Positions 1-64,000 of a DNA stretch of 64,000 nucleotides are shown here, piece after piece (position 1 is the first letter of the stretch; each line of letters opens with the position of its first letter). The stretch comes from Corallococcus sp. NCRR (lineage in GTDB: Bacteria > Myxococcota > Myxococcia > Myxococcales > Myxococcaceae), in contig NZ_CP114039.1 of NCBI RefSeq assembly GCF_026965535.1, forward strand, positions 496,001 through 560,000. Direction: 5' to 3'. Below the pieces are notes generated by a model. The model was not told the DNA's origin. It searched no databases and saw only the letters and a list, made by a program, of their open reading frames with translations. Position numbers and translations under genes: made by a program.

Positions 1-752
1 TGGCTCGTCATGTCGCGCGTCAGGTAGGCGTCCGCGAACTCCCATGTGCCGGCGGAGCCCGTGTTCGTCAGGGAGATAACGGCTGCCGCCTTGCCTTGGC
101 CCGAGTAGACCTCAACGATCATTTCCATGTCCGGGTCTTTCGGGCGGGCGGATGCCACGAATCGAAACGGCGTCTTCTTTGCCTGCCCATTCGCCAGAAG
201 CGTCGCGTACGCATGATCGATGGAGTTCTCCTCCTTGCGATAGCGTTCGTTTTCCTCGGTCAAGACGTCGTTCTTCTTGAGGGCGTCCATCAGGGCCGAG
301 TGCATGGCCGCGTAGCTCTCCCGATTCTTGAACACGTCAACCTGCTGGTCGAGAATCGGTGGCCACCCACCGCCATCCTTCTCCCTCCACGGGGGCCTTA
401 CGAGGAATGGGATCCCGGTGCCATCCGCCAGGGTCACGATCAAGGGGAGCCCTTCATCGCTGTCGAGGTCCCGGATCGGCTCGATGATGACCTTGTTGCG
501 AACCACCGTCAGCGGTTCGAGCCGGCCCTCCCAGCCAAGGACCTTCGTCTCGCTCGGATCAACGGGGCCCTCGAAGCGCAAGGTCGTGATGACATGCCCC
601 TTCACGTAGACGGTCTGGGTGCCGTCCGACGGGTGCTCCGAGAGCAGGATGGTCCGCTGCTTGGGGCGGTCGCACTTGTCGCTTGCCTTCACGGCCGCTC
701 CGGTCAGCAGGACGAAAAGCAGGATCGATCTTGCGAATGGGCCAGGTCGCAT
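1..752 (-). CDS. DUF2381 family secreted protein (C-terminus beyond left edge)
   Basis: The frame reads leftward from an ATG at 752 and stays open to base 1, so about 250 N-terminal residues are visible. A hydrophobic signal-peptide-like stretch lies at residues 9-20. Family-typical segments follow: QTVYVKGHVITTLRF near residue 47, NKVIIEPIRDLDSDE near residue 86 and ENERYRKEE near residue 167. These match the DUF2381/TIGR02268 paralogous family, which is expanded in myxobacteria and has no known biochemical role. The gene is divergent from the toxin gene at 910. The family assignment is from memory of its conserved blocks and I am fairly sure of it; any function would be guesswork. Confidence 0.8.
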   Translation of the reverse strand, partial: MRPGPFARSILLFVLLTGAAVKASDKCDRPKQRTILLSEHPSDGTQTVYVKGHVITTLRFEGPVDPSETKVLGWEGRLEPLTVVRNKVIIEPIRDLDSDEGLPLIVTLADGTGIPFLVRPPWREKDGGGWPPILDQQVDVFKNRESYAAMHSALMDALKKNDVLTEENERYRKEENSIDHAYATLLANGQAKKTPFRFVASARPKDPDMEMIVEVYSGQGKAAAVISLTNTGSAGTWEFADAYLTRDMTS

Positions 753-909
753 AGAATAGACAACGTATCAGGATGGAAGTCCGCCGGCCAACCCAAGACC
801 ACCCCAAAAACCCACAAACATGCGAATCACACCAAGCCTTGAAATCTAAAAGCCTGAAGCAAGGATGACGCAGCTCCTGATCTCCAGAGGGCCGGCTCCT
901 GGGAGTTCC

Positions 910-2211
910 ATGCAATCCGTCTGGCTTGTTCTGTTACTCCTCTTGCTGGGAGGGTGTGCGACCACCCGCGTCGTCCACGTGGATGTTGGAGGCGGGAGGC
1001 AGGTGGTTCATGAGTCCATGGAGGTGGCTCCGGTCCAGGTGGGTGAGGACGCGTTCAAGGCGGCCCTCACGCGGCTCCTCCTGGACATGCGCATGGACGT
1101 GGCCTTCCGCGAGACGGATGCGGCCGACCAGCGGGGGTGGGTGCGGTCCAGGGCCCTGCTCGCGTCCTCGAAGGGACTCGCGGACCCGGGCTCGGGCAGC
1201 TCACCTGACGCGCTGTACGCGCGCATCTGCCCTGACGGGGACGACTGTTTGACCCTGGTGGGCGGGACGGGGCTGACGTTCTCGCGCAAGGACCGGACGT
1301 TGATGGCCCTGTCGTTCGCGCTGGACACGGTCTGGGAGAGTGTCGAGGCCGAGGTCGGCAAGGTGCTGAACCCGGTGGTCCTCAAGGCCATGGTGACCTC
1401 GGCCGCGCTGTCCGTGCTCCTCACGATGACGCTGCCCGAGCCCGTCACGAAGGTCATCGCGGTCGCGTTGACGGCGGCGATGGTGGCCTACCTGGGCATC
1501 GTGCCGGTCTGGGAGATGGGCCGGGGCTTCGTGCGGCTCTGGGATGACGCAGGGACGGCAACGAGCGTCATCGAGTTGCAGGACATCGGCCATCGCTTCG
1601 GCAAGGTGCTCGGGACCAATGGGACGCGTGTCCTGGTGTTGCTCGTCACCGCGGCCCTGGGCGGAAGGAGTGCGATGGCGGCCCAGGGCCCCAGGCTCCC
1701 GGGCTTCCCCCAGGCCGCCTTGCGAGGACAGGCCGAGGCGGGATTCATCCTCGGAGAGGCACTGAATGGCGGCGTGACGTCCATCGCGATGCCTGCCGCA
1801 GGAGTGCTGAACGTGGCGCTGGCTCCGGGAGCCGCGGCGGCACTGGCGATGTATGGAGAGGGACGGTTTCCTGGTGACGAGACGGGGCCGGTTCATCACA
1901 TCTGCACGAACAAGAACCTGGTTTCGGCTGCCGCGGGCGGGCCGTGGACGCCCCAGTGCGAGAAGATATTCGGGAAGGCCGGGATGACGCTTGAAGACGC
2001 GGCCAACAAGATTCGGCTCAAGGGGCACGAGGGTCCGCACCCTGAGCTGTATCACCGAAGGGTAGTTCAGCGACTCGAACGCTCGGTTGCAAACTGCCGA
2101 ACCACGGAGAACTGCCGGGCCAGTTTGATGAAGGAGCTTGCGAGGATCGCCAACGAGCTTCTGACGCAAGATTCCGAGTTACGGAGCTTCATTGTGAAGG
2201 TTGAGGGTTGA
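910..2211 (+). CDS. SitA5-like lipoprotein polymorphic toxin with AHH-type nuclease domain
   Basis: I chose the ATG at 910 because GGGAG at 901-905 precedes it and it gives a compact lipoprotein signal ending LLLGGC (Cys16); an upstream in-frame ATG at 865 has no spaced ribosome binding site. The N-terminal part (VQVGEDAF, hydrophobic segments near residues 160-205) resembles myxobacterial SitA toxins, lipoproteins delivered to kin by outer membrane exchange. The C-terminal part holds HHICTNKN followed by KIRLKGHEGPHPELYHRRV, the layout of the AHH/HNH-ENDO VII nuclease group. The 433-residue protein would therefore be an outer-membrane-tethered nuclease toxin. The immunity gene follows directly. 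Family naming is from recalled similarity, not a search. Confidence 0.75.
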   Translation: MQSVWLVLLLLLLGGCATTRVVHVDVGGGRQVVHESMEVAPVQVGEDAFKAALTRLLLDMRMDVAFRETDAADQRGWVRSRALLASSKGLADPGSGSSPDALYARICPDGDDCLTLVGGTGLTFSRKDRTLMALSFALDTVWESVEAEVGKVLNPVVLKAMVTSAALSVLLTMTLPEPVTKVIAVALTAAMVAYLGIVPVWEMGRGFVRLWDDAGTATSVIELQDIGHRFGKVLGTNGTRVLVLLVTAALGGRSAMAAQGPRLPGFPQAALRGQAEAGFILGEALNGGVTSIAMPAAGVLNVALAPGAAAALAMYGEGRFPGDETGPVHHICTNKNLVSAAAGGPWTPQCEKIFGKAGMTLEDAANKIRLKGHEGPHPELYHRRVVQRLERSVANCRTTENCRASLMKELARIANELLTQDSELRSFIVKVEG

Positions 2212-2212
2212 G

Positions 2213-2791
2213 GTGGAGCGTCATTTCTACTGGGTGGAGCTTGGAGATGTTCCGCGGTGGCTCCTTGAGACGCCGACACGGGGTTCTGGTGAGGCTTTTG
2301 ACGAGCCCTGGATGTTCGCGGATGGTCGCGTCCTTCCTGACCTGGGATCTCTCAAGTCACGAATCTCACATCCTGGAAGGAAGCGGACGTTTGACTTCTC
2401 TGTGATTGAAGCAGCTCCCATCGTCAGCGAAGCCGTTGCGAACGTCTTCAGGACGCTCGCCCCCGGCGATGTGCAGCTCTTCCCCGTATCAATCGAGGGA
2501 GAGGCCGACCCGTACTTCGTCGTCAATGCCACCAAAGTCATTGATTGCATCGACGAGGCACGGTGCCGGGAGGTGCATCACTACGACGAGGGCGACCACC
2601 CTCCTGGATTGGAGGGGGAGTACAACTGGATCTACGGGCTGCGAATCGCCCCCTCGAAGACCGGGGGCGCGCAGGTCTTCCGTCTGAAGAAGTTCAAGGT
2701 CGCGTTCATCGTCTCGGAAGCCGTCAAGGACGCCCTCGAAGCGGTCGGCAACCTGGGCGTGTCGTTCGAGCGCGTCACGGATCCCCATTGA
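2213..2791 (+). CDS. Imm11/DUF1629-like immunity protein
   Basis: A soluble protein of about 193 residues without a signal peptide. The GTG at 2213 has GAGGG at 2203-2207, five bases away, and begins one base after the toxin stop, so translation is probably coupled. An in-frame TTG at 2201 has no usable spacing. The pattern FDFSVIEAAPIVSEAVANVF, then FPVSIEG, then a second IVSEAV block near the C-terminus matches the Imm11/DUF1629 group found as immunity partners beside myxobacterial toxins. It would neutralise the preceding nuclease in the cytoplasm. The partner assignment is inferred from adjacency. Confidence 0.7.
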   Translation: MERHFYWVELGDVPRWLLETPTRGSGEAFDEPWMFADGRVLPDLGSLKSRISHPGRKRTFDFSVIEAAPIVSEAVANVFRTLAPGDVQLFPVSIEGEADPYFVVNATKVIDCIDEARCREVHHYDEGDHPPGLEGEYNWIYGLRIAPSKTGGAQVFRLKKFKVAFIVSEAVKDALEAVGNLGVSFERVTDPH

Positions 2792-2875
2792 AGACAGGAT
2801 GACCACCGCCCCGCTGCTCGCCTCCCGCTGACGGCCAGCCCTGCCCGTGGCCAGCTTCCCCAGGGGAGGCACGTC

Positions 2876-5652
<2,777 letters not shown>

Positions 5653-5656
<4 letters not shown>

Positions 5657-7101
5657 ACGCTCCCGTCCGCGCGCACGCCCAGCTCCTGGAGCAGGGCCAT
5701 GAAGTCGGTGAGGTGGCGGGCGGCGGTGAAGTGGGTGCGGACGTGTTCGTGCGCCTGGGTCCCCAGGCGGGCCGCGAAGACGGGGTCGTCCAGCAGCCGT
5801 CGCACCGCGGCGGCGAACCCGGCCAGGTCCCCGGGGTCCCGCACGAGCAGGCCGTCCACCTCGTGGCGGACCTGGTCCTGGAGGCCGCCCACCGCGCTGG
5901 CCACCACGGGCCGGGACTTCCACATGGCCTCCGTGATGGTGAGCCCGAAGCCCTCCCGCAGGCTCTTCTGGACCACCACCGCCGCCTGGCGCTGGAGCGC
6001 GTTGACGATGGCGGCGTTCTCTTCCGGGTCCACCATGGGCAGACAGGCCAGGTGGACGCGCTGGCGCAGGAAGTGCGGCTGCTCGTGCCACGCGGCGATG
6101 ACGGCCTCGAGCGTCGCCGCCGCCTCCGGATCATCCGCGACGGACGTCACGGAGGGCCCCGCCAGGACCAGCGCCGCGCGCAAGCCGGGCGACTCGCGCA
6201 GGAGCCGCGCGAAGCCCCGCAGCACCCCCACCGGGTCCTTCAGGGGGTCCCACCGGGAGACCTGCACCACGAGCGGCGTGCCGGGGACGGGCGCCGAGCC
6301 CAACCGCGTGATGTCCGCGCCACGCGACACGCGGGCCGGGACCCCGTCCATCCGGGTGAAGACCGGGTCGGGCGCGTCTGGCGCGAGCCCCACGAGCCCG
6401 GTGTGGCCCAGGATGGCGAGCGCGACCTCCGGCGCCATGGGCTGGTTCTTCACCGCGAAGATGTCGATGGAGGGCGGGATGACCACGGACCGGTCCGCGA
6501 GCATGGGGGGCACGTAGGCGGCCCGGGAGAAGACCGCGAGCCGCGCGGCGGCCAGGTCCGGCGCGAGGAAGGCCCACGCCCGCGCCACCTCCTCGTCGGG
6601 CGTGTCACACCCGATGTGGCAGCGCCAGACCACGTGCGCGCCCGCCGCGGTGAACGTCGGGGCCAGCCCCGCGGTCTGGGGGTCGTGCAGCAGCACCACG
6701 TCCCCGGGCCGCACCAGGACGAGCAGCTCCTCCGCGTTGTCGCGGAGCACCTCCTCGTAGCAGGCGCGCTCGGCGGCCCCCAGCGGCGAGCCGTCTCCTC
6801 GCGAGCCATGCAGCGCGTGGTGCAGCCGCTTGGTGATGTGGAAGAACGCGGGCGTGCCCTGCACCACCATCCAGCGCGTGTCCACGCCCGCCCCGCGCGC
6901 GTACGCGAGCAGCCGGGGCAGCATCTCCGCCACGCCGCCGCCCCGGGCCGTGGAGTTCACGTTCCAGAAGGTGCGGCCCAGCATGCGCGCGCGGGCCTCG
7001 TCCGCGTTCGCCTGGAGCGCCTCCCACTCCAGCCCCGTGAGCCCCGGCCGGAAGCGCTCCAGGGAGCTGGCCTGCACGTGGACCTCGAAGGGCTTCAGCA
7101 T
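5653..7101 (-). CDS. GT4 glycosyltransferase, trehalose synthase (TreT)-like
   Basis: 482 residues from the ATG at 7101 (MLKPFEVHV); longer upstream starts run into the preceding stress-protein gene. It has a GT-B fold pattern: NSTARGGGVAEML near 45, HDPQTAGL and WRCHIG in the middle, IPPSIDIFAVKNQPM, SRWDPLKDP, and an acidic loop near REGFGLTITEA in the C-terminal half. These blocks match trehalose glycosyltransferring synthases, which join NDP-glucose and glucose to trehalose. The gene follows the universal stress protein gene by 10 bases, so the two are probably co-transcribed. Trehalose as product fits a stress cassette, but a related disaccharide is possible. Confidence 0.8.
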
Positions 7102-7111
7102 GGCGTCCCCG

Positions 7112-8467
7112 TCACGGCAGCGTGGGGTGCTTGACCACCAGCACGGGCCGGCGGCTGCGGGCCACCACCTCCTGGGCCACGGAGCCGAGCACCGCGCGGC
7201 GCACGCCCGTGCGCCCATGCGAGCCGAGGCAGACGACGTCCGCCCCATACCGCTCCGCCGCCTGGCAGAGCGCCTGCGCGGCGTGGACCCCGGACAGCAG
7301 CTCCATCCGGACGGTGATGCCCCGGCCGGCCGCGTCGCGGGGGACCAGCGCCTCGAGCTGGCGCCGAAGCTCGGGCTCCTCGTCCTCGTCCCCGCTCAGG
7401 GCCACCGCGGGCCAGAAGTCCGCGTAGACGATGGGGACCGGCGACTCGATGACATACGCCAGGATGAGCTCTCCGCCCCGGGGCAGGAGCGACAGGGCGT
7501 GGGGGATGGCCCGGTTCGCCAGCGGCGAGAAGTCCGTCGAGACGAGGACGCGGTGGATGGACGGGATGTCCACGGGCGCCTCGGCCTCCCGCTCCGGGCA
7601 GGACGGGACGCAGGCGACCGCCGCCACCGGCGCGAGCTGGAGGGCGGAGAGCGACACCGAGCCGTGCCGCACGCGCCGCAGCCCCCGCCGCTGGTGGCTG
7701 CCCAGCAGGAGGAGGTCCGCCCGCGCCTCCTCCGCGAGCCTGGCGAGCGGCTCCGCCACGTTCCCGGGGTCCGAGGACATCCGGACCTCCACCCGGGGCT
7801 CACCGATGCGCGACAGGCGCTCGCGCAGGTCCCGCTCGAGGATGGACTCGACGTTCTCCGTCTCCGGGTTCACGCGGTACAGCCCGAGCCGTCCGTACTC
7901 CGTGGCCGTGTCGTAGACATGGGCGACCGTCAGCTCGACGGGCCCCACCCGGCGCAGCTCCGGAAGCCAGCGCAGCGCGACCTCCGCGCTGTGGGAGAAG
8001 TCATCGCCCACGGCGACCCGCAGCGGGCGCCTGCCCTGGCACCAGTCCAGGAACGGCTCGGCCAGACGGACCATCAGGAAGGGGCAGCGCGACAGCTGCG
8101 CGATGCGCGCCGGGATGCCCCCCAGCCGCCAGCGCTTCTCCGACCGCCAGCCCAGGGCCGCCGTGATGATCATCCGCGCGTGGATCTTCGCGGCGTGCTC
8201 GACCAGCGCCTCGTCCGGCATGCCCAGCAGCACCCGGGGCTCCACGGACAGCCCCGGATGGCTCAACCTGTCGGCCTCGGCGGTGAGGCGCTTCTCGAGT
8301 TCGGTGATGGTGCTGCCATGCTCGGCCGGCCAGTCGCGCCGGAGCATGCCGGGCTCCACGGTGTGCACGAGCACCAGCGGCGTGCCCGTCCGCTCCGCGA
8401 TGGCCGCCGCGACGCGGACGGCCTCCCGCGCATGGTCGGAGAAATCCGTGCCGACGACGATGGCCAT
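7112..8467 (-). CDS. Universal stress protein, three UspA domains
   Basis: 451 residues in three Usp units: about 1-150 (VVGTDFSDHA), 150-295 (VAVGDDFSHSA) and 305-451 (VLVSTDFSPLA). Only the last keeps a clean nucleotide-binding loop, GSHGRTGVRRAVLGS; the second has GSHQRRGLRRVRHGS and the first is degenerate (ALGWRSEKRW). The ATG at 8467 has GGGGGA just upstream; a TTG at 8479 is less likely. It is the first gene of a leftward pair with the trehalose synthase-like gene. Usp proteins bind ATP or AMP and act in stasis, redox or membrane-energy stress. A paralog with the same three-unit design lies at 19165. Confidence 0.88.
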   Translation of the reverse strand: MAIVVGTDFSDHAREAVRVAAAIAERTGTPLVLVHTVEPGMLRRDWPAEHGSTITELEKRLTAEADRLSHPGLSVEPRVLLGMPDEALVEHAAKIHARMIITAALGWRSEKRWRLGGIPARIAQLSRCPFLMVRLAEPFLDWCQGRRPLRVAVGDDFSHSAEVALRWLPELRRVGPVELTVAHVYDTATEYGRLGLYRVNPETENVESILERDLRERLSRIGEPRVEVRMSSDPGNVAEPLARLAEEARADLLLLGSHQRRGLRRVRHGSVSLSALQLAPVAAVACVPSCPEREAEAPVDIPSIHRVLVSTDFSPLANRAIPHALSLLPRGGELILAYVIESPVPIVYADFWPAVALSGDEDEEPELRRQLEALVPRDAAGRGITVRMELLSGVHAAQALCQAAERYGADVVCLGSHGRTGVRRAVLGSVAQEVVARSRRPVLVVKHPTLP

Positions 8468-8590
8468 GACGTCCCCCAAGGGGCCCTGGCATGCCCCGCT
8501 GCCCGCGAGGGCGCGCCCCTCCCGTGGAACGTTGGGACCTGTGGTGGAGGGCGCAAGCGCGACAGGCAGGAGCAGGCGGCGCGCGCTCCC

Positions 8591-10465
8591 CTAACCGGGT
8601 GAAGGGGACGGCGGAGCCTGGGCCTCCGGGAAGAGCAGCTCCAGGTGGTACATGCCGTCCTCACGGCGGCTGCGCACGGGCAGGCCGCTTTCGTGGAAGA
8701 CGGCCAGCATGGAGGTGTTCGTCACCAGGACGTCCGCCTGGAAGCCGGGGATGCCCCGGGCCATGGCGGCCTCGCGGATGCGCCGCATCAGCACCGTCCC
8801 CACGCCCCGCCCCTGCCAGTCGTCGCGGACCACGAAGGACACGTCCGCCAGGCGCGTGGCTGGATCCACGATGTAGTGCACCACGGCCACCACCTCCTCC
8901 GTGCCGGGCGGACAGGCGACCAGGGCCATGTCGTGCTCGAAGTCCAGGTCCACCATCCGCTGGAGTTCCTCGTGCGGGTGCTCCTTCTTGAAGCCCATGA
9001 AGCGCCGGTAGCCGCTCTCGCGCGACAGGCCATACAGCAGGTCCTGCAGGGCGCGCTCGTCGGTGACGCGGGCCGCGCGGACGACCAGCGCGTCGTGCGA
9101 CAGCGTGTGCTCCAGCCGCTCCTCCGCCCAGGGGTAGCGCGCGCGAGGCACCACCTGATCCGGCAGCACCCAGCGGCGTCCCTTGGCCGCGGCCATCAGC
9201 TCCGCCCGGAAGTCCGGGTGGGCGACGTTGATGAGCGCGAGCGCGCGCTCACGGATGCTCTTCCCCCAGAGCTCCGCGACGCCGTACTCCGTGACGACGG
9301 AGTGGACGTCCCCCCGGCTCGTCACCACGCCGGTGCCCGGCTCCAGCGCCAGTTGGATGCGGCTCACCGTTCCGCCGTGCGCCGTGGAGGGCAGCGCGAT
9401 GACGGCCCGGCCCCCGGGGCTGCGGCTCGCCCCCCGGATGAAGTCCACCTGCCCGCCGATGCCGGAGTAGAAGCAGCCACCCAGCGTGTCGGCCGCCACC
9501 TGTCCGGTGAGGTCCACCGCCAGGGCGGAGTTGATGGCGACCATCCGGGCGTTGCGCGCCACCACCGCCGGGTCATTGGTGTCGTCGCTCGGCCGCATCT
9601 CGATGGCCGGGTGGTCATGGGCCCAGGCGTAGAGCCGCTGGCTGCCCATGATGAACGACGTGACGAGCTTGCCCGCGAGCACCGTCTTCCCGCGCCCGGT
9701 GATGACGCCCGCCTCCACCAGGTGCATGACGCCATCGGAGAGCATCTCCGTGTGGATGCCCAGGTCGTGGTGGTTCACCAGCGCCGCCAGGACCGCGTCT
9801 GGAATCCTCCCGATGCCCGACTGCAACGTGGCGCCATCCGGGATGAGCCGGGCGACGTGCTCCCCGATGCTCCGGGACACCGCGTCGGGCGGCTCGGGGT
9901 GGACCTCCAGCAGCGGACGCGACACCGGCACCAGGTGGTGGATGCGGCGCACGTCCAGGAACGAGTCCCCGTGCGTGCGCGGCATGTTCGGGTTGACCTC
10001 CGCGATGATGAGCGAGGCCGCGTCCACCGCGGCGCGCACGATGTCCACGGAGACGCCCAGGCTGACGTAGCCATGCGAATCCGGCGGGCTGACCTGGATG
10101 AGCGCCACGTCGATGCGGACCCTGCGGCCGCGGATGAGCTCCGGAATCTCCGACAGGAACACCGGCATGAAGTCCGCCCGCCCCTCCTGAACGGCCTGCC
10201 GCACGTTGGGCCCGATGAAGAAGGCGACGTGGCGGAAGCGCCCGGCCTGCGAGGGCTCCACGTAGGGCGCGGGCCCCAGCGTCAGCAGGTGCACCACCTC
10301 GTTGTCCGCGAGGAAGGGGCCCCGCTCGTCCACCAGGGCGCGCACCAGCGTCACCGGCTCGGCCGCGCCCGAACCGATGAGGATGCGCCTTCCGGGCAGG
10401 ACGGCGCGCAGGGCCTCCCCGGCCGTCCTCACCCGGTCCGCGTGGCGCTTCATCCAATCATCCAT
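8591..10465 (-). CDS. Acetyl-CoA hydrolase/CoA-transferase fused to a GNAT acetyltransferase domain
   Basis: 624 residues from the ATG at 10465. Residues about 1-430 are a class I CoA-transferase/acetyl-CoA hydrolase: EVNPNMPRTHGDSF, GIGRIPDAV, TEMLSDGVMHLV, GIGGQVDFIRGA and VVTEYGVAELWG. Residues about 450-600 form a GNAT domain with FVVRDDWQGRGVGTVLMRRI as acetyl-CoA-binding motif A. Such fusions exist in other proteobacteria. The enzyme may recycle acetyl-CoA or acetate while the GNAT part acetylates a protein or metabolite; the coupling is inferred. It is divergent from PEP synthase across 134 bases, so acetate and PEP metabolism may share control. Confidence 0.87.
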   Translation of the reverse strand: MDDWMKRHADRVRTAGEALRAVLPGRRILIGSGAAEPVTLVRALVDERGPFLADNEVVHLLTLGPAPYVEPSQAGRFRHVAFFIGPNVRQAVQEGRADFMPVFLSEIPELIRGRRVRIDVALIQVSPPDSHGYVSLGVSVDIVRAAVDAASLIIAEVNPNMPRTHGDSFLDVRRIHHLVPVSRPLLEVHPEPPDAVSRSIGEHVARLIPDGATLQSGIGRIPDAVLAALVNHHDLGIHTEMLSDGVMHLVEAGVITGRGKTVLAGKLVTSFIMGSQRLYAWAHDHPAIEMRPSDDTNDPAVVARNARMVAINSALAVDLTGQVAADTLGGCFYSGIGGQVDFIRGASRSPGGRAVIALPSTAHGGTVSRIQLALEPGTGVVTSRGDVHSVVTEYGVAELWGKSIRERALALINVAHPDFRAELMAAAKGRRWVLPDQVVPRARYPWAEERLEHTLSHDALVVRAARVTDERALQDLLYGLSRESGYRRFMGFKKEHPHEELQRMVDLDFEHDMALVACPPGTEEVVAVVHYIVDPATRLADVSFVVRDDWQGRGVGTVLMRRIREAAMARGIPGFQADVLVTNTSMLAVFHESGLPVRSRREDGMYHLELLFPEAQAPPSPSPG

Positions 10466-10599
10466 ACCGGTGCGGATAAGCACGGAGCGCGCCCTCCGCG
10501 CGCCGCGACGGGCAGGCTCGCGGTGTCCCTGCCCCCCTGCCGGTGTGCGTCCGTGAGGCGCCAGCCCCAGCTTGGAAGGAGCGCGAGGAGCCCAAGACC

Positions 10600-12948
10600 A
10601 TGGAGCCAACCCTTCCCCCAGAGCCCTCTCCCCAGACGCCGTCCCCCCAACCGGCGCCGCCCCCGTCCATCCTCGGGTTCGACGCCCTGTCGCGGGAGGA
10701 CGTGGCCCAGGCCGGAGGCAAGGGCGCCAACCTGGGAGAGCTGACCCGCGCCGGGCTGCCCGTGCCCCCGGGCTTCGTCATCACCGCCGCCGCCTTCCGT
10801 CAGGCGATGGAGCCCGTGCGCGCCCGGCTGCATGCGCTGTGGGAGCGCGTGAACCCAGACGACCCGCGGTCGCTCGCCGGGCTCACGGAGGACCTGCGCG
10901 GCCTCGTGCTCGAGGCGCCCCTGCCCGACGGGATGGCCACCGCCATCCTCGCCGCCTACCACCGGCTGAGGGAGGGCGCCGCGGTGGCGGTGCGCTCGTC
11001 CGCCACCGCGGAGGACACCGCCACCACCTCCTTCGCGGGCATGCACGAGTCGTTCACCAACGTGGTAGGCGACGAGGCGCTCCTCGACCGCGTGCGGGCG
11101 TGCTGGGCGTCTGCCTTTGGCCCGCGCGTGGTGGCCTACCGCAAGGCGCAGGGGCTCACGGAGGTGCCGGAGATCGCCGTGGTGGTGCAGGCCATGGTGG
11201 ACTCGACGCGCTCGGGCGTCATGTTCACCGTGGACCCCTCCACCGGAAACCGCCGGCACCTCGTCATCGAAGGGGCCTTCGGCCTGGGAGAGGTCGTGGT
11301 GGGGGGACAGGTGGAGCCCGACACCTACGTCGTGGACCGCGAGGGGCCCCGCCTGCTGGAGACGCGCGTGGGCGTGAAGGACTTCCAGCTCGTGCGCGAC
11401 GGCGTGGGCCATGAGAAGCACGAGGAGCTCCCCCCGGAGCGGGCCCGCGCGCGGGTGCTCACGGACGTGCAGGTGCTGGAGCTGGCGCGGCTGGGGCTGC
11501 GCGTGGAGCGGCACTACGGCGCGCCCCAGGACATCGAGTGGGCGGAGCAGGACGGCCGCTTCTACCTGGTCCAGTCGCGGCCGGTGACGACGGGGCTCAC
11601 CGCCGCGCCGGAGGAGACGGAGCCTGTCGCGTCCACGGGCAAGGCGCGGGTGAGCGGCCTGGGCGCGTCTCCCGGCGTGGTCTCCGGCCGCGTGCGGGTG
11701 CTGCGCGACGCGAAGGAGGGCTCCAGGCTGGAAGCCGGTGAAATCCTCGTGGCGCCCATGACGTCACCGGACTGGGTGCCCACGCTGCGGCGCGCGGGGG
11801 CGGTCGTCACCGACAGCGGCGGCATGACGTGCCACGCGGCCATCGTCAGCCGTGAACTGCGCAAGCCCTGCGTGGTGGGCACGCGCACCGCGACGAAGGT
11901 CCTGCGCGACGGTGAGGAGGTCACCGTGGATGGCGCCGCCGGCACCGTGCGCGAGGGCCGCGCCCCGGAGGCGCCCGCCGTGGCGGTGGTGGGGACGTCC
12001 TCCCCCCAGCCGGGACCCCAACCCCGGGAGGCCACCGGGCCGGAGGCGCTGGGCACGCGGCTCTACGTGAACCTGGCCCTACCGGGACAGGCCCAGGAGG
12101 CGGCGGCGCTCCCGGTGGATGGCGTGGGGCTGCTGCGGGCGGAGTTCATGCTCACCGAGGCCCTGGGCGGCGTGCACCCGCGCAAGCTCATCGCCGGGGG
12201 CGGGAGCCGCGAGTTCGTCGAGCGGATGTCCCAGGCGCTGCTGACCATCACCCGCGCCTTCCGGGGCCGCCCGGTGGTGTACCGGACCACGGACTTCCGC
12301 ACGAACGAGTTCCGGGGACTGGAGGGCGGCGAAGAGTTCGAGTCCGTGGAGGCCAACCCGATGATCGGCTTCCGGGGCTGCTACCGCTATCTGCGCGAGC
12401 CCGAGGTGTTCCGGCTGGAGATGGAGGTGCTCGCCCGCGTGCGGGACGAGACGCCCAACTTGCACCTGATGATTCCCTTCGTGAGGACGAAGTGGGAGCT
12501 GGAGGCGTGCCTGGAGGCCGTGGAGCAGAGCCCGCTGGGACACCACCGCGGGCTGGAGCGCTGGGTGATGGCGGAGGTGCCCTCCGTTGTCTACCGCATC
12601 CCCGAGTACGCGCGGATGGGCATCACCGGCGTGTCCATCGGCTCCAATGACTTGACCCAGCTCATGCTGGGCGTGGACCGGGACTCGGAGCTGTGCGCGG
12701 AGCTCTTCGATGAAGGGGACGCGGCGGTGCTGGACGCCATCGTCCACATCATCCGGGCCAGCCGCGAGGCGGGCATCACGTCGTCCCTCTGCGGCCAGGC
12801 GCCGTCCAACCGGCCCGCCTTCGCGGAGCACCTGGTCCGCGCGGGCATCACCTCCATCTCCGTGGACCCGGCGGCCGTGAGCGCGACCCGGGCGGTCGTG
12901 GCGGCGGCGGAGCGGCGGCTGCTGCTGGAGTCCGCCCTGCGCCGGTAG
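10600..12948 (+). CDS. ppsA: Phosphoenolpyruvate synthase
   Basis: 782 residues; the ATG at 10600 has AGGAG at 10586-10590. An N-terminal Pro-rich tail (about 1-25) precedes the PEP/pyruvate-binding ATP-grasp domain ([37 protein letters not shown]). The swivelling phosphohistidine domain carries [13 protein letters not shown] with the catalytic His412. The C-terminal TIM barrel carries [25 protein letters not shown] and CGQAPSN. It makes PEP from pyruvate and ATP, feeding gluconeogenesis. It is slightly shorter than E. coli PpsA but complete. Its placement among stress proteins recalls clusters induced by low oxygen. It converges on the histidine kinase gene with a seven-base gap. Confidence 0.93.
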
Positions 12949-12955
12949 GCCGCGC

Positions 12956-15802
12956 TCAGGCGTACGTCCCGGCGTGCGCCTGGGCACCATCCGCCGTGGG
13001 CAGGGTGAAGAAGAATGTGCTGCCCGCGCCGGGCGCGCTGTCCACGCCGACCTGGCCGCCGTGGGCTTCCACCAGTCCCTTCACGATGGCGAGCCCCAGC
13101 CCCGCGCCCTCCTTGCGCTTCGGTCCGGCCTGCCAGAAGCGCTCGAAGATGCGCGGCCGGTCCTCCGCCGCGATGCCCGGGCCCGTGTCGCTCACCAGGA
13201 AGCGGACCTGGCCCACCTCCGGCTGGACGCGCAGGAGCACGCGGCCGCCCTCGGGCGTGAACTTGAGCGCGTTGCCCAGGAGGTTGGAGAGGATCTGCGC
13301 CAGCCGCTCCGGATCCGCCAGGACGCGGGGCACGCCCTCTGGCACGTGGGCCTGGAGGAGCAGGGCCCTGGCCTCCGCGAGCCCCCGGTGCTGCTCCAGG
13401 GCCTCCTGGATGAGCGGCGCCACCTCCAGCGGCTTGCGCTCCACCGACAGGCTCCCCCCTTCCATCCGGGCCACGTCCAGCAGGTCCTGGATGAGCCGGT
13501 TCGCCCGCTGGACGGACTTCTGGAGCGTGTCCAGGCGCGGCCGGGCGCCGTCGTCCGGAGGCAGGTGCTTCTCCAGCATCCTCGCGCTGAGCTGGATGAC
13601 GTTGAGCGGGGTGCGCAGGTCGTGCGCCACGATGCGCAAGACCTCCTCGCGCATGCGGATGGCCTGCTCGGCCCGTTCGTACAGGCCGGCGTTGTCGATG
13701 GCGAGCGCGGCGCGACGGGCGAGCTCCTCCGCCTGGGCCCGCTCCCGCGCTCCGTAGCGGCGCCCGTCCCCGGACGCCGCGAGCAGGATGACGCCCAGGT
13801 TCCGCTCCCGGCCGTGCAGCGGCAGGACCAGGGCTGAACGGAGCGGCAGCGGCTCCCGAGGCCCGGCGTCCACCTCGGCCGCGCCGGACACTCCAGGAGG
13901 GACCTCCGGCACCAGCACCGGCCTCCCCGTGCGCCGCGCGGCGGCGATGAGGGGGGCTGGCACGAGGCACTCCGGTCCATGTGCCGCTTCCAGCGCCCGC
14001 AGCCGCTCCGCCGTGCGCGCGTCCGCGGCCGCGAACTCCACCCGCTGGAGGTCTCCCTTCGCGTCCAGGCAGGCCACCACGCACCAGTCCGCCAGCGCCG
14101 GCACGGCGAGCCGCGCCACGGTGGCCAACGTCGTCCGCGACGACAGCGACGCCGCGAGCCGAGGCCCCACGTCCGCCAGGAAGCGCCAGGCCTGCTCCAG
14201 TTCCTGGCGCTCCGTGATGTCGTGCATCTGGGAGATGAAGTGGAGCGGCATGCCCCGCGCGTCACGCACCACCGCGCTCCAGACGAGGATGGCGATGCGG
14301 CGGCCGTCCTTGCGCACGTAGTGCTTCTCCCGCTGGAAGGAGGCCAGCTCTCCCCGGCGCATCCGTTCGGCGTTCGCCACGTCCACCGGCAGGTCCTCCG
14401 GCGCGGTGAGGTCCTGGAACGACCGGTGCAGCAGCTCCTCCCGGGAGTAGCCCACCAGGTCGCAGAGCGCCGCGTTCACGTGGAGGAAGTGGCCATCCAG
14501 GTCCACCAGCGCCATGCCCACGGGCGCGCCCTCGAACGAGGTGCGGAAGCGCTCCTCGCTCAGGCGCAGCAGGTCCTCCGCCTTCCGCCGCGCGCTGATG
14601 TCCCGGAGGATGACGGTGAGCCGCTGCGTGCCCTCCACGTCCAGCTTCATGATGCTGGCCTCCGCCGGGAACGTCTCTCCGCCGCGGCGGCGCCCGAGGA
14701 TGGGCAGCCGCTCGCCCATGTGCCGCGACGTCGCCGCGCCCCTCGCGAAGCGCCGCACGTGCGCCGCATGGACGGCCCGGAGCTGCTCCGGCAGCAGGAT
14801 GTCCAGCGGCTGGCCCAGGACCTCCTGCCCGGAGTAACCGAAGATGCGCTCGGCGCTCGCGTTGAACAGGACGATGCGCTGCTCGGCGTCGATGGAGATG
14901 ATGGCGTCTGCGGCGTGGGTGACGATGCCCCCGAAGCGCGCCTCCGACAGCCGCAGCGAATGCTCCACCCGCCGCCGGCTCGCATCCAGGCGGGAGAGGG
15001 CGTTCGCGTTCCAGAGGACCACGGCGAGGAAGGCCGCCATCGTCAGGAGCACGAAGAGCGTGACCCCCTCGGTGGTGCCATAGAGCCCCAGCCGCTCGCC
15101 CAGGAGCCGGACGGCGCCCACCGCGGGCACGACGAGCAGGACGGCGAACAGCAGCCGCCGCGCGGAGTGCCCCCCGAGGTCCTCGCGCAGCAGCACGCCC
15201 GTCAGCCCCCGGTCCGGATGGAGCGCGAGCAGCCCCACTGAAAGCAGCCACAGCGCCAGCGACAGCGGAAGCCCCGGCCCCCTGGGCCACCCCGTCACGG
15301 TGTTCAGGGGGGCCAGGCCGAACCAGTGCCCCTGGTACAGCCCTCCGATGACGCCCCACACCGAGATCAACCCGACGCCCGTGGCCAGCCACCGCGCGGG
15401 GTACCCGCCCTGGCGCGTGCGCACGTGCACGGCCCAGAGCGACAGCCCCATGAGCAGCAGGCCCATCCCGCCGCCCGGAGTCTCCTGGGTCAGCCCCGTG
15501 ATGCCCATGACCACGCCCCCGGTCGCCAGCCCCCGCCCCACCAGGCGCCTTCCCTTCCGCGCGGTCTGGGTGTGAAGCAGCCAGAGCGCGCCGCCCTCGA
15601 AGACCAGGCCCCATCCGTCCCAGGGAAATGGACGGCCCGAGGCCCTGAAGAGCGACAGGGCCCACCCGTCCACCAGGAGCGCGCCCACCAGGACCGCGAA
15701 CGCGCTCGCCCCGGCGATGAACCTCACGAGCCCCCGCTTGAGCCAGGGCGGCGCGCTCCGGGCGGCAGGCACGGACGGGGTGGCGGGAGGCGGGTGCGTC
15801 AT
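12956..15802 (-). CDS. Membrane PAS/PAS/GAF sensor histidine kinase
   Basis: 948 residues from the ATG at 15802. Residues 25-275 hold about eight hydrophobic segments forming a membrane sensor. PAS domains follow at about 285-400 (AADAIISIDAEQRIVLFNAS) and 410-530 (GAPVGMALVDLDGHFLHVN), each with a PAC tail, then a GAF domain at about 545-700. The dimerisation/phosphoacceptor helix has VAHDLRTPLN with His727, and the ATPase domain has DTGPGI and GAGLGLAIVKG. Its start overlaps the stop of the P-type ATPase gene as ATGA, so the two are co-translated. No response regulator is encoded in the window, so the output partner is elsewhere. The signal is unknown. Confidence 0.92.
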   Translation of the reverse strand: MTHPPPATPSVPAARSAPPWLKRGLVRFIAGASAFAVLVGALLVDGWALSLFRASGRPFPWDGWGLVFEGGALWLLHTQTARKGRRLVGRGLATGGVVMGITGLTQETPGGGMGLLLMGLSLWAVHVRTRQGGYPARWLATGVGLISVWGVIGGLYQGHWFGLAPLNTVTGWPRGPGLPLSLALWLLSVGLLALHPDRGLTGVLLREDLGGHSARRLLFAVLLVVPAVGAVRLLGERLGLYGTTEGVTLFVLLTMAAFLAVVLWNANALSRLDASRRRVEHSLRLSEARFGGIVTHAADAIISIDAEQRIVLFNASAERIFGYSGQEVLGQPLDILLPEQLRAVHAAHVRRFARGAATSRHMGERLPILGRRRGGETFPAEASIMKLDVEGTQRLTVILRDISARRKAEDLLRLSEERFRTSFEGAPVGMALVDLDGHFLHVNAALCDLVGYSREELLHRSFQDLTAPEDLPVDVANAERMRRGELASFQREKHYVRKDGRRIAILVWSAVVRDARGMPLHFISQMHDITERQELEQAWRFLADVGPRLAASLSSRTTLATVARLAVPALADWCVVACLDAKGDLQRVEFAAADARTAERLRALEAAHGPECLVPAPLIAAARRTGRPVLVPEVPPGVSGAAEVDAGPREPLPLRSALVLPLHGRERNLGVILLAASGDGRRYGARERAQAEELARRAALAIDNAGLYERAEQAIRMREEVLRIVAHDLRTPLNVIQLSARMLEKHLPPDDGARPRLDTLQKSVQRANRLIQDLLDVARMEGGSLSVERKPLEVAPLIQEALEQHRGLAEARALLLQAHVPEGVPRVLADPERLAQILSNLLGNALKFTPEGGRVLLRVQPEVGQVRFLVSDTGPGIAAEDRPRIFERFWQAGPKRKEGAGLGLAIVKGLVEAHGGQVGVDSAPGAGSTFFFTLPTADGAQAHAGTYA

Positions 15803-18330
15803 GAGGCCTCCGGGGCCGACGTGGGCCGGCCGATCCGCCACCGGTGGCCCCGGAGCAAACCAACTCGCGCGTGCGGCCCCACGACGAGCAGGGGCACCAG
15901 CGCGGCGCACACGGCGGCGAACACCCGGCCCCAGTCGCGAGCACCGGGCGGGTGCAGCCCCACGAGCGCGGCCAGCGAGGGCACCTGGATGAGCAGGACG
16001 GAGAGGCCCAGCGACAGGGCGCAGACCCACCGCGCGGTGCGGGTCCGCAGACCGGTGAGCACGGCCGCGAAGGTGGCGCTCGCCAGCGTGAGCGAGGCCA
16101 TCGCCACCGCCCGCGCGCGCTCGAGGTCGTGCCCCTCGGACAGGCATCGCGCGAAGGCCCAGACGAGCCCGCACGCCATCAGCACGCCCACCGCCGTGAG
16201 CAGGGACCACTCCCGCCAGGAGAAGACGCGCGTCGCGGGCCTCGCGCGCAGCGGGGTGAGCCGCCCGGGCCGCGCGGCCGCCTGGAAGGCCAGCATCGCG
16301 GTGGGGTGGATGATGAGCTCCAGCCACACGATGTGGATGGGCAGGTACAGGAGCGGCAGTCCCCAGAGCGGCACCAGCGCCGCCGTGCCGACCAGCGGGA
16401 TGTGGATGAGCAGCAGGTAGAGGAAGCAGCGCTGGAGGTTGGAGAAGAGCTGCCGGCCCTCCGCGATGGCGCGCACCAGCGTGCCGAAGTCGTCATTGAG
16501 CAGCACGATGGAGGACGCCTCGCGAGCGCTCCGGGTCCCCCGCTCCCCCATGGCGATGCCCACGTCCGCGGCCTGGAGCGCCGGCACGTCGTTCACCCCG
16601 TCCCCCGTGGCGGCCACCACCTCGCCCTGCTTGCGCAGCGCCTTCACCAGCGCGTACTTCTGGGCGGGCAGCGCGCGCGCCACCACGTCCACGGGCGGCA
16701 CCCGGCCGGTGTCGGTCAGCCGCGCCTCCAGGGCCTCTCCCGTGAGCACCACCGGGTTTGCGCCCCCCAGCCCCAGCCGCCGGGCGACCGCGAGCGCCGT
16801 GCGGGGGTGGTCCCCCGTCACCATCACCGTGCGCAGCCCCGCGTCGCGGCACTCCCGCACCGCCGCCTCCACGCCCGCGCGCACCGGGTCCTCGCACCCC
16901 ACGAGCCCCACGAAGTCGAAGCCCCGGTCTGGCTCGCCGCCGTGCCAGTGCGCCGCGTCCAGCGTCCGGCTCGCGCACGCAATGACCTTGTGCCCCTCGC
17001 GCGCGAGCGCGTCCACGCGAAGCGCCCACTCCCGCCGGGCGTCCGGGGAGAGCGCGCACAGGTCCAGCACCCGCTCGGGCGCGCCCTTCACCGCGGCGAG
17101 CAGCGTCCCGGGCCCCTGCCGCACCACCGCCGTCTCGCGCTGACGCTCCTCGGTGAAGGGGAAGGTGGCCTCGCGCATGGGCGCGGGCAGCTCCGGCAGG
17201 TCCCGCGCCCCCGCCTCCAGCAGCGCCACGTCCAGCGGATCCTTCCCCTCCTCCCGCGAGGCCAGCACCGCCGTCGAAAGCAGCGCCTGCGGCGAGGTCC
17301 CGGGGGCTGGCAGCAGCCGGGCCACCCGCAGGAGCCCCTCGGTCAGCGTGCCCGTCTTGTCCGAGCACACGCAGCTCACGCGGCCGATGTTCTCGACCGA
17401 GACCGCCTGCCGCACCAGCGCCTGCCGCCGGGCCAGGCGGTAGACGCCCGCGCCCAGGAAGAACGTGAGGGCCACCGGGAACTCCTCGGGCAGCGCCGCG
17501 ACGCCGAGCGTCGTCGCGCTCAGGAGCGCGTCCAGCCACCCGAACCCCTGGCGCAGGCGGACGAGCGCCAGCACCACGCAGAGCGCCGCCGCCACGCCCA
17601 ACAGCACCGCCACCAGGTGCGCCACCGCGTGCTGGAGCGGCGTCCGCGCGCGCGCCTCCTGGCCCGCCGAACGGATGATGCTCCCGTACAAGGTCTCCGC
17701 GCCGGTGAAGACGACGCGCACCCAGGCCGTCCCGGTGAGCAGCCGCGTGCCCGCGAACCCCCAATGCATCGCATCCACCGCGGGCTCCTCGCCAACCGGG
17801 AGGCGCTCCAGCGGCCGCTTGCGCACGGGCAGCGATTCGCCGGTGAGCGAGGACTCCTCGGCCTGCAGGCCCTGCCCCCGCACCACCAGCCCGTCCGCGG
17901 GGAACGTGCCGCCCGCCTCCACGCGCAGGAGGTCTCCTGGCACCACGTCCTCCGCCGGGACCTCCACCTCCTGGCCGTCGCGCGACACCGTGGCACGCTC
18001 GGCCAGGCGTCCGCGCAGGCCTTCGGTGGAGGCCTGGGTCCGGTGGTGGAGGAAGACGTCCATGCCCAGCAGCGGCACCAGGGCGAGCAGCATCACCCCG
18101 CCATTCACGTGCTCGCCCAGGGCGAAGTAGAGGGCGCTCGTGCCCACGAGGAACCAGAGCATCGGGTCGCTCGCGGCCTCGCGCAGGCTCTGGAGCGAGG
18201 AGCGGGCAGGCCGGCCTCGCACGTCGTTGCGGCCATGGCGCGCGCGGCGCGCCAGCACCTCCTCCGTCTCCAGACCTCGCGCGTCTTCCCAGCCATGAGG
18301 CAGGCGGTCGACCGAAACCAGGACTCGCAT
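15799..18330 (-). CDS. P-type cation-translocating ATPase, divergent ion site
   Basis: 843 residues from the ATG at 18330. It has an N-terminal cation-ATPase region, TGESLPVRK in the actuator domain, M4 motif PEEFP in place of PEGLP, DKTGTLTEG with phosphorylated Asp324, TGDHPRTA and GDGVNDVPALQAADVG. The M6 region reads WLELIIHPT where Ca2+ pumps have WLNLVTD, so the ion ligands are rewritten and the substrate cannot be read from family rules. It overlaps the downstream histidine kinase by ATGA. It could itself feed the sensor or be sensed by it; that is inference. It is divergent from the flavodoxin-like gene. Confidence 0.88.
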   Translation of the reverse strand: MRVLVSVDRLPHGWEDARGLETEEVLARRARHGRNDVRGRPARSSLQSLREAASDPMLWFLVGTSALYFALGEHVNGGVMLLALVPLLGMDVFLHHRTQASTEGLRGRLAERATVSRDGQEVEVPAEDVVPGDLLRVEAGGTFPADGLVVRGQGLQAEESSLTGESLPVRKRPLERLPVGEEPAVDAMHWGFAGTRLLTGTAWVRVVFTGAETLYGSIIRSAGQEARARTPLQHAVAHLVAVLLGVAAALCVVLALVRLRQGFGWLDALLSATTLGVAALPEEFPVALTFFLGAGVYRLARRQALVRQAVSVENIGRVSCVCSDKTGTLTEGLLRVARLLPAPGTSPQALLSTAVLASREEGKDPLDVALLEAGARDLPELPAPMREATFPFTEERQRETAVVRQGPGTLLAAVKGAPERVLDLCALSPDARREWALRVDALAREGHKVIACASRTLDAAHWHGGEPDRGFDFVGLVGCEDPVRAGVEAAVRECRDAGLRTVMVTGDHPRTALAVARRLGLGGANPVVLTGEALEARLTDTGRVPPVDVVARALPAQKYALVKALRKQGEVVAATGDGVNDVPALQAADVGIAMGERGTRSAREASSIVLLNDDFGTLVRAIAEGRQLFSNLQRCFLYLLLIHIPLVGTAALVPLWGLPLLYLPIHIVWLELIIHPTAMLAFQAAARPGRLTPLRARPATRVFSWREWSLLTAVGVLMACGLVWAFARCLSEGHDLERARAVAMASLTLASATFAAVLTGLRTRTARWVCALSLGLSVLLIQVPSLAALVGLHPPGARDWGRVFAAVCAALVPLLVVGPHARVGLLRGHRWRIGRPTSAPEAS

Positions 18331-18528
18331 GACGCCCCCGGAAGAAGCTGGGGTCCAGCATGGGTGTCGGCAACGCGTCCGGCGGCCGTGGGCCCCTCGG
18401 GACTCCGGCGGCGCGTCGCGAGGCTCCAAGCGGTCTCGCCGCCGGAGGGGACGCCTGGCCCAGAGCCTCCTTGCGCACGCGCACTGGCCGCTCCACGCAT
18501 GACGGTGGGCTCGTGCGGGAGGGCGCGG

Positions 18529-19065
18529 ATGCGGATTCTCATCACCCATGGAAGCAAGCTGGGCGGGACCCGGGAGATCGCCGACCTGCTCGCCCGCGTC
18601 CTGCGGGACGAAGGCTTCGACACGGAGGCGACACCCGCGGACGCCGTCGACGACGTCTCCGCCTACGACGCCGTCATCGTCGGAGGCGGGCTCTACGCCA
18701 ACCGCTGGCACCGCAAGGCCCGGCGCTTCGTGCATCGGCACGTCCATGCGCTGCGCGAGCGGCCCGTGTGGTTCTTCTCCAGCGGACCGCTCGACGACTC
18801 GGCGTCACGGGAGCGCATTCCGCCCACGGCCCAGGTCCAGGCCCTCATGGAGCAGGTCGGCGCGCGGGGCCACGAGACCTTCGGGGGGAGGCTGGAGCCC
18901 GACGCCCGGGGCTTCATCGCCCACGCCATGGCGCGCGAGCACGCGGGGGACTGGCGGGACCCCGAGCGCATCGCCCGATGGGGGCGGAGCGTGGCCGTGG
19001 AGCTGAGGCAGGCCGCGCGTCCCTTCGAGGGCCTCGAGTCCGCGAGCCAGGAGTCACCGCGCTGA
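18529..19065 (+). CDS. Flavodoxin-domain protein (HemG-like)
   Basis: 178 residues from the ATG at 18529, which has GGAGGG at 18518-18523; an in-frame ATG at 18499 is possible. It begins with an FMN-phosphate loop pattern THGSKLGGTREIA, then DAVIVGGGLYANRWH and WFFSSGPLDD, as in flavodoxin and menaquinone-dependent protoporphyrinogen dehydrogenase HemG. In stress clusters such proteins are usually annotated only as flavodoxin domain proteins, so a role in heme synthesis is not shown. It would use FMN for electron transfer in the cytoplasm. The next gene, a universal stress protein, starts 99 bases downstream in the same direction. Confidence 0.8.
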   Translation: MRILITHGSKLGGTREIADLLARVLRDEGFDTEATPADAVDDVSAYDAVIVGGGLYANRWHRKARRFVHRHVHALRERPVWFFSSGPLDDSASRERIPPTAQVQALMEQVGARGHETFGGRLEPDARGFIAHAMAREHAGDWRDPERIARWGRSVAVELRQAARPFEGLESASQESPR

Positions 19066-19164
19066 GGACGGGGCCTGCTGGCGTGCGCCGCGTCCGCCGC
19101 TCCACGTGGGGACTCCCGCGCTTGCGGGGTGACTAGCTTGGGAGGGTGACTGCAAGGAGGGGCC

Positions 19165-20460
19165 ATGACCATCGCCTGCGCGACCAACTTCTCGGAAGAC
19201 GCCCGGCGCGCCTGTGACATCGCGGCGCTGCTCGCACGGCGGATGAACGTCCCCCTGTGCCTCGTGCACGTGCTGACCGGGAACCTGGTGCGGACGTTCG
19301 GCGACGCCATCTGCGAAACCGCCCAGGCCACGCTGCGCGGCGAATGCGACCGGCTGCGCGCCACCGGCATCCAGGTCGACTCCGTGCTCCTCACGGGAGA
19401 GCCGGAGGAGGAGCTGCGGAACCTGGTGGCGAAGCGTGGCATCCAGTGGGTGGTGGCCGGCACGCCGCGCGAGGACACGCCCTTCCGGGGGCTGGGGGGC
19501 ACGGTCGACCGGATGGCCCAGCTGCTGGAGGTCCCCTTCCTGGTGGTCCGTGAGGGCTCGGGCCTGGCGGCCTGGGCGCGCGGTGAACGCCCCCTGCGGG
19601 TCATGCTCGGCGTGGACCGCTCCAGACCCTTCGAGGTCGCCCGGGAATGGGTGAAGCAGCTCGGGAAGGTCGGGCCCGTGGAGGTCGTGGCGGGCCGCAT
19701 CGTCTGGGTGGGGAGCGAGGCGGAGCGGCTGGGACTGGTGCACCCTCACAGCTACAAGGACATGTCCCCGGAGCTGCGGGAGGCGCTGGAGCGCGAGTCC
19801 GAGTCGCTGCTGGAGCCCCTGCTCGCAGCGGGTCTGCCGGTGCGCTTCCGGCTGGAGCCGGGGCTGGGCCGCATCGCGGACCACCTCATCGCCCTGGCCA
19901 CGGAGGAGCAGGTGGATCTGCTGGTGGTGGGCACGCACCAGCGCAGGGCGCTCGCGAAGCTGTGGAGTGTTTCCCAGTCCGCGCGGAGGCTGGCTCCCAT
20001 GTCGGTGGTCAGCGTGCCGGTGCGTCCGGCGGAGCAGGGGCTGGAGCAGGAGCCTCCCCGGGTGCGTTCGGTGCTCGCGACCACGGACTTCGGCGAGGCT
20101 GGCGACCGCGCCATCGCCTACGCCTTCGCCATCACGCCCCCGGGCGGCACGGTGCACCTGCTGCACGTGGAGCCCGCGCAGGCGACGCCCGAGGAGCTCC
20201 AGGCGGCGCGGCACCAACTGGAGCTGCGCGTCCCGCCGCCGGAGCATGACGGCAGCCACAAGGTCGAGCTGTCGGTGCTCAAGGGGGACGACATCGCGGG
20301 GGTCATCACCCAGGCCGCGGAACGCCACTGCGTGGACCTGGTGTGCATGGGCACGCACGGCCGCACGGGCGTGAGCCGGGTGGTGCTCGGCTCGGTGGCG
20401 CAGCAGGTGATGGCCCGCAGCGACCGCCCCGCGGTGACGGTGCGCATGCCGCGCGCCTGA
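19165..20460 (+). CDS. Universal stress protein, three UspA domains
   Basis: 431 residues with a near-perfect ribosome binding site AAGGAGG ahead of the ATG. Three Usp units: about 1-140 (ACATNFSEDARRA), 145-280 (MLGVDRSRPFEVA) and 290-431 (VLATTDFGEAGDRA). The nucleotide loop is intact only in the third unit, GTHGRTGVSRVVLGS; the second has GTHQRRALAKLWS and the first GTPREDTPFRG. It is a paralog of the protein at 7112 with the same domain count and the same pattern of decay. The alcohol dehydrogenase gene follows after 18 bases with its own ribosome binding site, so the two probably form an operon. Confidence 0.88.
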   Translation: MTIACATNFSEDARRACDIAALLARRMNVPLCLVHVLTGNLVRTFGDAICETAQATLRGECDRLRATGIQVDSVLLTGEPEEELRNLVAKRGIQWVVAGTPREDTPFRGLGGTVDRMAQLLEVPFLVVREGSGLAAWARGERPLRVMLGVDRSRPFEVAREWVKQLGKVGPVEVVAGRIVWVGSEAERLGLVHPHSYKDMSPELREALERESESLLEPLLAAGLPVRFRLEPGLGRIADHLIALATEEQVDLLVVGTHQRRALAKLWSVSQSARRLAPMSVVSVPVRPAEQGLEQEPPRVRSVLATTDFGEAGDRAIAYAFAITPPGGTVHLLHVEPAQATPEELQAARHQLELRVPPPEHDGSHKVELSVLKGDDIAGVITQAAERHCVDLVCMGTHGRTGVSRVVLGSVAQQVMARSDRPAVTVRMPRA

Positions 20461-20478
20461 AGACAGACGAGGTGAGCC

Positions 20479-21534
20479 ATGAAGGCAACCGTGTTCCGAG
20501 GCACCCAGCAGGTCGGCGTGGAGGAGGTGGAGCGGCCCAGGGCGGGCGTGGGCGAGGCCGTCGTCAAGGTGACGCTCACCACCATCTGCGGCACCGACGT
20601 GCACATCCTGCGCGGCGAGTACCCGGTGAAGCCCGGCCTCACCGTGGGCCACGAGATGGTGGGCGTCATCGACGAGCTGGGCCCGGGTGTGACGGGCTAC
20701 CAGGTGGGTCAGCGCGTGCTGGTGGGCGCCATCACGCCGTGCGGCCAGTGCCGGGGCTGCCTGTCCGGGCACGCGTCCCAGTGCGGTCACGGCGAGGGCC
20801 TGGAGGCCATGGGTGGCTGGCGGCTGGGCAACACGATGAACGGCGTGCAGGCGGAGTACGTGCGCGTGCCCTTCGCGCAGGCGAACCTGGCGCCCATTCC
20901 AGACGAGCTGAAGGACGAACAGGTGTTGCTCCTGGCGGACATCGCGTCCACGGGCTTCAGCGGCGCGGAGTCCGGCGGGGTGAGGATTGGGGACGCGGTG
21001 GTGGTGTTCGCGCAGGGGCCCATTGGCCTGTGCGCCACCGTGGGGGCGCGGCTCATGGGCGCGTCACTGGTGATTGGCGTGGACGGGGACGAGACGCGGC
21101 TGGCCATGGCGCGCAAGCTGGGCGCGGACGTGGTGCTCGACTTCCGCAACCAGGACGTGGTGGCGGAGGTGAAGCGGCTGACCGGCGGCGGCGTGGACGT
21201 GGCCATCGAGGCGCTGGGCACGCAGCAGACGTTTGAAAGCGCGCTGCGCACGCTCAACCCCGGCGGCACGCTGTCCAGCCTGGGCGTCTACTCCGGGAAG
21301 CTGCAAATGCCCTACGACGCCTTCGCCGCGGGGCTGGGGGACCACCGCATCGTCACCACGCTCTGCCCGGGCGGCAAGGAGCGCATGCGGCGCCTGATGG
21401 AGGTGGTGCGCGCGAAGCGCGTGGACCTGACGCCGCTCTTCACGCACCGCTTCCAGCTCAAGGACATTCGCGAAGCGTACGAGCTGTTCAGCCAGCGCAA
21501 GGACGGCGTGCTCAAGATCGCCATCCGGCCTTGA
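20479..21534 (+). CDS. Zinc-dependent alcohol dehydrogenase (MDR family)
   Basis: 351 residues, preceded by GAGGTGA. Catalytic zinc ligands are Cys37 (ICGTDVH) and His58-Glu59 (GHEM); the structural zinc lobe is CGQCRGCLSGHASQC. The nucleotide-binding region has VFAQGPIGLCA and the acidic residue of VIGVDGDE, pointing to NAD. The architecture matches medium-chain secondary alcohol/threonine-type dehydrogenases. It sits 18 bases after a universal stress protein gene, so it probably disposes of reductant or aldehydes in the same stress response. The substrate cannot be told from the sequence. Confidence 0.88.
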   Translation: MKATVFRGTQQVGVEEVERPRAGVGEAVVKVTLTTICGTDVHILRGEYPVKPGLTVGHEMVGVIDELGPGVTGYQVGQRVLVGAITPCGQCRGCLSGHASQCGHGEGLEAMGGWRLGNTMNGVQAEYVRVPFAQANLAPIPDELKDEQVLLLADIASTGFSGAESGGVRIGDAVVVFAQGPIGLCATVGARLMGASLVIGVDGDETRLAMARKLGADVVLDFRNQDVVAEVKRLTGGGVDVAIEALGTQQTFESALRTLNPGGTLSSLGVYSGKLQMPYDAFAAGLGDHRIVTTLCPGGKERMRRLMEVVRAKRVDLTPLFTHRFQLKDIREAYELFSQRKDGVLKIAIRP

Positions 21535-21549
21535 GCACGCCGGTCGGTG

Positions 21550-22482
21550 CTACCGCGGCGAGAACGTACCGCTGGTGAGACTGCCGTAGATGCTCCCAGC
21601 GTTCGCGTCGTTGAAGCGTGCATACGCCGTCGCGATGGGCGCGGGATGCATGAGCGGATAACCGTCAGCATCCAAACCGAAGGCTACCGCCATCGGCCCC
21701 ATCTCGAAGCGGATGGCCCGCTCGATGTTCTCAAGAACGATGGGTCCCGCAGTGGCGCCGGTCGGATCGGAGGCTTCCAGGAAGAAGCTCATCGAACGAC
21801 CATGGAGCGCGCCGACGATCCGCTGCTGAAAGGCCGCACCGGTCGCGCCCCCGACCTGGAAAGTCACGGGAGCGGTCTGGATTTCGATGCGCTTGTAGCC
21901 GTACTCATTCGACCGCGTCACCGTCGCCGATTCATAGCTGATGACGAAGGGAATGCTCTTCCCGCTCAGCTCCCCGAAGACGTCCCAAGGCTCCCCGGGC
22001 GACGTCGGACGGGATTCGAACTCGATGGTTCCGGCAATCCAACCGCCCGAGTCTACGCCGATGCCCACGGTCGCGGTGCCATCCTCAGGTACCTTGAACA
22101 GGAAGCGCACCGGACGCGTCTCGCCCTCGCCCAGAACGAACGACATGGGGTTCGGCGACACCAGCGTGACAGGCACCGCGACGCCCGGCGCGTCCGTGCG
22201 CTCCACGTGCCACTCGCCGTTCATCTGGATGGTGTACGTCCCCGCCATGAGCGGCAGACTCACCGACTCCGCGGACGTATCCGTGATGGTCGCGTTCTGC
22301 GGCCCGGTAATGGCGAACGTCGCCCCCACCAGCTTGTAGCTGCGCCCCGCCGACGTCGACACCAGCGGCAGCTCCAGCAATCCCTCACCGTCGCGAACCA
22401 CCGGCGTGGACGTTTCAGACACCTCACCACACGCGAGCGCCAACAACGCGAGCGCGCCCACGAACCACTTCAACCCTTGCAT
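21550..22482 (-). CDS. Predicted lipoprotein, function unknown
   Basis: 310 residues with GGGGGAAG ahead of the ATG at 22482. The signal peptide ends LALLALAC, a lipobox with Cys18. The mature part is beta-rich, with repeated Thr/Val/Ser stretches and no catalytic motif that I recognise. Segments such as [23 protein letters not shown]-like strands suggest an immunoglobulin-like or carboxypeptidase-regulatory-like domain in the first half (inference). It converges on the alcohol dehydrogenase gene and is divergent from the RraA-like gene. Similar beta-rich lipoproteins of unknown role are common in myxobacteria. Confidence 0.75.
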
Positions 22483-22599
22483 GGACTTCCCCCTCAGGAA
22501 GACGCCGACGATAGGATTTCGGACACTGCACGGTCAAGACAAGCGGACCCGCACGCGCAATCACAGCCATACCCGGCCGGCGCGTGCATCCTACGGATC

Positions 22600-23097
22600 A
22601 TGAGCGACACCCCTGACATCAAGACCGCTGACCTCTGTGACGCCCACGCGGGCACTCCGCGATTCCAGGTCGCCGAGCCGGGCTTCCTGGACTACGGCGG
22701 GCGCAGGAGTTTTTCCGGACCCATCAGCACCGTGCGCGCGCCGGAGGACAACTCGCTGGTGCGCAAGGCATTGGAGGAGCCCGGCCAGGGCCGCGTGCTG
22801 GTGGTGGATGGCGGAGGCAGCCGCCGCTGCGCGCTGGTCGGTGACGTGCTCGCGGCCCTGGGCCAGAAGAACGGCTGGGCGGGCGTGGTGGTCAACGGCT
22901 GCATCCGCGACGCGGAAGAGGTCGGCCGCACCGGCATCGGCGTGAAGGCGCTGGGCACCCACCCGCTCAAGAGCGGCAAGCGCAACGAGGGCCAGCGCGA
23001 CGTGGAGGTGCGCTTCGCCGGCGTCACCTTCACCCCTGGCCATCACCTCTACGCGGACGCGGACGGCATCGTCACTTCGGAGAAGGCGCTGCGCTGA
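22600..23097 (+). CDS. rraA: RraA-like ribonuclease activity regulator
   Basis: 165 residues from the ATG at 22600 ([16 protein letters not shown]). RraA signatures are present: the N-terminal [37 protein letters not shown] and a C-terminal ADADGIV. In E. coli RraA binds RNase E and inhibits it. Many relatives are instead 4-hydroxy-4-methyl-2-oxoglutarate aldolases, which share the fold and the GCIRD region, so the alternative stays open. Its last 26 bases overlap the end of the convergent oxyR gene. The long open frame upstream of 22600 has no such similarity and is not part of the gene. Confidence 0.85.
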
Positions 23098-24016
23098 GCC
23101 TCCCCTTCCCTGCCCCGGGCCACACGGAGCGCAGCGTCCCCGCGATGGTGCGCAGCGCCTCCGCCCTCGGGTGCCCCGGGCGCCACGCCAGCGCGAGCGT
23201 CCGGCCCGGCCCCGGCGGCGCGAAGGGCCTCACCACCAGCTCCCCCCGCCGGTTCTCCATGGGCACCGCCAACTGGGGCAACAGCGTGACGCTGCCCACC
23301 GCCATCACCATCTGCGCGAGCGTCGTCAGGCTGGTGGCGCGGTAGTCCACCTCGCGCGCCCCCACGCGCGTGCACAGCGCCAATGTCTGACTGCGGAAGC
23401 AGTGCCCGTCCTCCAGCAGCAACACGTCCTCGTCATCCAGGTCGCGCAGTTGCACGTGCTTCTTCTTCTCCAGCGGATGCCCCGGCGGCGCCGCCACGAC
23501 GAAGGGATCCTCCGCGATGACCACGTGCTCCACCTGACGCCCCAGCTCCACGTCCACCGCCAGCAGCGCCGCGTCCAGCCGGCCCTCGTCCATGTCGCGC
23601 ATCAGCAGCGCCGTCTTCTCCTCCCGCAGGCGCAGTTGCAGCTTCGGGTAGCGCTTCACCAGCGCGGGCACCACCTCCGGCAACACGTAGGGCGCCACCG
23701 TGGGAATGGCTCCCAGGTGCAGCGGCCCCGCGAACGGGTCCCCCATCCTCGCCGCCGCCTTGAGGATGTCCTCCGCCTCCGTGAGCACCCGGCGCGCCCG
23801 CGCCACCAGTTCCTCACCCGCGGGCGTGAGCATCACCCGGCGCGCGTCCCGCTCGAACACCTTCACCCCGAGCACCGACTCCAGCTGTTGAATCTGCGCG
23901 CTCAGGGCGGGCTGGGAGACGTGGCACCGCTCGGCCGCCCGCCGGAATCCCAGCGTCTCCGCCACCGCCACCAGGTACTCCAACTGCCGCAGGGTGATGT
24001 CGTTCAGAGAGGCCAT
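23072..24016 (-). CDS. oxyR: LysR-family peroxide sensor OxyR
   Basis: 314 residues. The N-terminal winged helix-turn-helix (about 8-66) has [16 protein letters not shown]. The regulatory domain carries [15 protein letters not shown], with Cys206 and Cys215 spaced exactly as the redox pair Cys199/Cys208 of E. coli OxyR, so it should form a disulfide on H2O2 exposure and activate transcription. It is divergent from the catalase gene across 139 bases that contain an OxyR-type half-site. Its 3' end overlaps the rraA stop by 26 bases. This is the most confident regulatory assignment in the window. Confidence 0.93.
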
Positions 24017-24040
24017 GGTCCGTCCTTGACGCCTGGAACC

Positions 24041-24057
24041 GATAGCCCCTGCCTATC
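24041..24057. promoter_or_regulatory. Candidate OxyR binding site between oxyR and the catalase gene
   Basis: GATAG, seven bases, CTATC: a perfect 5-bp inverted repeat containing ATAG-N7-CTAT, the spacing of the OxyR half-site consensus ATAGnTnnnAnCTAT (8 of 10 specified bases match). A weaker half-site, 5 of 10, begins seven bases further at 24064. A possible catalase promoter, TTGGCC at 24078 and TACCTT at 24102 with an 18-base spacer, would put the site near -65. Confidence 0.6.
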
Positions 24058-24155
24058 ACTCCCATCCAAACGATGTCTTGGCCCAATCAGCGAGACCTCT
24101 CTACCTTTCTCCGCGTCGAAGTGCCCCGAAGACCTCCACGCAAAGGAAAGCGTCC

Positions 24156-25625
24156 ATGTCCCCGCGACCCACCCTGACGACCGAAGCCGGCGCGCCGGTC
24201 TCCGACAACCAGCACTCGCAGACGGCCGGTCCCAACGGTCCGGTGCTGCTCCAGGACCACCACCTGCTGGAGAAGCTGGCCCGCTTCAACCGCGAGCGCA
24301 TCCCGGAGCGCGTGGTGCACGCGGTGGGCTCCGGCGCCTACGGCACGTTCGAAGTCACCCAGGACATCACCCGCTTCACGCGCATGAAGGTCTTCAGCGC
24401 GGTGGGCAAGAAGACGGAGGCCTTCCTGCGCTTCTCCACCGTGGCGGGCTCCAAGGGCGCGCCGGACACCGCCCGCGACCCGCGCGGCTTCGCGGTGCGC
24501 TTCTACACGGAGGACGGCAACTGGGACCTGGTGGGCAACAACACGCCGGTGTTCTTCCTGCGCGACGGCATCAAGTTCCCGGACTTCATCCACTCGCAGA
24601 AGTACGACCCGTACACGAACTGCCAGGAGCCGGACAACGTCTGGGATTTCTTCTCCTACTCACCGGAGGCCACGCACCAGTTCACCTGGCTCTTCGGCGA
24701 CCGGGGCATCCCGGCGACGCTGCGTCACATGGATGGCTTTGGCTCGCACACCTTCCAGTGGGCGAACGCGAAGGGCGAGCGCTTCTGGGTGAAGTTCCAT
24801 TTCAAGACGGACCAGGGCATCCGCACCCTCACCACGCAGGAGGCGGAAGCCCTTGGCGGCAAGGACCCGCAGCACCACCAGCGCGACCTGTACCAGGCCA
24901 TCGACCGGGGCGAGTTCCCCTCGTGGACGCTCAAGGTGCAGGTGATGCCGGAGGCGGACGCCGCGAACTACCGCTTCAACCCGTTCGACCTGACCAAGGT
25001 GTGGCCCTACAAGGACTACCCGCTGATGGAGGTGGGCAGGCTCACGCTCGACCGCAACCCGGAGAACTTCTTCGCGGAGGTGGAGCAGGCCGCGTTGGAT
25101 CCATCGCACTTCGTGCCCGGCATCGGCCCGTCCCCGGACCGGATGCTCCAGGCGCGCCTGTTCGCCTACGGTGACGCGCACCGCTACCGGCTGGGCATCA
25201 ACAGCACGCAGCTGCCGGTGAACGCGCCCAGGGGCGTGAAGGGCGGCGCGCGCAACTACGGCCGTGACGGCGCCATGCGCTTCGACGGCAACGGCGGGCG
25301 CGGCCCCAACTACGAGCCCAACAGCTTCAACGGCCCCGCGCAGACGGACGAGGGCTACGGCACGGGCTACGCGGTGAGCGGCATGACGGGCACCTTCGTC
25401 CACGGCAAGCACGCCGAGGACACCGACTTCGTCCAGGCCGGCGCCCTCTACCGGCTGATGGACGAGGCGGCGAAGGCGCGGCTGGTGGAGAACCTCTCCG
25501 GCAGCCTGGCGCAGGTGAGCCGCGAGGACATCATCATCCGGGCCATCGCCCACTTCCGCGCCGCCGACGAGGACTACGGCTCACGCATCGCGAACTCCGT
25601 CCAGCAGAAGCGCCGCGCCCGCTAG
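24156..25625 (+). CDS. katA: Monofunctional heme catalase (clade 3 size)
   Basis: 489 residues from the ATG at 24156, preceded by AAAGGAAAG. Catalytic His55 lies in RVVHAVGSGAYGTFEV, the distal Asn128 in DLVGNNTPVFF, and the proximal heme ligand Tyr338 in RLFAYGDAHRYR. The length fits small-subunit clade 3 catalases. It destroys H2O2 in the cytoplasm. It is divergent from oxyR with an OxyR site between them, and the ankyrin gene follows after 15 bases, giving a catalase-ankyrin operon like katB-ankB of Pseudomonas. The enzyme class is certain; the exact letter of the symbol is by convention. Confidence 0.95.
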   Translation: MSPRPTLTTEAGAPVSDNQHSQTAGPNGPVLLQDHHLLEKLARFNRERIPERVVHAVGSGAYGTFEVTQDITRFTRMKVFSAVGKKTEAFLRFSTVAGSKGAPDTARDPRGFAVRFYTEDGNWDLVGNNTPVFFLRDGIKFPDFIHSQKYDPYTNCQEPDNVWDFFSYSPEATHQFTWLFGDRGIPATLRHMDGFGSHTFQWANAKGERFWVKFHFKTDQGIRTLTTQEAEALGGKDPQHHQRDLYQAIDRGEFPSWTLKVQVMPEADAANYRFNPFDLTKVWPYKDYPLMEVGRLTLDRNPENFFAEVEQAALDPSHFVPGIGPSPDRMLQARLFAYGDAHRYRLGINSTQLPVNAPRGVKGGARNYGRDGAMRFDGNGGRGPNYEPNSFNGPAQTDEGYGTGYAVSGMTGTFVHGKHAEDTDFVQAGALYRLMDEAAKARLVENLSGSLAQVSREDIIIRAIAHFRAADEDYGSRIANSVQQKRRAR

Positions 25626-25640
25626 GGAGGAATGCCGGCC

Positions 25641-26180
25641 ATGAGCCCCACGAACGATCCGAGGCCCCCCCTTCCCACTCCGGCCGACCATGACGCCGCC
25701 CTGATGGACGTCGCGAGGTCCGCCTTCGCGATGGCCCGAGCGGGCGATGCCGGGAAGCTCCGGCAGATGCTCGACGCCGGGATACCCGTGGGGCTGCGCA
25801 ACGAGCGGGGGGACTCCCTGCTGATGCTCGCCAGCTACCACGGCCACGTGGAGGCGACGCGGCTGCTGTTGCAACGCGGGGCGTCCCCGGAGCAGCCCAA
25901 CGACGCCGGCCAGACGCCCCTGGCCGGCGCGGCCTTCAAGGGCAACGTGGCCATCGCCACGGTGCTCCTGGACGCGAGCGCGGACGTGGACGGCGCGGGC
26001 CCGGACGGCCGCACCCCGCTGATGTTCGCGGCCATGTTCGACAAGCTGGAGCTGGTGGAGCTGCTCATCCAGCGCGGCGCGAAGAGCGAGCAGCGGGACG
26101 CGGACAAGCGCACCGCGCTGGACTACGCGCGGGCACTCGGTGCGTGGCGCACGGCCACGCGGTTGGAGTCCAGGTCCTGA
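25641..26180 (+). CDS. Ankyrin-repeat protein, AnkB-like partner of catalase
   Basis: 179 residues. The ATG at 25641 is ten bases from GGAGG at 25626-25630; an ATG at 25632 is too close to it, and 25641 also matches the start of the paralog at 27765. It has four to five ankyrin repeats, with units such as DSLLMLASYHGHVEATRLLL, AGQTPLAGAAFKGN and DGRTPLMFAAMFDKLELVELL. It has no signal peptide. In Pseudomonas AnkB encoded after katB is needed for full catalase activity, so a similar chaperone-like role is inferred. A second copy lies beyond the di-heme peroxidase gene. Confidence 0.87.
   Translation: MSPTNDPRPPLPTPADHDAALMDVARSAFAMARAGDAGKLRQMLDAGIPVGLRNERGDSLLMLASYHGHVEATRLLLQRGASPEQPNDAGQTPLAGAAFKGNVAIATVLLDASADVDGAGPDGRTPLMFAAMFDKLELVELLIQRGAKSEQRDADKRTALDYARALGAWRTATRLESRS
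25800..26130. repeat. Duplicated ankyrin coding block, copy 1
   Basis: This 331-base block aligns without gaps to 27918-28248 and the two read almost the same at DNA level, including shared runs around the DSLLMLASYHGH and DGRTPLMFAAMF segments. It indicates a fairly recent gene duplication flanking the peroxidase gene. Confidence 0.75.
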
Positions 26181-26190
26181 GCCCGCGCTG

Positions 26191-27543
26191 TCACTGGAAG
26201 TAGCCGTCCGAGAGCGTGCGCAGGAAGGCGACGAGGGCCTGCTCCTCCTGGGGGGACAGGCCCAGGTTGCCCATCTCCTGCGTGTTGATGTTCAGCCCCA
26301 CCTCCGGCAGGGGCCAGCAGTCCACACCGGGCATCCCAGACGCGCTCCCCGTGCAGACCGGCAGCACGTCACGCGTGTTGTAGAAGTGGACGATGGACTC
26401 GAGGCTCTTGAAGTAGCCGTTGTGGCCATAGGCCTTGGTGAACCCCGGGAACGGACGCTTGTCCACGTTGCGCAGGGTGGGGACCTTGACCCTGCCCAGG
26501 TTGGCGCGCGCATAGGGCGCATAGTCCTGGCGCGTCTGGAGGAAGCCGCCCAGGCCCGTGTCGATCCAGAAGGGCCCGTCCGGGTTGAACTGGAGCTGCC
26601 AGTACCAGGGGTTGAGCAGGTTGCGCGGCACGCCCAGGTTCTCGAAGGTGTAGTCGGTGAAGAGCGGCGGCTCGCCGTGCGGGCCTCGCTGGCTCGTGTG
26701 GCAGTTGTCGCAGTTCGCCTTGCCCTCGAAGAGCCTCAGGCCCCACTGCTCCTGCGAGGAGAGCCGCGCGCGGCCGGCGAGATAAGCGTCGTATTTCGAA
26801 GAGAAGGCGTTCACCTCGCGAGAGCTCTCGTACGCGGCGATGGACCTCGCGATGTTGTCATACGCGCGCGGCACGTCGCCGCAGATGCGCGCGCCCCAGA
26901 CAGACCGGAAGAGGTCGCCGTACGGGCCGCCGCAGACCTTGGCCACCACCGCGGCCTCGCTGGGGTTGTTCTGCTCCACCGGGTTGAGGAAGGGGCCCTG
27001 CGCCTGGTCCGCGGCGGGGTTGCCCAATTCCTCGCCGGTGGCGCGGCCATCCCAGAAGTTGCCGCCCACGAAGGCGGGCTGGCCTGGCGTCACCAGGTGG
27101 AGGATGGGAGCCGGCGTGGCATAGGCGGATGACGGCGGCTTGCGATTGCCGAAGCGGCCCCGCACGGCGCCTTCGTATACAGAGCCGGTGAGGTTGATGA
27201 GCAGGCTGGGACCCGTCCAGCCCACCTCGGGGCCATGACAGACGGCACAGGCCTGGCCCATGGGCTCGGAGAGGCGGCGGTCGAAGAAGAGCAGCTTGCC
27301 CAGCCGCTCCACGGGCTTCAGCCCGCCAGCCGCCGACGTGGGCTCCTCGCGCAGCGTGGCCTCGAAGATGGCCAGGGCCTGGAGGGATTCCGCTGTCTCC
27401 GGCGGCTTTGCGTCGTCTGGAGTGTCCCCGCTCGCGGGAGCTTTCAATGACAACGTCCCCGGAGCCGGAGCGACTTCGCACGCCAGCGGCCCGCCCAGCG
27501 CCAGCAGCAGGGACAACCTCCACCATGACCGTGAGTCGCGCAT
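26191..27543 (-). CDS. Di-heme cytochrome c peroxidase family lipoprotein
   Basis: 450 residues from the ATG at 27543. The signal peptide ends LGGPLAC with lipobox Cys22, so it is tethered to a membrane facing the periplasm. Two c-type heme sites are visible: CAVCH at 99-103 and CDNCH at about 275-279. Family blocks include LGKLLFFDRRLS, FWDGRA, VPTLRNV, FPGFTKAYGHNGYF and LSPQEEQALVAFLRTL. This is the bacterial cytochrome c peroxidase/MauG superfamily; the Met/His ligand at the high-potential heme was not checked. It probably reduces H2O2 outside the cytoplasm, complementing catalase. It lies between the two ankyrin genes on the opposite strand. Confidence 0.88.
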   Translation of the reverse strand: MRDSRSWWRLSLLLALGGPLACEVAPAPGTLSLKAPASGDTPDDAKPPETAESLQALAIFEATLREEPTSAAGGLKPVERLGKLLFFDRRLSEPMGQACAVCHGPEVGWTGPSLLINLTGSVYEGAVRGRFGNRKPPSSAYATPAPILHLVTPGQPAFVGGNFWDGRATGEELGNPAADQAQGPFLNPVEQNNPSEAAVVAKVCGGPYGDLFRSVWGARICGDVPRAYDNIARSIAAYESSREVNAFSSKYDAYLAGRARLSSQEQWGLRLFEGKANCDNCHTSQRGPHGEPPLFTDYTFENLGVPRNLLNPWYWQLQFNPDGPFWIDTGLGGFLQTRQDYAPYARANLGRVKVPTLRNVDKRPFPGFTKAYGHNGYFKSLESIVHFYNTRDVLPVCTGSASGMPGVDCWPLPEVGLNINTQEMGNLGLSPQEEQALVAFLRTLSDGYFQ

Positions 27544-27682
27544 GTCCGGCACCTCGATTGAGAGCGGCCAGGGTGCCGTCGCCACCGGGCCCCGGCCATG
27601 GTCCGGGAGCGCGGGTTGATGTCGGATTCCCGGGATGAGATTGCCCTTTGGACAGGTCCCTCATGGGACCGGGTGCCTCGCA

Positions 27683-27709
27683 TTGACGGAAGGGGAGGCT
27701 GTCGATACT
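27683..27709 (+). promoter_or_regulatory. Possible housekeeping promoter of the second ankyrin gene
   Basis: TTGACG at 27683-27688 and GATACT at 27704-27709 are separated by 15 bases, shorter than the ideal 17. The start codon is 56 bases downstream. This is a weak match that rests on similarity to a -35/-10 consensus only. Confidence 0.25.
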
Positions 27710-27764
27710 CCGGGGGCACCTCCCTCGGACACGGCGGAGGGCCTGTCAGGAAGGAACACCGACC

Positions 27765-28298
27765 ATGAGCTCCCCGAACGATCCGAAGAATGCCTCCCCG
27801 TCCGCCGAGGACGCCGCCGTGCTGGACTTCGTGCGGAGCGCCTTCGCGCTGGTCCGCTCGGGGGACGCCGGCAAGCTGCGCGAGATGCTCGACGCAGGGC
27901 TCCCCGTGACTGTTCGCAACGAGCGGGGCGACTCCCTGCTGATGCTGGCCAGCTACCACGGCCACGTGGAGGCGACGCGCCTGCTGCTGGAGCGCGGGGC
28001 GGACCCCGAGCAGCCCAACGACGCCGGCCAGACGCCCCTGGCCGGCGCGGCGTTCAAGGGCAACGAGGCCATCGCCACGGTGCTCCTGGACGCGGGCGCG
28101 GACGTGGACGGCGTGGGCCCGGATGGCCGCACGCCGCTGATGTTCGCGGCCATGTTCGACAAGCTGGAGATGATGGAGCTGCTCATCCAGCGCGGCGCGG
28201 ACCACCGGGCCCGGGACGCGGACAAGCGCACCGCGCTGGACTACGCGCGCTCCATGGGCGCGCAGCGCGCGGCCGCCCGGTTGGACCCAAAGCCCTGA
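27765..28298 (+). CDS. Ankyrin-repeat protein, paralog of the gene at 25641
   Basis: 177 residues, start MSSPNDPKN, with AGGAAGGAAC upstream of the ATG. Repeats and order are the same as in the first copy; differences cluster at the N-terminus and at a few loop positions (for example GADHRARDADKR against GAKSEQRDADKR). No signal peptide. It stands alone behind its own upstream region rather than in the catalase operon, so expression may differ from its twin. It may serve the di-heme peroxidase or be a spare catalase helper; this is inference. It converges on the transketolase gene with a three-base gap. Confidence 0.85.
   Translation: MSSPNDPKNASPSAEDAAVLDFVRSAFALVRSGDAGKLREMLDAGLPVTVRNERGDSLLMLASYHGHVEATRLLLERGADPEQPNDAGQTPLAGAAFKGNEAIATVLLDAGADVDGVGPDGRTPLMFAAMFDKLEMMELLIQRGADHRARDADKRTALDYARSMGAQRAAARLDPKP
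27918..28248. repeat. Duplicated ankyrin coding block, copy 2
   Basis: Partner of 25800-26130, in the same orientation and of the same length (331 bases). The peroxidase gene and about 220 bases of intergenic DNA lie between the copies. Confidence 0.75.
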
Positions 28299-28301
28299 GC
28301 C

Positions 28302-30194
28302 TCACGCGTTCGTGTGGCCCCAGGCGTCCTCGGACGGCCTTTCCCGGGCCGTCCCCTCCCCCACCAGCGAGGTGACGGCCTCCACGATGTGCCCCGCGTC
28401 GATGCCGGCGGCGTCCAGCAGCTCCGCGGGCTTGCCGGAGCCAGGCATCTTCGTCACCGCGAGCCGCACCACGGTGGGCAGCCGCTCGCGCTCGCCGGTG
28501 AAGGCCTCCAGCACCGCGTCCGCCAGGCCCCCTTCCGCCCAGTGGTCCTCCACCACGATGAGCCGCCCCAGCGTCTCGCGCGCGGCCTTGCGCAGCGTCT
28601 TCGCGTCCACCGGCTTCACGGAGTACAGGTCGATGACGCGCACCGCGAGGCCGTCCTTCTTCAGCGCTTCGTAGGCCTTGAGCGCCTCGTGCAGCGTGAT
28701 GCCGGCGGCCACCACCGTCGCCACGTCCTCATCGGACTGCCTCACCACCTTGCTGCCGCCAATGGGGAAGTCCTCCGTCGCCGGGTAGAGCACCGGCGTC
28801 TTCTCACGGGTGCTGCGCAGGTAGGTGATGCCCTGGCGCTCCACCAACTGCGCCAGCAGCTTCGCGGTCTGGTTCGCGTCGCTCGGGTAGACCACCGTGC
28901 TGCCGCCCACCGCGCGCATCATCGCCAGGTCCTCCAGCGCCATCTGCGACGGGCCGTCCTCGCCAATGGACACGCCCGCGTGGCTGCCGCACAGGTGCAC
29001 CGTGGCGTTGGAGATGGCCGCCATGCGCACCTGATCAAAGGCGCGCGACAGGAAGGCCGCGAAGGTGCTGACGAAGGCCTTCTTGCCCAGCACCGCCATG
29101 CCCACCGCGCTGGACACCATGTTCTGCTCCGCGATGAACATCTCGAAGTAGCGCTTCGGGTGCGCCTTCTGGAACTCGTTCGAGTACGTGGAGTTGGACA
29201 CCTCCGCGTCCAGCGCCACCACGTCCGGCCGGGCGTTGCCCAGCGCCAGGAGCGCGTCGCCATACGCCTTGCGCGTGGCCTCCTTCTGGCCCACTTCATA
29301 CGTGGGCAGTTGCAACGGTGAGGCCTTGTCCTGGACGGTGGCCTTCAGCGGCTCCGGCTTCTTCACCTGGATGCGGACATCACGCGCTCCGCCCAGCTCG
29401 CGGATGGCGTCCTTCGCCTTGTCCTCCGGCAGCGGCTTGCCGTGCCAGCCATCGTGGTTGGCGATGAGCGAGGAGCCGTGCCCCTTCTCCGTCTTGCAGA
29501 TGAGGCAGGTGGGCTGTCCCTTCTTCGCCTGGGCTTCGGCGAAGGCCCGGTCAATGGCGTCCAGGTCATGCCCGTCCAGCGTGATGGCGTTCCACCCGAA
29601 GGCGCGGACGCGGGCCGCGTAGGCCTCCAGGTTCCAGCCCAGCTCCGTCTCACGGCTCTGCCCCAGACGGTTCACGTCGATGATGGCGCACAGGTTGTCC
29701 AGCCCGTAGTGGCTGGCCTTGTCGAACGCCTCCCACACGGAGCCCTCCGCCGTCTCGCTGTCTCCCATGAGCACGTAGGTGCGGAAGGGCAGCCCGTCCA
29801 TCCTGGCGCCCAGCGCCATGCCCACGCCCACGGCCAGGCCCTGCCCGAGCGAGCCGGTGGCCACGTCCACGAGCGGCAGCACGTGCGGGTTCGGGTGCCC
29901 CTCCAGCCGGCTGCCGAATTTGCGCAGGGAGAGTAATTCCCGGTCGTCGATGGCGCCCGCCGCCTTGAAGGCGGAGTAGAGGACCGGGCAGGCGTGGCCC
30001 TTGGAGAGCACGAAGCGGTCGTTGTTGGGGGCCTTCGGCTGCTGGAAGTCGAAGCGCAGGTACTTCTGGAACAGCACGGCCATGATGTCCGCCGCGGACA
30101 TGGACGAGCTGGGATGGCCCGAGCCCGCCGCCGTGGTGCAGCGGATGCTGTCGATGCGCAGCTGCGCCGCGAGGTCCGCCAGGGTGTCCGCCAT
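28302..30194 (-). CDS. tkt: Transketolase
   Basis: 630 residues from the ATG at 30194 (MADTLADLAAQL). Thiamine diphosphate and active-site blocks are present: GSGHPSSSMSAADIM, LSKGHACPVLYSAF, GDSETAEGSVWEA, IDVNRLGQS, EQNMVSSAVGMA, and GSHAGVSIGEDGPSQMALED in the pyrimidine domain. GDSE replaces the common GDG, as in the shorter, animal-like transketolases of about 620 residues. It moves two-carbon units in the pentose phosphate pathway. It is divergent from transaldolase across 195 bases, so both non-oxidative pentose phosphate enzymes sit side by side and may share a control region. Confidence 0.94.
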   Translation of the reverse strand: MADTLADLAAQLRIDSIRCTTAAGSGHPSSSMSAADIMAVLFQKYLRFDFQQPKAPNNDRFVLSKGHACPVLYSAFKAAGAIDDRELLSLRKFGSRLEGHPNPHVLPLVDVATGSLGQGLAVGVGMALGARMDGLPFRTYVLMGDSETAEGSVWEAFDKASHYGLDNLCAIIDVNRLGQSRETELGWNLEAYAARVRAFGWNAITLDGHDLDAIDRAFAEAQAKKGQPTCLICKTEKGHGSSLIANHDGWHGKPLPEDKAKDAIRELGGARDVRIQVKKPEPLKATVQDKASPLQLPTYEVGQKEATRKAYGDALLALGNARPDVVALDAEVSNSTYSNEFQKAHPKRYFEMFIAEQNMVSSAVGMAVLGKKAFVSTFAAFLSRAFDQVRMAAISNATVHLCGSHAGVSIGEDGPSQMALEDLAMMRAVGGSTVVYPSDANQTAKLLAQLVERQGITYLRSTREKTPVLYPATEDFPIGGSKVVRQSDEDVATVVAAGITLHEALKAYEALKKDGLAVRVIDLYSVKPVDAKTLRKAARETLGRLIVVEDHWAEGGLADAVLEAFTGERERLPTVVRLAVTKMPGSGKPAELLDAAGIDAGHIVEAVTSLVGEGTARERPSEDAWGHTNA

Positions 30195-30389
30195 CGTGTC
30201 GCTCCGGGGTTGGGGGTCCGCCGGTACTGTGTTGACTGTTCCGGCTCGCGAGAAGCGCTGCCCCCCGCCGGCCCTGTTCACAGGCAGAATCCGCGAGTGC
30301 CTGCCCGCCCGGCCGGACCTGGGCGACGGGGCATGCGCACATTGAAAGAACGCCATCCGGGGAGCCCTGGGCCCCCGCCGGGAGAATCC

Positions 30390-31511
30390 ATGAATCCGCT
30401 GCGACAGCTCGCCGAGTTCGGCCAATCCGTCTGGGTGGACAACCTCCAGCGCAGCTACATCACGAAGGGCACGCTGAAGAAGTTCATCGAGGAGGACGGC
30501 CTCAAGGGGCTCACCTCCAACCCGACCATCTTCCAGAAGGCCGTGTCGGGCAGCGACGACTACCAGGACCTCTTCGACGCGGCGAAGGGCAAGGGCCTCT
30601 CCGGCAACGACCTGTATGAGCAGCTCGCCGTGCGCGACGTGCAGGGCGCCGCGGACCTCCTCAAGCCCGTGTACGACGCGACGAAGGGCCAGGACGGCTA
30701 CGCGTCCCTGGAGGTGTCCCCCCGGCTGGCGCTGGACACGAACGGCACGCTGGAGGAGGCGCGGCGGCTGTGGAAGACGCTGGCGCGGCCCAACGTGATG
30801 ATCAAGGTCCCGGGCACCCTGCCGGGCCTGCCTGCCTTCGAGCAGCTCACCGCCGAGGGCATCAACGTCAACGTGACGCTGCTCTTCAGCCAGGAGCGCT
30901 ACAAGGAGATCGCCGAGGCCTACGTCGCGGGCCTGGAGAAGCTCGCCGCGTCCGGCGGGGACGTGAGCCGCGTGGCGAGCGTGGCGTCGTTCTTCATCAG
31001 CCGCATCGACGCCATCGTGGACAAGGAGATTGAGAAGAAGCTGAAGGCGGGCGCCACGCCGGAGCAGCAGAAGGCGATGGAGGGGCTGAGCGGCAAGGTG
31101 GCCATCGCCAACGCGAAGCTCGCCTACCGCACCTTCCAGGAGGTCTTCGGGAGCGCGCGCTGGAAGGCGCTCGCGGCGAAGGGCGCGAAGGTGCAGCGGG
31201 TGCTCTGGGCGAGCACCAGCACCAAGAGCCCGAAGCTGCGCGACGTGCTCTACGTGGAGGAGCTCATCGGCCGCGACACGGTGAACACCATGCCGCCCGC
31301 CACCATCGACGCGTTCCGCGACCACGGCAAGGTGCGCTCCAGCCTGGAGGAGGACCTGCCGGGGGCGGAGGCGACCATGCGCCAGTTGGAGGCGGCCGGC
31401 ATCTCCATGAAGACCGTGACGGACGAGCTGGCCACGGACGGCATCCGCCTGTTCACGGAGTCCTTCGATCAGCTCCTCTCCGCGGTGGGAGAGAAGCTGA
31501 AGAAGACGTAG
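30390..31511 (+). CDS. tal: Transaldolase
   Basis: 373 residues from the ATG at 30390 (MNPLRQLAEFGQS). Diagnostic blocks are VDNLQRSYI, LTSNPTIFQKA, RPNVMIKVPGT with the Schiff-base lysine, NVNVTLLFSQERY, and VASFFISRID. The length and the N-terminal SVWVDNLQR-type opening fit the longer bacterial transaldolase group seen in actinobacteria and cyanobacteria. It exchanges three-carbon units between sedoheptulose 7-phosphate and glyceraldehyde 3-phosphate. A GC-rich hairpin just after the stop separates it from the convergent giant NTPase gene. Confidence 0.94.
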   Translation: MNPLRQLAEFGQSVWVDNLQRSYITKGTLKKFIEEDGLKGLTSNPTIFQKAVSGSDDYQDLFDAAKGKGLSGNDLYEQLAVRDVQGAADLLKPVYDATKGQDGYASLEVSPRLALDTNGTLEEARRLWKTLARPNVMIKVPGTLPGLPAFEQLTAEGINVNVTLLFSQERYKEIAEAYVAGLEKLAASGGDVSRVASVASFFISRIDAIVDKEIEKKLKAGATPEQQKAMEGLSGKVAIANAKLAYRTFQEVFGSARWKALAAKGAKVQRVLWASTSTKSPKLRDVLYVEELIGRDTVNTMPPATIDAFRDHGKVRSSLEEDLPGAEATMRQLEAAGISMKTVTDELATDGIRLFTESFDQLLSAVGEKLKKT

Positions 31512-31520
31512 GAATCGGCC

Positions 31521-31554
31521 TTCTGCCCGGCGGTCAGGCTGACGCCGGGCGGAA
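31521..31554. terminator. Hairpin shared by convergent tal and the giant NTPase gene
   Basis: TTCTGCCCGGCG and CGCCGGGCGGAA pair over 12 positions, including one G-U, around a 10-base loop. It starts ten bases after the tal stop and includes the NTPase stop codon at 31534. No T-run follows on either strand, so termination strength is uncertain. Confidence 0.5.
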
Positions 31555-34500
31555 CAGGGTCTCAACCTGGAGTGCGATCTCGACGGCCTTCGGCCATCCC
31601 ATGCTGAGGTACGCATCCAACGCCCGGAGGTAGTCGGCTCGGAAGTCCGTACGCACCGCGAGGGCGCCGTCGTCATCCGCGAAGACACGGGCGAGCAACT
31701 CGACCGCGAGGTCCGCCGATTCCCGGTCACTCAGCTGGCCTCGGCTCATGGCCCCCTCGACGTAACGCCTCAACCAGTGGAGCGTGCGAGGTGCGTCCAG
31801 GTGAGCGCAGAACGAGAGCCCCTTGACGAGTGCACGAGCCGTGAACGGCGAGAGCCGCTCCAGGAGCAATTCCAAAATCGGCTCGACGCGCCTCCACCAG
31901 GCACGCATAGCCTCCGCCTGGGACGCGAAACCCGCCATCGGAGTCTCCGCCCCTTCAGCCGAGATATCCTCGTAGAGCGGGTCGCCCTTCTCCTCGTCTT
32001 CGTCCAGAGGCACGAGGCGCAACCTCGCTGCGAGGTCTGGATCCTGGGTGCGCAACCATCGCATGGAAGCCCGGCAGAACTTGCCCGCGACTCCCTGGAA
32101 GCACTCCTCAAGGCGTTCACGCCACAAGTCGGCCCCCCAGGAGGTCGTGATGACACGGGGCGGCTGCCATTCAGGGGAATCAGCCCTCAACTCACCCAGG
32201 CAGCTCTTGAGGACACCAAGGAGGAGGGCCTGGGCGCGCTCCACGATTTCAGGTCTTCGAACCAACTCCGGGCGCTTTCGAGGGAGTCCTTCCGGGAGGA
32301 CCACCCGAGTGGTTTGCCACAACACGTACTGGAGCTCCACGGCTCCATCTCGAGGCCCCTCCAGAAGGCGGGAGAGTTCCTCTTCCACCCAGGCCGGCGC
32401 AAGAACACAGTGGAGCATGCCGAGTGCTGCTCCCGCTGTCTTCCGAAGATCGAAGTGAGTATCCCGCTCTTCCTCACGATGTTGACGTGCTTTGTAGAGA
32501 AGTGCCTTCAACAGCGCGTCCGCACGCATCGCATCCCGACCGCGGAGGTGCAGTTGCCAAGTGTCTATGAGGAGTCGATAGAGCAGCTCCGTGCCATCCC
32601 TCCGAAGGCCTACCTCCTCCACCCACTCCTCGAGCGACTCGAAGACGACGGATGGAAAGGGCTCCAACAGGCGCCAGAGATACGACCCCAACATCTGGCG
32701 TACCTTCCCGCGAGGGCTCCGAGCCACACGACGCAATGCTTCTGCATGAGGGGACAGGCTCCCCTCGCGTAGCGCCAGGCCAATGAGGCCCCGGGCCGCG
32801 CTGGACTGAGCATCTCCGGGCTCCGCGCCAAACGCGTAAAGCCCCTTCGCGTTGGGATCAGAGGGCGAGTCCAGTGCCTCCTCGAAGCGGGCAGTCATCT
32901 CCGCCATCTGCAGGTCATCCAGGAAGACCCTGGCATGCGCCAGGTCCGACAGGGCATGAAGGACATATCGTCGGACGACGTCAACCAGCACGGGCTCCAC
33001 GGAAGACGGAGCCGCCGCCATTCGGGCTTCCGCCTCTCGGACGACACGAAAGACTTCTGCCACCTCCGCGCCAGGGCTCTCGAAGGCGAGGAGCTCACGA
33101 AGCGCGTCACCCACCTCGATGAGGGGTCCGTGCCCGGGACGGTCTATGTCGACGTGCCTGTTCGCGAGCAGGTCCTTCATGTTCTCGGGAATCGGAAGGA
33201 TGGTGGGAACAGGAACGTCCTCATCGACGTCCGCGTTCCTCGAACCCAAGCCTTTGCTCAGGCGCAGCGCCTGCTCTCCCAGATGCTCCTGGGGAATTCT
33301 CCGAAGGAGAGTCGCCCTGGCTCGTTTGATTTGACGGAGCCGGGTCCGTGCGCCCCTGCCCACTTCGCCTCGGAGTCCAAGAATCACGGCCTCAATGCGA
33401 TGGAGGTCTTCCGGCGCCAGTTCGTAGCTGACAGTCTCCAGGGCCCTCCGGGCGAACCAATGAGTGCCTCGCCCCACAAGGACTGCGGGAGCCAGGAGCA
33501 GCTCCAGGCACCTCCTCCCCAAGAACTCAGGAGCCTCTCTCATGGCAGCGAGAACCTGACACCAGAGACTCGCCTGGTCGTTCTCATGGAGGAGGACCGA
33601 CCAGACCCGGGTGAATACCTCTTGTCCGTTTGCACCTTTCGCCAGCGCTACGAGCTGATCCCGCCAGCTCTCAAGGAGTTCGTTCGGGTTCTCCGTGTTG
33701 AGATTGATGGAGTTCCAGCACCAGCGCCAGTAGCCATCTTCCACCATCCGCCGCTCCTGGCCCGCCAGCTTGAGCGTCTCGAAAGACTGACTGTGCGAAC
33801 CGCGGTCGTGCCTCTTCGAGAATCGACGTGCCACGTGAAGCACGGCCCGGGTCGCCTCTTCGGGAGAGACTCTGAAGAAAGAAGGAAAGTCTCGGTTGAG
33901 CTGGAACCTGGCGCCCTCTCCACTGGCGCCCCATGGCGCGACCTGTTTCGTAAGCGCCTCCGCCCCGGAGAGCGTCCGCGCCTCCCAGCACCCGAACGCC
34001 ACCTCATAGAGCCAGCGCGCCAGGCGTGCGTCTCCGCGCGCGATGTCACCGAGGTGGTTCGCAAGCTCGCTCAACGCAATGGCAGGCCGGGTCTCCAGTC
34101 CCTCTTCAACGAGGAGTTCACGGATGAAGTCACGGGAACGCTCCGGAGCTGAGGAGAATGTCCGGCAGATCCATCCGAGCATTGGACGCGGAGCTTCGCC
34201 CCAGGGGTCCTGACGGCTCCGCTCGTCCGCCAGGAGGATCGCGGCAGCGTTCATGAGCCCACGTGCCTCGTCTCCCAGGCTCTCGAGGTGCGTGTCTGCG
34301 GTGGCCAGGAGCAATTGGCAGGCCTCCAAGAGCTCCGGTCCCGACGTGCGCACCAACTGCTGTGCCAGGCGGAGCCACCATCCGCCTTCTCCCTGCGGGA
34401 AGCGGCGAGGCAACATGACGAAGGCAGCCCCAATGGCCACTCCCTTGAGTGCACGCGCCCAATCCTCCTCGTCACGGCCCGGGCCCAAGGCGCCCCGCAT

Positions 34501-36666
34501 GAGCGGGTCGAGTTCCGCCTCGGTCTTCGCCTCCTCCGCGATGACCACGTAGGCCGAAAGCCGGTGCAGTCCCGAGACCCTGGCGCGCTCGAGCTCGAGC
34601 AGCAGATCCCAGAAGTCGAGCCGCCCCCTCACCCAGGTGTACCGCAGGAACAACACCAAGCTGGGGCGCAGCATGAGCGGCCAGGCCTCATCCGAGACCA
34701 GCTCGGCGGTCAGCCGCTTGCGACGGCGGCGCACGAAAAGCCGCTCGGCGGCATAGTCGAAGAAGAGGTGGTGCGAGAACTCGACACGCTCCACCTCGGG
34801 GAGCCGTCCGGGAATGAGCGGCGGATGGCGGATGAGCCCGGTACTCAAAAGGACATCGAGCACGGGTGTCGGTAGCGCTCGCGGAGGTATCTGCAGTGTG
34901 CGCTCATGGACCATCTGATCCACCAACGCCGTAAGCCCGGCTTCGAGTTCGGCGTGCTGGGGGTGATCCAGGATGCGCCGCTCCCAGTAACGCTCGAACA
35001 GCTCCGCCTGTGTCGAAATCCCAGAGAGCGCCGTGGGCTCCTGCCCCTCATCGAGCATCTGGCAGAGCAGATCCAGGCTGAAGAGGTTCCGGATGACGGA
35101 CCTCAGCGCGGGAGCATGAGCCAACACGCGTCCCAGCACCGGGAAGGCCGTCAGGACCTGCTGTAACTCTTGCTCGCTGAGCACATCGATGAGGAGCGCG
35201 TTCACCCGAGCCCCCAGCACGGCCGATGCGTCGGGAACGCCCTCCTCGGAGTCCAGCCATTCTAGCTCCCGGGCGAAGCACTGCTTGAGCCAGCTCGCGT
35301 ACTGGGCATCCACCCGGCGGATGGAGACGATCACGCGCACTCCTGCGCCGCGGGCCTGTTTCAGCAGCTTCTGGTAGGCGTTCTGGGCACTGGCATCTCG
35401 GACGCCATCCAGCCCATCGACGATGAGGGTGATGCCCCCGGTGGCCCGCGCCTCGCTGAAGAGACCACTCCAGGAGTGCTGAAGCATGAGCGTGGCGCCC
35501 ATGCGCATGGGAGTGGGCCCCATCAGGGAGTCTGCGGCCCAGTACCAGACACGCTGCTCGCGCTTGCGCAGCTGACGAGCCAATTGGAGGAGGCAGCCGG
35601 TCTTGCCCGTACCCGCGTCCCCGACCACCACGAATGAGGCTTCCGGTGCGTCCAGCAAGGCGCGGAGCGCAGGCCGCTCGAGCGAGAAGGTCCTCCCCAG
35701 TTGGAGGCGGGAGCGTCCCTCCTGCTCATGCGCGGCGAGCTCATCCTGTGAGAACTTGTCCAGGCGATCAAAGTCCCGCCAGTAGTCACTCCCCTCCCGA
35801 AGTGAGACCTTCTCGGCCAAGACCTTGCGGAGTGAGCTGCGGTCATGGAAACGCCGTTCCGCCAGGAGATCATCCGCGCAGCGGTGAAGGAGCGCCATGG
35901 CCGTGGGCGCTTGCCATGACTCTGAGAGGAGCCCGTACTGGAGGGCATCCTGAGCGCTCAGGAAGTCTGCTTCTCCTTCCGCCAGCCGGAGCTGTGCCAC
36001 ACACACCTGTCGAAGCAGGTGCTGTCGTAGAGTGCTCAGCGCCGCGAGTGAGTACTTCCCGGCAAGCCGATCCAGGATCGAGGTGATGTTTTCGGCCAGT
36101 TCGTGCTCCCGGGCGTTGGTCGCGGCCGCCACCAGGGCCGCTCCGTCCGCCAGGGAGCGGTAGCGGTCTAGGAGCTGGACGAGGCGAGTGAGCGTTCCAT
36201 TGTGCTCCTCGTAGAAGAGGACATAGCGGCGCTCCCCCGTCTCCCCTGCGTCCGCCTGGGACTGCCGTGCGAACTGCAGCAGGACGGAGCCCCACTCACT
36301 GTCTTCGGACACTCCCACCTTGAGCGACCGCTTGCACTGCCCATAGAGCCGTGCGCCGCCAGACAGCTCGACCCGGATGTCGTCGATTGCGTCTCCACTC
36401 TCCCCGGCAAGCCGCTCCGCGACACAAGCCCCCACCAGCCCAAACCGGGCGCCCAGGCGCGTGCCGAGGAGGATCCGCGTCATCCACCAGGCAGCCACCC
36501 GGGCCTGGAAGCGCTGACCTCCAGCCATGGCGCTACCACCGGCATCACTGCGCTCCGTCCGTTCCATGGGCTCCCGACTGTAGCGCTCGGCAAGCCAGAC
36601 GAGTGAGTCGATGTCGGCGGGATCGCATGCGTGAGGACTTGGCGCATCGCGTTCTCCGGGCATCAT
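31534..36666 (-). CDS. Giant nuclease/STAND-type NTPase, candidate antiviral defence protein
   Basis: 1710 residues if started at 36666; in-frame ATGs at 36567 and 36528 (MAGGQRFQARVAAWW) are alternatives and the last is where recognisable homology begins. Residues about 47-180 look like a restriction-endonuclease fold: ESGDAIDDIRVEL followed by YGQCKR, that is Asp95/Asp96 and a Q110-x-K112 pair, as in Cap4/Mrr-like nucleases. A P-loop NTPase follows, with Walker A GDAGTGKT at 349-356 and Walker B ITLIVDGLD at 412-420. The remaining 1200 or so residues are helical, with no enzymatic motif, resembling the sensor repeats of STAND proteins. Codons are more A/T-rich at third positions than in neighbours. 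No mobile-element genes flank it. Defence is inferred from architecture. Confidence 0.8.
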   Translation of the reverse strand: MMPGERDAPSPHACDPADIDSLVWLAERYSREPMERTERSDAGGSAMAGGQRFQARVAAWWMTRILLGTRLGARFGLVGACVAERLAGESGDAIDDIRVELSGGARLYGQCKRSLKVGVSEDSEWGSVLLQFARQSQADAGETGERRYVLFYEEHNGTLTRLVQLLDRYRSLADGAALVAAATNAREHELAENITSILDRLAGKYSLAALSTLRQHLLRQVCVAQLRLAEGEADFLSAQDALQYGLLSESWQAPTAMALLHRCADDLLAERRFHDRSSLRKVLAEKVSLREGSDYWRDFDRLDKFSQDELAAHEQEGRSRLQLGRTFSLERPALRALLDAPEASFVVVGDAGTGKTGCLLQLARQLRKREQRVWYWAADSLMGPTPMRMGATLMLQHSWSGLFSEARATGGITLIVDGLDGVRDASAQNAYQKLLKQARGAGVRVIVSIRRVDAQYASWLKQCFARELEWLDSEEGVPDASAVLGARVNALLIDVLSEQELQQVLTAFPVLGRVLAHAPALRSVIRNLFSLDLLCQMLDEGQEPTALSGISTQAELFERYWERRILDHPQHAELEAGLTALVDQMVHERTLQIPPRALPTPVLDVLLSTGLIRHPPLIPGRLPEVERVEFSHHLFFDYAAERLFVRRRRKRLTAELVSDEAWPLMLRPSLVLFLRYTWVRGRLDFWDLLLELERARVSGLHRLSAYVVIAEEAKTEAELDPLMRGALGPGRDEEDWARALKGVAIGAAFVMLPRRFPQGEGGWWLRLAQQLVRTSGPELLEACQLLLATADTHLESLGDEARGLMNAAAILLADERSRQDPWGEAPRPMLGWICRTFSSAPERSRDFIRELLVEEGLETRPAIALSELANHLGDIARGDARLARWLYEVAFGCWEARTLSGAEALTKQVAPWGASGEGARFQLNRDFPSFFRVSPEEATRAVLHVARRFSKRHDRGSHSQSFETLKLAGQERRMVEDGYWRWCWNSINLNTENPNELLESWRDQLVALAKGANGQEVFTRVWSVLLHENDQASLWCQVLAAMREAPEFLGRRCLELLLAPAVLVGRGTHWFARRALETVSYELAPEDLHRIEAVILGLRGEVGRGARTRLRQIKRARATLLRRIPQEHLGEQALRLSKGLGSRNADVDEDVPVPTILPIPENMKDLLANRHVDIDRPGHGPLIEVGDALRELLAFESPGAEVAEVFRVVREAEARMAAAPSSVEPVLVDVVRRYVLHALSDLAHARVFLDDLQMAEMTARFEEALDSPSDPNAKGLYAFGAEPGDAQSSAARGLIGLALREGSLSPHAEALRRVARSPRGKVRQMLGSYLWRLLEPFPSVVFESLEEWVEEVGLRRDGTELLYRLLIDTWQLHLRGRDAMRADALLKALLYKARQHREEERDTHFDLRKTAGAALGMLHCVLAPAWVEEELSRLLEGPRDGAVELQYVLWQTTRVVLPEGLPRKRPELVRRPEIVERAQALLLGVLKSCLGELRADSPEWQPPRVITTSWGADLWRERLEECFQGVAGKFCRASMRWLRTQDPDLAARLRLVPLDEDEEKGDPLYEDISAEGAETPMAGFASQAEAMRAWWRRVEPILELLLERLSPFTARALVKGLSFCAHLDAPRTLHWLRRYVEGAMSRGQLSDRESADLAVELLARVFADDDGALAVRTDFRADYLRALDAYLSMGWPKAVEIALQVETLFRPASA

Positions 36667-36757
36667 CCCCTGGCGGCTCCCCCTGGGGCGGGCAGCCCGG
36701 AGGCCCTGGGAACACTCCCACCTCCTTGCCGTGCCCGGTGGAAGGCAATGCCTTGCA

Positions 36758-36790
36758 CTCCACCCGTCCCGCCGCGTTTCACGGGTGGAG
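36758..36790 (-). terminator. Hairpin downstream of the chitinase gene
   Basis: CTCCACCCGT and ACGGGTGGAG form a perfect 10-bp stem around a 13-base loop, 17 bases past the chitinase stop. No clear T-run follows in the leftward direction. It also separates the chitinase gene from the start of the NTPase gene. Confidence 0.5.
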
Positions 36791-36807
36791 GCAAAAGCCT
36801 CACGGGT

Positions 36808-38616
36808 CTACCGGTAGGTGTCCAGGTAGGCGCGGTGGCTGTTGGAGAACTCGAAGTTCGTGAACTTGTCCCAGTTGATGGACCAGGTCATCAGCCCCTT
36901 GAAGCCCGGGTAGCCGCCGGCCTTGCGCAGCACGTAGGTGCCTCCGAAGGACTGGCCCTTCATCAGGTAGTCCAGCGCCTTCTGCACGTTGGCGGTCGTG
37001 GTGTAGCCACCGCCCGCGGCCTGCGGCGAGGACGGCAGGCCGATGACCACCTGCTCCGGCCGCAGCGCGGGGAAGACGGCGCTCGCGTTGCCGCCCACGG
37101 GGAAGCCCTGGAGCAGCATCTCCGCCATGGCCACATGGAAGTCCGGCGTGCTCTGCGCGTACGCGCGGCCGTCCAGGGCCATCACCGTGCCGGTGTTGTA
37201 GTGCTGCACGTGCAGGTACGTCAGCCGGTCGCGCAGCGCGTGGATGACCGGGAGGTAGGCGCCCCACGGGCCGCCATACGCCGCATAGCCGCCCTGCACG
37301 TAGGCGGTCTCCGGCGCCATGGTGAGCAGGAAGCCCGAGCCGTTGTCATTGAGCAACTGGCGCGTGCCGGCGATGAGGTTCTGGATGCGCGGCGTGGTGG
37401 GGTTGCGGAAGTCGGTGTCCCCGCCGTTGAGCGCCAGCGACGCGCCCTCCAGGTCCAGGTCCAGGCCGTCAAAGCCATACGTGTTGATGAGCCCCTGCAT
37501 GCTGGTGACGAAGGCCTGCCGCGCCGCCGCGTCGTCCAGGTGGATGGTGCCGTTGGCGCCGCCCAGGGAGATGAGCACCTTGCGGCCCTGCGCCTTGAGC
37601 GTGGCGATGTCCGCCTTGAACTCGGCCACGGTGGCGTTGTACGGGGTGAAGCCCATGGTGCCTGACGGCGCGCCCGCCACCGGCTCCGCGAAGGCCACCT
37701 GGATGACGTTGAACTTCGAGGACACGTCGCGCAGCCGGATGTTGGTGGAGCCGTTGTCGAAGTTGTGCCAGTAGCCGACCAGCACCTTGCTGCCCGCCGG
37801 AGCCGTGTTGCCCGTCGTCACGGCGACGCTGTTGCTCGCGGCGGAGCGGTTGCCGGCCGCGTCGCGCGCCTTCGCGGTGAACGTGTACGTGGTGTTGGCG
37901 GCGAGCCCCGTCACGGTGGCGCTCAGCGCGGTGCTGGTGGCCGCCGCGGTGGCGCCGCCGTTGACGAAGATTTCGTAGCCGGTGACGCCCACGTTGTCGG
38001 TGGACGCGTTGAACGCCAGGGACACGCTGGAGGCCGTCACGCCGGTGGAGCGCAGGGAGCCGGGCGCGGTGGGGGCCTGCGTGTCCTGCGCGGGGCGGTT
38101 GGGCGTGGTGGTGCTGAACGCGGCGCTCGCGGCGGAGCGGTTGCCGGCCGCGTCGCGTGCCTTCACGGTGAACGTATAGGTCGTGTTGGCGGCGAGCCCC
38201 GTGACGGTGGCGCTCGGGGTGGTGGAGGTGGCGGAGGCGGAGGCGCCGTTGTTGACGAAGACCTCGTAGCCGGTGACGCCCACGTTGTCGGTGGACGCGC
38301 TCCAGGTCAGCGACACGCTGTCATACGTCTTGGAGGGCGAGCCGACGCCGGAGGGGGCGGAGGGGGCCTGCGTGTCCGCGGGAGGGTTGCCGGTGCGCTC
38401 CAGCCACAGGGCGAGCACGTTGGGCGGCTCCCAGCCCACCAGGGACGTGTGTGACTGCCGGCAGTCGTAGCCCTTCCCTCCATAGGACGCGATGTCGCCC
38501 ACGGTGTACGCGACGCCCGGGGCCCAGGCGCCCCGGTCCGCGGCCAGGGCCAGGGTGGGCAGAAGCAGCAGGAGCACGGCGAGCGCCGCGCGGGACGACG
38601 AACGAGGGGGATGCAT
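36808..38616 (-). CDS. Secreted GH18 chitinase with chitin-binding and two FnIII modules
   Basis: 602 residues from the ATG at 38616; GGGAGG lies 11 bases upstream. A signal peptide ends near LALAADRG (about residue 26). Next comes a CBM5/12-like chitin-binding module (about 27-75: AWAPGVAYTVGD, YDCRQSHTSLVGWEPPN). Two FnIII modules of about 90 residues each follow, very alike (DNVGVTGYE, TYTFT.KARDAAGNRSAAS). The GH18 barrel runs from about 290 (VLVGYWHNF) to the end, with catalytic DGLDLDLE at 383-390 (Glu390 as acid) and a C-terminal MTWSINWD. It should hydrolyse chitin outside the cell, consistent with feeding on fungi or detritus. Confidence 0.93.
   Translation of the reverse strand: MHPPRSSSRAALAVLLLLLPTLALAADRGAWAPGVAYTVGDIASYGGKGYDCRQSHTSLVGWEPPNVLALWLERTGNPPADTQAPSAPSGVGSPSKTYDSVSLTWSASTDNVGVTGYEVFVNNGASASATSTTPSATVTGLAANTTYTFTVKARDAAGNRSAASAAFSTTTPNRPAQDTQAPTAPGSLRSTGVTASSVSLAFNASTDNVGVTGYEIFVNGGATAAATSTALSATVTGLAANTTYTFTAKARDAAGNRSAASNSVAVTTGNTAPAGSKVLVGYWHNFDNGSTNIRLRDVSSKFNVIQVAFAEPVAGAPSGTMGFTPYNATVAEFKADIATLKAQGRKVLISLGGANGTIHLDDAAARQAFVTSMQGLINTYGFDGLDLDLEGASLALNGGDTDFRNPTTPRIQNLIAGTRQLLNDNGSGFLLTMAPETAYVQGGYAAYGGPWGAYLPVIHALRDRLTYLHVQHYNTGTVMALDGRAYAQSTPDFHVAMAEMLLQGFPVGGNASAVFPALRPEQVVIGLPSSPQAAGGGYTTTANVQKALDYLMKGQSFGGTYVLRKAGGYPGFKGLMTWSINWDKFTNFEFSNSHRAYLDTYR
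37836..38008 (-). repeat. FnIII module repeat, copy closer to the catalytic domain
   Basis: Near-identical at DNA level to 38126-38299, both reading leftward inside the chitinase gene. It encodes the second FnIII module. Such recent intragenic duplications are common in linker modules. Confidence 0.7.
38126..38299 (-). repeat. FnIII module repeat, N-terminal copy
   Basis: Partner of 37836-38008. Both end in the same stretch that encodes STDNVGVTGYE. Confidence 0.7.
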
Positions 38617-38794
38617 TGGGGGAAAAGCCTCCCGGAAAGGGTCCGGGACACAGGGAGGGCGGGCCCGGGGGAAGCGGGTCAAAGCCCCTGAAAGATTTCC
38701 CGAGCGGTCCTGGAAGGTTGGTCAGCGAACGGAGGAGCTCGCCCCTGGGCTCAAGCTGTCCAGTCATTGCCTCGAGGTTCTAGAGTCCACCCCC

Positions 38795-40054
38795 ATGAAG
38801 TTCCTAGGTGAGTTGGACGAGGCCTCTCTCTCGCGGACCCAGCGCTGCAACCGTCGCCTCGTGGATCCGAACCGTCTGCAGGCCATCCGGGACACCGGGC
38901 TGATGGACACGCCCCAGGAGGAGGCCTTTGACCGCCTCGCCCGTCTGGCGGCGCAGCTGCTCAACGTCCCGCTGACCATCATGTCGCTGGTGGACGCGAA
39001 CCGGCAATTCTTCAAGGCGGACTTCGGTCTGCCCTCGCCCTTCCGCGAGACGCGGACGCTGCCCATCGACGCGTCGCTGTGCCGCTACACGCTCGAGGGG
39101 GAGCCCATCATCTCCTCCAACGCGCCGGCGGATTCGTTCCTGAAGGTCCATCCGTCCACCGGCCCCTGGGGCATCGTCGCCCTCATCGTGCTGCCGTTGA
39201 TCAACCCGGACGGACACGTGCTGGGGACCTTCTGCTGCATCCAGCCCACGGTGCGAGAATGGACCGCGCAGGACCACCTGGTCATGAAGGAGCTGACGGC
39301 CTCCATCATGACGGAGATCAACCTGCGCGATCAGATCCGCAAGCTGAAGACCGAGCAGCGGATGCGGGACACGTTCGTCGCGGCGCTCACGCACGACCTG
39401 CGCACGCCCCTGACGGCGTCGAAGCTGAGCGTGCAGCTGATGGGCAGGCGCCACGCGGACGTGCCGGGCGTCCAGTCCTCCGTGGCCCGGGTGTCGGCGA
39501 GCCTGGACCGCGCGGAGCGGATGATCCAGAACCTGCTGGACGCCAGCCGCATCCAGGCCGGCAAGCACGTGGCGCTGGAGGTGCGGGAGTGCGACCTCCA
39601 CGCGGTCGCGGCCCAGACGCTGGAGGAGCTGTCGGCGCTCTACCCGGGGAGATTCGAGCTGAAGGCGGAAGGTGAGTTCATGATGCGGGCGGATCCGCTC
39701 GGGCTGCGCCGCATCGTGGAGAACCTGGCCTCCAACGCGGCGAAGTACGGCGCGCCGGGCACTCCGATTGAAATCCTGCTCGACCGGGATGCGACCCAGG
39801 TGAGGCTCCAGGTGCGGAATCAGGGCACGCCCATCGCGGCGGAAGATCAGCAGACCATCTTCGAGCCGTTCCACCGCACGCGCTCCGCCACGGAGAGCGC
39901 GGAGAAGGGTTGGGGGCTGGGGCTCCCCCTGGTGCGGGGTCTGGCCGAGGCGCACGGCGGCAAGGCCACCGTGACCAGCTGCGCCGAGGAGGGGACCTGC
40001 TTCACCATCACCCTCCCGCTGGACGCGAGCTCCAGACAGAAGCTCTCCGCGTAA
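38795..40054 (+). CDS. GAF-domain sensor histidine kinase
   Basis: 419 residues from the ATG at 38795 (MKFLGELDEAS). No membrane segments. A GAF domain occupies about 30-175 (FDRLARLAAQLLNVPLTIMSLVD, SLCRYTL, GTFCCIQ), as in cytoplasmic redox or ligand sensors. The HisKA helix has THDLRTPLT with His200; the ATPase domain has NLASNAAKYG, a G1-like box that reads NQGTPIAAED in place of the usual DxGxG, and GWGLGLPLVRGLA. The weakened G1 box may lower kinase activity. It is divergent from the chitinase gene, 178 bases apart, and no response regulator is adjacent. The signal is unknown. Confidence 0.88.
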   Translation: MKFLGELDEASLSRTQRCNRRLVDPNRLQAIRDTGLMDTPQEEAFDRLARLAAQLLNVPLTIMSLVDANRQFFKADFGLPSPFRETRTLPIDASLCRYTLEGEPIISSNAPADSFLKVHPSTGPWGIVALIVLPLINPDGHVLGTFCCIQPTVREWTAQDHLVMKELTASIMTEINLRDQIRKLKTEQRMRDTFVAALTHDLRTPLTASKLSVQLMGRRHADVPGVQSSVARVSASLDRAERMIQNLLDASRIQAGKHVALEVRECDLHAVAAQTLEELSALYPGRFELKAEGEFMMRADPLGLRRIVENLASNAAKYGAPGTPIEILLDRDATQVRLQVRNQGTPIAAEDQQTIFEPFHRTRSATESAEKGWGLGLPLVRGLAEAHGGKATVTSCAEEGTCFTITLPLDASSRQKLSA

Positions 40055-40090
40055 AGGGATGGGGAGCGCGCCCCGCGCTATCCTTTCCCC

Positions 40091-41719
40091 ATGGCCCCTG
40101 CTGATTCCTACGACGCCCTTTCCGCGCTGGAGTTGGCCCTCCTTGAGAAGGGGGATATGGCCGCGCACGAGGCGCTGCGAGAGCGTGACCGTGAGGAGGT
40201 GCTCGATGCCGCAGTGCAACTGCTGCGCTCCCCTACTTCACGGGAGCGCGCACGGGGCGCAGAGCTGCTCATCCAGGTGGCCGGACATGACTCGAAGGAG
40301 CACTGCGAACTCAGGGCGCGGTGCGCGGACGTCCTCCTGGCCGCGCTTCCCACGGAGCAGGACGCCACCGTCCTCCAGCAGATGGGCCGCACCCTGGGAT
40401 ACCTTGAGGACGCCCGAGCGGTATCCGCGCTGCGGCCCTTGAAGGACCATCCGGAGCCCCGTGTCCGGCAGGGAGTCGTCCGGAGCCTGATGCCGCACTC
40501 CGGCGACCCCGTGGCCATCCAGACCTTGCTGGAGCTCTCACGGGACGGTGACTCGTCCGTGCGCAAGGAGGTGCTGTCCGGACTGGCCCTCAAGGGCGAG
40601 GACGAGGTCGACAGCCCGGAACTGCGGGACGCGCTCTTCGACCGGGTCTCCGATGAGGACCGCGGCATCCGGGCGGACGCGCTGGTCGGACTGGCCAAGC
40701 GGAAGGACCCGCGCGCCATGGAGCCGCTCCGCCGTGAGCTGGCGGGACATCCCGTCGAGATCGCGGCCATCAAGGCGGCCCGGTACCTGGAAGACGCTTC
40801 GCTCCTGTCGCTGCTCCTGGTGGCCCGGGGGGCGGCGGACCGCCCCATGGACGAAGCCTTCGAGGACGCCATCAACTTCGCCATCGACTGCTTACTGAGG
40901 TCTGGCGCCATGAAAGACCGCTCCATCCAGGAGTTGATTGCCCTCGCATTGCAGGGTGACGAGGAGGATGAAACAGCCTGGGAGGCCATCCGCGAGTTGC
41001 ACTTCCGGGGCGGCGACGAGGTGTTCGAGGCCGCCGTCAGGTTGCTGCACTCCGCTTCTTCACGCGAGCGTGGACGCGGCACGGACATCCTCGCGCAACT
41101 GGGCGGGCAGAGACGCAGCGACGCACTCATGGCGAAGTGCGCGGATGAAATCCTGTCCGCGCTCGCGACCGAGCAGGATGCCGACGTCCTGGGTTCAATG
41201 GGTGTGGCCCTGGGGCACCTCCGGGATACCCGAGCGGTTCCCGCCCTTCAGCCCCTGACGGCCCACCCGGACGAGGACGTCCGGATGGGCGTGGTCATGG
41301 GGATGATGCCCCATCGGGATCCGGTCGCCATCCAGACCTTGATTGATCTCTCCCGGGACAGCGACGAGGACGTCCGCAACTGGGCGACCTTCAGCCTGGG
41401 CAGCCAGGCGGAGGACGTGGATACGCCCGAGCTCCGGGACGCGTTGTTCGACCGACTCACGGAGTCCGACATGGAGCTTCGCGGCGAGGCCCTGGTCGGA
41501 CTGGCGCTGCGCAAGGACCCGCGTGTCCTGGAGCCGCTGCGCCGCGAACTGGAGAGCAGCGAGGTCGTCGTCCTGGCCGTCGAAGCCGCGGAGAAGTTGG
41601 AGGACACGTCGCTGCTGCCGCTGCTCCATCGTCTTCGGGACCCACCTGGCAAGTCCGACAGCTACTTCCGCAGCGTCCTCGCCGAGGCCATCGCCCACCT
41701 GGAAGCGCTGGCGCGCTGA
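40091..41719 (+). CDS. HEAT-repeat protein with internal duplication
   Basis: 542 residues made of two similar halves of about 270: for example EVLDAAVQLLRSPTSRERARG against EVFEAAVRLLHSASSRERGRG, DPVAIQTLLELSRD against DPVAIQTLIDLSRD, and SPELRDALFDRVSDED against TPELRDALFDRLTESD. Each half is a run of HEAT-like helical repeats, so the protein is a curved protein-binding scaffold in the cytoplasm. No enzymatic motif is present. It starts 36 bases after the histidine kinase stop and may be co-transcribed with it. The partner is unknown. Confidence 0.83.
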   Translation: MAPADSYDALSALELALLEKGDMAAHEALRERDREEVLDAAVQLLRSPTSRERARGAELLIQVAGHDSKEHCELRARCADVLLAALPTEQDATVLQQMGRTLGYLEDARAVSALRPLKDHPEPRVRQGVVRSLMPHSGDPVAIQTLLELSRDGDSSVRKEVLSGLALKGEDEVDSPELRDALFDRVSDEDRGIRADALVGLAKRKDPRAMEPLRRELAGHPVEIAAIKAARYLEDASLLSLLLVARGAADRPMDEAFEDAINFAIDCLLRSGAMKDRSIQELIALALQGDEEDETAWEAIRELHFRGGDEVFEAAVRLLHSASSRERGRGTDILAQLGGQRRSDALMAKCADEILSALATEQDADVLGSMGVALGHLRDTRAVPALQPLTAHPDEDVRMGVVMGMMPHRDPVAIQTLIDLSRDSDEDVRNWATFSLGSQAEDVDTPELRDALFDRLTESDMELRGEALVGLALRKDPRVLEPLRRELESSEVVVLAVEAAEKLEDTSLLPLLHRLRDPPGKSDSYFRSVLAEAIAHLEALAR

Positions 41720-41723
41720 TGTC

Positions 41724-41745
41724 CCTGTCCTGTGTCGTGGACAGG
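41724..41745 (+). terminator. Weak hairpin after the HEAT-repeat gene
   Basis: CCTGTCC and GGACAGG form a 7-bp stem with an 8-base loop, four bases after the stop codon. No T-run follows. Confidence 0.3.
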
Positions 41746-41876
41746 TCCTGACCTCTCCATAGGACAGGAAGCGTGCACGCGCCCCACGTGTGCCTTGCGG
41801 TGCGGCGGTGGGTGCACTAGCCATCGGGGACGAGGGCCGACGGCGCCGACCGCTCGGGTCCTCCGAGGATGACTCT

Positions 41877-43361
41877 ATGGCCCAGCGCCGCCCGACCCGA
41901 CCTTCCGCCTCCTCCGATTCGTCCAAGTCCCGCAGTGCCGCTGGCAAGGCCGCCACGAAGCCCGGGGGCCGTCCCGCCGGGGGCAAGGCCCCTGCCCCGG
42001 CGAAGAAGGCCGCGGTCACGAAGCCGGTGGCGCAGGCCCTGAAGACCGTGGCCTCGAAGCTGAAGCAGGTCGCGAAGACGGTGAAGGGCGCGGCGGCGAA
42101 GGCACCGGCCTCCAAGGCAAAGCCTGTCGCGAAGACGGCTCAAGCGCCGAAGGCCTCCGTGGCGAAGACGGCTACCAAGGCTTCGAAGACGCCCGCCGCG
42201 AAGTCCACGGCTCAGGCGCCGAAGACGCCCGTTGCGAAGACCGCCGCGCGGACTGCTACCGCGAAGACGGGCGCACAGCCGTCGAAGGCGCCTGTGGCCA
42301 AGGCCGCCACGAAGCCCACCCCGGCGAAGGAGAGCCCCAAGGCTTCCGCATCAAGGCCCTCCCAGGCAGTCGCAGCGGAGTCTGCGTCAGCCAAGAAGGG
42401 CCCGAAGGCCTCCGCGTCAAAGGCTGCCCAGGCGCCTGTACCGACCGAGGAGGGTGCCAAGGCCGATGCATCGAAGCCCTCCTCGGCGGCTACGGAGCCT
42501 GCTTCGACCAAGACGGACTCGAAGGCCGATGCATCGAAGCCCGCCGAAGTCGTCTCGGAGCCCGTATCAACCGTGGAGAGCCCGAAGGCCTCCGAACAGA
42601 CTCCCCAAGCTTCAGAGCCGACCGCCTCCGAGCTGAAGACAGACGCCAACGAGGCCCCTTCCAAGCGCGCAGGCAAGGCACCCAAGGGCTCTTCCTCTAG
42701 AAAGACCCCGGCCGAAGGAACTCCCGCCCCCATGCAGCAGGAGACCGCCCCCGCGCCGGCAGAGAGCTCCACGGCCGCGCCACAGGCGGAGACGGGTGCT
42801 ACCGGCACCGTGGAAGGACCGCCTCCCGCCACGGAGACAGCGACCGCCGAGGAAGCTCCCTCGCGCAAGGCTTTAGGCCGCGCCGCGAAGAAGAAGGCCG
42901 CCGAAGCCGAGGCCGCTCCCGCCGAAGTGACTGAAGAGGCGTCCGCTCCCGCGGCCTCCAGCGAGGATCCTGCATCGAAGTCGAAGCGCGGAGCCAAGGG
43001 CGCGGCAAGCCCCACCGAGGAGCCCGCCCCGGCCCCCTCCGCTCCTGCGAAGCCCGCGCGCACCGCCGACCCGCAGTACCTCATCCTGACCGGCGGCTCG
43101 CCCTTCCTGCGCGCCATCGGCTCCGTGCGCCGCCCGGACGGTGAAACCCTGCCGGGCTTCGCCAACCTGGCCGTGACCAAGATGTCCGCGGCCCCGCTGC
43201 CCACCGAACCGGGCCCGTACGAGTTCCGCTTCCAGGCCAGCAACGGCACCGGCGACTTCAAGCTCGCGCAGCGCAGCGAGACCGGCGCCCCACGCAACGT
43301 GCGCGACTTCGAGATGGCGTCGTCAGGCGGCTTCCAGCTCTACCGCTTCACCATCCCCTGA
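41877..43361 (+). CDS. Histone H1-like Lys/Ala/Pro-rich protein with a C-terminal globular domain
   Basis: 494 residues from the ATG at 41877 (MAQRRPTRPSAS). Residues 1-390 are low complexity, rich in Ala, Lys, Pro and Ser, with irregular AKT/PKAS/PVAK units like eukaryotic and bacterial H1-like DNA-binding tails. The first part is strongly basic; the second becomes more acidic (Glu/Asp-rich). Residues about 395-494 look folded: YLILTGGSPFLRAIGSVRRP, EFRFQASNGTGDFKLA, FQLYRFTIP. I do not recognise that domain. DNA compaction by the basic part is plausible; otherwise the function is unknown. It converges on the serine-hydrolase-like gene. Confidence 0.78.
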   Translation: MAQRRPTRPSASSDSSKSRSAAGKAATKPGGRPAGGKAPAPAKKAAVTKPVAQALKTVASKLKQVAKTVKGAAAKAPASKAKPVAKTAQAPKASVAKTATKASKTPAAKSTAQAPKTPVAKTAARTATAKTGAQPSKAPVAKAATKPTPAKESPKASASRPSQAVAAESASAKKGPKASASKAAQAPVPTEEGAKADASKPSSAATEPASTKTDSKADASKPAEVVSEPVSTVESPKASEQTPQASEPTASELKTDANEAPSKRAGKAPKGSSSRKTPAEGTPAPMQQETAPAPAESSTAAPQAETGATGTVEGPPPATETATAEEAPSRKALGRAAKKKAAEAEAAPAEVTEEASAPAASSEDPASKSKRGAKGAASPTEEPAPAPSAPAKPARTADPQYLILTGGSPFLRAIGSVRRPDGETLPGFANLAVTKMSAAPLPTEPGPYEFRFQASNGTGDFKLAQRSETGAPRNVRDFEMASSGGFQLYRFTIP

Positions 43362-43368
43362 AGCCCCC

Positions 43369-44397
43369 TCACGGCGGCAGGAACCGCGACAGCAGCGCGA
43401 GCCCCGGCGCCTCCAGGGGCACGCGCCCCCGCAGCGCGGAGAACAACGACCAGCCGTGGTCCGCGAGGATGACCACGGCCGCGTCCGCCGCGACGCTGAG
43501 CCCCATGAAGCCCACGTAGCCCCCCATCACCGACGAGCGCCACACCACGTCCTTGCCGCGCACCTGGGACACGTTCCATCCCAGGCCGCGCTGGAAGGGC
43601 CCGGCCTTCACCCGGGGCGCCTGCATCCGGTACAGGGCCTTGGTGAAGGACGTCTCGCCCCGCCCCAGGTTCGTCTCCAGGAAGCGCATCACGTCCCCCA
43701 CCGTGGAGTGCATCGCGCCGCCGCCCGGGAGCGCCGGGAAGGTCCACGGCGGCACGGGCTTGCCTCGCGCGGTGTGGCCCTGCAACAGCCGCGGGGCCAG
43801 TTCGTCCGTGACGCGCGCCGTGGTGTCCACGAGCCCCATGGGCTTGCAGAGCAGGTCCCGCATCAGGTGCCCGTAGTTCAGCGCCATGCGCCGGGACAGC
43901 GCGTGGCCGAGCACGCCCATGCCCAGGAAGGACTCGGAGGACGGGTGCGGCGGCGGCTGGCGGGGGTGGTAGTTGCGCAGGAACTCGCCGAACAGGCTCG
44001 CGGAGTAGTGTCCGAACGGGTCATCCGGATTCGCGGGCGCCGCGCCCAGGTTCGGCGGCAGGTGCGGCAGTCCGGACGTGTGCGTCGCCAGTTGCTCCAG
44101 CGTGATGCTCCGCGCGACCTCGTCGTTGAGCAGCGACGCGGGGATCATGTTCCCCAGGGGCTCGTCCAGCCGCACGTCCCCCCGCTCCGCCATCACCGAC
44201 AGGAGCGCCGCGGTGAAGACCTCCGTGAGCGCCCCCAGGGAGAACAGGGCGTCCGTGGCCGGAGGCGTCCCCTTGCGCCGGAGGCCTTCGACGTGCAGCG
44301 CGCCCCGCCAGGTCATCGCCGCGCACACGGAGGCCGTGGGGTAGCCGCGCAGGTAGGGCCGCAGCTCCGCGTGGAGGAGGTCGGAAGGGTTCGACAT
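43369..44397 (-). CDS. Beta-lactamase-fold protein with all catalytic motifs replaced
   Basis: 342 residues from the ATG at 44397 (MSNPSDLLHAEL). The order of motifs is that of the class C beta-lactamase/esterase family, but the nucleophile block that should read GSxTK reads GALTEV: the serine is Ala56 and the lysine is Glu59. The YSN region reads ESFLGMGVLG and the C-terminal HxG region reads WRSSVMGGYVG. Flanking family blocks (LEQLATHTSGLP, LDEPLGNMIP, PMGLVDTTARV) are well kept, so the fold is under selection while hydrolysis is probably lost. No signal peptide. A binding or scaffold role is inferred. It is divergent from the ATP-grasp gene. Confidence 0.85.
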   Translation of the reverse strand: MSNPSDLLHAELRPYLRGYPTASVCAAMTWRGALHVEGLRRKGTPPATDALFSLGALTEVFTAALLSVMAERGDVRLDEPLGNMIPASLLNDEVARSITLEQLATHTSGLPHLPPNLGAAPANPDDPFGHYSASLFGEFLRNYHPRQPPPHPSSESFLGMGVLGHALSRRMALNYGHLMRDLLCKPMGLVDTTARVTDELAPRLLQGHTARGKPVPPWTFPALPGGGAMHSTVGDVMRFLETNLGRGETSFTKALYRMQAPRVKAGPFQRGLGWNVSQVRGKDVVWRSSVMGGYVGFMGLSVAADAAVVILADHGWSLFSALRGRVPLEAPGLALLSRFLPP

Positions 44398-44611
44398 GGA
44401 GTGGGGCTTTACGGGCCCGCCGCCCGGTGAAGCAAGCCTTCCGGAAAGGGTTCTGTCAGGCATCACCGCGCGAGGCCGTCTGCCTCCTGGAAGCCCCCTT
44501 TCGTCCCGGCATGCCGCCCGCGTCCGCGCCCTCCAGCGTCCGCCGTGGCCGTGTCAGGCCCCGCGTGTGCTCGCGTCCACGTGGGCCCTTCCCCTGACGA
44601 AAGGCCACCGG

Positions 44612-45484
44612 ATGCCCGCTTCCCCCGCCGTGAAGGCGATCCTCTTCGGTCGCAACCCGCACCAGCCGGATCCGTTCGACGTGGAGGCCGACGCGGCCGA
44701 AGCGCTGGGCGTGGACACGTATCAAGCGGACCTCTCCGCCCTCCTGTCGGGCGACGCGGTGAGGGCGCTCACGGGGGTGCCGGAGCGCGGCCACCTCCGG
44801 CTCTTGTACCGGGGCTGGATGCTCACGGAGGAGGAGTACACGGAGCTCGACGAGGCCGTCCGGGCCCTGGGGCACCGGCTGGTGACGTCGCCGGAGCAGT
44901 ACGCCGCCGCGCACTACCTGCCCAACTGGTACCCGAGGCTGGCCGGCTACACCGCGCGCTCGGTCTGGACGGAGGGGCCGGACGCGGCGGAGGCGTGGCG
45001 GGCGGCGCGGAAGCTGGGGCCTGCGCCGTACATCCTCAAGGACCACGTGAAATCCGCGAAGGAGCGCTGGGCGGAGGCGTGCTTCGTGCCGGCGGACGCC
45101 ACGCGCGAGGACTTCGAGCGCATCTGCCAGAACCTGCTCGACGAGCGCGGAGACCGCTTCGAGCGAGGCTTCGTGGTGCGCCGCTACCTGCCGCTCAAGG
45201 TCTACGGCCGGACGCCCGCGGGCCCCGCGCACCTGGAGTTCCGGCTGTTCTTCGGCGCAGGCCGGCTGCTGGCCGCGGAGCCGTACCACGAGTTCGACGT
45301 GGAGGTGCCCGACTTCACCGCCTTCGAATCGCTGGGCCGCCGCATCCCCTCGCCGTTCTTCACCCTGGACGTGGCGATGCTGGAGGACGGCGGCTGGGCG
45401 GTGGTGGAGGTGAATGACGGCGGCGTCTCCGGGCTGCCGCCCGGGTTGGATCCGCGCGACCTCTTCGCCGCGCTGCTGGGATGA
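44612..45484 (+). CDS. ATP-grasp domain protein
   Basis: 290 residues from the ATG at 44612 (MPASPAVKAILFG). The N-terminal part (1-130) is variable. The C-terminal part has the ATP-grasp pattern: ILKDHVKSAKERW with candidate phosphate/ATP lysines, GFVVRRYLPLKVYG, LEFRLFFGAGRL, and LDVAMLEDGGWAVVEVNDGG with metal-binding Asp/Glu/Asn. Such proteins ligate a carboxylate to an amine or thiol using ATP. The substrate is unknown. The stop overlaps an ATG of the next gene (ATGA), so it is co-translated with the lipoprotein. Confidence 0.75.
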   Translation: MPASPAVKAILFGRNPHQPDPFDVEADAAEALGVDTYQADLSALLSGDAVRALTGVPERGHLRLLYRGWMLTEEEYTELDEAVRALGHRLVTSPEQYAAAHYLPNWYPRLAGYTARSVWTEGPDAAEAWRAARKLGPAPYILKDHVKSAKERWAEACFVPADATREDFERICQNLLDERGDRFERGFVVRRYLPLKVYGRTPAGPAHLEFRLFFGAGRLLAAEPYHEFDVEVPDFTAFESLGRRIPSPFFTLDVAMLEDGGWAVVEVNDGGVSGLPPGLDPRDLFAALLG

Positions 45485-46821
45485 TACCGTGCGCGGGCAT
45501 GAAGGACTCCGTCAGCGCACACCGGGGGCTGCGCCACCGCATCGCCGCCCTCCTCCTCGTGGGGCTCACCGCCTGCGGCGGCTGTCAGAAGACGGACGCC
45601 GAGCGCGCCGCGAAGGAACGCGCTGAAATCGACCAGCGCCTCCGTGACTCCGTCGCGCTCGTGCCCTACCGCGCCCTCAAGCTCTCCGTGCGCGCGGGCG
45701 ATGACCCCAAAGCGCCGGAGGAGGTGGCCCTGCTCTGGAAGGCCGTGGCCGAAACGCGCGCCCTGCCGGACAAGCCCATCACCGACGAGGCGACGCGCGC
45801 GGCGGCCCGCACGTACCTGGACCTGGGCATCGCCTTCTACAAGGCGCGCAAGACGCTCCAGACGCGCGACGAGGACGAGTTCCCCCTGCTGTGGACCCGG
45901 TGGGCCTCCGGCGAGGCCCTGCCCCTGCCGTCCTATGACGCGGGCCAGGAGCACGCCTTCCTCGCCGCCGTCCTGCTGGCGCTGGACACCGCGGAGAAGT
46001 CCGACCGCATCCCCGCCACGGAGCTCGTCTTCTACGAGCTGTCGCGCGCCACACCCACTCCCGGATGGCCCGCCCCCCTGCGCGCCGCGGTGCAGGCGAG
46101 CCGGGGCGCCGCCTTCTGCCAGGCGGGCTACCACTACGCCGCCGAGGAGGAGCTGACCGGCTTCATCAGGGAGACGGAAGCCCTGCCGCCGGAGGCCTTC
46201 CCCGCCATCCAGCAGGGCACGCCCGCGCAGTCGCGGGAGGCGGTGCTCGCGGCCGGGCACTTCCTGCGCGCCTGGAACCGCATGGGCCTCAAGCGCGAGC
46301 GCGCCGCCGAGGACGACATCGAACAGGGGCTGCGCTCGCTCCAGACGCTGGGCGTGGAGAACGAGCTGACGTGGTGGGGCTGGGCCTTCATCCACACCCG
46401 GCGCGGACGCTACGAAGAGGCGGCGGCGTCGCTCGACAAGCTCGCGGCCAGCCCCTACCTGGAGGACACGGAGCGGCGCGAGGTGCACGACAGCGCGGAG
46501 GCCCTGCGCAAGCACGGGGACAGCCTGCCCGTGTTCCAGCAGACCCGCGCGACGCTGCTCCTGGGCCGGACGCTGCTGGCGCGAGCCGGAGGCCTGGAGC
46601 ACGTGCTCACCGTGCTGCTGGGGCCGGAGCGTGCCAAAGAGCTCTACGCCCCGCTCGTCTGGATGGACCGGGTGCGCCAGCGCACGGCGGCGCTCTCTCC
46701 GGAGCAGGTGGCCCAGGGCGCGGGCGAAACGCTCGACCGCGCGCGTGAAGTGGGCAACCGCGGCTGGAAGGCCCTCCAGGAGCGCCTGGACAAGACCACC
46801 GCCCAGGACACCCCGCCGTGA
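45481..46821 (+). CDS. Predicted lipoprotein with TPR-like helices
   Basis: 446 residues if started at 45481, which overlaps the ATP-grasp stop; an ATG at 45499 gives a tidier signal peptide. The signal ends LLVGLTACGGC, so a lipid-anchored protein. The mature part is alpha-helical with TPR-like units (for example AAVQASRGAAFCQAGYHYAA and WAFIHTRRGRYEEAAASLDK). No catalytic motif. Probably a periplasmic protein-binding scaffold. Co-translation with the ATP-grasp enzyme suggests one pathway, but no function can be named. Confidence 0.75.
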   Translation: MIPCAGMKDSVSAHRGLRHRIAALLLVGLTACGGCQKTDAERAAKERAEIDQRLRDSVALVPYRALKLSVRAGDDPKAPEEVALLWKAVAETRALPDKPITDEATRAAARTYLDLGIAFYKARKTLQTRDEDEFPLLWTRWASGEALPLPSYDAGQEHAFLAAVLLALDTAEKSDRIPATELVFYELSRATPTPGWPAPLRAAVQASRGAAFCQAGYHYAAEEELTGFIRETEALPPEAFPAIQQGTPAQSREAVLAAGHFLRAWNRMGLKRERAAEDDIEQGLRSLQTLGVENELTWWGWAFIHTRRGRYEEAAASLDKLAASPYLEDTERREVHDSAEALRKHGDSLPVFQQTRATLLLGRTLLARAGGLEHVLTVLLGPERAKELYAPLVWMDRVRQRTAALSPEQVAQGAGETLDRAREVGNRGWKALQERLDKTTAQDTPP

Positions 46822-46834
46822 TGCTTCGGCGCCG

Positions 46835-48061
46835 TCACGGAGCCGCCGCTTCGCCCAGCGCCTTCACCGGGTAGTGCTCCGGGGAGGCGCGGAAGCGGCG
46901 CTCCAACCCGCCGGGCTCGAGCACGCCCCTCTCGAACAGGCCCAGCAGGAAGGCCTCGTACGTCCCGCCCCGTGAAGGGCCCGCGAGCTTGAGCTCCTCG
47001 TAGAGCACGAAGGCCAGGACGTGCATGCCGTCGTCGTGGTCGCGGAAGAACTCCGCCCCCGTGAGCGGCCGGCCCTCGCGGTTCTTCAGCAGGCCCTCCC
47101 GCTCGCTGACGTAGACGTCGATGGCCTCCGCGCAGTCCTCCTCCGTCAGGCCGCGCGCCGAGGTGTAGCCGAACGCGGGGTCATGCTCGCGCACGAGCCG
47201 CTGGAAGTAGGGGTCCGCCTCCAGCGCGGACAGCTTCGCGTCCAACACACCCTCGCGCGCGAACGGCGGATGCAGCAGCTCATGCACCGCCGTCTTCACG
47301 GTGACGTCCGCCGGATAGGTCGCGTCCGTGAGGAAGTTCCACCCCGTCACCCGGATGCCGTGCGGCTTCGCGAACTTCAGGACGTGCGCGCTCAGCGCCG
47401 GCACCTGGAGCTCGCGGCCCAGCACCGCTTCGTTCCAGCCCACCACGTCGTGCGGCGCCACCTTCGCCGCCAGCCCCGCGATGGCCTGCTCCACCTGCGG
47501 CAGGTACTCCGCCCTCCAGACGCGGGGAAACTCCACGCGCGTGAGGAACGCCAGCAGGACGCCCAGGTCCTCGCGCACGTCCTCCATCTGCTCGAAGCCT
47601 TCCTCCCGCCCATACGTCGTGGCCAGGAAGTCCGCGCGCATCCGGCGCCACGCGGCATCGTCCGCCACCGTCGCCGCCAGGTCCTCCACCGTGGCGGCCC
47701 CCGTGACGGAGAAGACCAGCGTCAGGTACGGCCCCACCATCTTGCCGCCCTGCTTCGCCACCCGCTCGGTGAGGTGCGCGAGCGCGGCCTGCTCCCGCGT
47801 CTCCAGGAGCGCGGAGAAGCGCTGGAACTCCGCCGGGTAGAAGCGCGTGTAGAACGCGTCGCCCCGCAGCAGGTTCAACAGGCACAGCGCGTCGTAGGCC
47901 TCCGACGGCCGCAGCACCCACTGCGTGCGTCCGGAGTCCACGCGGCGCACGGGCGGCTCGGAAGCCGCCGGGACGGGCCGGGAACCCGAGCAGGCGGTCC
48001 ACATCAGCGCCGCGCCCAGGAGCGCCACGGCGCGGCGGAAGGAATGCGATTCCAGGGTCAT
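46835..48061 (-). CDS. Lipoprotein with HExxH metallopeptidase motif
   Basis: 408 residues. The signal peptide ends ALMWTAC (lipobox Cys24). A single zinc-protease motif is seen: TAVHELLH with His260, Glu261 and His264. A Glu-rich helix downstream (EDCAEAIDVYVSE) could supply the third ligand, as in gluzincins. The rest is helical with no known domain. It would act at the periplasmic side or outer surface. It follows the AraC-family gene by 45 bases on the same strand. The peptidase call rests on one motif in a plausible helix. Confidence 0.7.
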   Translation of the reverse strand: MTLESHSFRRAVALLGAALMWTACSGSRPVPAASEPPVRRVDSGRTQWVLRPSEAYDALCLLNLLRGDAFYTRFYPAEFQRFSALLETREQAALAHLTERVAKQGGKMVGPYLTLVFSVTGAATVEDLAATVADDAAWRRMRADFLATTYGREEGFEQMEDVREDLGVLLAFLTRVEFPRVWRAEYLPQVEQAIAGLAAKVAPHDVVGWNEAVLGRELQVPALSAHVLKFAKPHGIRVTGWNFLTDATYPADVTVKTAVHELLHPPFAREGVLDAKLSALEADPYFQRLVREHDPAFGYTSARGLTEEDCAEAIDVYVSEREGLLKNREGRPLTGAEFFRDHDDGMHVLAFVLYEELKLAGPSRGGTYEAFLLGLFERGVLEPGGLERRFRASPEHYPVKALGEAAAP

Positions 48062-48106
48062 GGCCAGGAGATAGGACCGCCCGCCTGGCGCCGTCTTGGA
48101 CGAAAC

Positions 48107-48967
48107 CTACCGCGTGGAACCGGATGCACGCCCCGCCAGCCGCCGGTACTCCGCCGGGGTGAGGTGCAGGCGGCGGCGGAACTCGCGCGTCAGGTGGCTC
48201 TGGTCGCAGTAGCCCGCGTCGAGCGCGATGTCGCTCAAGGGCCGCCCCGTCTCGCGCAGCACCCGGCTTGCGCGCTCCAGCCGGGACCGGCGCAGATACT
48301 CCGCCGGGCTGCACCGGTAAGCCTCACGGAAGGCCCGCCCCAACCGCTGCGGGCTCACCCCCGCCTCCCGGGCCAACGCCTCCAGCGTGGGCGGCGGCCC
48401 GCGCACCGCGTCCAAGAGCTCCCGGACGCGCGAAAGCCACGCCGGAGGGCCCCCCGCCTCCCTCCCCGGCGCCGAGGCGCGCACCGCCTCCGCCAGCATC
48501 TCCAGCGTCAGCCCTTCAATGGCCAGCGCCGCCACGTCATCCGCGCGCCGGAACTCCTGGTACACGCGCGCCCCCAGCGTGGCCAGCCGCACCGAGCCCA
48601 GGTCCACCCGCGGATCCAACCGCCCGGCCAGCGCGCTCCGCGACCGCCAGGACGCCTCCGAGAAGTCGATGTTGAAGGTGCGCGTGCGCACGTCCCGGAT
48701 GCGCTGCGCGTGCTCCAGTCCGGGCGCCTGGAAGGCGACCGAGCGGGCCGGGCACTCTCGCGCGCGGCCCTCCACCACGTCCGTGAAGCCCCCTTCCAAC
48801 GTGAGCCGGAAGCCCGCGTGCCGGTGCCCGTGGGAGGGCAACCGGGCACCCGGCGCATACGTGCTCTCCGTGAGCACGAGCCCCGCCACCTCCACGCGCT
48901 GGAGGGGCGTGCCCAGGTAACGGCCGAAGTCGAGGACGGGTGCGAAGGTCACCTTCCCTTTTTGCAT
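48107..48967 (-). CDS. AraC-family transcriptional regulator
   Basis: 286 residues from the ATG at 48967 ([11 protein letters not shown]); an in-frame ATG at 48988 is the alternative. The N-terminal half is a cupin-like sensor ([28 protein letters not shown]). The C-terminal half has two AraC helix-turn-helices ([20 protein letters not shown] and [20 protein letters not shown]). It is divergent from the zinc dehydrogenase gene across 151 bases and is its most likely regulator; the ligand may be the aldehyde or alcohol substrate (inference). The metalloprotease lipoprotein gene follows on the same strand. Confidence 0.88.
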
Positions 48968-49118
48968 CGGCCAGGGGTCCCATTGCATCCCCGGACGCCG
49001 ATTCCGCCCTTCCGAGCGCCAGCCGGCCAGGCGGCGGCTGCCCGCGAGCGTTGGCCGTGCACGTTGCAAGTCCCCACCTTTGCTCCAACGCCTTCTCCAT
49101 CCCCTCCAAGGAGCCCCG

Positions 49119-50291
49119 ATGAAAGCCATCTGCTGGCATGGCCACGGCGACGTCCGCTACGAGTCCGCCCCCGACCCGAAGATTGAAGACCCTCGCGACG
49201 CCATCATCCGCGTCACCCGCACCGCCATCTGCGGCTCCGACCTGCACCTGCTGGACGGCTACATGCCGACCATGAAGAGCGGGGACGTGCTGGGCCACGA
49301 GTTCATGGGCGAGGTGATGGAGACTGGCTCCGGCGTCACGAAGCTCAAGAAGGGCGACCGGGTCATCGTCCCCTTCAACATCGCGTGCGGCGAGTGCTTC
49401 TTCTGCCAGAAGACCCTCTTCTCCCTCTGTGACCGCTCCAACCGCAACGCGGAGATGGCCGCCAAGGTGATGGGCTATTCGCCCTCCGGCCTCTTCGGCT
49501 ACTCGCACATGCTGGGCGCCTACTCCGGCGGCCAGGCGGAGTACGTGCGCGTGCCGTACGCGGACGTCGGTCCCCTCAAGATTCCGGACGGCCTCACCGA
49601 GGACCAGGTCCTCTTCCTCACCGACATCTTCCCCACCGGCTACATGGCGGCGGAGAACTGCCAGATGGAGAAGGGCGACACCGTGGCCGTGTGGGGCTGC
49701 GGCCCCGTGGGCCAGTTCGCCATCCAGAGCGCGTGGATGTTCGGCGCGGGCCGGGTCATCGCCATCGACCATGTGCCGGAGCGGCTGGCGCTCGCGAAGT
49801 CGTGGGGCAAGGCGGAGACCATCGACTTCACGAAGCAGGACGTCTACGAGACCCTCAAGGAGATGACCCGCGGCCTGGGCCCGGACCGCTGCATCGACTC
49901 CGTGGGCGCCGAGGCTCACGGCACCGGCAGCCTGGACGCCGTCATCGACAAGGCGAAGGCGGCCGTGAAGCTGGCCACGGACCGCCCGCACGCGCTGCGC
50001 CAGGCCATCTACTGCTGCCGCAAGGGCGGCAGCATCTCCGTGCCCGGCGTCTACGTGGGCTTCCTGGACAAGGTCCCCATGGGCGCCTTCGTCAACAAGG
50101 GCCTGACCATGAAGACGGGCCAGACGCACACGCACCGCTACACCCGGCCGCTCCTGGAGAAGATTCAAGCGGGCGCCATCGACCCGACGCGCCTCATCAC
50201 CCACCGCGCCCGGCTGGCGGACGCCCCCGCCCTCTACAAGAAGTTCCGCGACAAGGAAGACGGCTGCATCAAGGTCGTGATGACGCCGTAG
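49119..50291 (+). CDS. Zinc-dependent dehydrogenase, formaldehyde dehydrogenase-like
   Basis: 390 residues; AAGGAG at 49108-49113 precedes the ATG. Catalytic zinc ligands are Cys38 (ICGSDLH) and His60-Glu61 (GHEF); the structural zinc lobe is [15 protein letters not shown]. The cofactor loop is [11 protein letters not shown] long insert ([33 protein letters not shown]) matches glutathione-independent formaldehyde dehydrogenase-type members of the MDR family. The true substrate is unproven. It is divergent from the AraC regulator. Confidence 0.88.
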
Positions 50292-50297
50292 TCGCCG

Positions 50298-51164
50298 TCA
50301 GGCCTGGCCCGTCAGCCGGTAGTACGCGTGCGGACGGCGCCAGCGGATGAAGGCGCGCGCCAGGGGATTCATGCCCCAGTGGATGGGCACCGGATCCACG
50401 ACGAAGCCCAGCTCGTCCTTGAACTGTTCGAGCTGGGCCGCCTCGCGGGCATGCAGCCCGCCCACCAGCGTCCGGGCTCCCAGCCGGCGGCAGACCTGCG
50501 CGAACTCGTAGATGAGGCCGGTGGAGATGTTCGTCGGCAGCGCCCACGTCGCGTAGTAGGCGCTGAAGCCATACGCGACGCCGTCCACGATGTAGCCATC
50601 CAGGTAGCCGCCCAGCTTGTCGTCCACCATGCCCGCCAGCACGCACCAGTGGTCGGACGTGAAGTACTGCCGCAGGCCCTTGAGGTACTCGTCCAGCGTG
50701 GGAATCTTCTTGTGCTGCGTGCGCGTCAGCGCGTCCCGCACCACGGGGTAGCCCTGCTCCAGGAGCAGCGACGGCCCCGTGAGCTGGACGATGCGCACCG
50801 TGCGCTGGGCCTTGCGCAGCTTGTTGCGCCGGTTCGAGTTCAACCGGCTCATGTCATACGTCTCCAAATCCTTCAGCCGCACCACGGGCACCTTGCCGGT
50901 GGCGACGTTCGCCGTCTCCGGCGTCAGCGCGGCGCGGTAGCCCCAGGCCAGCGGCGTGGGCGGCGTGGCCTCCTCCGGCGTCAGCCGCGCCAGCAGGTGC
51001 ACCGGCTGGAAGAAGCCGGGCGCCCCTGACTGCTCCCAGTAGTGCCCCCGGTGGGAGATGACGCGAACGCCCTCTTCTCGCCGGCGCTCGGCGAGCTCCC
51101 GCTCCGTGAGACACGTGAAGCGGGCCTCCGCGACATCACGGAGCTGGGGAAGTGACAGGACCAT
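50298..51164 (-). CDS. FemAB/GNAT-like acyltransferase of the polysaccharide locus
   Basis: 288 residues, GGAGGGG ahead of the ATG at 51164. The C-terminal two-thirds has the GNAT/FemAB pattern: RLNSNRRNKLRKAQ, WCVLAGMVDDKLGGYLDGYIVDGVAYG, and LGARTLVGGLHAREAAQLEQF. It lies 30 bases after a second acyltransferase gene in the same direction, both transcribed away from the Wza operon. Acyltransferases of this type in myxobacterial spore-coat clusters modify amino sugars or attach amino acids. The acyl donor is not shown by the sequence. Confidence 0.78.
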   Translation of the reverse strand: MVLSLPQLRDVAEARFTCLTERELAERRREEGVRVISHRGHYWEQSGAPGFFQPVHLLARLTPEEATPPTPLAWGYRAALTPETANVATGKVPVVRLKDLETYDMSRLNSNRRNKLRKAQRTVRIVQLTGPSLLLEQGYPVVRDALTRTQHKKIPTLDEYLKGLRQYFTSDHWCVLAGMVDDKLGGYLDGYIVDGVAYGFSAYYATWALPTNISTGLIYEFAQVCRRLGARTLVGGLHAREAAQLEQFKDELGFVVDPVPIHWGMNPLARAFIRWRRPHAYYRLTGQA

Positions 51165-51194
51165 GGGAACCCCTCCACCAACGGCACGAAAACG

Positions 51195-52136
51195 TCAGGA
51201 ACGGGGCGCGCGGTAGGCGGGGAAGAAGTCCCCGCCCGCGTGCCCCTGGGACAGCCGCGCGTACGCCTCCGGATCGCAGATGAGGTCGTGCGTGTAGAAC
51301 CGGGACATCGCGTTGGCGAAGCCGCGCTTGAACTGCTCGATGCCGTCCCCCGGCTTCACGCCGCCGCCCAGGTGGACGGAGGCGTCCAGCTTCTCCGCCA
51401 GCTCCACCATCACCGGGAACGCGTTCTTCGCGGGCGCATGCATCAGGTACGCGTCCGCCGTGCCGCCAATGAAGTCGTGTAGCAGTCCGTCGCTCAGCAC
51501 CACCAGCGAGGCGGCGGCCACCGCCCCGTCCGGCGCGCGCGTCGTCACCAGCCACGCGAAGGGACAGGTGAAGACCTCCTCGAACCAGGCGTCGGAGAAG
51601 GGGTACCGCTCCCCGGCCAGGCTCCGCCGGTGGAGGGACTTGAGCGCCTCGCGCTGCTCCCGCGTGGAGTCCTTCACGGGGACGGCGGAGCTGACATAGC
51701 CGCGCCGCGCGTTGCGGCGGATGTCCGCGCCGTGGTCGCCGCGGAACCTCACCGGCAGCTTCGGGTCGATGAGACACACCTCCGTGCGCAGCCGGCCGCC
51801 CGCGAAACAGTACGGCCCGCCAACGCGGTCCCGCAGGAAGATGCTGACCAGCTCCGTGCCCCGCCAATCAATGGCGTCCACCGGCACCTCGGAGAGCCCG
51901 TTCAACTCCGCCCCGGGAAACCCATACGGAGAAACCGCGTCCCGGAACTGCGTCCCTTCAATGGGCCGCACGATGAGCGGCACCCGCAGGGCCCGCCCCG
52001 CTCCATCCTCCACGATGAGGCTGTGCGTCACGCCCTCCGCGCGCAGGTGCTGCTCGGAGCGGAAATAGTCAGACGAAATGGCGCGCTGGCCTCCGTCAGG
52101 GACGAGGACGGCTCTCCACGGTGCCACTGGACGCAT
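51195..52136 (-). CDS. FemAB/GNAT-like acyltransferase of the polysaccharide locus
   Basis: 313 residues; GGGGGA is five bases from the ATG at 52136. N-terminal blocks: LVPDGGQRAISSDYFRS, VSPYGFPGAELNG, DWRGTELVSIFLRDRV. C-terminal GNAT-like part: GAVAAASLVVLSDGLLHDFIGG and LGGGVKPGDGIEQFKRGF. It is in an operon with the preceding acyltransferase and divergent from wza. A truncated second copy with an in-frame stop lies at 63167-63640 beyond the other end of the locus. Probably it decorates the repeat unit; the substrate is unknown. Confidence 0.8.
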   Translation of the reverse strand: MRPVAPWRAVLVPDGGQRAISSDYFRSEQHLRAEGVTHSLIVEDGAGRALRVPLIVRPIEGTQFRDAVSPYGFPGAELNGLSEVPVDAIDWRGTELVSIFLRDRVGGPYCFAGGRLRTEVCLIDPKLPVRFRGDHGADIRRNARRGYVSSAVPVKDSTREQREALKSLHRRSLAGERYPFSDAWFEEVFTCPFAWLVTTRAPDGAVAAASLVVLSDGLLHDFIGGTADAYLMHAPAKNAFPVMVELAEKLDASVHLGGGVKPGDGIEQFKRGFANAMSRFYTHDLICDPEAYARLSQGHAGGDFFPAYRAPRS

Positions 52137-52333
52137 GGTGTTCCCCCGGGCGCGAACGAGCGGGCCCGACAGCGCCCGAAACAGCCAGAGGGTATATGAA
52201 TGGGACCCGGGTCCGTCACCGCCCCCCGGGGTGCTGCGCGGATGTCTTGATTCCAGCGCTTCGCCCCACGCCAGCCCCCGAGGGCAGGGCATGTGTCACA
52301 TCGCCAGCGAGGCATAACGGCTTCCAGACATTT

Positions 52334-52347
52334 GGCATTGTTCGGGC
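52334..52347 (+). promoter_or_regulatory. Weak sigma-54-like promoter ahead of wza
   Basis: TGGCA with its GG at 52334-52335 and a GC at 52346-52347 gives the obligatory GG-N10-GC spacing. The -12 element reads GGGC instead of TTGC, so the match is partial. The predicted start of transcription would be about 26 bases before the wza ATG. Confidence 0.22.
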
Positions 52348-52384
52348 TTACGCTTGCACGCTTCCTCCTGAAGATTGCCGGTCC

Positions 52385-53506
52385 ATGAAACACGTCCTGT
52401 TACTGGCCGCGGTGTCGTGCCTGAGCGCATGCGCCTGGGGCCCGGGAATGCAGATGGACGAGGATGCCTTCCGGGAGCGCTACGCGGGAATGGCGGACGG
52501 CGGCGCGGATGGCGCCTACGAAATCGTTCCCATCGACGCGTCCCTCATCAGCCACCAACTGGAGGAGCGCAGGAAGGCGCGCCCCGCGCCCCTGGTGGAT
52601 CCGCTGGCGCGGGTGGCCACGGACTATGACTACCGGGTGACGCCGCATGACGTGCTGAGCGTCATCGTCTGGGACCACCCGGAGCTCACCATCCCCGCCG
52701 GCGAGTTCCGCCCCGCGGAGGCCACCGGTCATCCGGTGGCGGCGGACGGGACCATGTACTACCCCCACGTGGGCAACATCCCCGTGGCGGGCAAGACGCT
52801 GCGGGAGATCCGCGAGCTGCTCACGCAGCGGCTGGCGAGCGTCATCGAGAAGCCCCAGCTGGACGTGCGCGTGGTGGGCTTCCGCGGCCAGAAGGTCCAG
52901 GTGACGGGCGAGGTGGTGGCCCCCGGCACCCTGCCCGTCACCGACGTGCCCCTGCGCGTGCAGGACGCCATCGCCCAGGCGAAGGGCTTCGCTCCGGAGG
53001 CGGACCTGCGCACCGTCACCCTCAGCCGGGGCGGCACCACCTTCACGCTCGATTTGCAGGCCCTCTACGAACAGGGGGACGTGAGCCAGAACTGGCTGCT
53101 CCAGGACGGCGACATCGTCAACGTGGCGGACCGCAGCCGCAACAAGGTCTTCGTGCTGGGAGAGGTCCGCAAACCGTCCTCGCGCGTGATGGTGAAGGGA
53201 CGGATGACGCTGGCGGAGGCCATTGGCGACACCGAGGGCTTCGACCCGCTCACGTCCAACCCGGGCAAGGTCTATGTCATCCGCGGCAGCTTCGAGCGGC
53301 CCTACATCTTCAAGCTGGACGCGAAGTCACCGGACGGGCTGCTGCTCGCGACACAGTTCCAATTACAACCTCGCGACGTCGTTTTCGTCTCCGCCCACGA
53401 CCTGACCCGTTGGAATCGCATCATCCAGCAAATCCAGCCAACAGTTCAGCTGCTCTGGCAGGCAGTGGATATCGGAGACAGAACCATCATCATCGACAAC
53501 CCATGA
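52385..53506 (+). CDS. wza: Outer-membrane polysaccharide export protein (Wza family)
   Basis: 373 residues from the ATG at 52385. Lipoprotein signal ending SCLSAC (Cys16). A polysaccharide export domain follows (YRVTPHDVLSVIVWDHPEL near residue 80) and then SLBB-type beta-grasp repeats (KVQVTGEVVAPGTLPV, NKVFVLGEVRKPSSRV), then a C-terminal helix (WNRIIQQIQPTVQLLW) like the Wza outer-membrane barrel helix. It should form the secretion channel for the polymer. It is the first gene of the rightward operon and overlaps the next start as ATGA. Confidence 0.93.
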   Translation: MKHVLLLAAVSCLSACAWGPGMQMDEDAFRERYAGMADGGADGAYEIVPIDASLISHQLEERRKARPAPLVDPLARVATDYDYRVTPHDVLSVIVWDHPELTIPAGEFRPAEATGHPVAADGTMYYPHVGNIPVAGKTLREIRELLTQRLASVIEKPQLDVRVVGFRGQKVQVTGEVVAPGTLPVTDVPLRVQDAIAQAKGFAPEADLRTVTLSRGGTTFTLDLQALYEQGDVSQNWLLQDGDIVNVADRSRNKVFVLGEVRKPSSRVMVKGRMTLAEAIGDTEGFDPLTSNPGKVYVIRGSFERPYIFKLDAKSPDGLLLATQFQLQPRDVVFVSAHDLTRWNRIIQQIQPTVQLLWQAVDIGDRTIIIDNP

Positions 53507-55707
53507 CGAGCACCCCCGAACGCGTGACGCCGCCCCGCCCAGGACCCGGCACGCAGGATGATGAGCTGGGATTGGGCAGATATCTGGCCATCCTGGGGGA
53601 GCGCCGCGGCACCATCGCGGCGTCCGTCGCGGTGGCCCTGGTGCTGGGCGGGCTGTATCTGCTCACCACGGCGCCGGTGTATCGGGCCAATGCCATCCTG
53701 CGCATCGAGCAGAAGGGCAGCAGCCTGGGCCAGCTGGACGCGCTGATTCCAGACGCGCCCAGCATGGCGGCCCCGGAGATGGAGGTCCTGGGCTCCCGGG
53801 CCCTGCTGGGGCGCGTGGCGGACGCGCTGCACCTGGGCGTCAGCTTGGAGCCCCGCTACTTCCCGGTGGTGGGCGCGGCCCGTGCCCGGGCGCACGAGGG
53901 GCCGGACCTGGCGCCGGTGCCGTGGTGGGGCGGGGCCTCGTACGCCTGGGGCGGGGAGAAGCTCCAGGTGGAGCGGCTGAACGTGCCCACCGAGTGGGAG
54001 GACCTGCCGCTCACGCTCGTGGCGGAGGCGGACGGCGCGTACACGCTGTGGGGCCCCGAAGGGCGCGCCGTGCTCCACGGCGCCGTGGGCACCAGCGCCC
54101 GGACGGAGGCGGGCGCGGCGCACGAGGTGGAGCTGTTCGTCACCGAACTGCACGCCCGGCCGGGGACGCGCTTCAAGGTGATGCGCCGCTCGAAGCTGGA
54201 GCTGGTGGAGGACCTGCAGCGCGCGCTGCGCATGGGGGAGAAGGGCGCCGGCACGGGCGTGCTCAACCTGACCCTGGACGGGCCGGACCCGGTGCTGGCC
54301 ACCACCACGCTCCAGGCCATCGCGGACACCTACGTGCGCTCCAACGTGGAGCGCCGCAGCGAGGAGGCGGGCCGCACGCTGTCGTTCCTGGACAGCCAGC
54401 TGCCCGGCCTTCGCCAGGGCCTGGAGCAGGCGGAGGCCGCGCTGCGCGACTACCGCGCCGGCAAGGGCGGCGTGGACCTGGGGCTGGAGGCGCAGGCCGT
54501 CCTCAACCGGAGCGTGGACCTGGACAAGGACCTCTCCACGCTCGCGCTGGAGCGCTCGGAGCTCCGGCAGCGCTTCACCGAGCACCACCCGCTGATCCTG
54601 GCGATGGAGCGCAAGCTGGCGCGCCTGCGCATGGAGAAGGGCGCGCTGGACACCCGGCTCAAGGGCCTGCCGGACGCGGAGCGGGTGTCCGCCCAGCTCA
54701 CGCGCGACGTGAAGGTGGCCAACGAGCTGTACCTCCAGTTGAACAACAAGGCCCAGGAGTACCGGGTGCTCAAGTCGAGCACCATCACCAACGCGCGCCT
54801 CATCGACGCGCCCGTGGTGACGCGCCTGCCGGTGCGCCCCCTGAAGCCGGACGTGTTCGCGGTCAGCGCGGTGCTGGGGCTGGTGGCCGGCGTCGCGCTG
54901 GCCTTCGCGCGCAAGTCGCTGCAGCCGGGCGTCACCGACCCCGCGGCCCTGGAGTCCGCGCTCGCGGTGCCCGTGCTCGCCAGTGTCCCCACCGGCCCCC
55001 GCCGCGCCAGGTCCCACCGCGGCCCGTCCATCATCCTGGCGCGCAGCGCCCCCCGGGACGTCACCGTCGAATGCGTGCGCGGCCTGAGGACCCGGCTCCA
55101 GCGGACCCTGAAGGAGACGGGCAGCCACGTCGTCTGCGTCACCGGGACGAGCCCCGGCGCGGGGACCTCCTTCGTCGCCCTCAACCTGGCGTGGGTGCTG
55201 GCGGAGACGGGCCAGCGCGTGCTGCTGGTGGACGCGAACCTGCGCGGGGGCTGGCTGCACCGCTGCTTCCGCGAGGCGCACCTCCCCGGCCTCCATGAGG
55301 TGCTGCGCGGCACCGCGACGCTGGAGCAGGCCCTGCTCCCGGAGGCCGCGCCCGGCCTGTCCTTCCTGGGCGCGGGAGCGCTGCCGCCGGACCCGGCGGA
55401 GCTGCTGGCCGGCGCGGCGTTCGACACGTTCGTGGCGCGCGTGGCGGCCGAGTACGACGTCGTCCTCTTCGACACGCCCTGCATCCTCGCGGTGACGGAC
55501 GCGGCGCTCGTGGGCCGGCACGCGGGCGTGCGGCTCGCCGTGGTGCGCGCGGCCACCCAGTCCCTGCGCGAGGTGGCCACCGCGCTGCACCAGCTGGAGC
55601 AGAGCGGCGTCCCGGCCCGGGGCGTGGTCCTCAACGGCGTGCCGCGCTCCCGGACGGGCCGCGCGGTGAGCGGCGTCTACCAATACGAATACCCGTCCGC
55701 GAGCTGA
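53503..55707 (+). CDS. wzc: Wzc-type chain-length/tyrosine kinase protein with altered Walker A
   Basis: 734 residues. A Wzz domain with first membrane helix near 35-55, a periplasmic coiled-coil part (about 300-430), a second membrane helix near 475-492, then a BY-kinase domain. Walker A reads GTSPGAGTSF, with Thr555 where the P-loop lysine should be; Walker A' (VLLVDANLRGG, about 577) and Walker B (VVLFDTPCILAVTD, about 654) are kept. A C-terminal tyrosine cluster, YQYEY, is present. It should control chain length and export with Wza, but phosphoryl transfer is doubtful. It overlaps wza by ATGA. Confidence 0.9.
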   Translation: MTSTPERVTPPRPGPGTQDDELGLGRYLAILGERRGTIAASVAVALVLGGLYLLTTAPVYRANAILRIEQKGSSLGQLDALIPDAPSMAAPEMEVLGSRALLGRVADALHLGVSLEPRYFPVVGAARARAHEGPDLAPVPWWGGASYAWGGEKLQVERLNVPTEWEDLPLTLVAEADGAYTLWGPEGRAVLHGAVGTSARTEAGAAHEVELFVTELHARPGTRFKVMRRSKLELVEDLQRALRMGEKGAGTGVLNLTLDGPDPVLATTTLQAIADTYVRSNVERRSEEAGRTLSFLDSQLPGLRQGLEQAEAALRDYRAGKGGVDLGLEAQAVLNRSVDLDKDLSTLALERSELRQRFTEHHPLILAMERKLARLRMEKGALDTRLKGLPDAERVSAQLTRDVKVANELYLQLNNKAQEYRVLKSSTITNARLIDAPVVTRLPVRPLKPDVFAVSAVLGLVAGVALAFARKSLQPGVTDPAALESALAVPVLASVPTGPRRARSHRGPSIILARSAPRDVTVECVRGLRTRLQRTLKETGSHVVCVTGTSPGAGTSFVALNLAWVLAETGQRVLLVDANLRGGWLHRCFREAHLPGLHEVLRGTATLEQALLPEAAPGLSFLGAGALPPDPAELLAGAAFDTFVARVAAEYDVVLFDTPCILAVTDAALVGRHAGVRLAVVRAATQSLREVATALHQLEQSGVPARGVVLNGVPRSRTGRAVSGVYQYEYPSAS

Positions 55708-55732
55708 AGCCCCCACACCGGGAGATTCCACC

Positions 55733-57025
55733 GTGAGCTGGATGAGCTGCACAGGACTGGGCTTCATCGCGGCGCTCTACGTGCTCGCGGGCCGCTGGGG
55801 CTTCCACCGGCTGGGGCTCGCGGTCAACGAGGAGGTGGACACGAACCTGGTCCAGGAGCTGCGCCTGTGGATCGTCCTGTGCGGGGTGCTGCTCGCCTCC
55901 GTGGGGATGCTGCACCGCGCCCGGCGCGACGCGCGCCCCGGCGAGGCGAGATTCGACCCGCCGCTCATCGCGGCCCTGCTGGGCTTCCTGGGCTACATGG
56001 GCGCCAGCATCGCCTGGACGCCCGACCCGCTCTTCTCCCTGACCAAGGTCGCCGACCTGCTGCTGGTGGGGCTGATGTGCGTGGGCTTCGCGCTGGCGTG
56101 CCTGCGCCAGCCCGCGCCCCGGGTGCTGGACGCGTTCTGGGCCGCCGTCGTCCTGGCCACGGGGCTGCTCGCGCTCACCGCCGTCAAGCAGTTGCTGGGG
56201 GGCGGCGGCAGCGCGCGGCTGGCGGTGATGGGCGGCGGGCCCAACATCCTCGCGCGCCTCATGGGGCTGCTCGCCATCGGGGCGCTCTACTTCTGGTACT
56301 GGAGGGGCCAGGCGTGGCTGTGGATTCCGGTGGCCGCCACCGGCGTCGTGCTGGCGCTGCTCACGGGCTCGCGCGGCGGATCCGCCGCCATCGTCGCGGG
56401 CATCACCACCTGCCTCGTGGTGGGGCGCGTGCCGCTGCGCCGGCTGCTCATCCTGCTGCTGCTGGCGACCGCCGCCATCACCGCGGTGGCCCTGTTCTCC
56501 CCGCTGGGGGAGGCCCTCAGCAACTCCGTGCAGGAGCGCTTCCTGCGCCTCACCCTCAACTACGAGTCGGGCGCGGGCGGCGCCAGCGGCAAGGACAACA
56601 AGGTGTACCTGTCCGGGCGGGAGATCCTCTACGAGAGGGCCCTCCAGTTGGGGAAGGACTACCCGGTGGCGGGGGCGGGGCTCGCGGCGTTCCCCGCGCT
56701 GCGCCTGGGGGTCTACCCGCACAACCTCTTCCTGGAGGTGTTCTGCGAGGGCGGCGTCGTGGGGCTGCTGCTGCTCGCGACCGTCCTGGGCACCTTCGCG
56801 CGCTCGGCGTTCCTGCGGCGCCAGGGCCTGGACGGCGCCACCGTGGGCGCGGCGGTGCTGGTGCTGCTGGGCGCCCAGGCCAGCGGCGACCTCTACGACA
56901 GCCGGGCCCTCTTCCTCTTGATGGTGATGGCCTCCGCGACCGCGGTCCCCGGGCGGAAGTCCGCGCAGTCGGGCCCGCCCCTGCCCCACGCCCTCTCCCA
57001 ACCCTCGTTCACAGGAGCCGCCTGA
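55733..57025 (+). CDS. O-antigen ligase/Wzy-family polymerase
   Basis: 430 residues from the GTG at 55733, with GGGAG nine bases upstream; an ATG at 55742 is also possible. About ten to twelve hydrophobic helices run through the protein, with a large loop around residues 270-320 that includes a YERALQLGKDYPVAGAGLAAF block typical of the Wzy_C/O-antigen ligase family (conserved G-x-G-x and H-N in YPHNLFLEV). In a Wzx/Wzy locus it would polymerise repeat units at the periplasmic face of the inner membrane. The next gene starts one base after its stop. Confidence 0.85.
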   Translation: MSWMSCTGLGFIAALYVLAGRWGFHRLGLAVNEEVDTNLVQELRLWIVLCGVLLASVGMLHRARRDARPGEARFDPPLIAALLGFLGYMGASIAWTPDPLFSLTKVADLLLVGLMCVGFALACLRQPAPRVLDAFWAAVVLATGLLALTAVKQLLGGGGSARLAVMGGGPNILARLMGLLAIGALYFWYWRGQAWLWIPVAATGVVLALLTGSRGGSAAIVAGITTCLVVGRVPLRRLLILLLLATAAITAVALFSPLGEALSNSVQERFLRLTLNYESGAGGASGKDNKVYLSGREILYERALQLGKDYPVAGAGLAAFPALRLGVYPHNLFLEVFCEGGVVGLLLLATVLGTFARSAFLRRQGLDGATVGAAVLVLLGAQASGDLYDSRALFLLMVMASATAVPGRKSAQSGPPLPHALSQPSFTGAA

Positions 57026-57026
57026 C

Positions 57027-58250
57027 ATGCGCATCGTCTATCTGCATCAGTACTTCAACACCCCCACCATGCACGGGGGCACGCGCTCCTATGAGCTCGC
57101 GCGGCGCCTGGTCTCCATGGGCCACGAGGTCCACATGGTGACCTCCGACACCCGCGCGGACGCCAGCACGGGCAAGGGCTGGCGCGAGTCCAACGAGAGC
57201 GGCATCCAGGTGCACTGGCTGCCGGTGCCCTACAGCAACGCCATGAGCTACCCGGACCGCATCCGGGCCTTCAGCCACTTCGCGGTCAATTCCACGCGCC
57301 GCGCCGCGCAGCTGCCCGCGGACGTCTTCTTCGCCACCAGCACGCCGCTCACCATCGCGGTGCCCGGCATCGCCGCGTCGCGGTGGAACAAGCGGCCCAT
57401 GGTCTTCGAGGTGCGGGACCTGTGGCCCGCCATCCCCATCGCGGTGGGCGCGCTCAAGAGCCGCTCCGCCATCGTGGCCGCGCAGCTGTTGGAGAAGGCC
57501 GCGTACGCGGGCGCGGAGCACATCGTCGCGCTGTCGCCGGGCATGAAGGCGGGCGTGGAGGCGGCGGGCGTGCCGCCGGAGAAGATCACCATCATCCCCA
57601 ACCTCTGCGACCCGGAGCGCTTCCAGGTGCCGGCGTCCGCGGGCCAGGAGTTCCGGCGGAAGTACGCGTGGCTGGGGGACCGGCCCCTGGTGCTGTACGC
57701 GGGCACGCTGGGGCTGGTGAACGGCGTGGAGTACCTGGTGCGCGTGGCCGCGGAGATGCGCAAGCTGGACCCGGAGGTCCGCTTCGTCATCATGGGCCAG
57801 GGCCGCGAGGAGGCCCTGCTGCACGCGCTGGCGGAGCGGCTGGGCGTCAAGGGGGAGAACCTCTTCTTCCTGCCCAGCGTGCCCAAGGAGCAGGTGCCCG
57901 CGGTGCTGAGCGCGGCCACCATCGCCACGTCGCTGTTCACGGACGTGCCGGGCATGCAGGACAACTCCGCCAACAAGTTCTTCGACGCGCTCGCCGCGGG
58001 CCGTCCGCTGGCGCTCAACTACGGCGGCTGGCAGGCGGAGCTGCTGGACCGGGAGGCCTTCGGCCTCAGGCTGCCGCCCAAGGACATCCCCGCCGCGGCG
58101 GCCATGCTGGCCCGGCGGCTGCGCGACCCGCGCTGGCTCGCGGAGGCCGGCACGCTGGCCGGGAAGCTGGGCCGCGAGCGCTACTCCGCGGACATCGCCG
58201 CGAAGCGCCTGTCTGAAGTCTTGCAGCGCGCGGCGGCGGCCCGGTCATGA
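57027..58250 (+). CDS. GT4 glycosyltransferase (WbuB-like)
   Basis: 407 residues. GT-B pattern: MRIVYLHQYFNTP with HGGTRSYELARRL at the N-terminus, PMVFEVRDLWP and IVALSPGMKAGV in the middle, and the C-terminal LVLYAGTLGLVNGVEYLV and KFFDALAAGRPLALNY blocks. It matches WbuB-type amino-sugar transferases that add L-FucNAc or related sugars to a lipid-linked intermediate. It would act at the cytoplasmic membrane. It follows wzy by one base and overlaps wzx by ATGA, so it is within the operon. The exact sugar is unknown. Confidence 0.87.
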   Translation: MRIVYLHQYFNTPTMHGGTRSYELARRLVSMGHEVHMVTSDTRADASTGKGWRESNESGIQVHWLPVPYSNAMSYPDRIRAFSHFAVNSTRRAAQLPADVFFATSTPLTIAVPGIAASRWNKRPMVFEVRDLWPAIPIAVGALKSRSAIVAAQLLEKAAYAGAEHIVALSPGMKAGVEAAGVPPEKITIIPNLCDPERFQVPASAGQEFRRKYAWLGDRPLVLYAGTLGLVNGVEYLVRVAAEMRKLDPEVRFVIMGQGREEALLHALAERLGVKGENLFFLPSVPKEQVPAVLSAATIATSLFTDVPGMQDNSANKFFDALAAGRPLALNYGGWQAELLDREAFGLRLPPKDIPAAAAMLARRLRDPRWLAEAGTLAGKLGRERYSADIAAKRLSEVLQRAAAARS

Positions 58251-59572
58251 CGGCCCGCTCGGTGGGGAGCAACTTCATCTGGTCGCTCTCCGCCGGGCTC
58301 GTCTACGCCCTCGCGCAGTGGGGCGTCCTGGTGGCCTTCGCGCGGCTGGCCACCATGGAGGAGGTGGGCCAGTTCGCGCTCGCCCTGGCCATCACCGCCC
58401 CGGTGCTGCTGATGTCCCGCATGCAGCTGCGCACGCTCCAGGCCACGGACGCGAAGGGCGCCTTCGGCTTCGAGCACTACCTGGGCCTGATGGTGCTCAA
58501 CGTCCTGGCGGGCGTGGCGGTGTGCTGCGCCATCGCCGTGGGGATGGCGGACTCGCTCCACGCGGGCCAGGTCATCGCGCTGGTGGCGCTGGCCAAGGGC
58601 TTTGAAGCGGTGAGCGAGGTGTTCTACGGCGCGCTCCAGAAGGTGGAGCGGCTGGGGCTCATCGCCCGGTCCACCATCGCCAAGAGCGTGCTGTCCGTGG
58701 TGCTGGTGCCGCTGGCCTTGTGGCTCACGCACAGCCCCATCGCCGGGGCGGCGGCCATGGCCTTCGCGTGGGCCATCGTCCTCTTCGTCTTCGACGCGCG
58801 GGCGCTCCGGCGCGAGTTCCCCGGCGTGCGCCCCTGGAGCACCCTCTGGCGCACGCCGTGGCGCCAGGAGGGAGGACGGCTCAAGGCGCTCTTCCTCTTG
58901 TGCTGGGTGCTGGGCCTCACCGCGCTGATGGCCGCGCTGCGGCCCAACATCCCCCGCTACCTGCTGGAGGCGCACGCGGGCCAAGCGGAGCTGGGCATGT
59001 ACGCCGCGCTCGCGTACTTCGCCGCGCTGGGCGGCCGGGTGGTGCATTCATTGGGGCAGGCGGTGAGCCCCCGGCTGGGCCGCTACCACGCGGCGGGGGA
59101 CGCGCGCCGCTACGGCAAGGTGCTGGCGGGCTTCACGGCGGCGTCCGCGGGGGTGGGCCTGTGCGCCATCGCCGGCGCCGCGCTGTTCGGCCGGTGGGCG
59201 CTGACGCTCTTCTACGGGGCCGCCTATGCCAGAAACCTCGAGCTGTTCGTCTGGCTGATGGGGGCGGCGGCGCTGGAGTACGTCTGCTTGAGCCTCGCGG
59301 TGGGGCTCACCGCGGCGCGCGAGCTCAAGGGCCAGGTGGTGCTGCTCGTCGTCTCCGTGGCCGTGGTCGCGCTGGGCAGCGCCATCTGGGTGCCGCGCGT
59401 GGGGCCGGTGGGCGCCGCCTGGGCCCTGGGGCTGGGGTGGGTGTCGGAGCTCGCATGCAGCATCTGGCTGACCTTGCGCGTCTGGCGGCGGCTGACGGCG
59501 CCGGAGCCCGCGCAAGCGCGCCCAGCCGTCCCATCAGGGCCCGTGGATGCAGGGGAGCCGACAGCAGGCTGA
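58247..59572 (+). CDS. wzx: Polysaccharide flippase (Wzx family)
   Basis: 441 residues with about 12-14 hydrophobic segments spaced as in MATE/MOP superfamily polysaccharide transporters (N-terminal SVGSNFIWSLSAGLVYALAQ, later YLLEAHAGQAELGMYAALAYF and LELFVWLMGAAALEYV). It should flip the undecaprenyl-linked repeat unit across the inner membrane. It overlaps the glycosyltransferase stop by ATGA. A 68-base gap separates it from the sugar-1-phosphate transferase. Confidence 0.87.
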   Translation: MTARSVGSNFIWSLSAGLVYALAQWGVLVAFARLATMEEVGQFALALAITAPVLLMSRMQLRTLQATDAKGAFGFEHYLGLMVLNVLAGVAVCCAIAVGMADSLHAGQVIALVALAKGFEAVSEVFYGALQKVERLGLIARSTIAKSVLSVVLVPLALWLTHSPIAGAAAMAFAWAIVLFVFDARALRREFPGVRPWSTLWRTPWRQEGGRLKALFLLCWVLGLTALMAALRPNIPRYLLEAHAGQAELGMYAALAYFAALGGRVVHSLGQAVSPRLGRYHAAGDARRYGKVLAGFTAASAGVGLCAIAGAALFGRWALTLFYGAAYARNLELFVWLMGAAALEYVCLSLAVGLTAARELKGQVVLLVVSVAVVALGSAIWVPRVGPVGAAWALGLGWVSELACSIWLTLRVWRRLTAPEPAQARPAVPSGPVDAGEPTAG

Positions 59573-59640
59573 GGCCCAGGGGTCGTGGTGGTGGTCCGAA
59601 AGGGTTTCTAGCCTTGCCGGCTTCAAGGAGCGGCGTCCCC

Positions 59641-60387
59641 ATGCAAAGACAGGCAGGAACCGGGTTGTTCTTCAAGCGGAGCATCGACGTGGTGGCGGCG
59701 GGAGCCGGATTGATATGCCTTTCCCCGGTGATGGCCGCCACGGGGCTGTTCGTCCGCCTGACGATGGGAAGCCCCGTCCTCTTCCGGCAGCGGCGCCCGG
59801 GGAAGAAGGGCCGGCTGTTCACCGTCCTCAAGTTCCGCACGATGCTGGATGCGGCGGACGCCAGCGGCCAGCCGCTGCCGGACGAGCAGCGCCTCACCTG
59901 GGCCGGGAGGCTCTTGCGCTCCACCAGCCTGGATGAGCTGCCGCAGCTGTGGAACGTGCTCCGGGGCGACATGAGCCTCGTCGGGCCGCGCCCGCTGCTC
60001 GTGGAGTACCTGCCGCGCTACTCCGCGGAGCAGGCGCGGCGCCACGATGTGCTGCCCGGCATCACCGGCTGGGCGCAAGTCAATGGCCGCAACGCGCTCT
60101 CCTGGGAGAAGCGCTTCCGCCAGGACGTCTGGTACGTGGACCACTGGAGCCTGGCGCTGGACCTCAAGATATTGGCGCTGACGGTGGTGCGCGTGCTTCA
60201 GCGCCAGGGCATCTCCTTCACGAGCGAGGCCACCCTGCACAAGTTCATGGGCACCCCGCGGCCGGAGGCCAGGGTCGTGGCGCTCCGGCAGCAGGAGCCG
60301 GCCTCCGTCAGCCCGCCGTCCGCAGCCCCTGTCTCCGGGGAACGGCTCGGACCACCTCCACCACCCGCTCGAGCTCCTGGCGCGTGA
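59641..60387 (+). CDS. Short polyprenyl-phosphate hexose-1-phosphate transferase
   Basis: 248 residues from the ATG at 59641. It lacks the long N-terminal membrane region of WcaJ/WbaP and so is of the short PglC-like type: a re-entrant hydrophobic helix (RSIDVVAAGAGLICLSPVM), FRQRRPGKKGRLFTVLKFRTM-like catalytic core, DELPQLWNVLRGDMSLVGPRP and GITGWAQVNGRN. It should start repeat-unit synthesis on undecaprenyl phosphate. The tail from about residue 215 is Pro/Ala-rich and overlaps the convergent DegT gene by 80 bases. Confidence 0.9.
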   Translation: MQRQAGTGLFFKRSIDVVAAGAGLICLSPVMAATGLFVRLTMGSPVLFRQRRPGKKGRLFTVLKFRTMLDAADASGQPLPDEQRLTWAGRLLRSTSLDELPQLWNVLRGDMSLVGPRPLLVEYLPRYSAEQARRHDVLPGITGWAQVNGRNALSWEKRFRQDVWYVDHWSLALDLKILALTVVRVLQRQGISFTSEATLHKFMGTPRPEARVVALRQQEPASVSPPSAAPVSGERLGPPPPPARAPGA

Positions 60388-61459
60388 GGTTGGAGCCGGA
60401 CGGCAGGCACAGTCCGTGGCGGAACAGGTCCTCCGCCACGCTGCCCCGCCGCCGCTCGAAGTTCGCGAAGACGGGCTGGAGGTGCATGGGCTTCCACACC
60501 GGCCGCGCCTCGATGTTCTCCCGCTCCAGCGCGGCCCGCACCGCCTCCCGGTCCGCGCCGAACGCCTCCGGATCGATGGTGAGGGTCGTCAGCCAGCGCG
60601 TGTGCCGGCCCCACGGGGCCTCCGGCATGAACTGGATGCCGGGCAGGTCCCGGAAGGCCTCCGCGTAGAAGGCGTGGTTCGCGCGGCGCGCGGCCACCCG
60701 GTCCTCCAGCACGTGCAGTTGCCCCCGGCCAATGGCAGCCAGCACGTTGCTCATCCGGTAGTTGTAGCCCACCTCCGAGTGCTGGTAGTGCGGCGCCGTG
60801 TCGCGCGCCTGCGTGGCCAGCTTGAGCGCGTGCTGGACCAGCTCGCCGTCCGCGGACACCAGCATCCCGCCGCCGGACGTGGTGAGGATTTTATTGCCGT
60901 TGAATGAATAGATGCCCACGCGGCCCACCGTGCCGGGGGTTCGTCCCTTGTACGTGCTGCCCAGGGCCTCCGCCGCGTCCTCCACCACGGGGATGCCGTA
61001 GCGGTCGCAGCTGGCCATGAGGGGCTCCAGGTCCGCGCTCTGGCCGTACAGGTGCACCACCACCACGGCGCGGGGCAGCCGGCCCAGGCGGGCCCGCATC
61101 GCCAGCTCCTCCTCCAGCAGCGCGGGGTCCATGTTCCAGGACGTGCGCTCGCTGTCGATGAAGACGGGAGAGGCGCCCAGGTAGCGGATGGGATTCACCG
61201 ACGCGGAGAAGGTGAGCGTGCTCACCAGCACGTCGTCGCCGGGACCCACCCCCACCATTTGGAGCGCCAGGTGGAGCGCGGCCGTCCCGGAGCTCAGCGC
61301 CAGCGCGTGCGGCGTGCCCACGCACCGGGCGAACTCCTCCTGGAAGGCATCCACGTGGGGCCCCAGGGGGGCAATCCAATTGCTTGCGAACGCGTCGTCG
61401 ACATAGCCGCGCTCGAGCGTGCCCATGTGGGGCGAAGACAGGTAGATGCGGGAGGACAT
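60308..61459 (-). CDS. DegT/DnrJ/EryC1-family sugar aminotransferase
   Basis: 383 residues from the ATG at 61459 (MSSRIYLSSPHMGT). Family blocks: NWIAPLGPHVDAFEEEF-like opening, LSSGTAALHLALQ, VVHLYGQSADLE, VEDAAEALGS and SFNGNKILTTSGGG, where the lysine binds pyridoxal phosphate. It would make an amino sugar nucleotide for the polysaccharide. Its last 80 bases overlap the tail of the convergent sugar transferase gene. The start codon is flanked by a hairpin that buries its only good ribosome binding site, GGAG eight bases upstream. Confidence 0.92.
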   Translation of the reverse strand: MSSRIYLSSPHMGTLERGYVDDAFASNWIAPLGPHVDAFQEEFARCVGTPHALALSSGTAALHLALQMVGVGPGDDVLVSTLTFSASVNPIRYLGASPVFIDSERTSWNMDPALLEEELAMRARLGRLPRAVVVVHLYGQSADLEPLMASCDRYGIPVVEDAAEALGSTYKGRTPGTVGRVGIYSFNGNKILTTSGGGMLVSADGELVQHALKLATQARDTAPHYQHSEVGYNYRMSNVLAAIGRGQLHVLEDRVAARRANHAFYAEAFRDLPGIQFMPEAPWGRHTRWLTTLTIDPEAFGADREAVRAALERENIEARPVWKPMHLQPVFANFERRRGSVAEDLFRHGLCLPSGSNLTRQELERVVEVVRAVPRRQGLRTAG

Positions 61460-61517
61460 GCGAAAAGCTCCAGGCAGGACCGGGTGGATGGACCCCGGCA
61501 TTGCCTGGAGCGTTCGC
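61460..61517 (-). promoter_or_regulatory. Hairpin burying the ribosome binding site of the DegT gene
   Basis: On the leftward transcript GCGAA, then GCTCCAGGCA, pair with TGCCTGGAGC and TTCGC just before the start codon, and an inner CCGGG/CCCGG pair lengthens the stem. The candidate ribosome binding site GGAG (plus-strand CTCC at 61468-61471), eight bases from the AUG, sits inside the stem. It could be a translational switch or thermosensor, or simply a stable leader. Confidence 0.55.
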
Positions 61518-61522
61518 ACACT

Positions 61523-61554
61523 CCCTCCTCCCGCGCGCTCGGGCGGGAGGAGGG
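61523..61554 (-). terminator. GC-rich hairpin after the lipoprotein gene at 61584
   Basis: CCCTCCTCCCGC and GCGGGAGGAGGG form a perfect 12-bp stem with an 8-base loop, about 30 bases past the lipoprotein stop. Pairing continues outward after one mismatch. No T-run follows, so it may attenuate rather than stop transcription into the DegT gene. Confidence 0.45.
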
Positions 61555-61583
61555 TGTGTGTGTTTCGCATCATGGAATCCGGA

Positions 61584-62951
61584 CTAGAGCGCCGAACCCT
61601 GGGACAGCAGCTTCGCGTTGAGCGCGCCGTTGCCGTAGTACTGGGTGTTCTGGCCCACGGAGTGGGTCTCCAGACGCTGCTGGAGGGCGGCGTTGTAGCG
61701 GCCCAGCTTCACCAGACCGTCATTGAACCAGCCCGTGCCGGCGCCCGTGCCGTCCACGTAGTTGGCGTACTTCTTGGCGGACGGCCAGATGACGTTGTTC
61801 AGGGTGACGACGAACTTGCGCATGTCCGCGTCCGTCCACTCCATGCCCGCGTCGTGGGCTTCCACGAGGTAGGCCATCACGCCGTTGCCGTGCGCCACGT
61901 CCTGGCCCGGACGCTTCTTGGAGCCCCACTCGGCGGCCCAGAAGTACGCGTTGGCGTTCACCGGGCTGGTCATCAACTGGCCGCGCAGCGACGAGGTGTT
62001 GTTGGGCATGTCACGGTTGATGTTGTTGAAGACGGTCATGTACTGCGCCTTCTTCGTGGCGTTCGTCGTCATCTTCGACAGGTCCATGGCGATGTACGCC
62101 CAGTGCGAAGCCATGTGCGTATTGACGCGGTAGATGTAGCTGTTCGCGCCGCGCTTGAGCCACTTCTCGAACATGTTGCGTTCGGTGAACGCCAGCAGCT
62201 TGTCGTACTGCGCCTTGTACGTGCTGTTGCCGTAGAGCGCGGGCGTCTCACGGATGGTGCGCAGCATGCGCGTCACGTAGCGCCAGCAGTAGCTCTCGAA
62301 CAGGGGGACCTCCTGGCCCAGCGTGTCCGAGCGCGCCGAGGCCCAGCCCATGTAGCTGTCCTTGAACTGGCTCCGGGGCAGCGAAGAGGAGACCTTCGCG
62401 TTGTTGACCATGTTGTTCACATACAGCAGCGCCCGGTCCATGTACTGCGTCTTGCCGGTGGCGCGATACATCGCGGTGTTGCCGTCGATGCCGTAGGCCA
62501 GGTTGTAGAACTGCCAGCTGTCGAGCGACCTGCTCATGGGCAGGAAGCTGGAGGTGTGCTCCGAGTTCCAGCGGTTCAGGAACAGCGTCTCCCAGGCCGC
62601 GACCGTGCGCAGGCTGACGGCCGCCTGGGCCGTGGTTCCAAGGGCCTCCTCGGCGGAGGTGGCAGGCGACTCCGCGGCGGCAGGGGCGTCCGCCTCCGGA
62701 GTGGTGGGAGCAGCCTCGGTCTCCGGCTCGGAGGGGCCGACCGCGATTTCCTCTTCGGGGGAAGAGGGAGCGAGCGCGTCCGCGTCCGGGGGGGAGGCTT
62801 CGGTGCTGCCCGGGGTGTTATCTCCGTTGGGACTGGCCGTGCTGGCCGCGTCCTGCTCGGGCTGGGGGCCGCAAGCACCCCCCAACAGCAGGCTCAGCGA
62901 CAACAGGGATGACAGGGCGCGACCAGAGTTGCGACGACGGGATTCCAACAT
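61584..62951 (-). CDS. Secreted lipoprotein, possible polysaccharide-active alpha/alpha-barrel protein
   Basis: 455 residues from the ATG at 62951. The signal peptide ends LLLGGAC (lipobox Cys27). Residues 28-110 are a disordered Pro/Glu/Ala/Ser linker. The rest (about 115-455) is helical, with aromatic-rich helices such as DSWQFYNLAYGIDGNTAMY, HMASHWAYIAMDL and DVAHGNGVMAYLVEAH, resembling the alpha/alpha toroids of polysaccharide lyases and some glycoside hydrolases. I cannot name a family or catalytic residues. Its place inside the exopolysaccharide locus makes a trimming or release role likely, by inference. Confidence 0.75.
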   Translation of the reverse strand: MLESRRRNSGRALSSLLSLSLLLGGACGPQPEQDAASTASPNGDNTPGSTEASPPDADALAPSSPEEEIAVGPSEPETEAAPTTPEADAPAAAESPATSAEEALGTTAQAAVSLRTVAAWETLFLNRWNSEHTSSFLPMSRSLDSWQFYNLAYGIDGNTAMYRATGKTQYMDRALLYVNNMVNNAKVSSSLPRSQFKDSYMGWASARSDTLGQEVPLFESYCWRYVTRMLRTIRETPALYGNSTYKAQYDKLLAFTERNMFEKWLKRGANSYIYRVNTHMASHWAYIAMDLSKMTTNATKKAQYMTVFNNINRDMPNNTSSLRGQLMTSPVNANAYFWAAEWGSKKRPGQDVAHGNGVMAYLVEAHDAGMEWTDADMRKFVVTLNNVIWPSAKKYANYVDGTGAGTGWFNDGLVKLGRYNAALQQRLETHSVGQNTQYYGNGALNAKLLSQGSAL

Positions 62952-62967
62952 CAGGGGGGTCCTGTGG

Positions 62968-62999
62968 GGTAGCTGCCGTCAACCGCCCGGTAGGCTACC
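62968..62999 (-). promoter_or_regulatory. Inverted repeat in the leader of the lipoprotein gene
   Basis: GGTAGC at 62968-62973 and GCTACC at 62994-62999 form a perfect 6-bp inverted repeat, 17 bases before the start codon. It could fold in the leader RNA or bind a regulator. Weak evidence. Confidence 0.25.
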
Positions 63000-63008
63000 C
63001 TGTTGTGG

Positions 63009-63026
63009 GAACGCCGGAGTGCGTTC
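63009..63026. promoter_or_regulatory. Inverted repeat, possible operator
   Basis: GAACGC, six bases, GCGTTC; a TG/CA extension adds further imperfect pairing. It lies 57 bases ahead of the lipoprotein ATG, in the region where its promoter is expected. An A/T-rich stretch near 63050-63090 lies just beyond. No known regulator is matched. Confidence 0.28.
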
Positions 63027-63166
63027 ACAGGACGCCAAAAGCCTTTGACGGCTCATGTAATTCCTTTGTGATGAGACAAAAAAATCACTGAGACTGCCCG
63101 TGGGTCATCAGTGCAAGGCTTCATGGGCCTGTCCGCCCGGGCTGGCGGACTCAGGGTCGGGGATGG

Positions 63167-63640
63167 ATGCACAGGCCAGGGCAGGCAAGCGCCATGCTCG
63201 TTCCCGACGCGGGCGCCTCGGCGTTATCCGGGCAGTACTTCCGCTCCGGGCATCATCTTCGCGCCGAACAGGTGACCCATACACTGTTCATCCAATAAAG
63301 CCATACGGGTGGGACGGCGCGAATCCCACTCATCGTGAGAACCATTGACGGCACCCCGTATCGCGACGCCATCGCTCCGTATGGGTTTCCGGGCGGCATG
63401 ACGGGGGGTTGGGGCAGCCTGCCAGCACCCTCTGTGGATTGGCGGAGCACGGAGCTTGTCAGCATCTTCGTGAGGGAGCGGGTTCAGGGACCGCACTGCT
63501 TCACGGAAGGTACGGCGCGCAACGAGGTCTTCTTCGTGGCCCCTCGCCGCCCGCTCACACCCGGGGAGCTGGACCGCCGGCACATGCGGCGAAACATCCG
63601 GCGGGGGTTCGTGAGCACGGTGTGCGCGGCCCGTCCATGA
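63167..63640 (+). pseudogene. Truncated acyltransferase pseudogene, decayed copy of the gene at 51195-52136
   Basis: The frame from the ATG at 63167 aligns with the N-terminal half of the FemAB/GNAT-like protein: MLVPDAGAS against VLVPDGGQR, QYFRS against DYFRS, APYGFPGG against SPYGFPGA, and DWRSTELVSIFVRERV against DWRGTELVSIFLRDRV. Codon 44 is an in-frame TAA at 63296-63298, and the similarity ends near residue 150 (RRNIRRGFVSTV), after which a TGA at 63638 closes the frame; the catalytic C-terminal half is missing. The two copies lie on opposite strands at either side of the polysaccharide operon. A short protein restarted at the GTG 63335 is possible but would lack the GNAT core. Confidence 0.85.
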
Positions 63641-63644
63641 CGAA

Positions 63645-63690
63645 AAGCCCCGGCCTCCCACCCCGGAAGGGGCACGGGAGACCGGGGCTT
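63645..63690 (-). terminator. Rho-independent-like terminator of the epimerase gene at the right edge
   Basis: AAGCCCCGG and CCGGGGCTT form a perfect 9-bp stem, with an inner CTCCC/GGGAG stem. In the leftward direction the stem is followed by TT, making a run of four Ts with its last bases. It lies 28 bases past the stop codon at 63719. Confidence 0.65.
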
Positions 63691-63718
63691 CTCGCGGACG
63701 GCCGGGGCCGCGTGGGGT

Positions 63719-64000
63719 TCAGGCGCTGACGTTCTGCTCCGCCGCGGACGGCTTCGCGGAAGCGAAGGCGGGCAGCACCTTCGCCACCGTCCCCGTCATC
63801 TTCGACGGGGTGTACGCGGGGATGAGGTCCTGGAGGGCGCGCTTCACGTCGTGGGCGTCACCGGCGCGGGCCGCGCGGTCCAGGCGCCGGAGCTGGAGCT
63901 GGAAGTCCGCGGGCGGCGCGGGGCTGCGGGCCACCTTGATGCGGTTGCGCACCTGCTGGGTGAGCTCCTCCTCCTCGGACATGAGCACCTCCTCCAGCTT
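63719..64000 (-). CDS. C-terminus of a probable nucleotide-sugar epimerase/dehydratase (CapD/FlaA1-like), cut by the right edge
   Basis: The frame is open from 64000 to a TGA at 63719, 94 codons, and continues beyond the window. The first visible residues, KLEEVLMSEEEE, resemble the KLYEELL-x-EE block near the end of UDP-sugar 4,6-dehydratases such as WbpM/PglF; further on VKRALQDLIPAYTPS fits their C-terminal helix. An internal ATG at 63988 or 63982 could start a small separate protein, but the similarity across it argues for a longer gene. It would supply an activated deoxy or amino sugar for the polysaccharide locus. The call rests on a short segment. Confidence 0.55.
   Translation of the reverse strand, partial: KLEEVLMSEEEELTQQVRNRIKVARSPAPPADFQLQLRRLDRAARAGDAHDVKRALQDLIPAYTPSKMTGTVAKVLPAFASAKPSAAEQNVSA

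Follow-up and report, generated by a model that had tools for sequence, protein, structure and literature searches.

A candidate single-gene nuclease-STAND immune receptor of the PDC-M54A family at a variable transaldolase-chitinase junction of Corallococcus sp. NCRR

The 64,000-nucleotide stretch of Corallococcus sp. NCRR DNA analysed here, referred to as the window, carries a large gene of the PDC-M54A family (Table 1). We consider it probable (at roughly 70%) that this gene was acquired horizontally and encodes, on its own, an Avs/NLR-type immune receptor that would be ligand-gated, oligomerise, cut DNA and arrest the infection. In a resting cell, we infer that the STAND NTPase would keep the receptor inactive, whereas during infection a component of a phage or another mobile element, most likely a protein, would bind the long helical tail. 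The ligand-bound NTPase would then oligomerise and pair the Cap4/AbpA-type nuclease heads, and the paired heads may cut DNA, leaving the infected cell arrested in an abortive outcome. In the literature, Avs1-4 figure as STAND proteins with nuclease effectors, which cut phage and host DNA when they sense a phage protein, be it terminase, portal or another (PMC12931631), and DUF4297 of the DUF4297-HerA system is reported to be a dsDNA nuclease with an abortive outcome, which its authors superposed on the Cap4 tetramer of Avs3 (PMC11291478).

Table 1. Coordinates of the gene, its predicted parts and its flanks within the window (residues numbered from the longest reading frame).
Feature	Position	Strand	Basis or remark
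PDC-M54A-like nuclease-STAND gene (probable)	31534..36567	-	M34 start (1,677 aa and stop codon); the longest ORF begins at 36666
N-terminal Cap4/AbpA-type PD-(D/E)XK nuclease domain (predicted), residues 41-180	36127..36546	-	profile match to PDB 8zue; relatives' profile
Catalytic stretch E89...D95 D96...Q110-x-K112 (putative)	36331..36402	-	invariance in relatives; AbpA D45/Q58/K60 precedent
Linker between nuclease and NTPase, residues 181-320	35707..36126	-	helical in low-confidence model
STAND NTPase core, residues 321-480	35227..35706	-	weak Pfam P-loop matches; model aligned with NLRC4/NLRP3 and Avs4
Walker A GDAGTGKT, residues 349-356	35599..35622	-	relatives' alignment
Walker B LIVDGLD, residues 414-420	35407..35427	-	relatives' alignment
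Helical and winged-helix part of STAND module, residues 500-640	34747..35169	-	ends in HHxxFD 632-637
C-terminal region, presumed sensor, residues 641-1710	31537..34746	-	all-helical low-confidence model; weak HEAT matches in two relatives
Least conserved tail stretch, residues 1184-1433	32368..33117	-	8.0 bits, E 3.9 against relatives' profile
Conserved C-terminal GWxxA motif, residues 1690-1694	31585..31599	-	relatives' alignment
Flanking transaldolase gene, 3' part (probe)	30393..31511	+	congener homology ends at or just before stop codon
Flanking chitinase gene	36808..38616	-	congener homology resumes at its 3' end; name from reading of the sequence
Stretch of about 79 bp similar to the sequence upstream of a secreted-protein gene found at the junction in congeners	36696..36774	+	blastn

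The longest reading frame (31534-36666, reverse strand) comprises 1,710 codons with 0 internal stops. Translation is more likely to start at M34 (36567; 1,677 aa) than at 36666, because most of the 12 relatives compared begin near residue 34-44, although an upstream start is possible. The conserved motifs align in order up to the C-terminus, and a frame-shifted or chimeric ORF was therefore rejected. The stop codon lies 22 bp from that of the convergent transaldolase gene, and 240 bp separate the M34 start from the 3' end of the chitinase gene, which is encoded on the same strand. The original prediction had drawn attention to A/T-rich third codon positions, and the GC3 of the gene was indeed 0.763 compared to a mean of 0.919 (sd 0.054) for the called genes of the window, itself included, the lowest value in the list, with genes taken from a simple purpose-written caller that miscalled one region over tal; a foreign composition is thus supported. 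The reading frame is intact, the gene gave one match, i.e., a single copy, in the whole genome (9.79 Mb, one contig), and the solitary gene that had been claimed is supported. What the original prediction had observed is confirmed, while its interpretation as a solitary nuclease-STAND antiphage candidate is partly supported.

Family membership was established with the PADLOC-DB models of PDC-M54A, of which PDLC04700 matched residues 42-1452 (E 5.4e-131) and PDLC04702 residues 36-1695 (E 7.2e-102). A profile of 14 relatives built without the window protein scored it at 527 bits, compared to 6.8 bits for the best of 200 shuffles. The homology to M54A is full-length and the conserved regions follow in the same order; on the other hand, the window protein occurs without M54B, shares 19-23% identity with 12 relatives and has the longest end branch (2.97) in the tree of the family. 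At E<=10, seven PADLOC-DB families were matched and none of them bears an Avs name, the HMMER filters dropping weak matches; the library presumably includes Avs models. The system had also been claimed to be undescribed, which fails in so far as it is already catalogued as the PADLOC-DB candidate PDC-M54A, but stands in that searches for 'PDC-M54' and 'M54A' in open-licence PMC texts found no paper, and none of the M54A proteins had a function measured in the literature searched. As far as searched, the family is catalogued yet undescribed, and what is new is the form that lacks the partner and has diverged deeply. PDCs generally are presented as unvalidated candidates, many of them from a guilt-by-embedding approach (PMC12988326).

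The domain order of the protein is that of Avs-type proteins: a nuclease-like head, a central STAND NTPase and about 1,070 further C-terminal residues, in line with the predicted nuclease-STAND layout, with the head found by profile match and the NTPase module by modelling. The same order is found in Avs1-4 (AVAST), for instance in Avs3 with its Cap4 nuclease and in Avs4.

A nuclease profile searched against the sequences of solved structures gave 'Anti-bacteriophage protein A' (8zue, E 1.5e-4) as the sole significant match, the next being at 0.07, and residues 34-193 scored 91 bits against the profile of 14 relatives. The variant Q-x-K pair on which the nuclease assignment had been based is present in YGQCKR (residues 108-113), and E89, D95, D96, Q110 and K112 are identical in 14/14 full-length relatives. 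The pattern GGxA...FQ...E...DD...Q-x-K is common to the head, AbpA (of AbpAB) and Cap4/DUF4297, with the Q variant as in AbpA; in contrast to both, the putative nuclease of the window protein is fused to a STAND NTPase, whereas a helicase is the partner of AbpA and a SAVED domain forms part of Cap4. In AbpA, D45, Q58 and K60 are reported to occupy the positions of Cap4 D50, E67 and K69, and defence against T4 was lost in either Q58A or K60A, with normal T4 growth (PMC10732053), thus providing a working precedent for the Q-x-K variant. By its sequence pattern, the head would belong to the restriction-endonuclease fold class; nuclease families were absent among the Pfam matches of the window protein, and the AlphaFold2 model had a pLDDT below 50 across the nuclease part, including residues 47-180, for which the original prediction had set the lack of a nuclease fold as a ground for refutation. 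The linker showed a mean identity to the relatives of 17%, and residues 194-323 scored 32 bits against their profile.

In the central module, residues 324-673 (NTPase and winged helix) scored 206 bits against the profile of 14 relatives. The Walker A and Walker B motifs of the original prediction are both present and their key residues invariant, G349, G354, K355, D417 and D420 being identical in 14/14 relatives and position 356 being T or S. S448 and R450 are likewise identical in all 14, as are H632, H633, F636 and D637 of HHxxFD. Pfam returned weak P-loop matches, all below cutoffs (nSTAND_NTPase5, E 2e-4), and the NCBIfam search of the window protein P-loop noise alone. Motifs and model alignments together revealed the parts that define a STAND NTPase, namely a P-loop with Walker A/B and C-terminal helical and winged-helix domains.

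The three-sequence AlphaFold2 model of residues 34-720 had a mean pLDDT of 56.6, with roughly 40-79 over the NTPase core and mostly 70-90 over the winged-helix part. For the NTPase-winged-helix model, Foldseek placed the Avs4-portal structure 8dgf first (E 3.9e-5, query-normalised TM 0.25) and NLRC4 second (E 4.7e-5, query-normalised TM 0.37), both TM-scores being low. VIA-align gave NLRC4 (Z 16.9, rmsd 5.0, 368 residues, 14% identity) followed by NLRP3 and NLRP9, and a Z of 9.8 with rmsd 15.7 for Avs4, in alignments that cover mainly model residues 261-687 and hardly include the nuclease part; according to the tool's own warning, helical models often reach Z 14. The middle of the protein is thus NLR/STAND-like, and its model has the NACHT-winged-helix arrangement in common with NLRC4/NLRP3, whose effector and sensor are, however, other than those of the window protein. 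Functions borrowed from mammalian NLR proteins were rejected, since likeness of fold proves no common function.

Among solved sequences, phmmer with the window protein gave 0 matches against the PDB, and the family profile had its sole match at E<=1e-5 in 9n00 ('AAA family ATPase', 1,523 aa; E 3e-13). The entries 9n00/9n01/9yix resemble the window protein in a collinear series of DD...QCK, NTPase, winged-helix and HEAT-like tail pieces, whereas the nuclease and tail pieces taken singly were not significant. In PADLOC, their winged-helix fragment matched PDC-M54A alone (E 7e-6), while PtuA was top-scoring for the NTPase fragment. The literature search found no publication printing these codes.

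In the low-confidence model of residues 600-1710 (mean pLDDT 47.9) the tail consists of helices throughout, which is consistent with the long helical tail proposed originally; weak HEAT matches were obtained in the relatives L012 and L019. The least conserved stretch of the tail scored near the best shuffle (6.8 bits), compared to 60, 45 and 26 bits for the other tail pieces, and as a guess this stretch may be the ligand-specific part. At the C-terminal GWxxA motif, G1690 is found in 14/14 and W1691 in 13/14 relatives.

The occurrence of the gene is patchy. No match to the window protein was found in any of the 15 congeners searched, and one distant homolog turned up in a total of 58 other relatives, with up to eight candidates scored per genome; in the phylum search of 195 genomes, with up to two, eight matched (own genome included), five of them, again including the own genome, far beyond the nuclease and three in the nuclease region only. 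Distant relatives may escape such searches. The original prediction had proposed a transferred gene and set its conservation at this locus in all relatives, with matching base composition, beforehand as a ground for refutation; 0/15 congeners gave a match, which does not refute the proposal, and the gene was probably acquired horizontally. An ordinary housekeeping gene was rejected for the same absence. The plasmid collection contained 14 records with a match, and in seven of eight plasmid loci examined a conflict-type neighbour was present by annotation (Shedu, HEPN, DUF262, methyltransferase/Vsr, NACHT, Abi, ABC-3C, HipA, PemK, PIN and DUF4365 being named), L012 having none besides M54B. A first scan of genome contigs returned 0 relatives and a second at least two. 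No viral contig was confirmed among 600 candidate stretches, a further pattern scan was without match, and phage records gave no match to the window protein.

PADLOC-DB also contains M54B families, and from the names given there M54A and M54B are read as one system. The window protein might accordingly be the M54A member of a pair from which M54B was lost, inactive on its own or decaying. The proteins P0002 (Sphingobium plasmid) and P0003 (Rhizobium plasmid), encoded directly downstream of M54A, match M54B, and with a profile of the two M54B was located directly downstream in 5 of 15 M54A loci (L012, L017, L018, L019 and L020), to which plasmid NC_011366, outside those 15 loci, adds another M54A and M54B pair. 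Moreover, M54B is absent in L021 but present in L018, the nearest relative of L021, a pattern expected of a loss. However, M54B is absent from the other 10 loci, that of the window among them, and four models at E<=10 gave 0 matches to M54B in the whole genome of the window. In an unrooted tree of the 15 proteins, the window protein falls together with three others that likewise have no partner (support 100/99, long branches), although its place is unsure because its end branch is very long and the tree unrooted. Presence and absence of M54B require at least three changes on this tree, and 39-40 of 500 label shuffles were as low, indicating modest clustering. Since the frame has also stayed open over 1,677 codons and the catalytic residues are retained, we regard a decayed half-system as quite unlikely.

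Two further explanations concern the role of the protein. A nuclease-STAND layout would suit any suicide switch, and the protein could be directed at incoming DNA such as plasmids, or serve regulated cell death in multicellular behaviour, instead of acting in phage defence; homologs are carried on plasmids, and Streptomyces as well as genomes from the family to which the window belongs have relatives. Others, however, occur in Rhizobium, Agrobacterium, Gemmobacter, Sphingobium, Hymenobacter and Pedobacter, and the family is therefore not tied to multicellular life, while the lack of a match in the congeners speaks against a developmental role, making this explanation unlikely. The fold class suggested for the head would also fit a restriction-like enzyme, in which the tail reads DNA directly (e.g., modified bases), the NTPase drives cleavage and no protein is sensed. 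Against this, the top structure matches of the NTPase-winged-helix model were Avs4 and NLR proteins, and we consider such an enzyme very improbable compared to an Avs/NLR-type immune receptor. McrB had no row among the best 50, although a kinship with it may still exist.

The gene is located at a junction with variable cargo. Transaldolase and chitinase genes are present in all 16 genomes of the genus, that of the window among them, and share a contig in 14/15 congeners, the flanks in G003 being on different contigs, and insert sizes therefore refer to 14 of the 15. It had been asked whether the junction is empty elsewhere: in 2/14 congeners it is almost empty, with 17 bp (G007) and 56 bp (G013) from stop to stop, and in 12/14 it is differently filled, the flank matches being 1.7 to 26.8 kb apart, compared to 5.3 kb in the window. 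The G012 insert encodes one E1-E2, one JAB and one SAVED-CHAT protein together with two DncV-like cyclases, i.e., a CBASS set, which by its E1-E2 and JAB genes we take to be type II, and additionally a CHAT-TPR protein. In G002, a CHAT protein is found with an nSTAND1-WD40 protein; PADLOC gave a weak SAVED_CHAT match for the former and none for the latter, and G005 and G015 contain sequence look-alikes of both genes. The remaining eight inserts hold kinase-like, TolB-like and secreted proteins by eye, with no immune genes seen in this way. The insert genes were called with a purpose-written script, and the profile scans covered part of the genes of the G012 and G002 inserts (9 proteins in one scan, 10 in PADLOC). 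Of the 15 genomes that have the two flanks on a single contig, five (the own genome, G012, G002, G005 and G015) show immune-type genes at the junction; taken alone, the position is weak evidence for an immune role.

More tentatively, and at rather less than even odds, the partner-free proteins may form a one-gene class of their own, set apart both from Avs1-5 and from the M54A proteins that have M54B, whose fast-diverging 1184-1433 tail stretch would recognise a new phage trigger, with the tal-chitinase junction acting as a genus-wide exchange site for immune modules (this receptor, CBASS and CHAT-nSTAND). The NLR-like receptors of bacteria are among the foremost cases of immunity common to bacteria, plants and animals, and M54A, as a candidate family that is often companion-free and has an active-site variant with a tested precedent, could yield a new phage trigger. 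Further immune modules of the genus may, in turn, be sought at the variable junction.

At the edges of the insertion, no direct shared word of eight or more bases was found, the 64-kb window contains no tRNA genes, and Rfam had no match at 31000-37500, so that there is no sign of target-site duplication or tRNA-driven integration. Between the gene and chitinase, the 79-bp stretch matches L062, L063, L066, L067, L071 and L072 at 74-86% by blastn and lies inside a longer match in L065, and it is possibly a relic of earlier cargo.

The tal-chitinase junction, the space between the transaldolase and chitinase genes that houses the M54A gene (PADLOC-DB candidate family PDC-M54A) of the window, is occupied in congener G012 by a CBASS set, in which two DncV-like cyclases are accompanied by E1-E2, JAB and SAVED-CHAT genes. 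An nSTAND1-WD40 protein of ~1,220 aa preceded by a CHAT protein was seen at the junction in three congeners, of which one locus (L068) was scanned and two (L067 and L069) were counted as look-alikes.

Nuclease heads of the M54A type, the putative N-terminal PD-(D/E)XK regions, were also found on other proteins. A single chain in L022 combines nuclease, TIR (ThsB-like) and NACHT domains, and is therefore one receptor bearing two effectors. The HEAT match in the L023 protein was weak. The NACHT protein in L016 has an N-terminal head of its own with the same pattern as the M54A nuclease, S-x-K replacing Q-x-K as aligned.

Coordinates of the features discussed
Feature	Locus	Positions	Strand	Remark
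NACHT protein adjoining M54A gene	L016	3921-7436	-	
1,468-aa protein with M54A-type nuclease head	L022	5771-10174	-	
1,468-aa protein with M54A-type nuclease head	L024	308-4714	+	assigned by N-terminal likeness only
1,355-aa protein, M54A-kind nuclease head on NACHT domain	L023	6631-10695	-	
CBASS gene set	L073	3206-9832		G012 tal-chitinase junction
CHAT protein, then nSTAND1-WD40 protein	L068	2962-8651		tal-chitinase junction of congener
Two similar ankyrin-like genes	window	25632-26180 and 27765-28298		read by eye

The companion family M54B may occur independently of M54A. At a lax threshold of E<=10, where chance matches are possible, its models matched in the control genomes of Caulobacter, Methanosarcina, Haloferax and Corynebacterium; the M54A model gave no matches in the control genomes at E<=1e-5. 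Two sequences entered as plasmids, NZ_LT559118.1 (11.9 Mb) and NZ_CP069303.1 (4.6 Mb), are probably chromosomes given their sizes.

Elsewhere in the window, the ankyrin-like pair, which encloses a putative cytochrome peroxidase gene (by eye), looks like a duplication.
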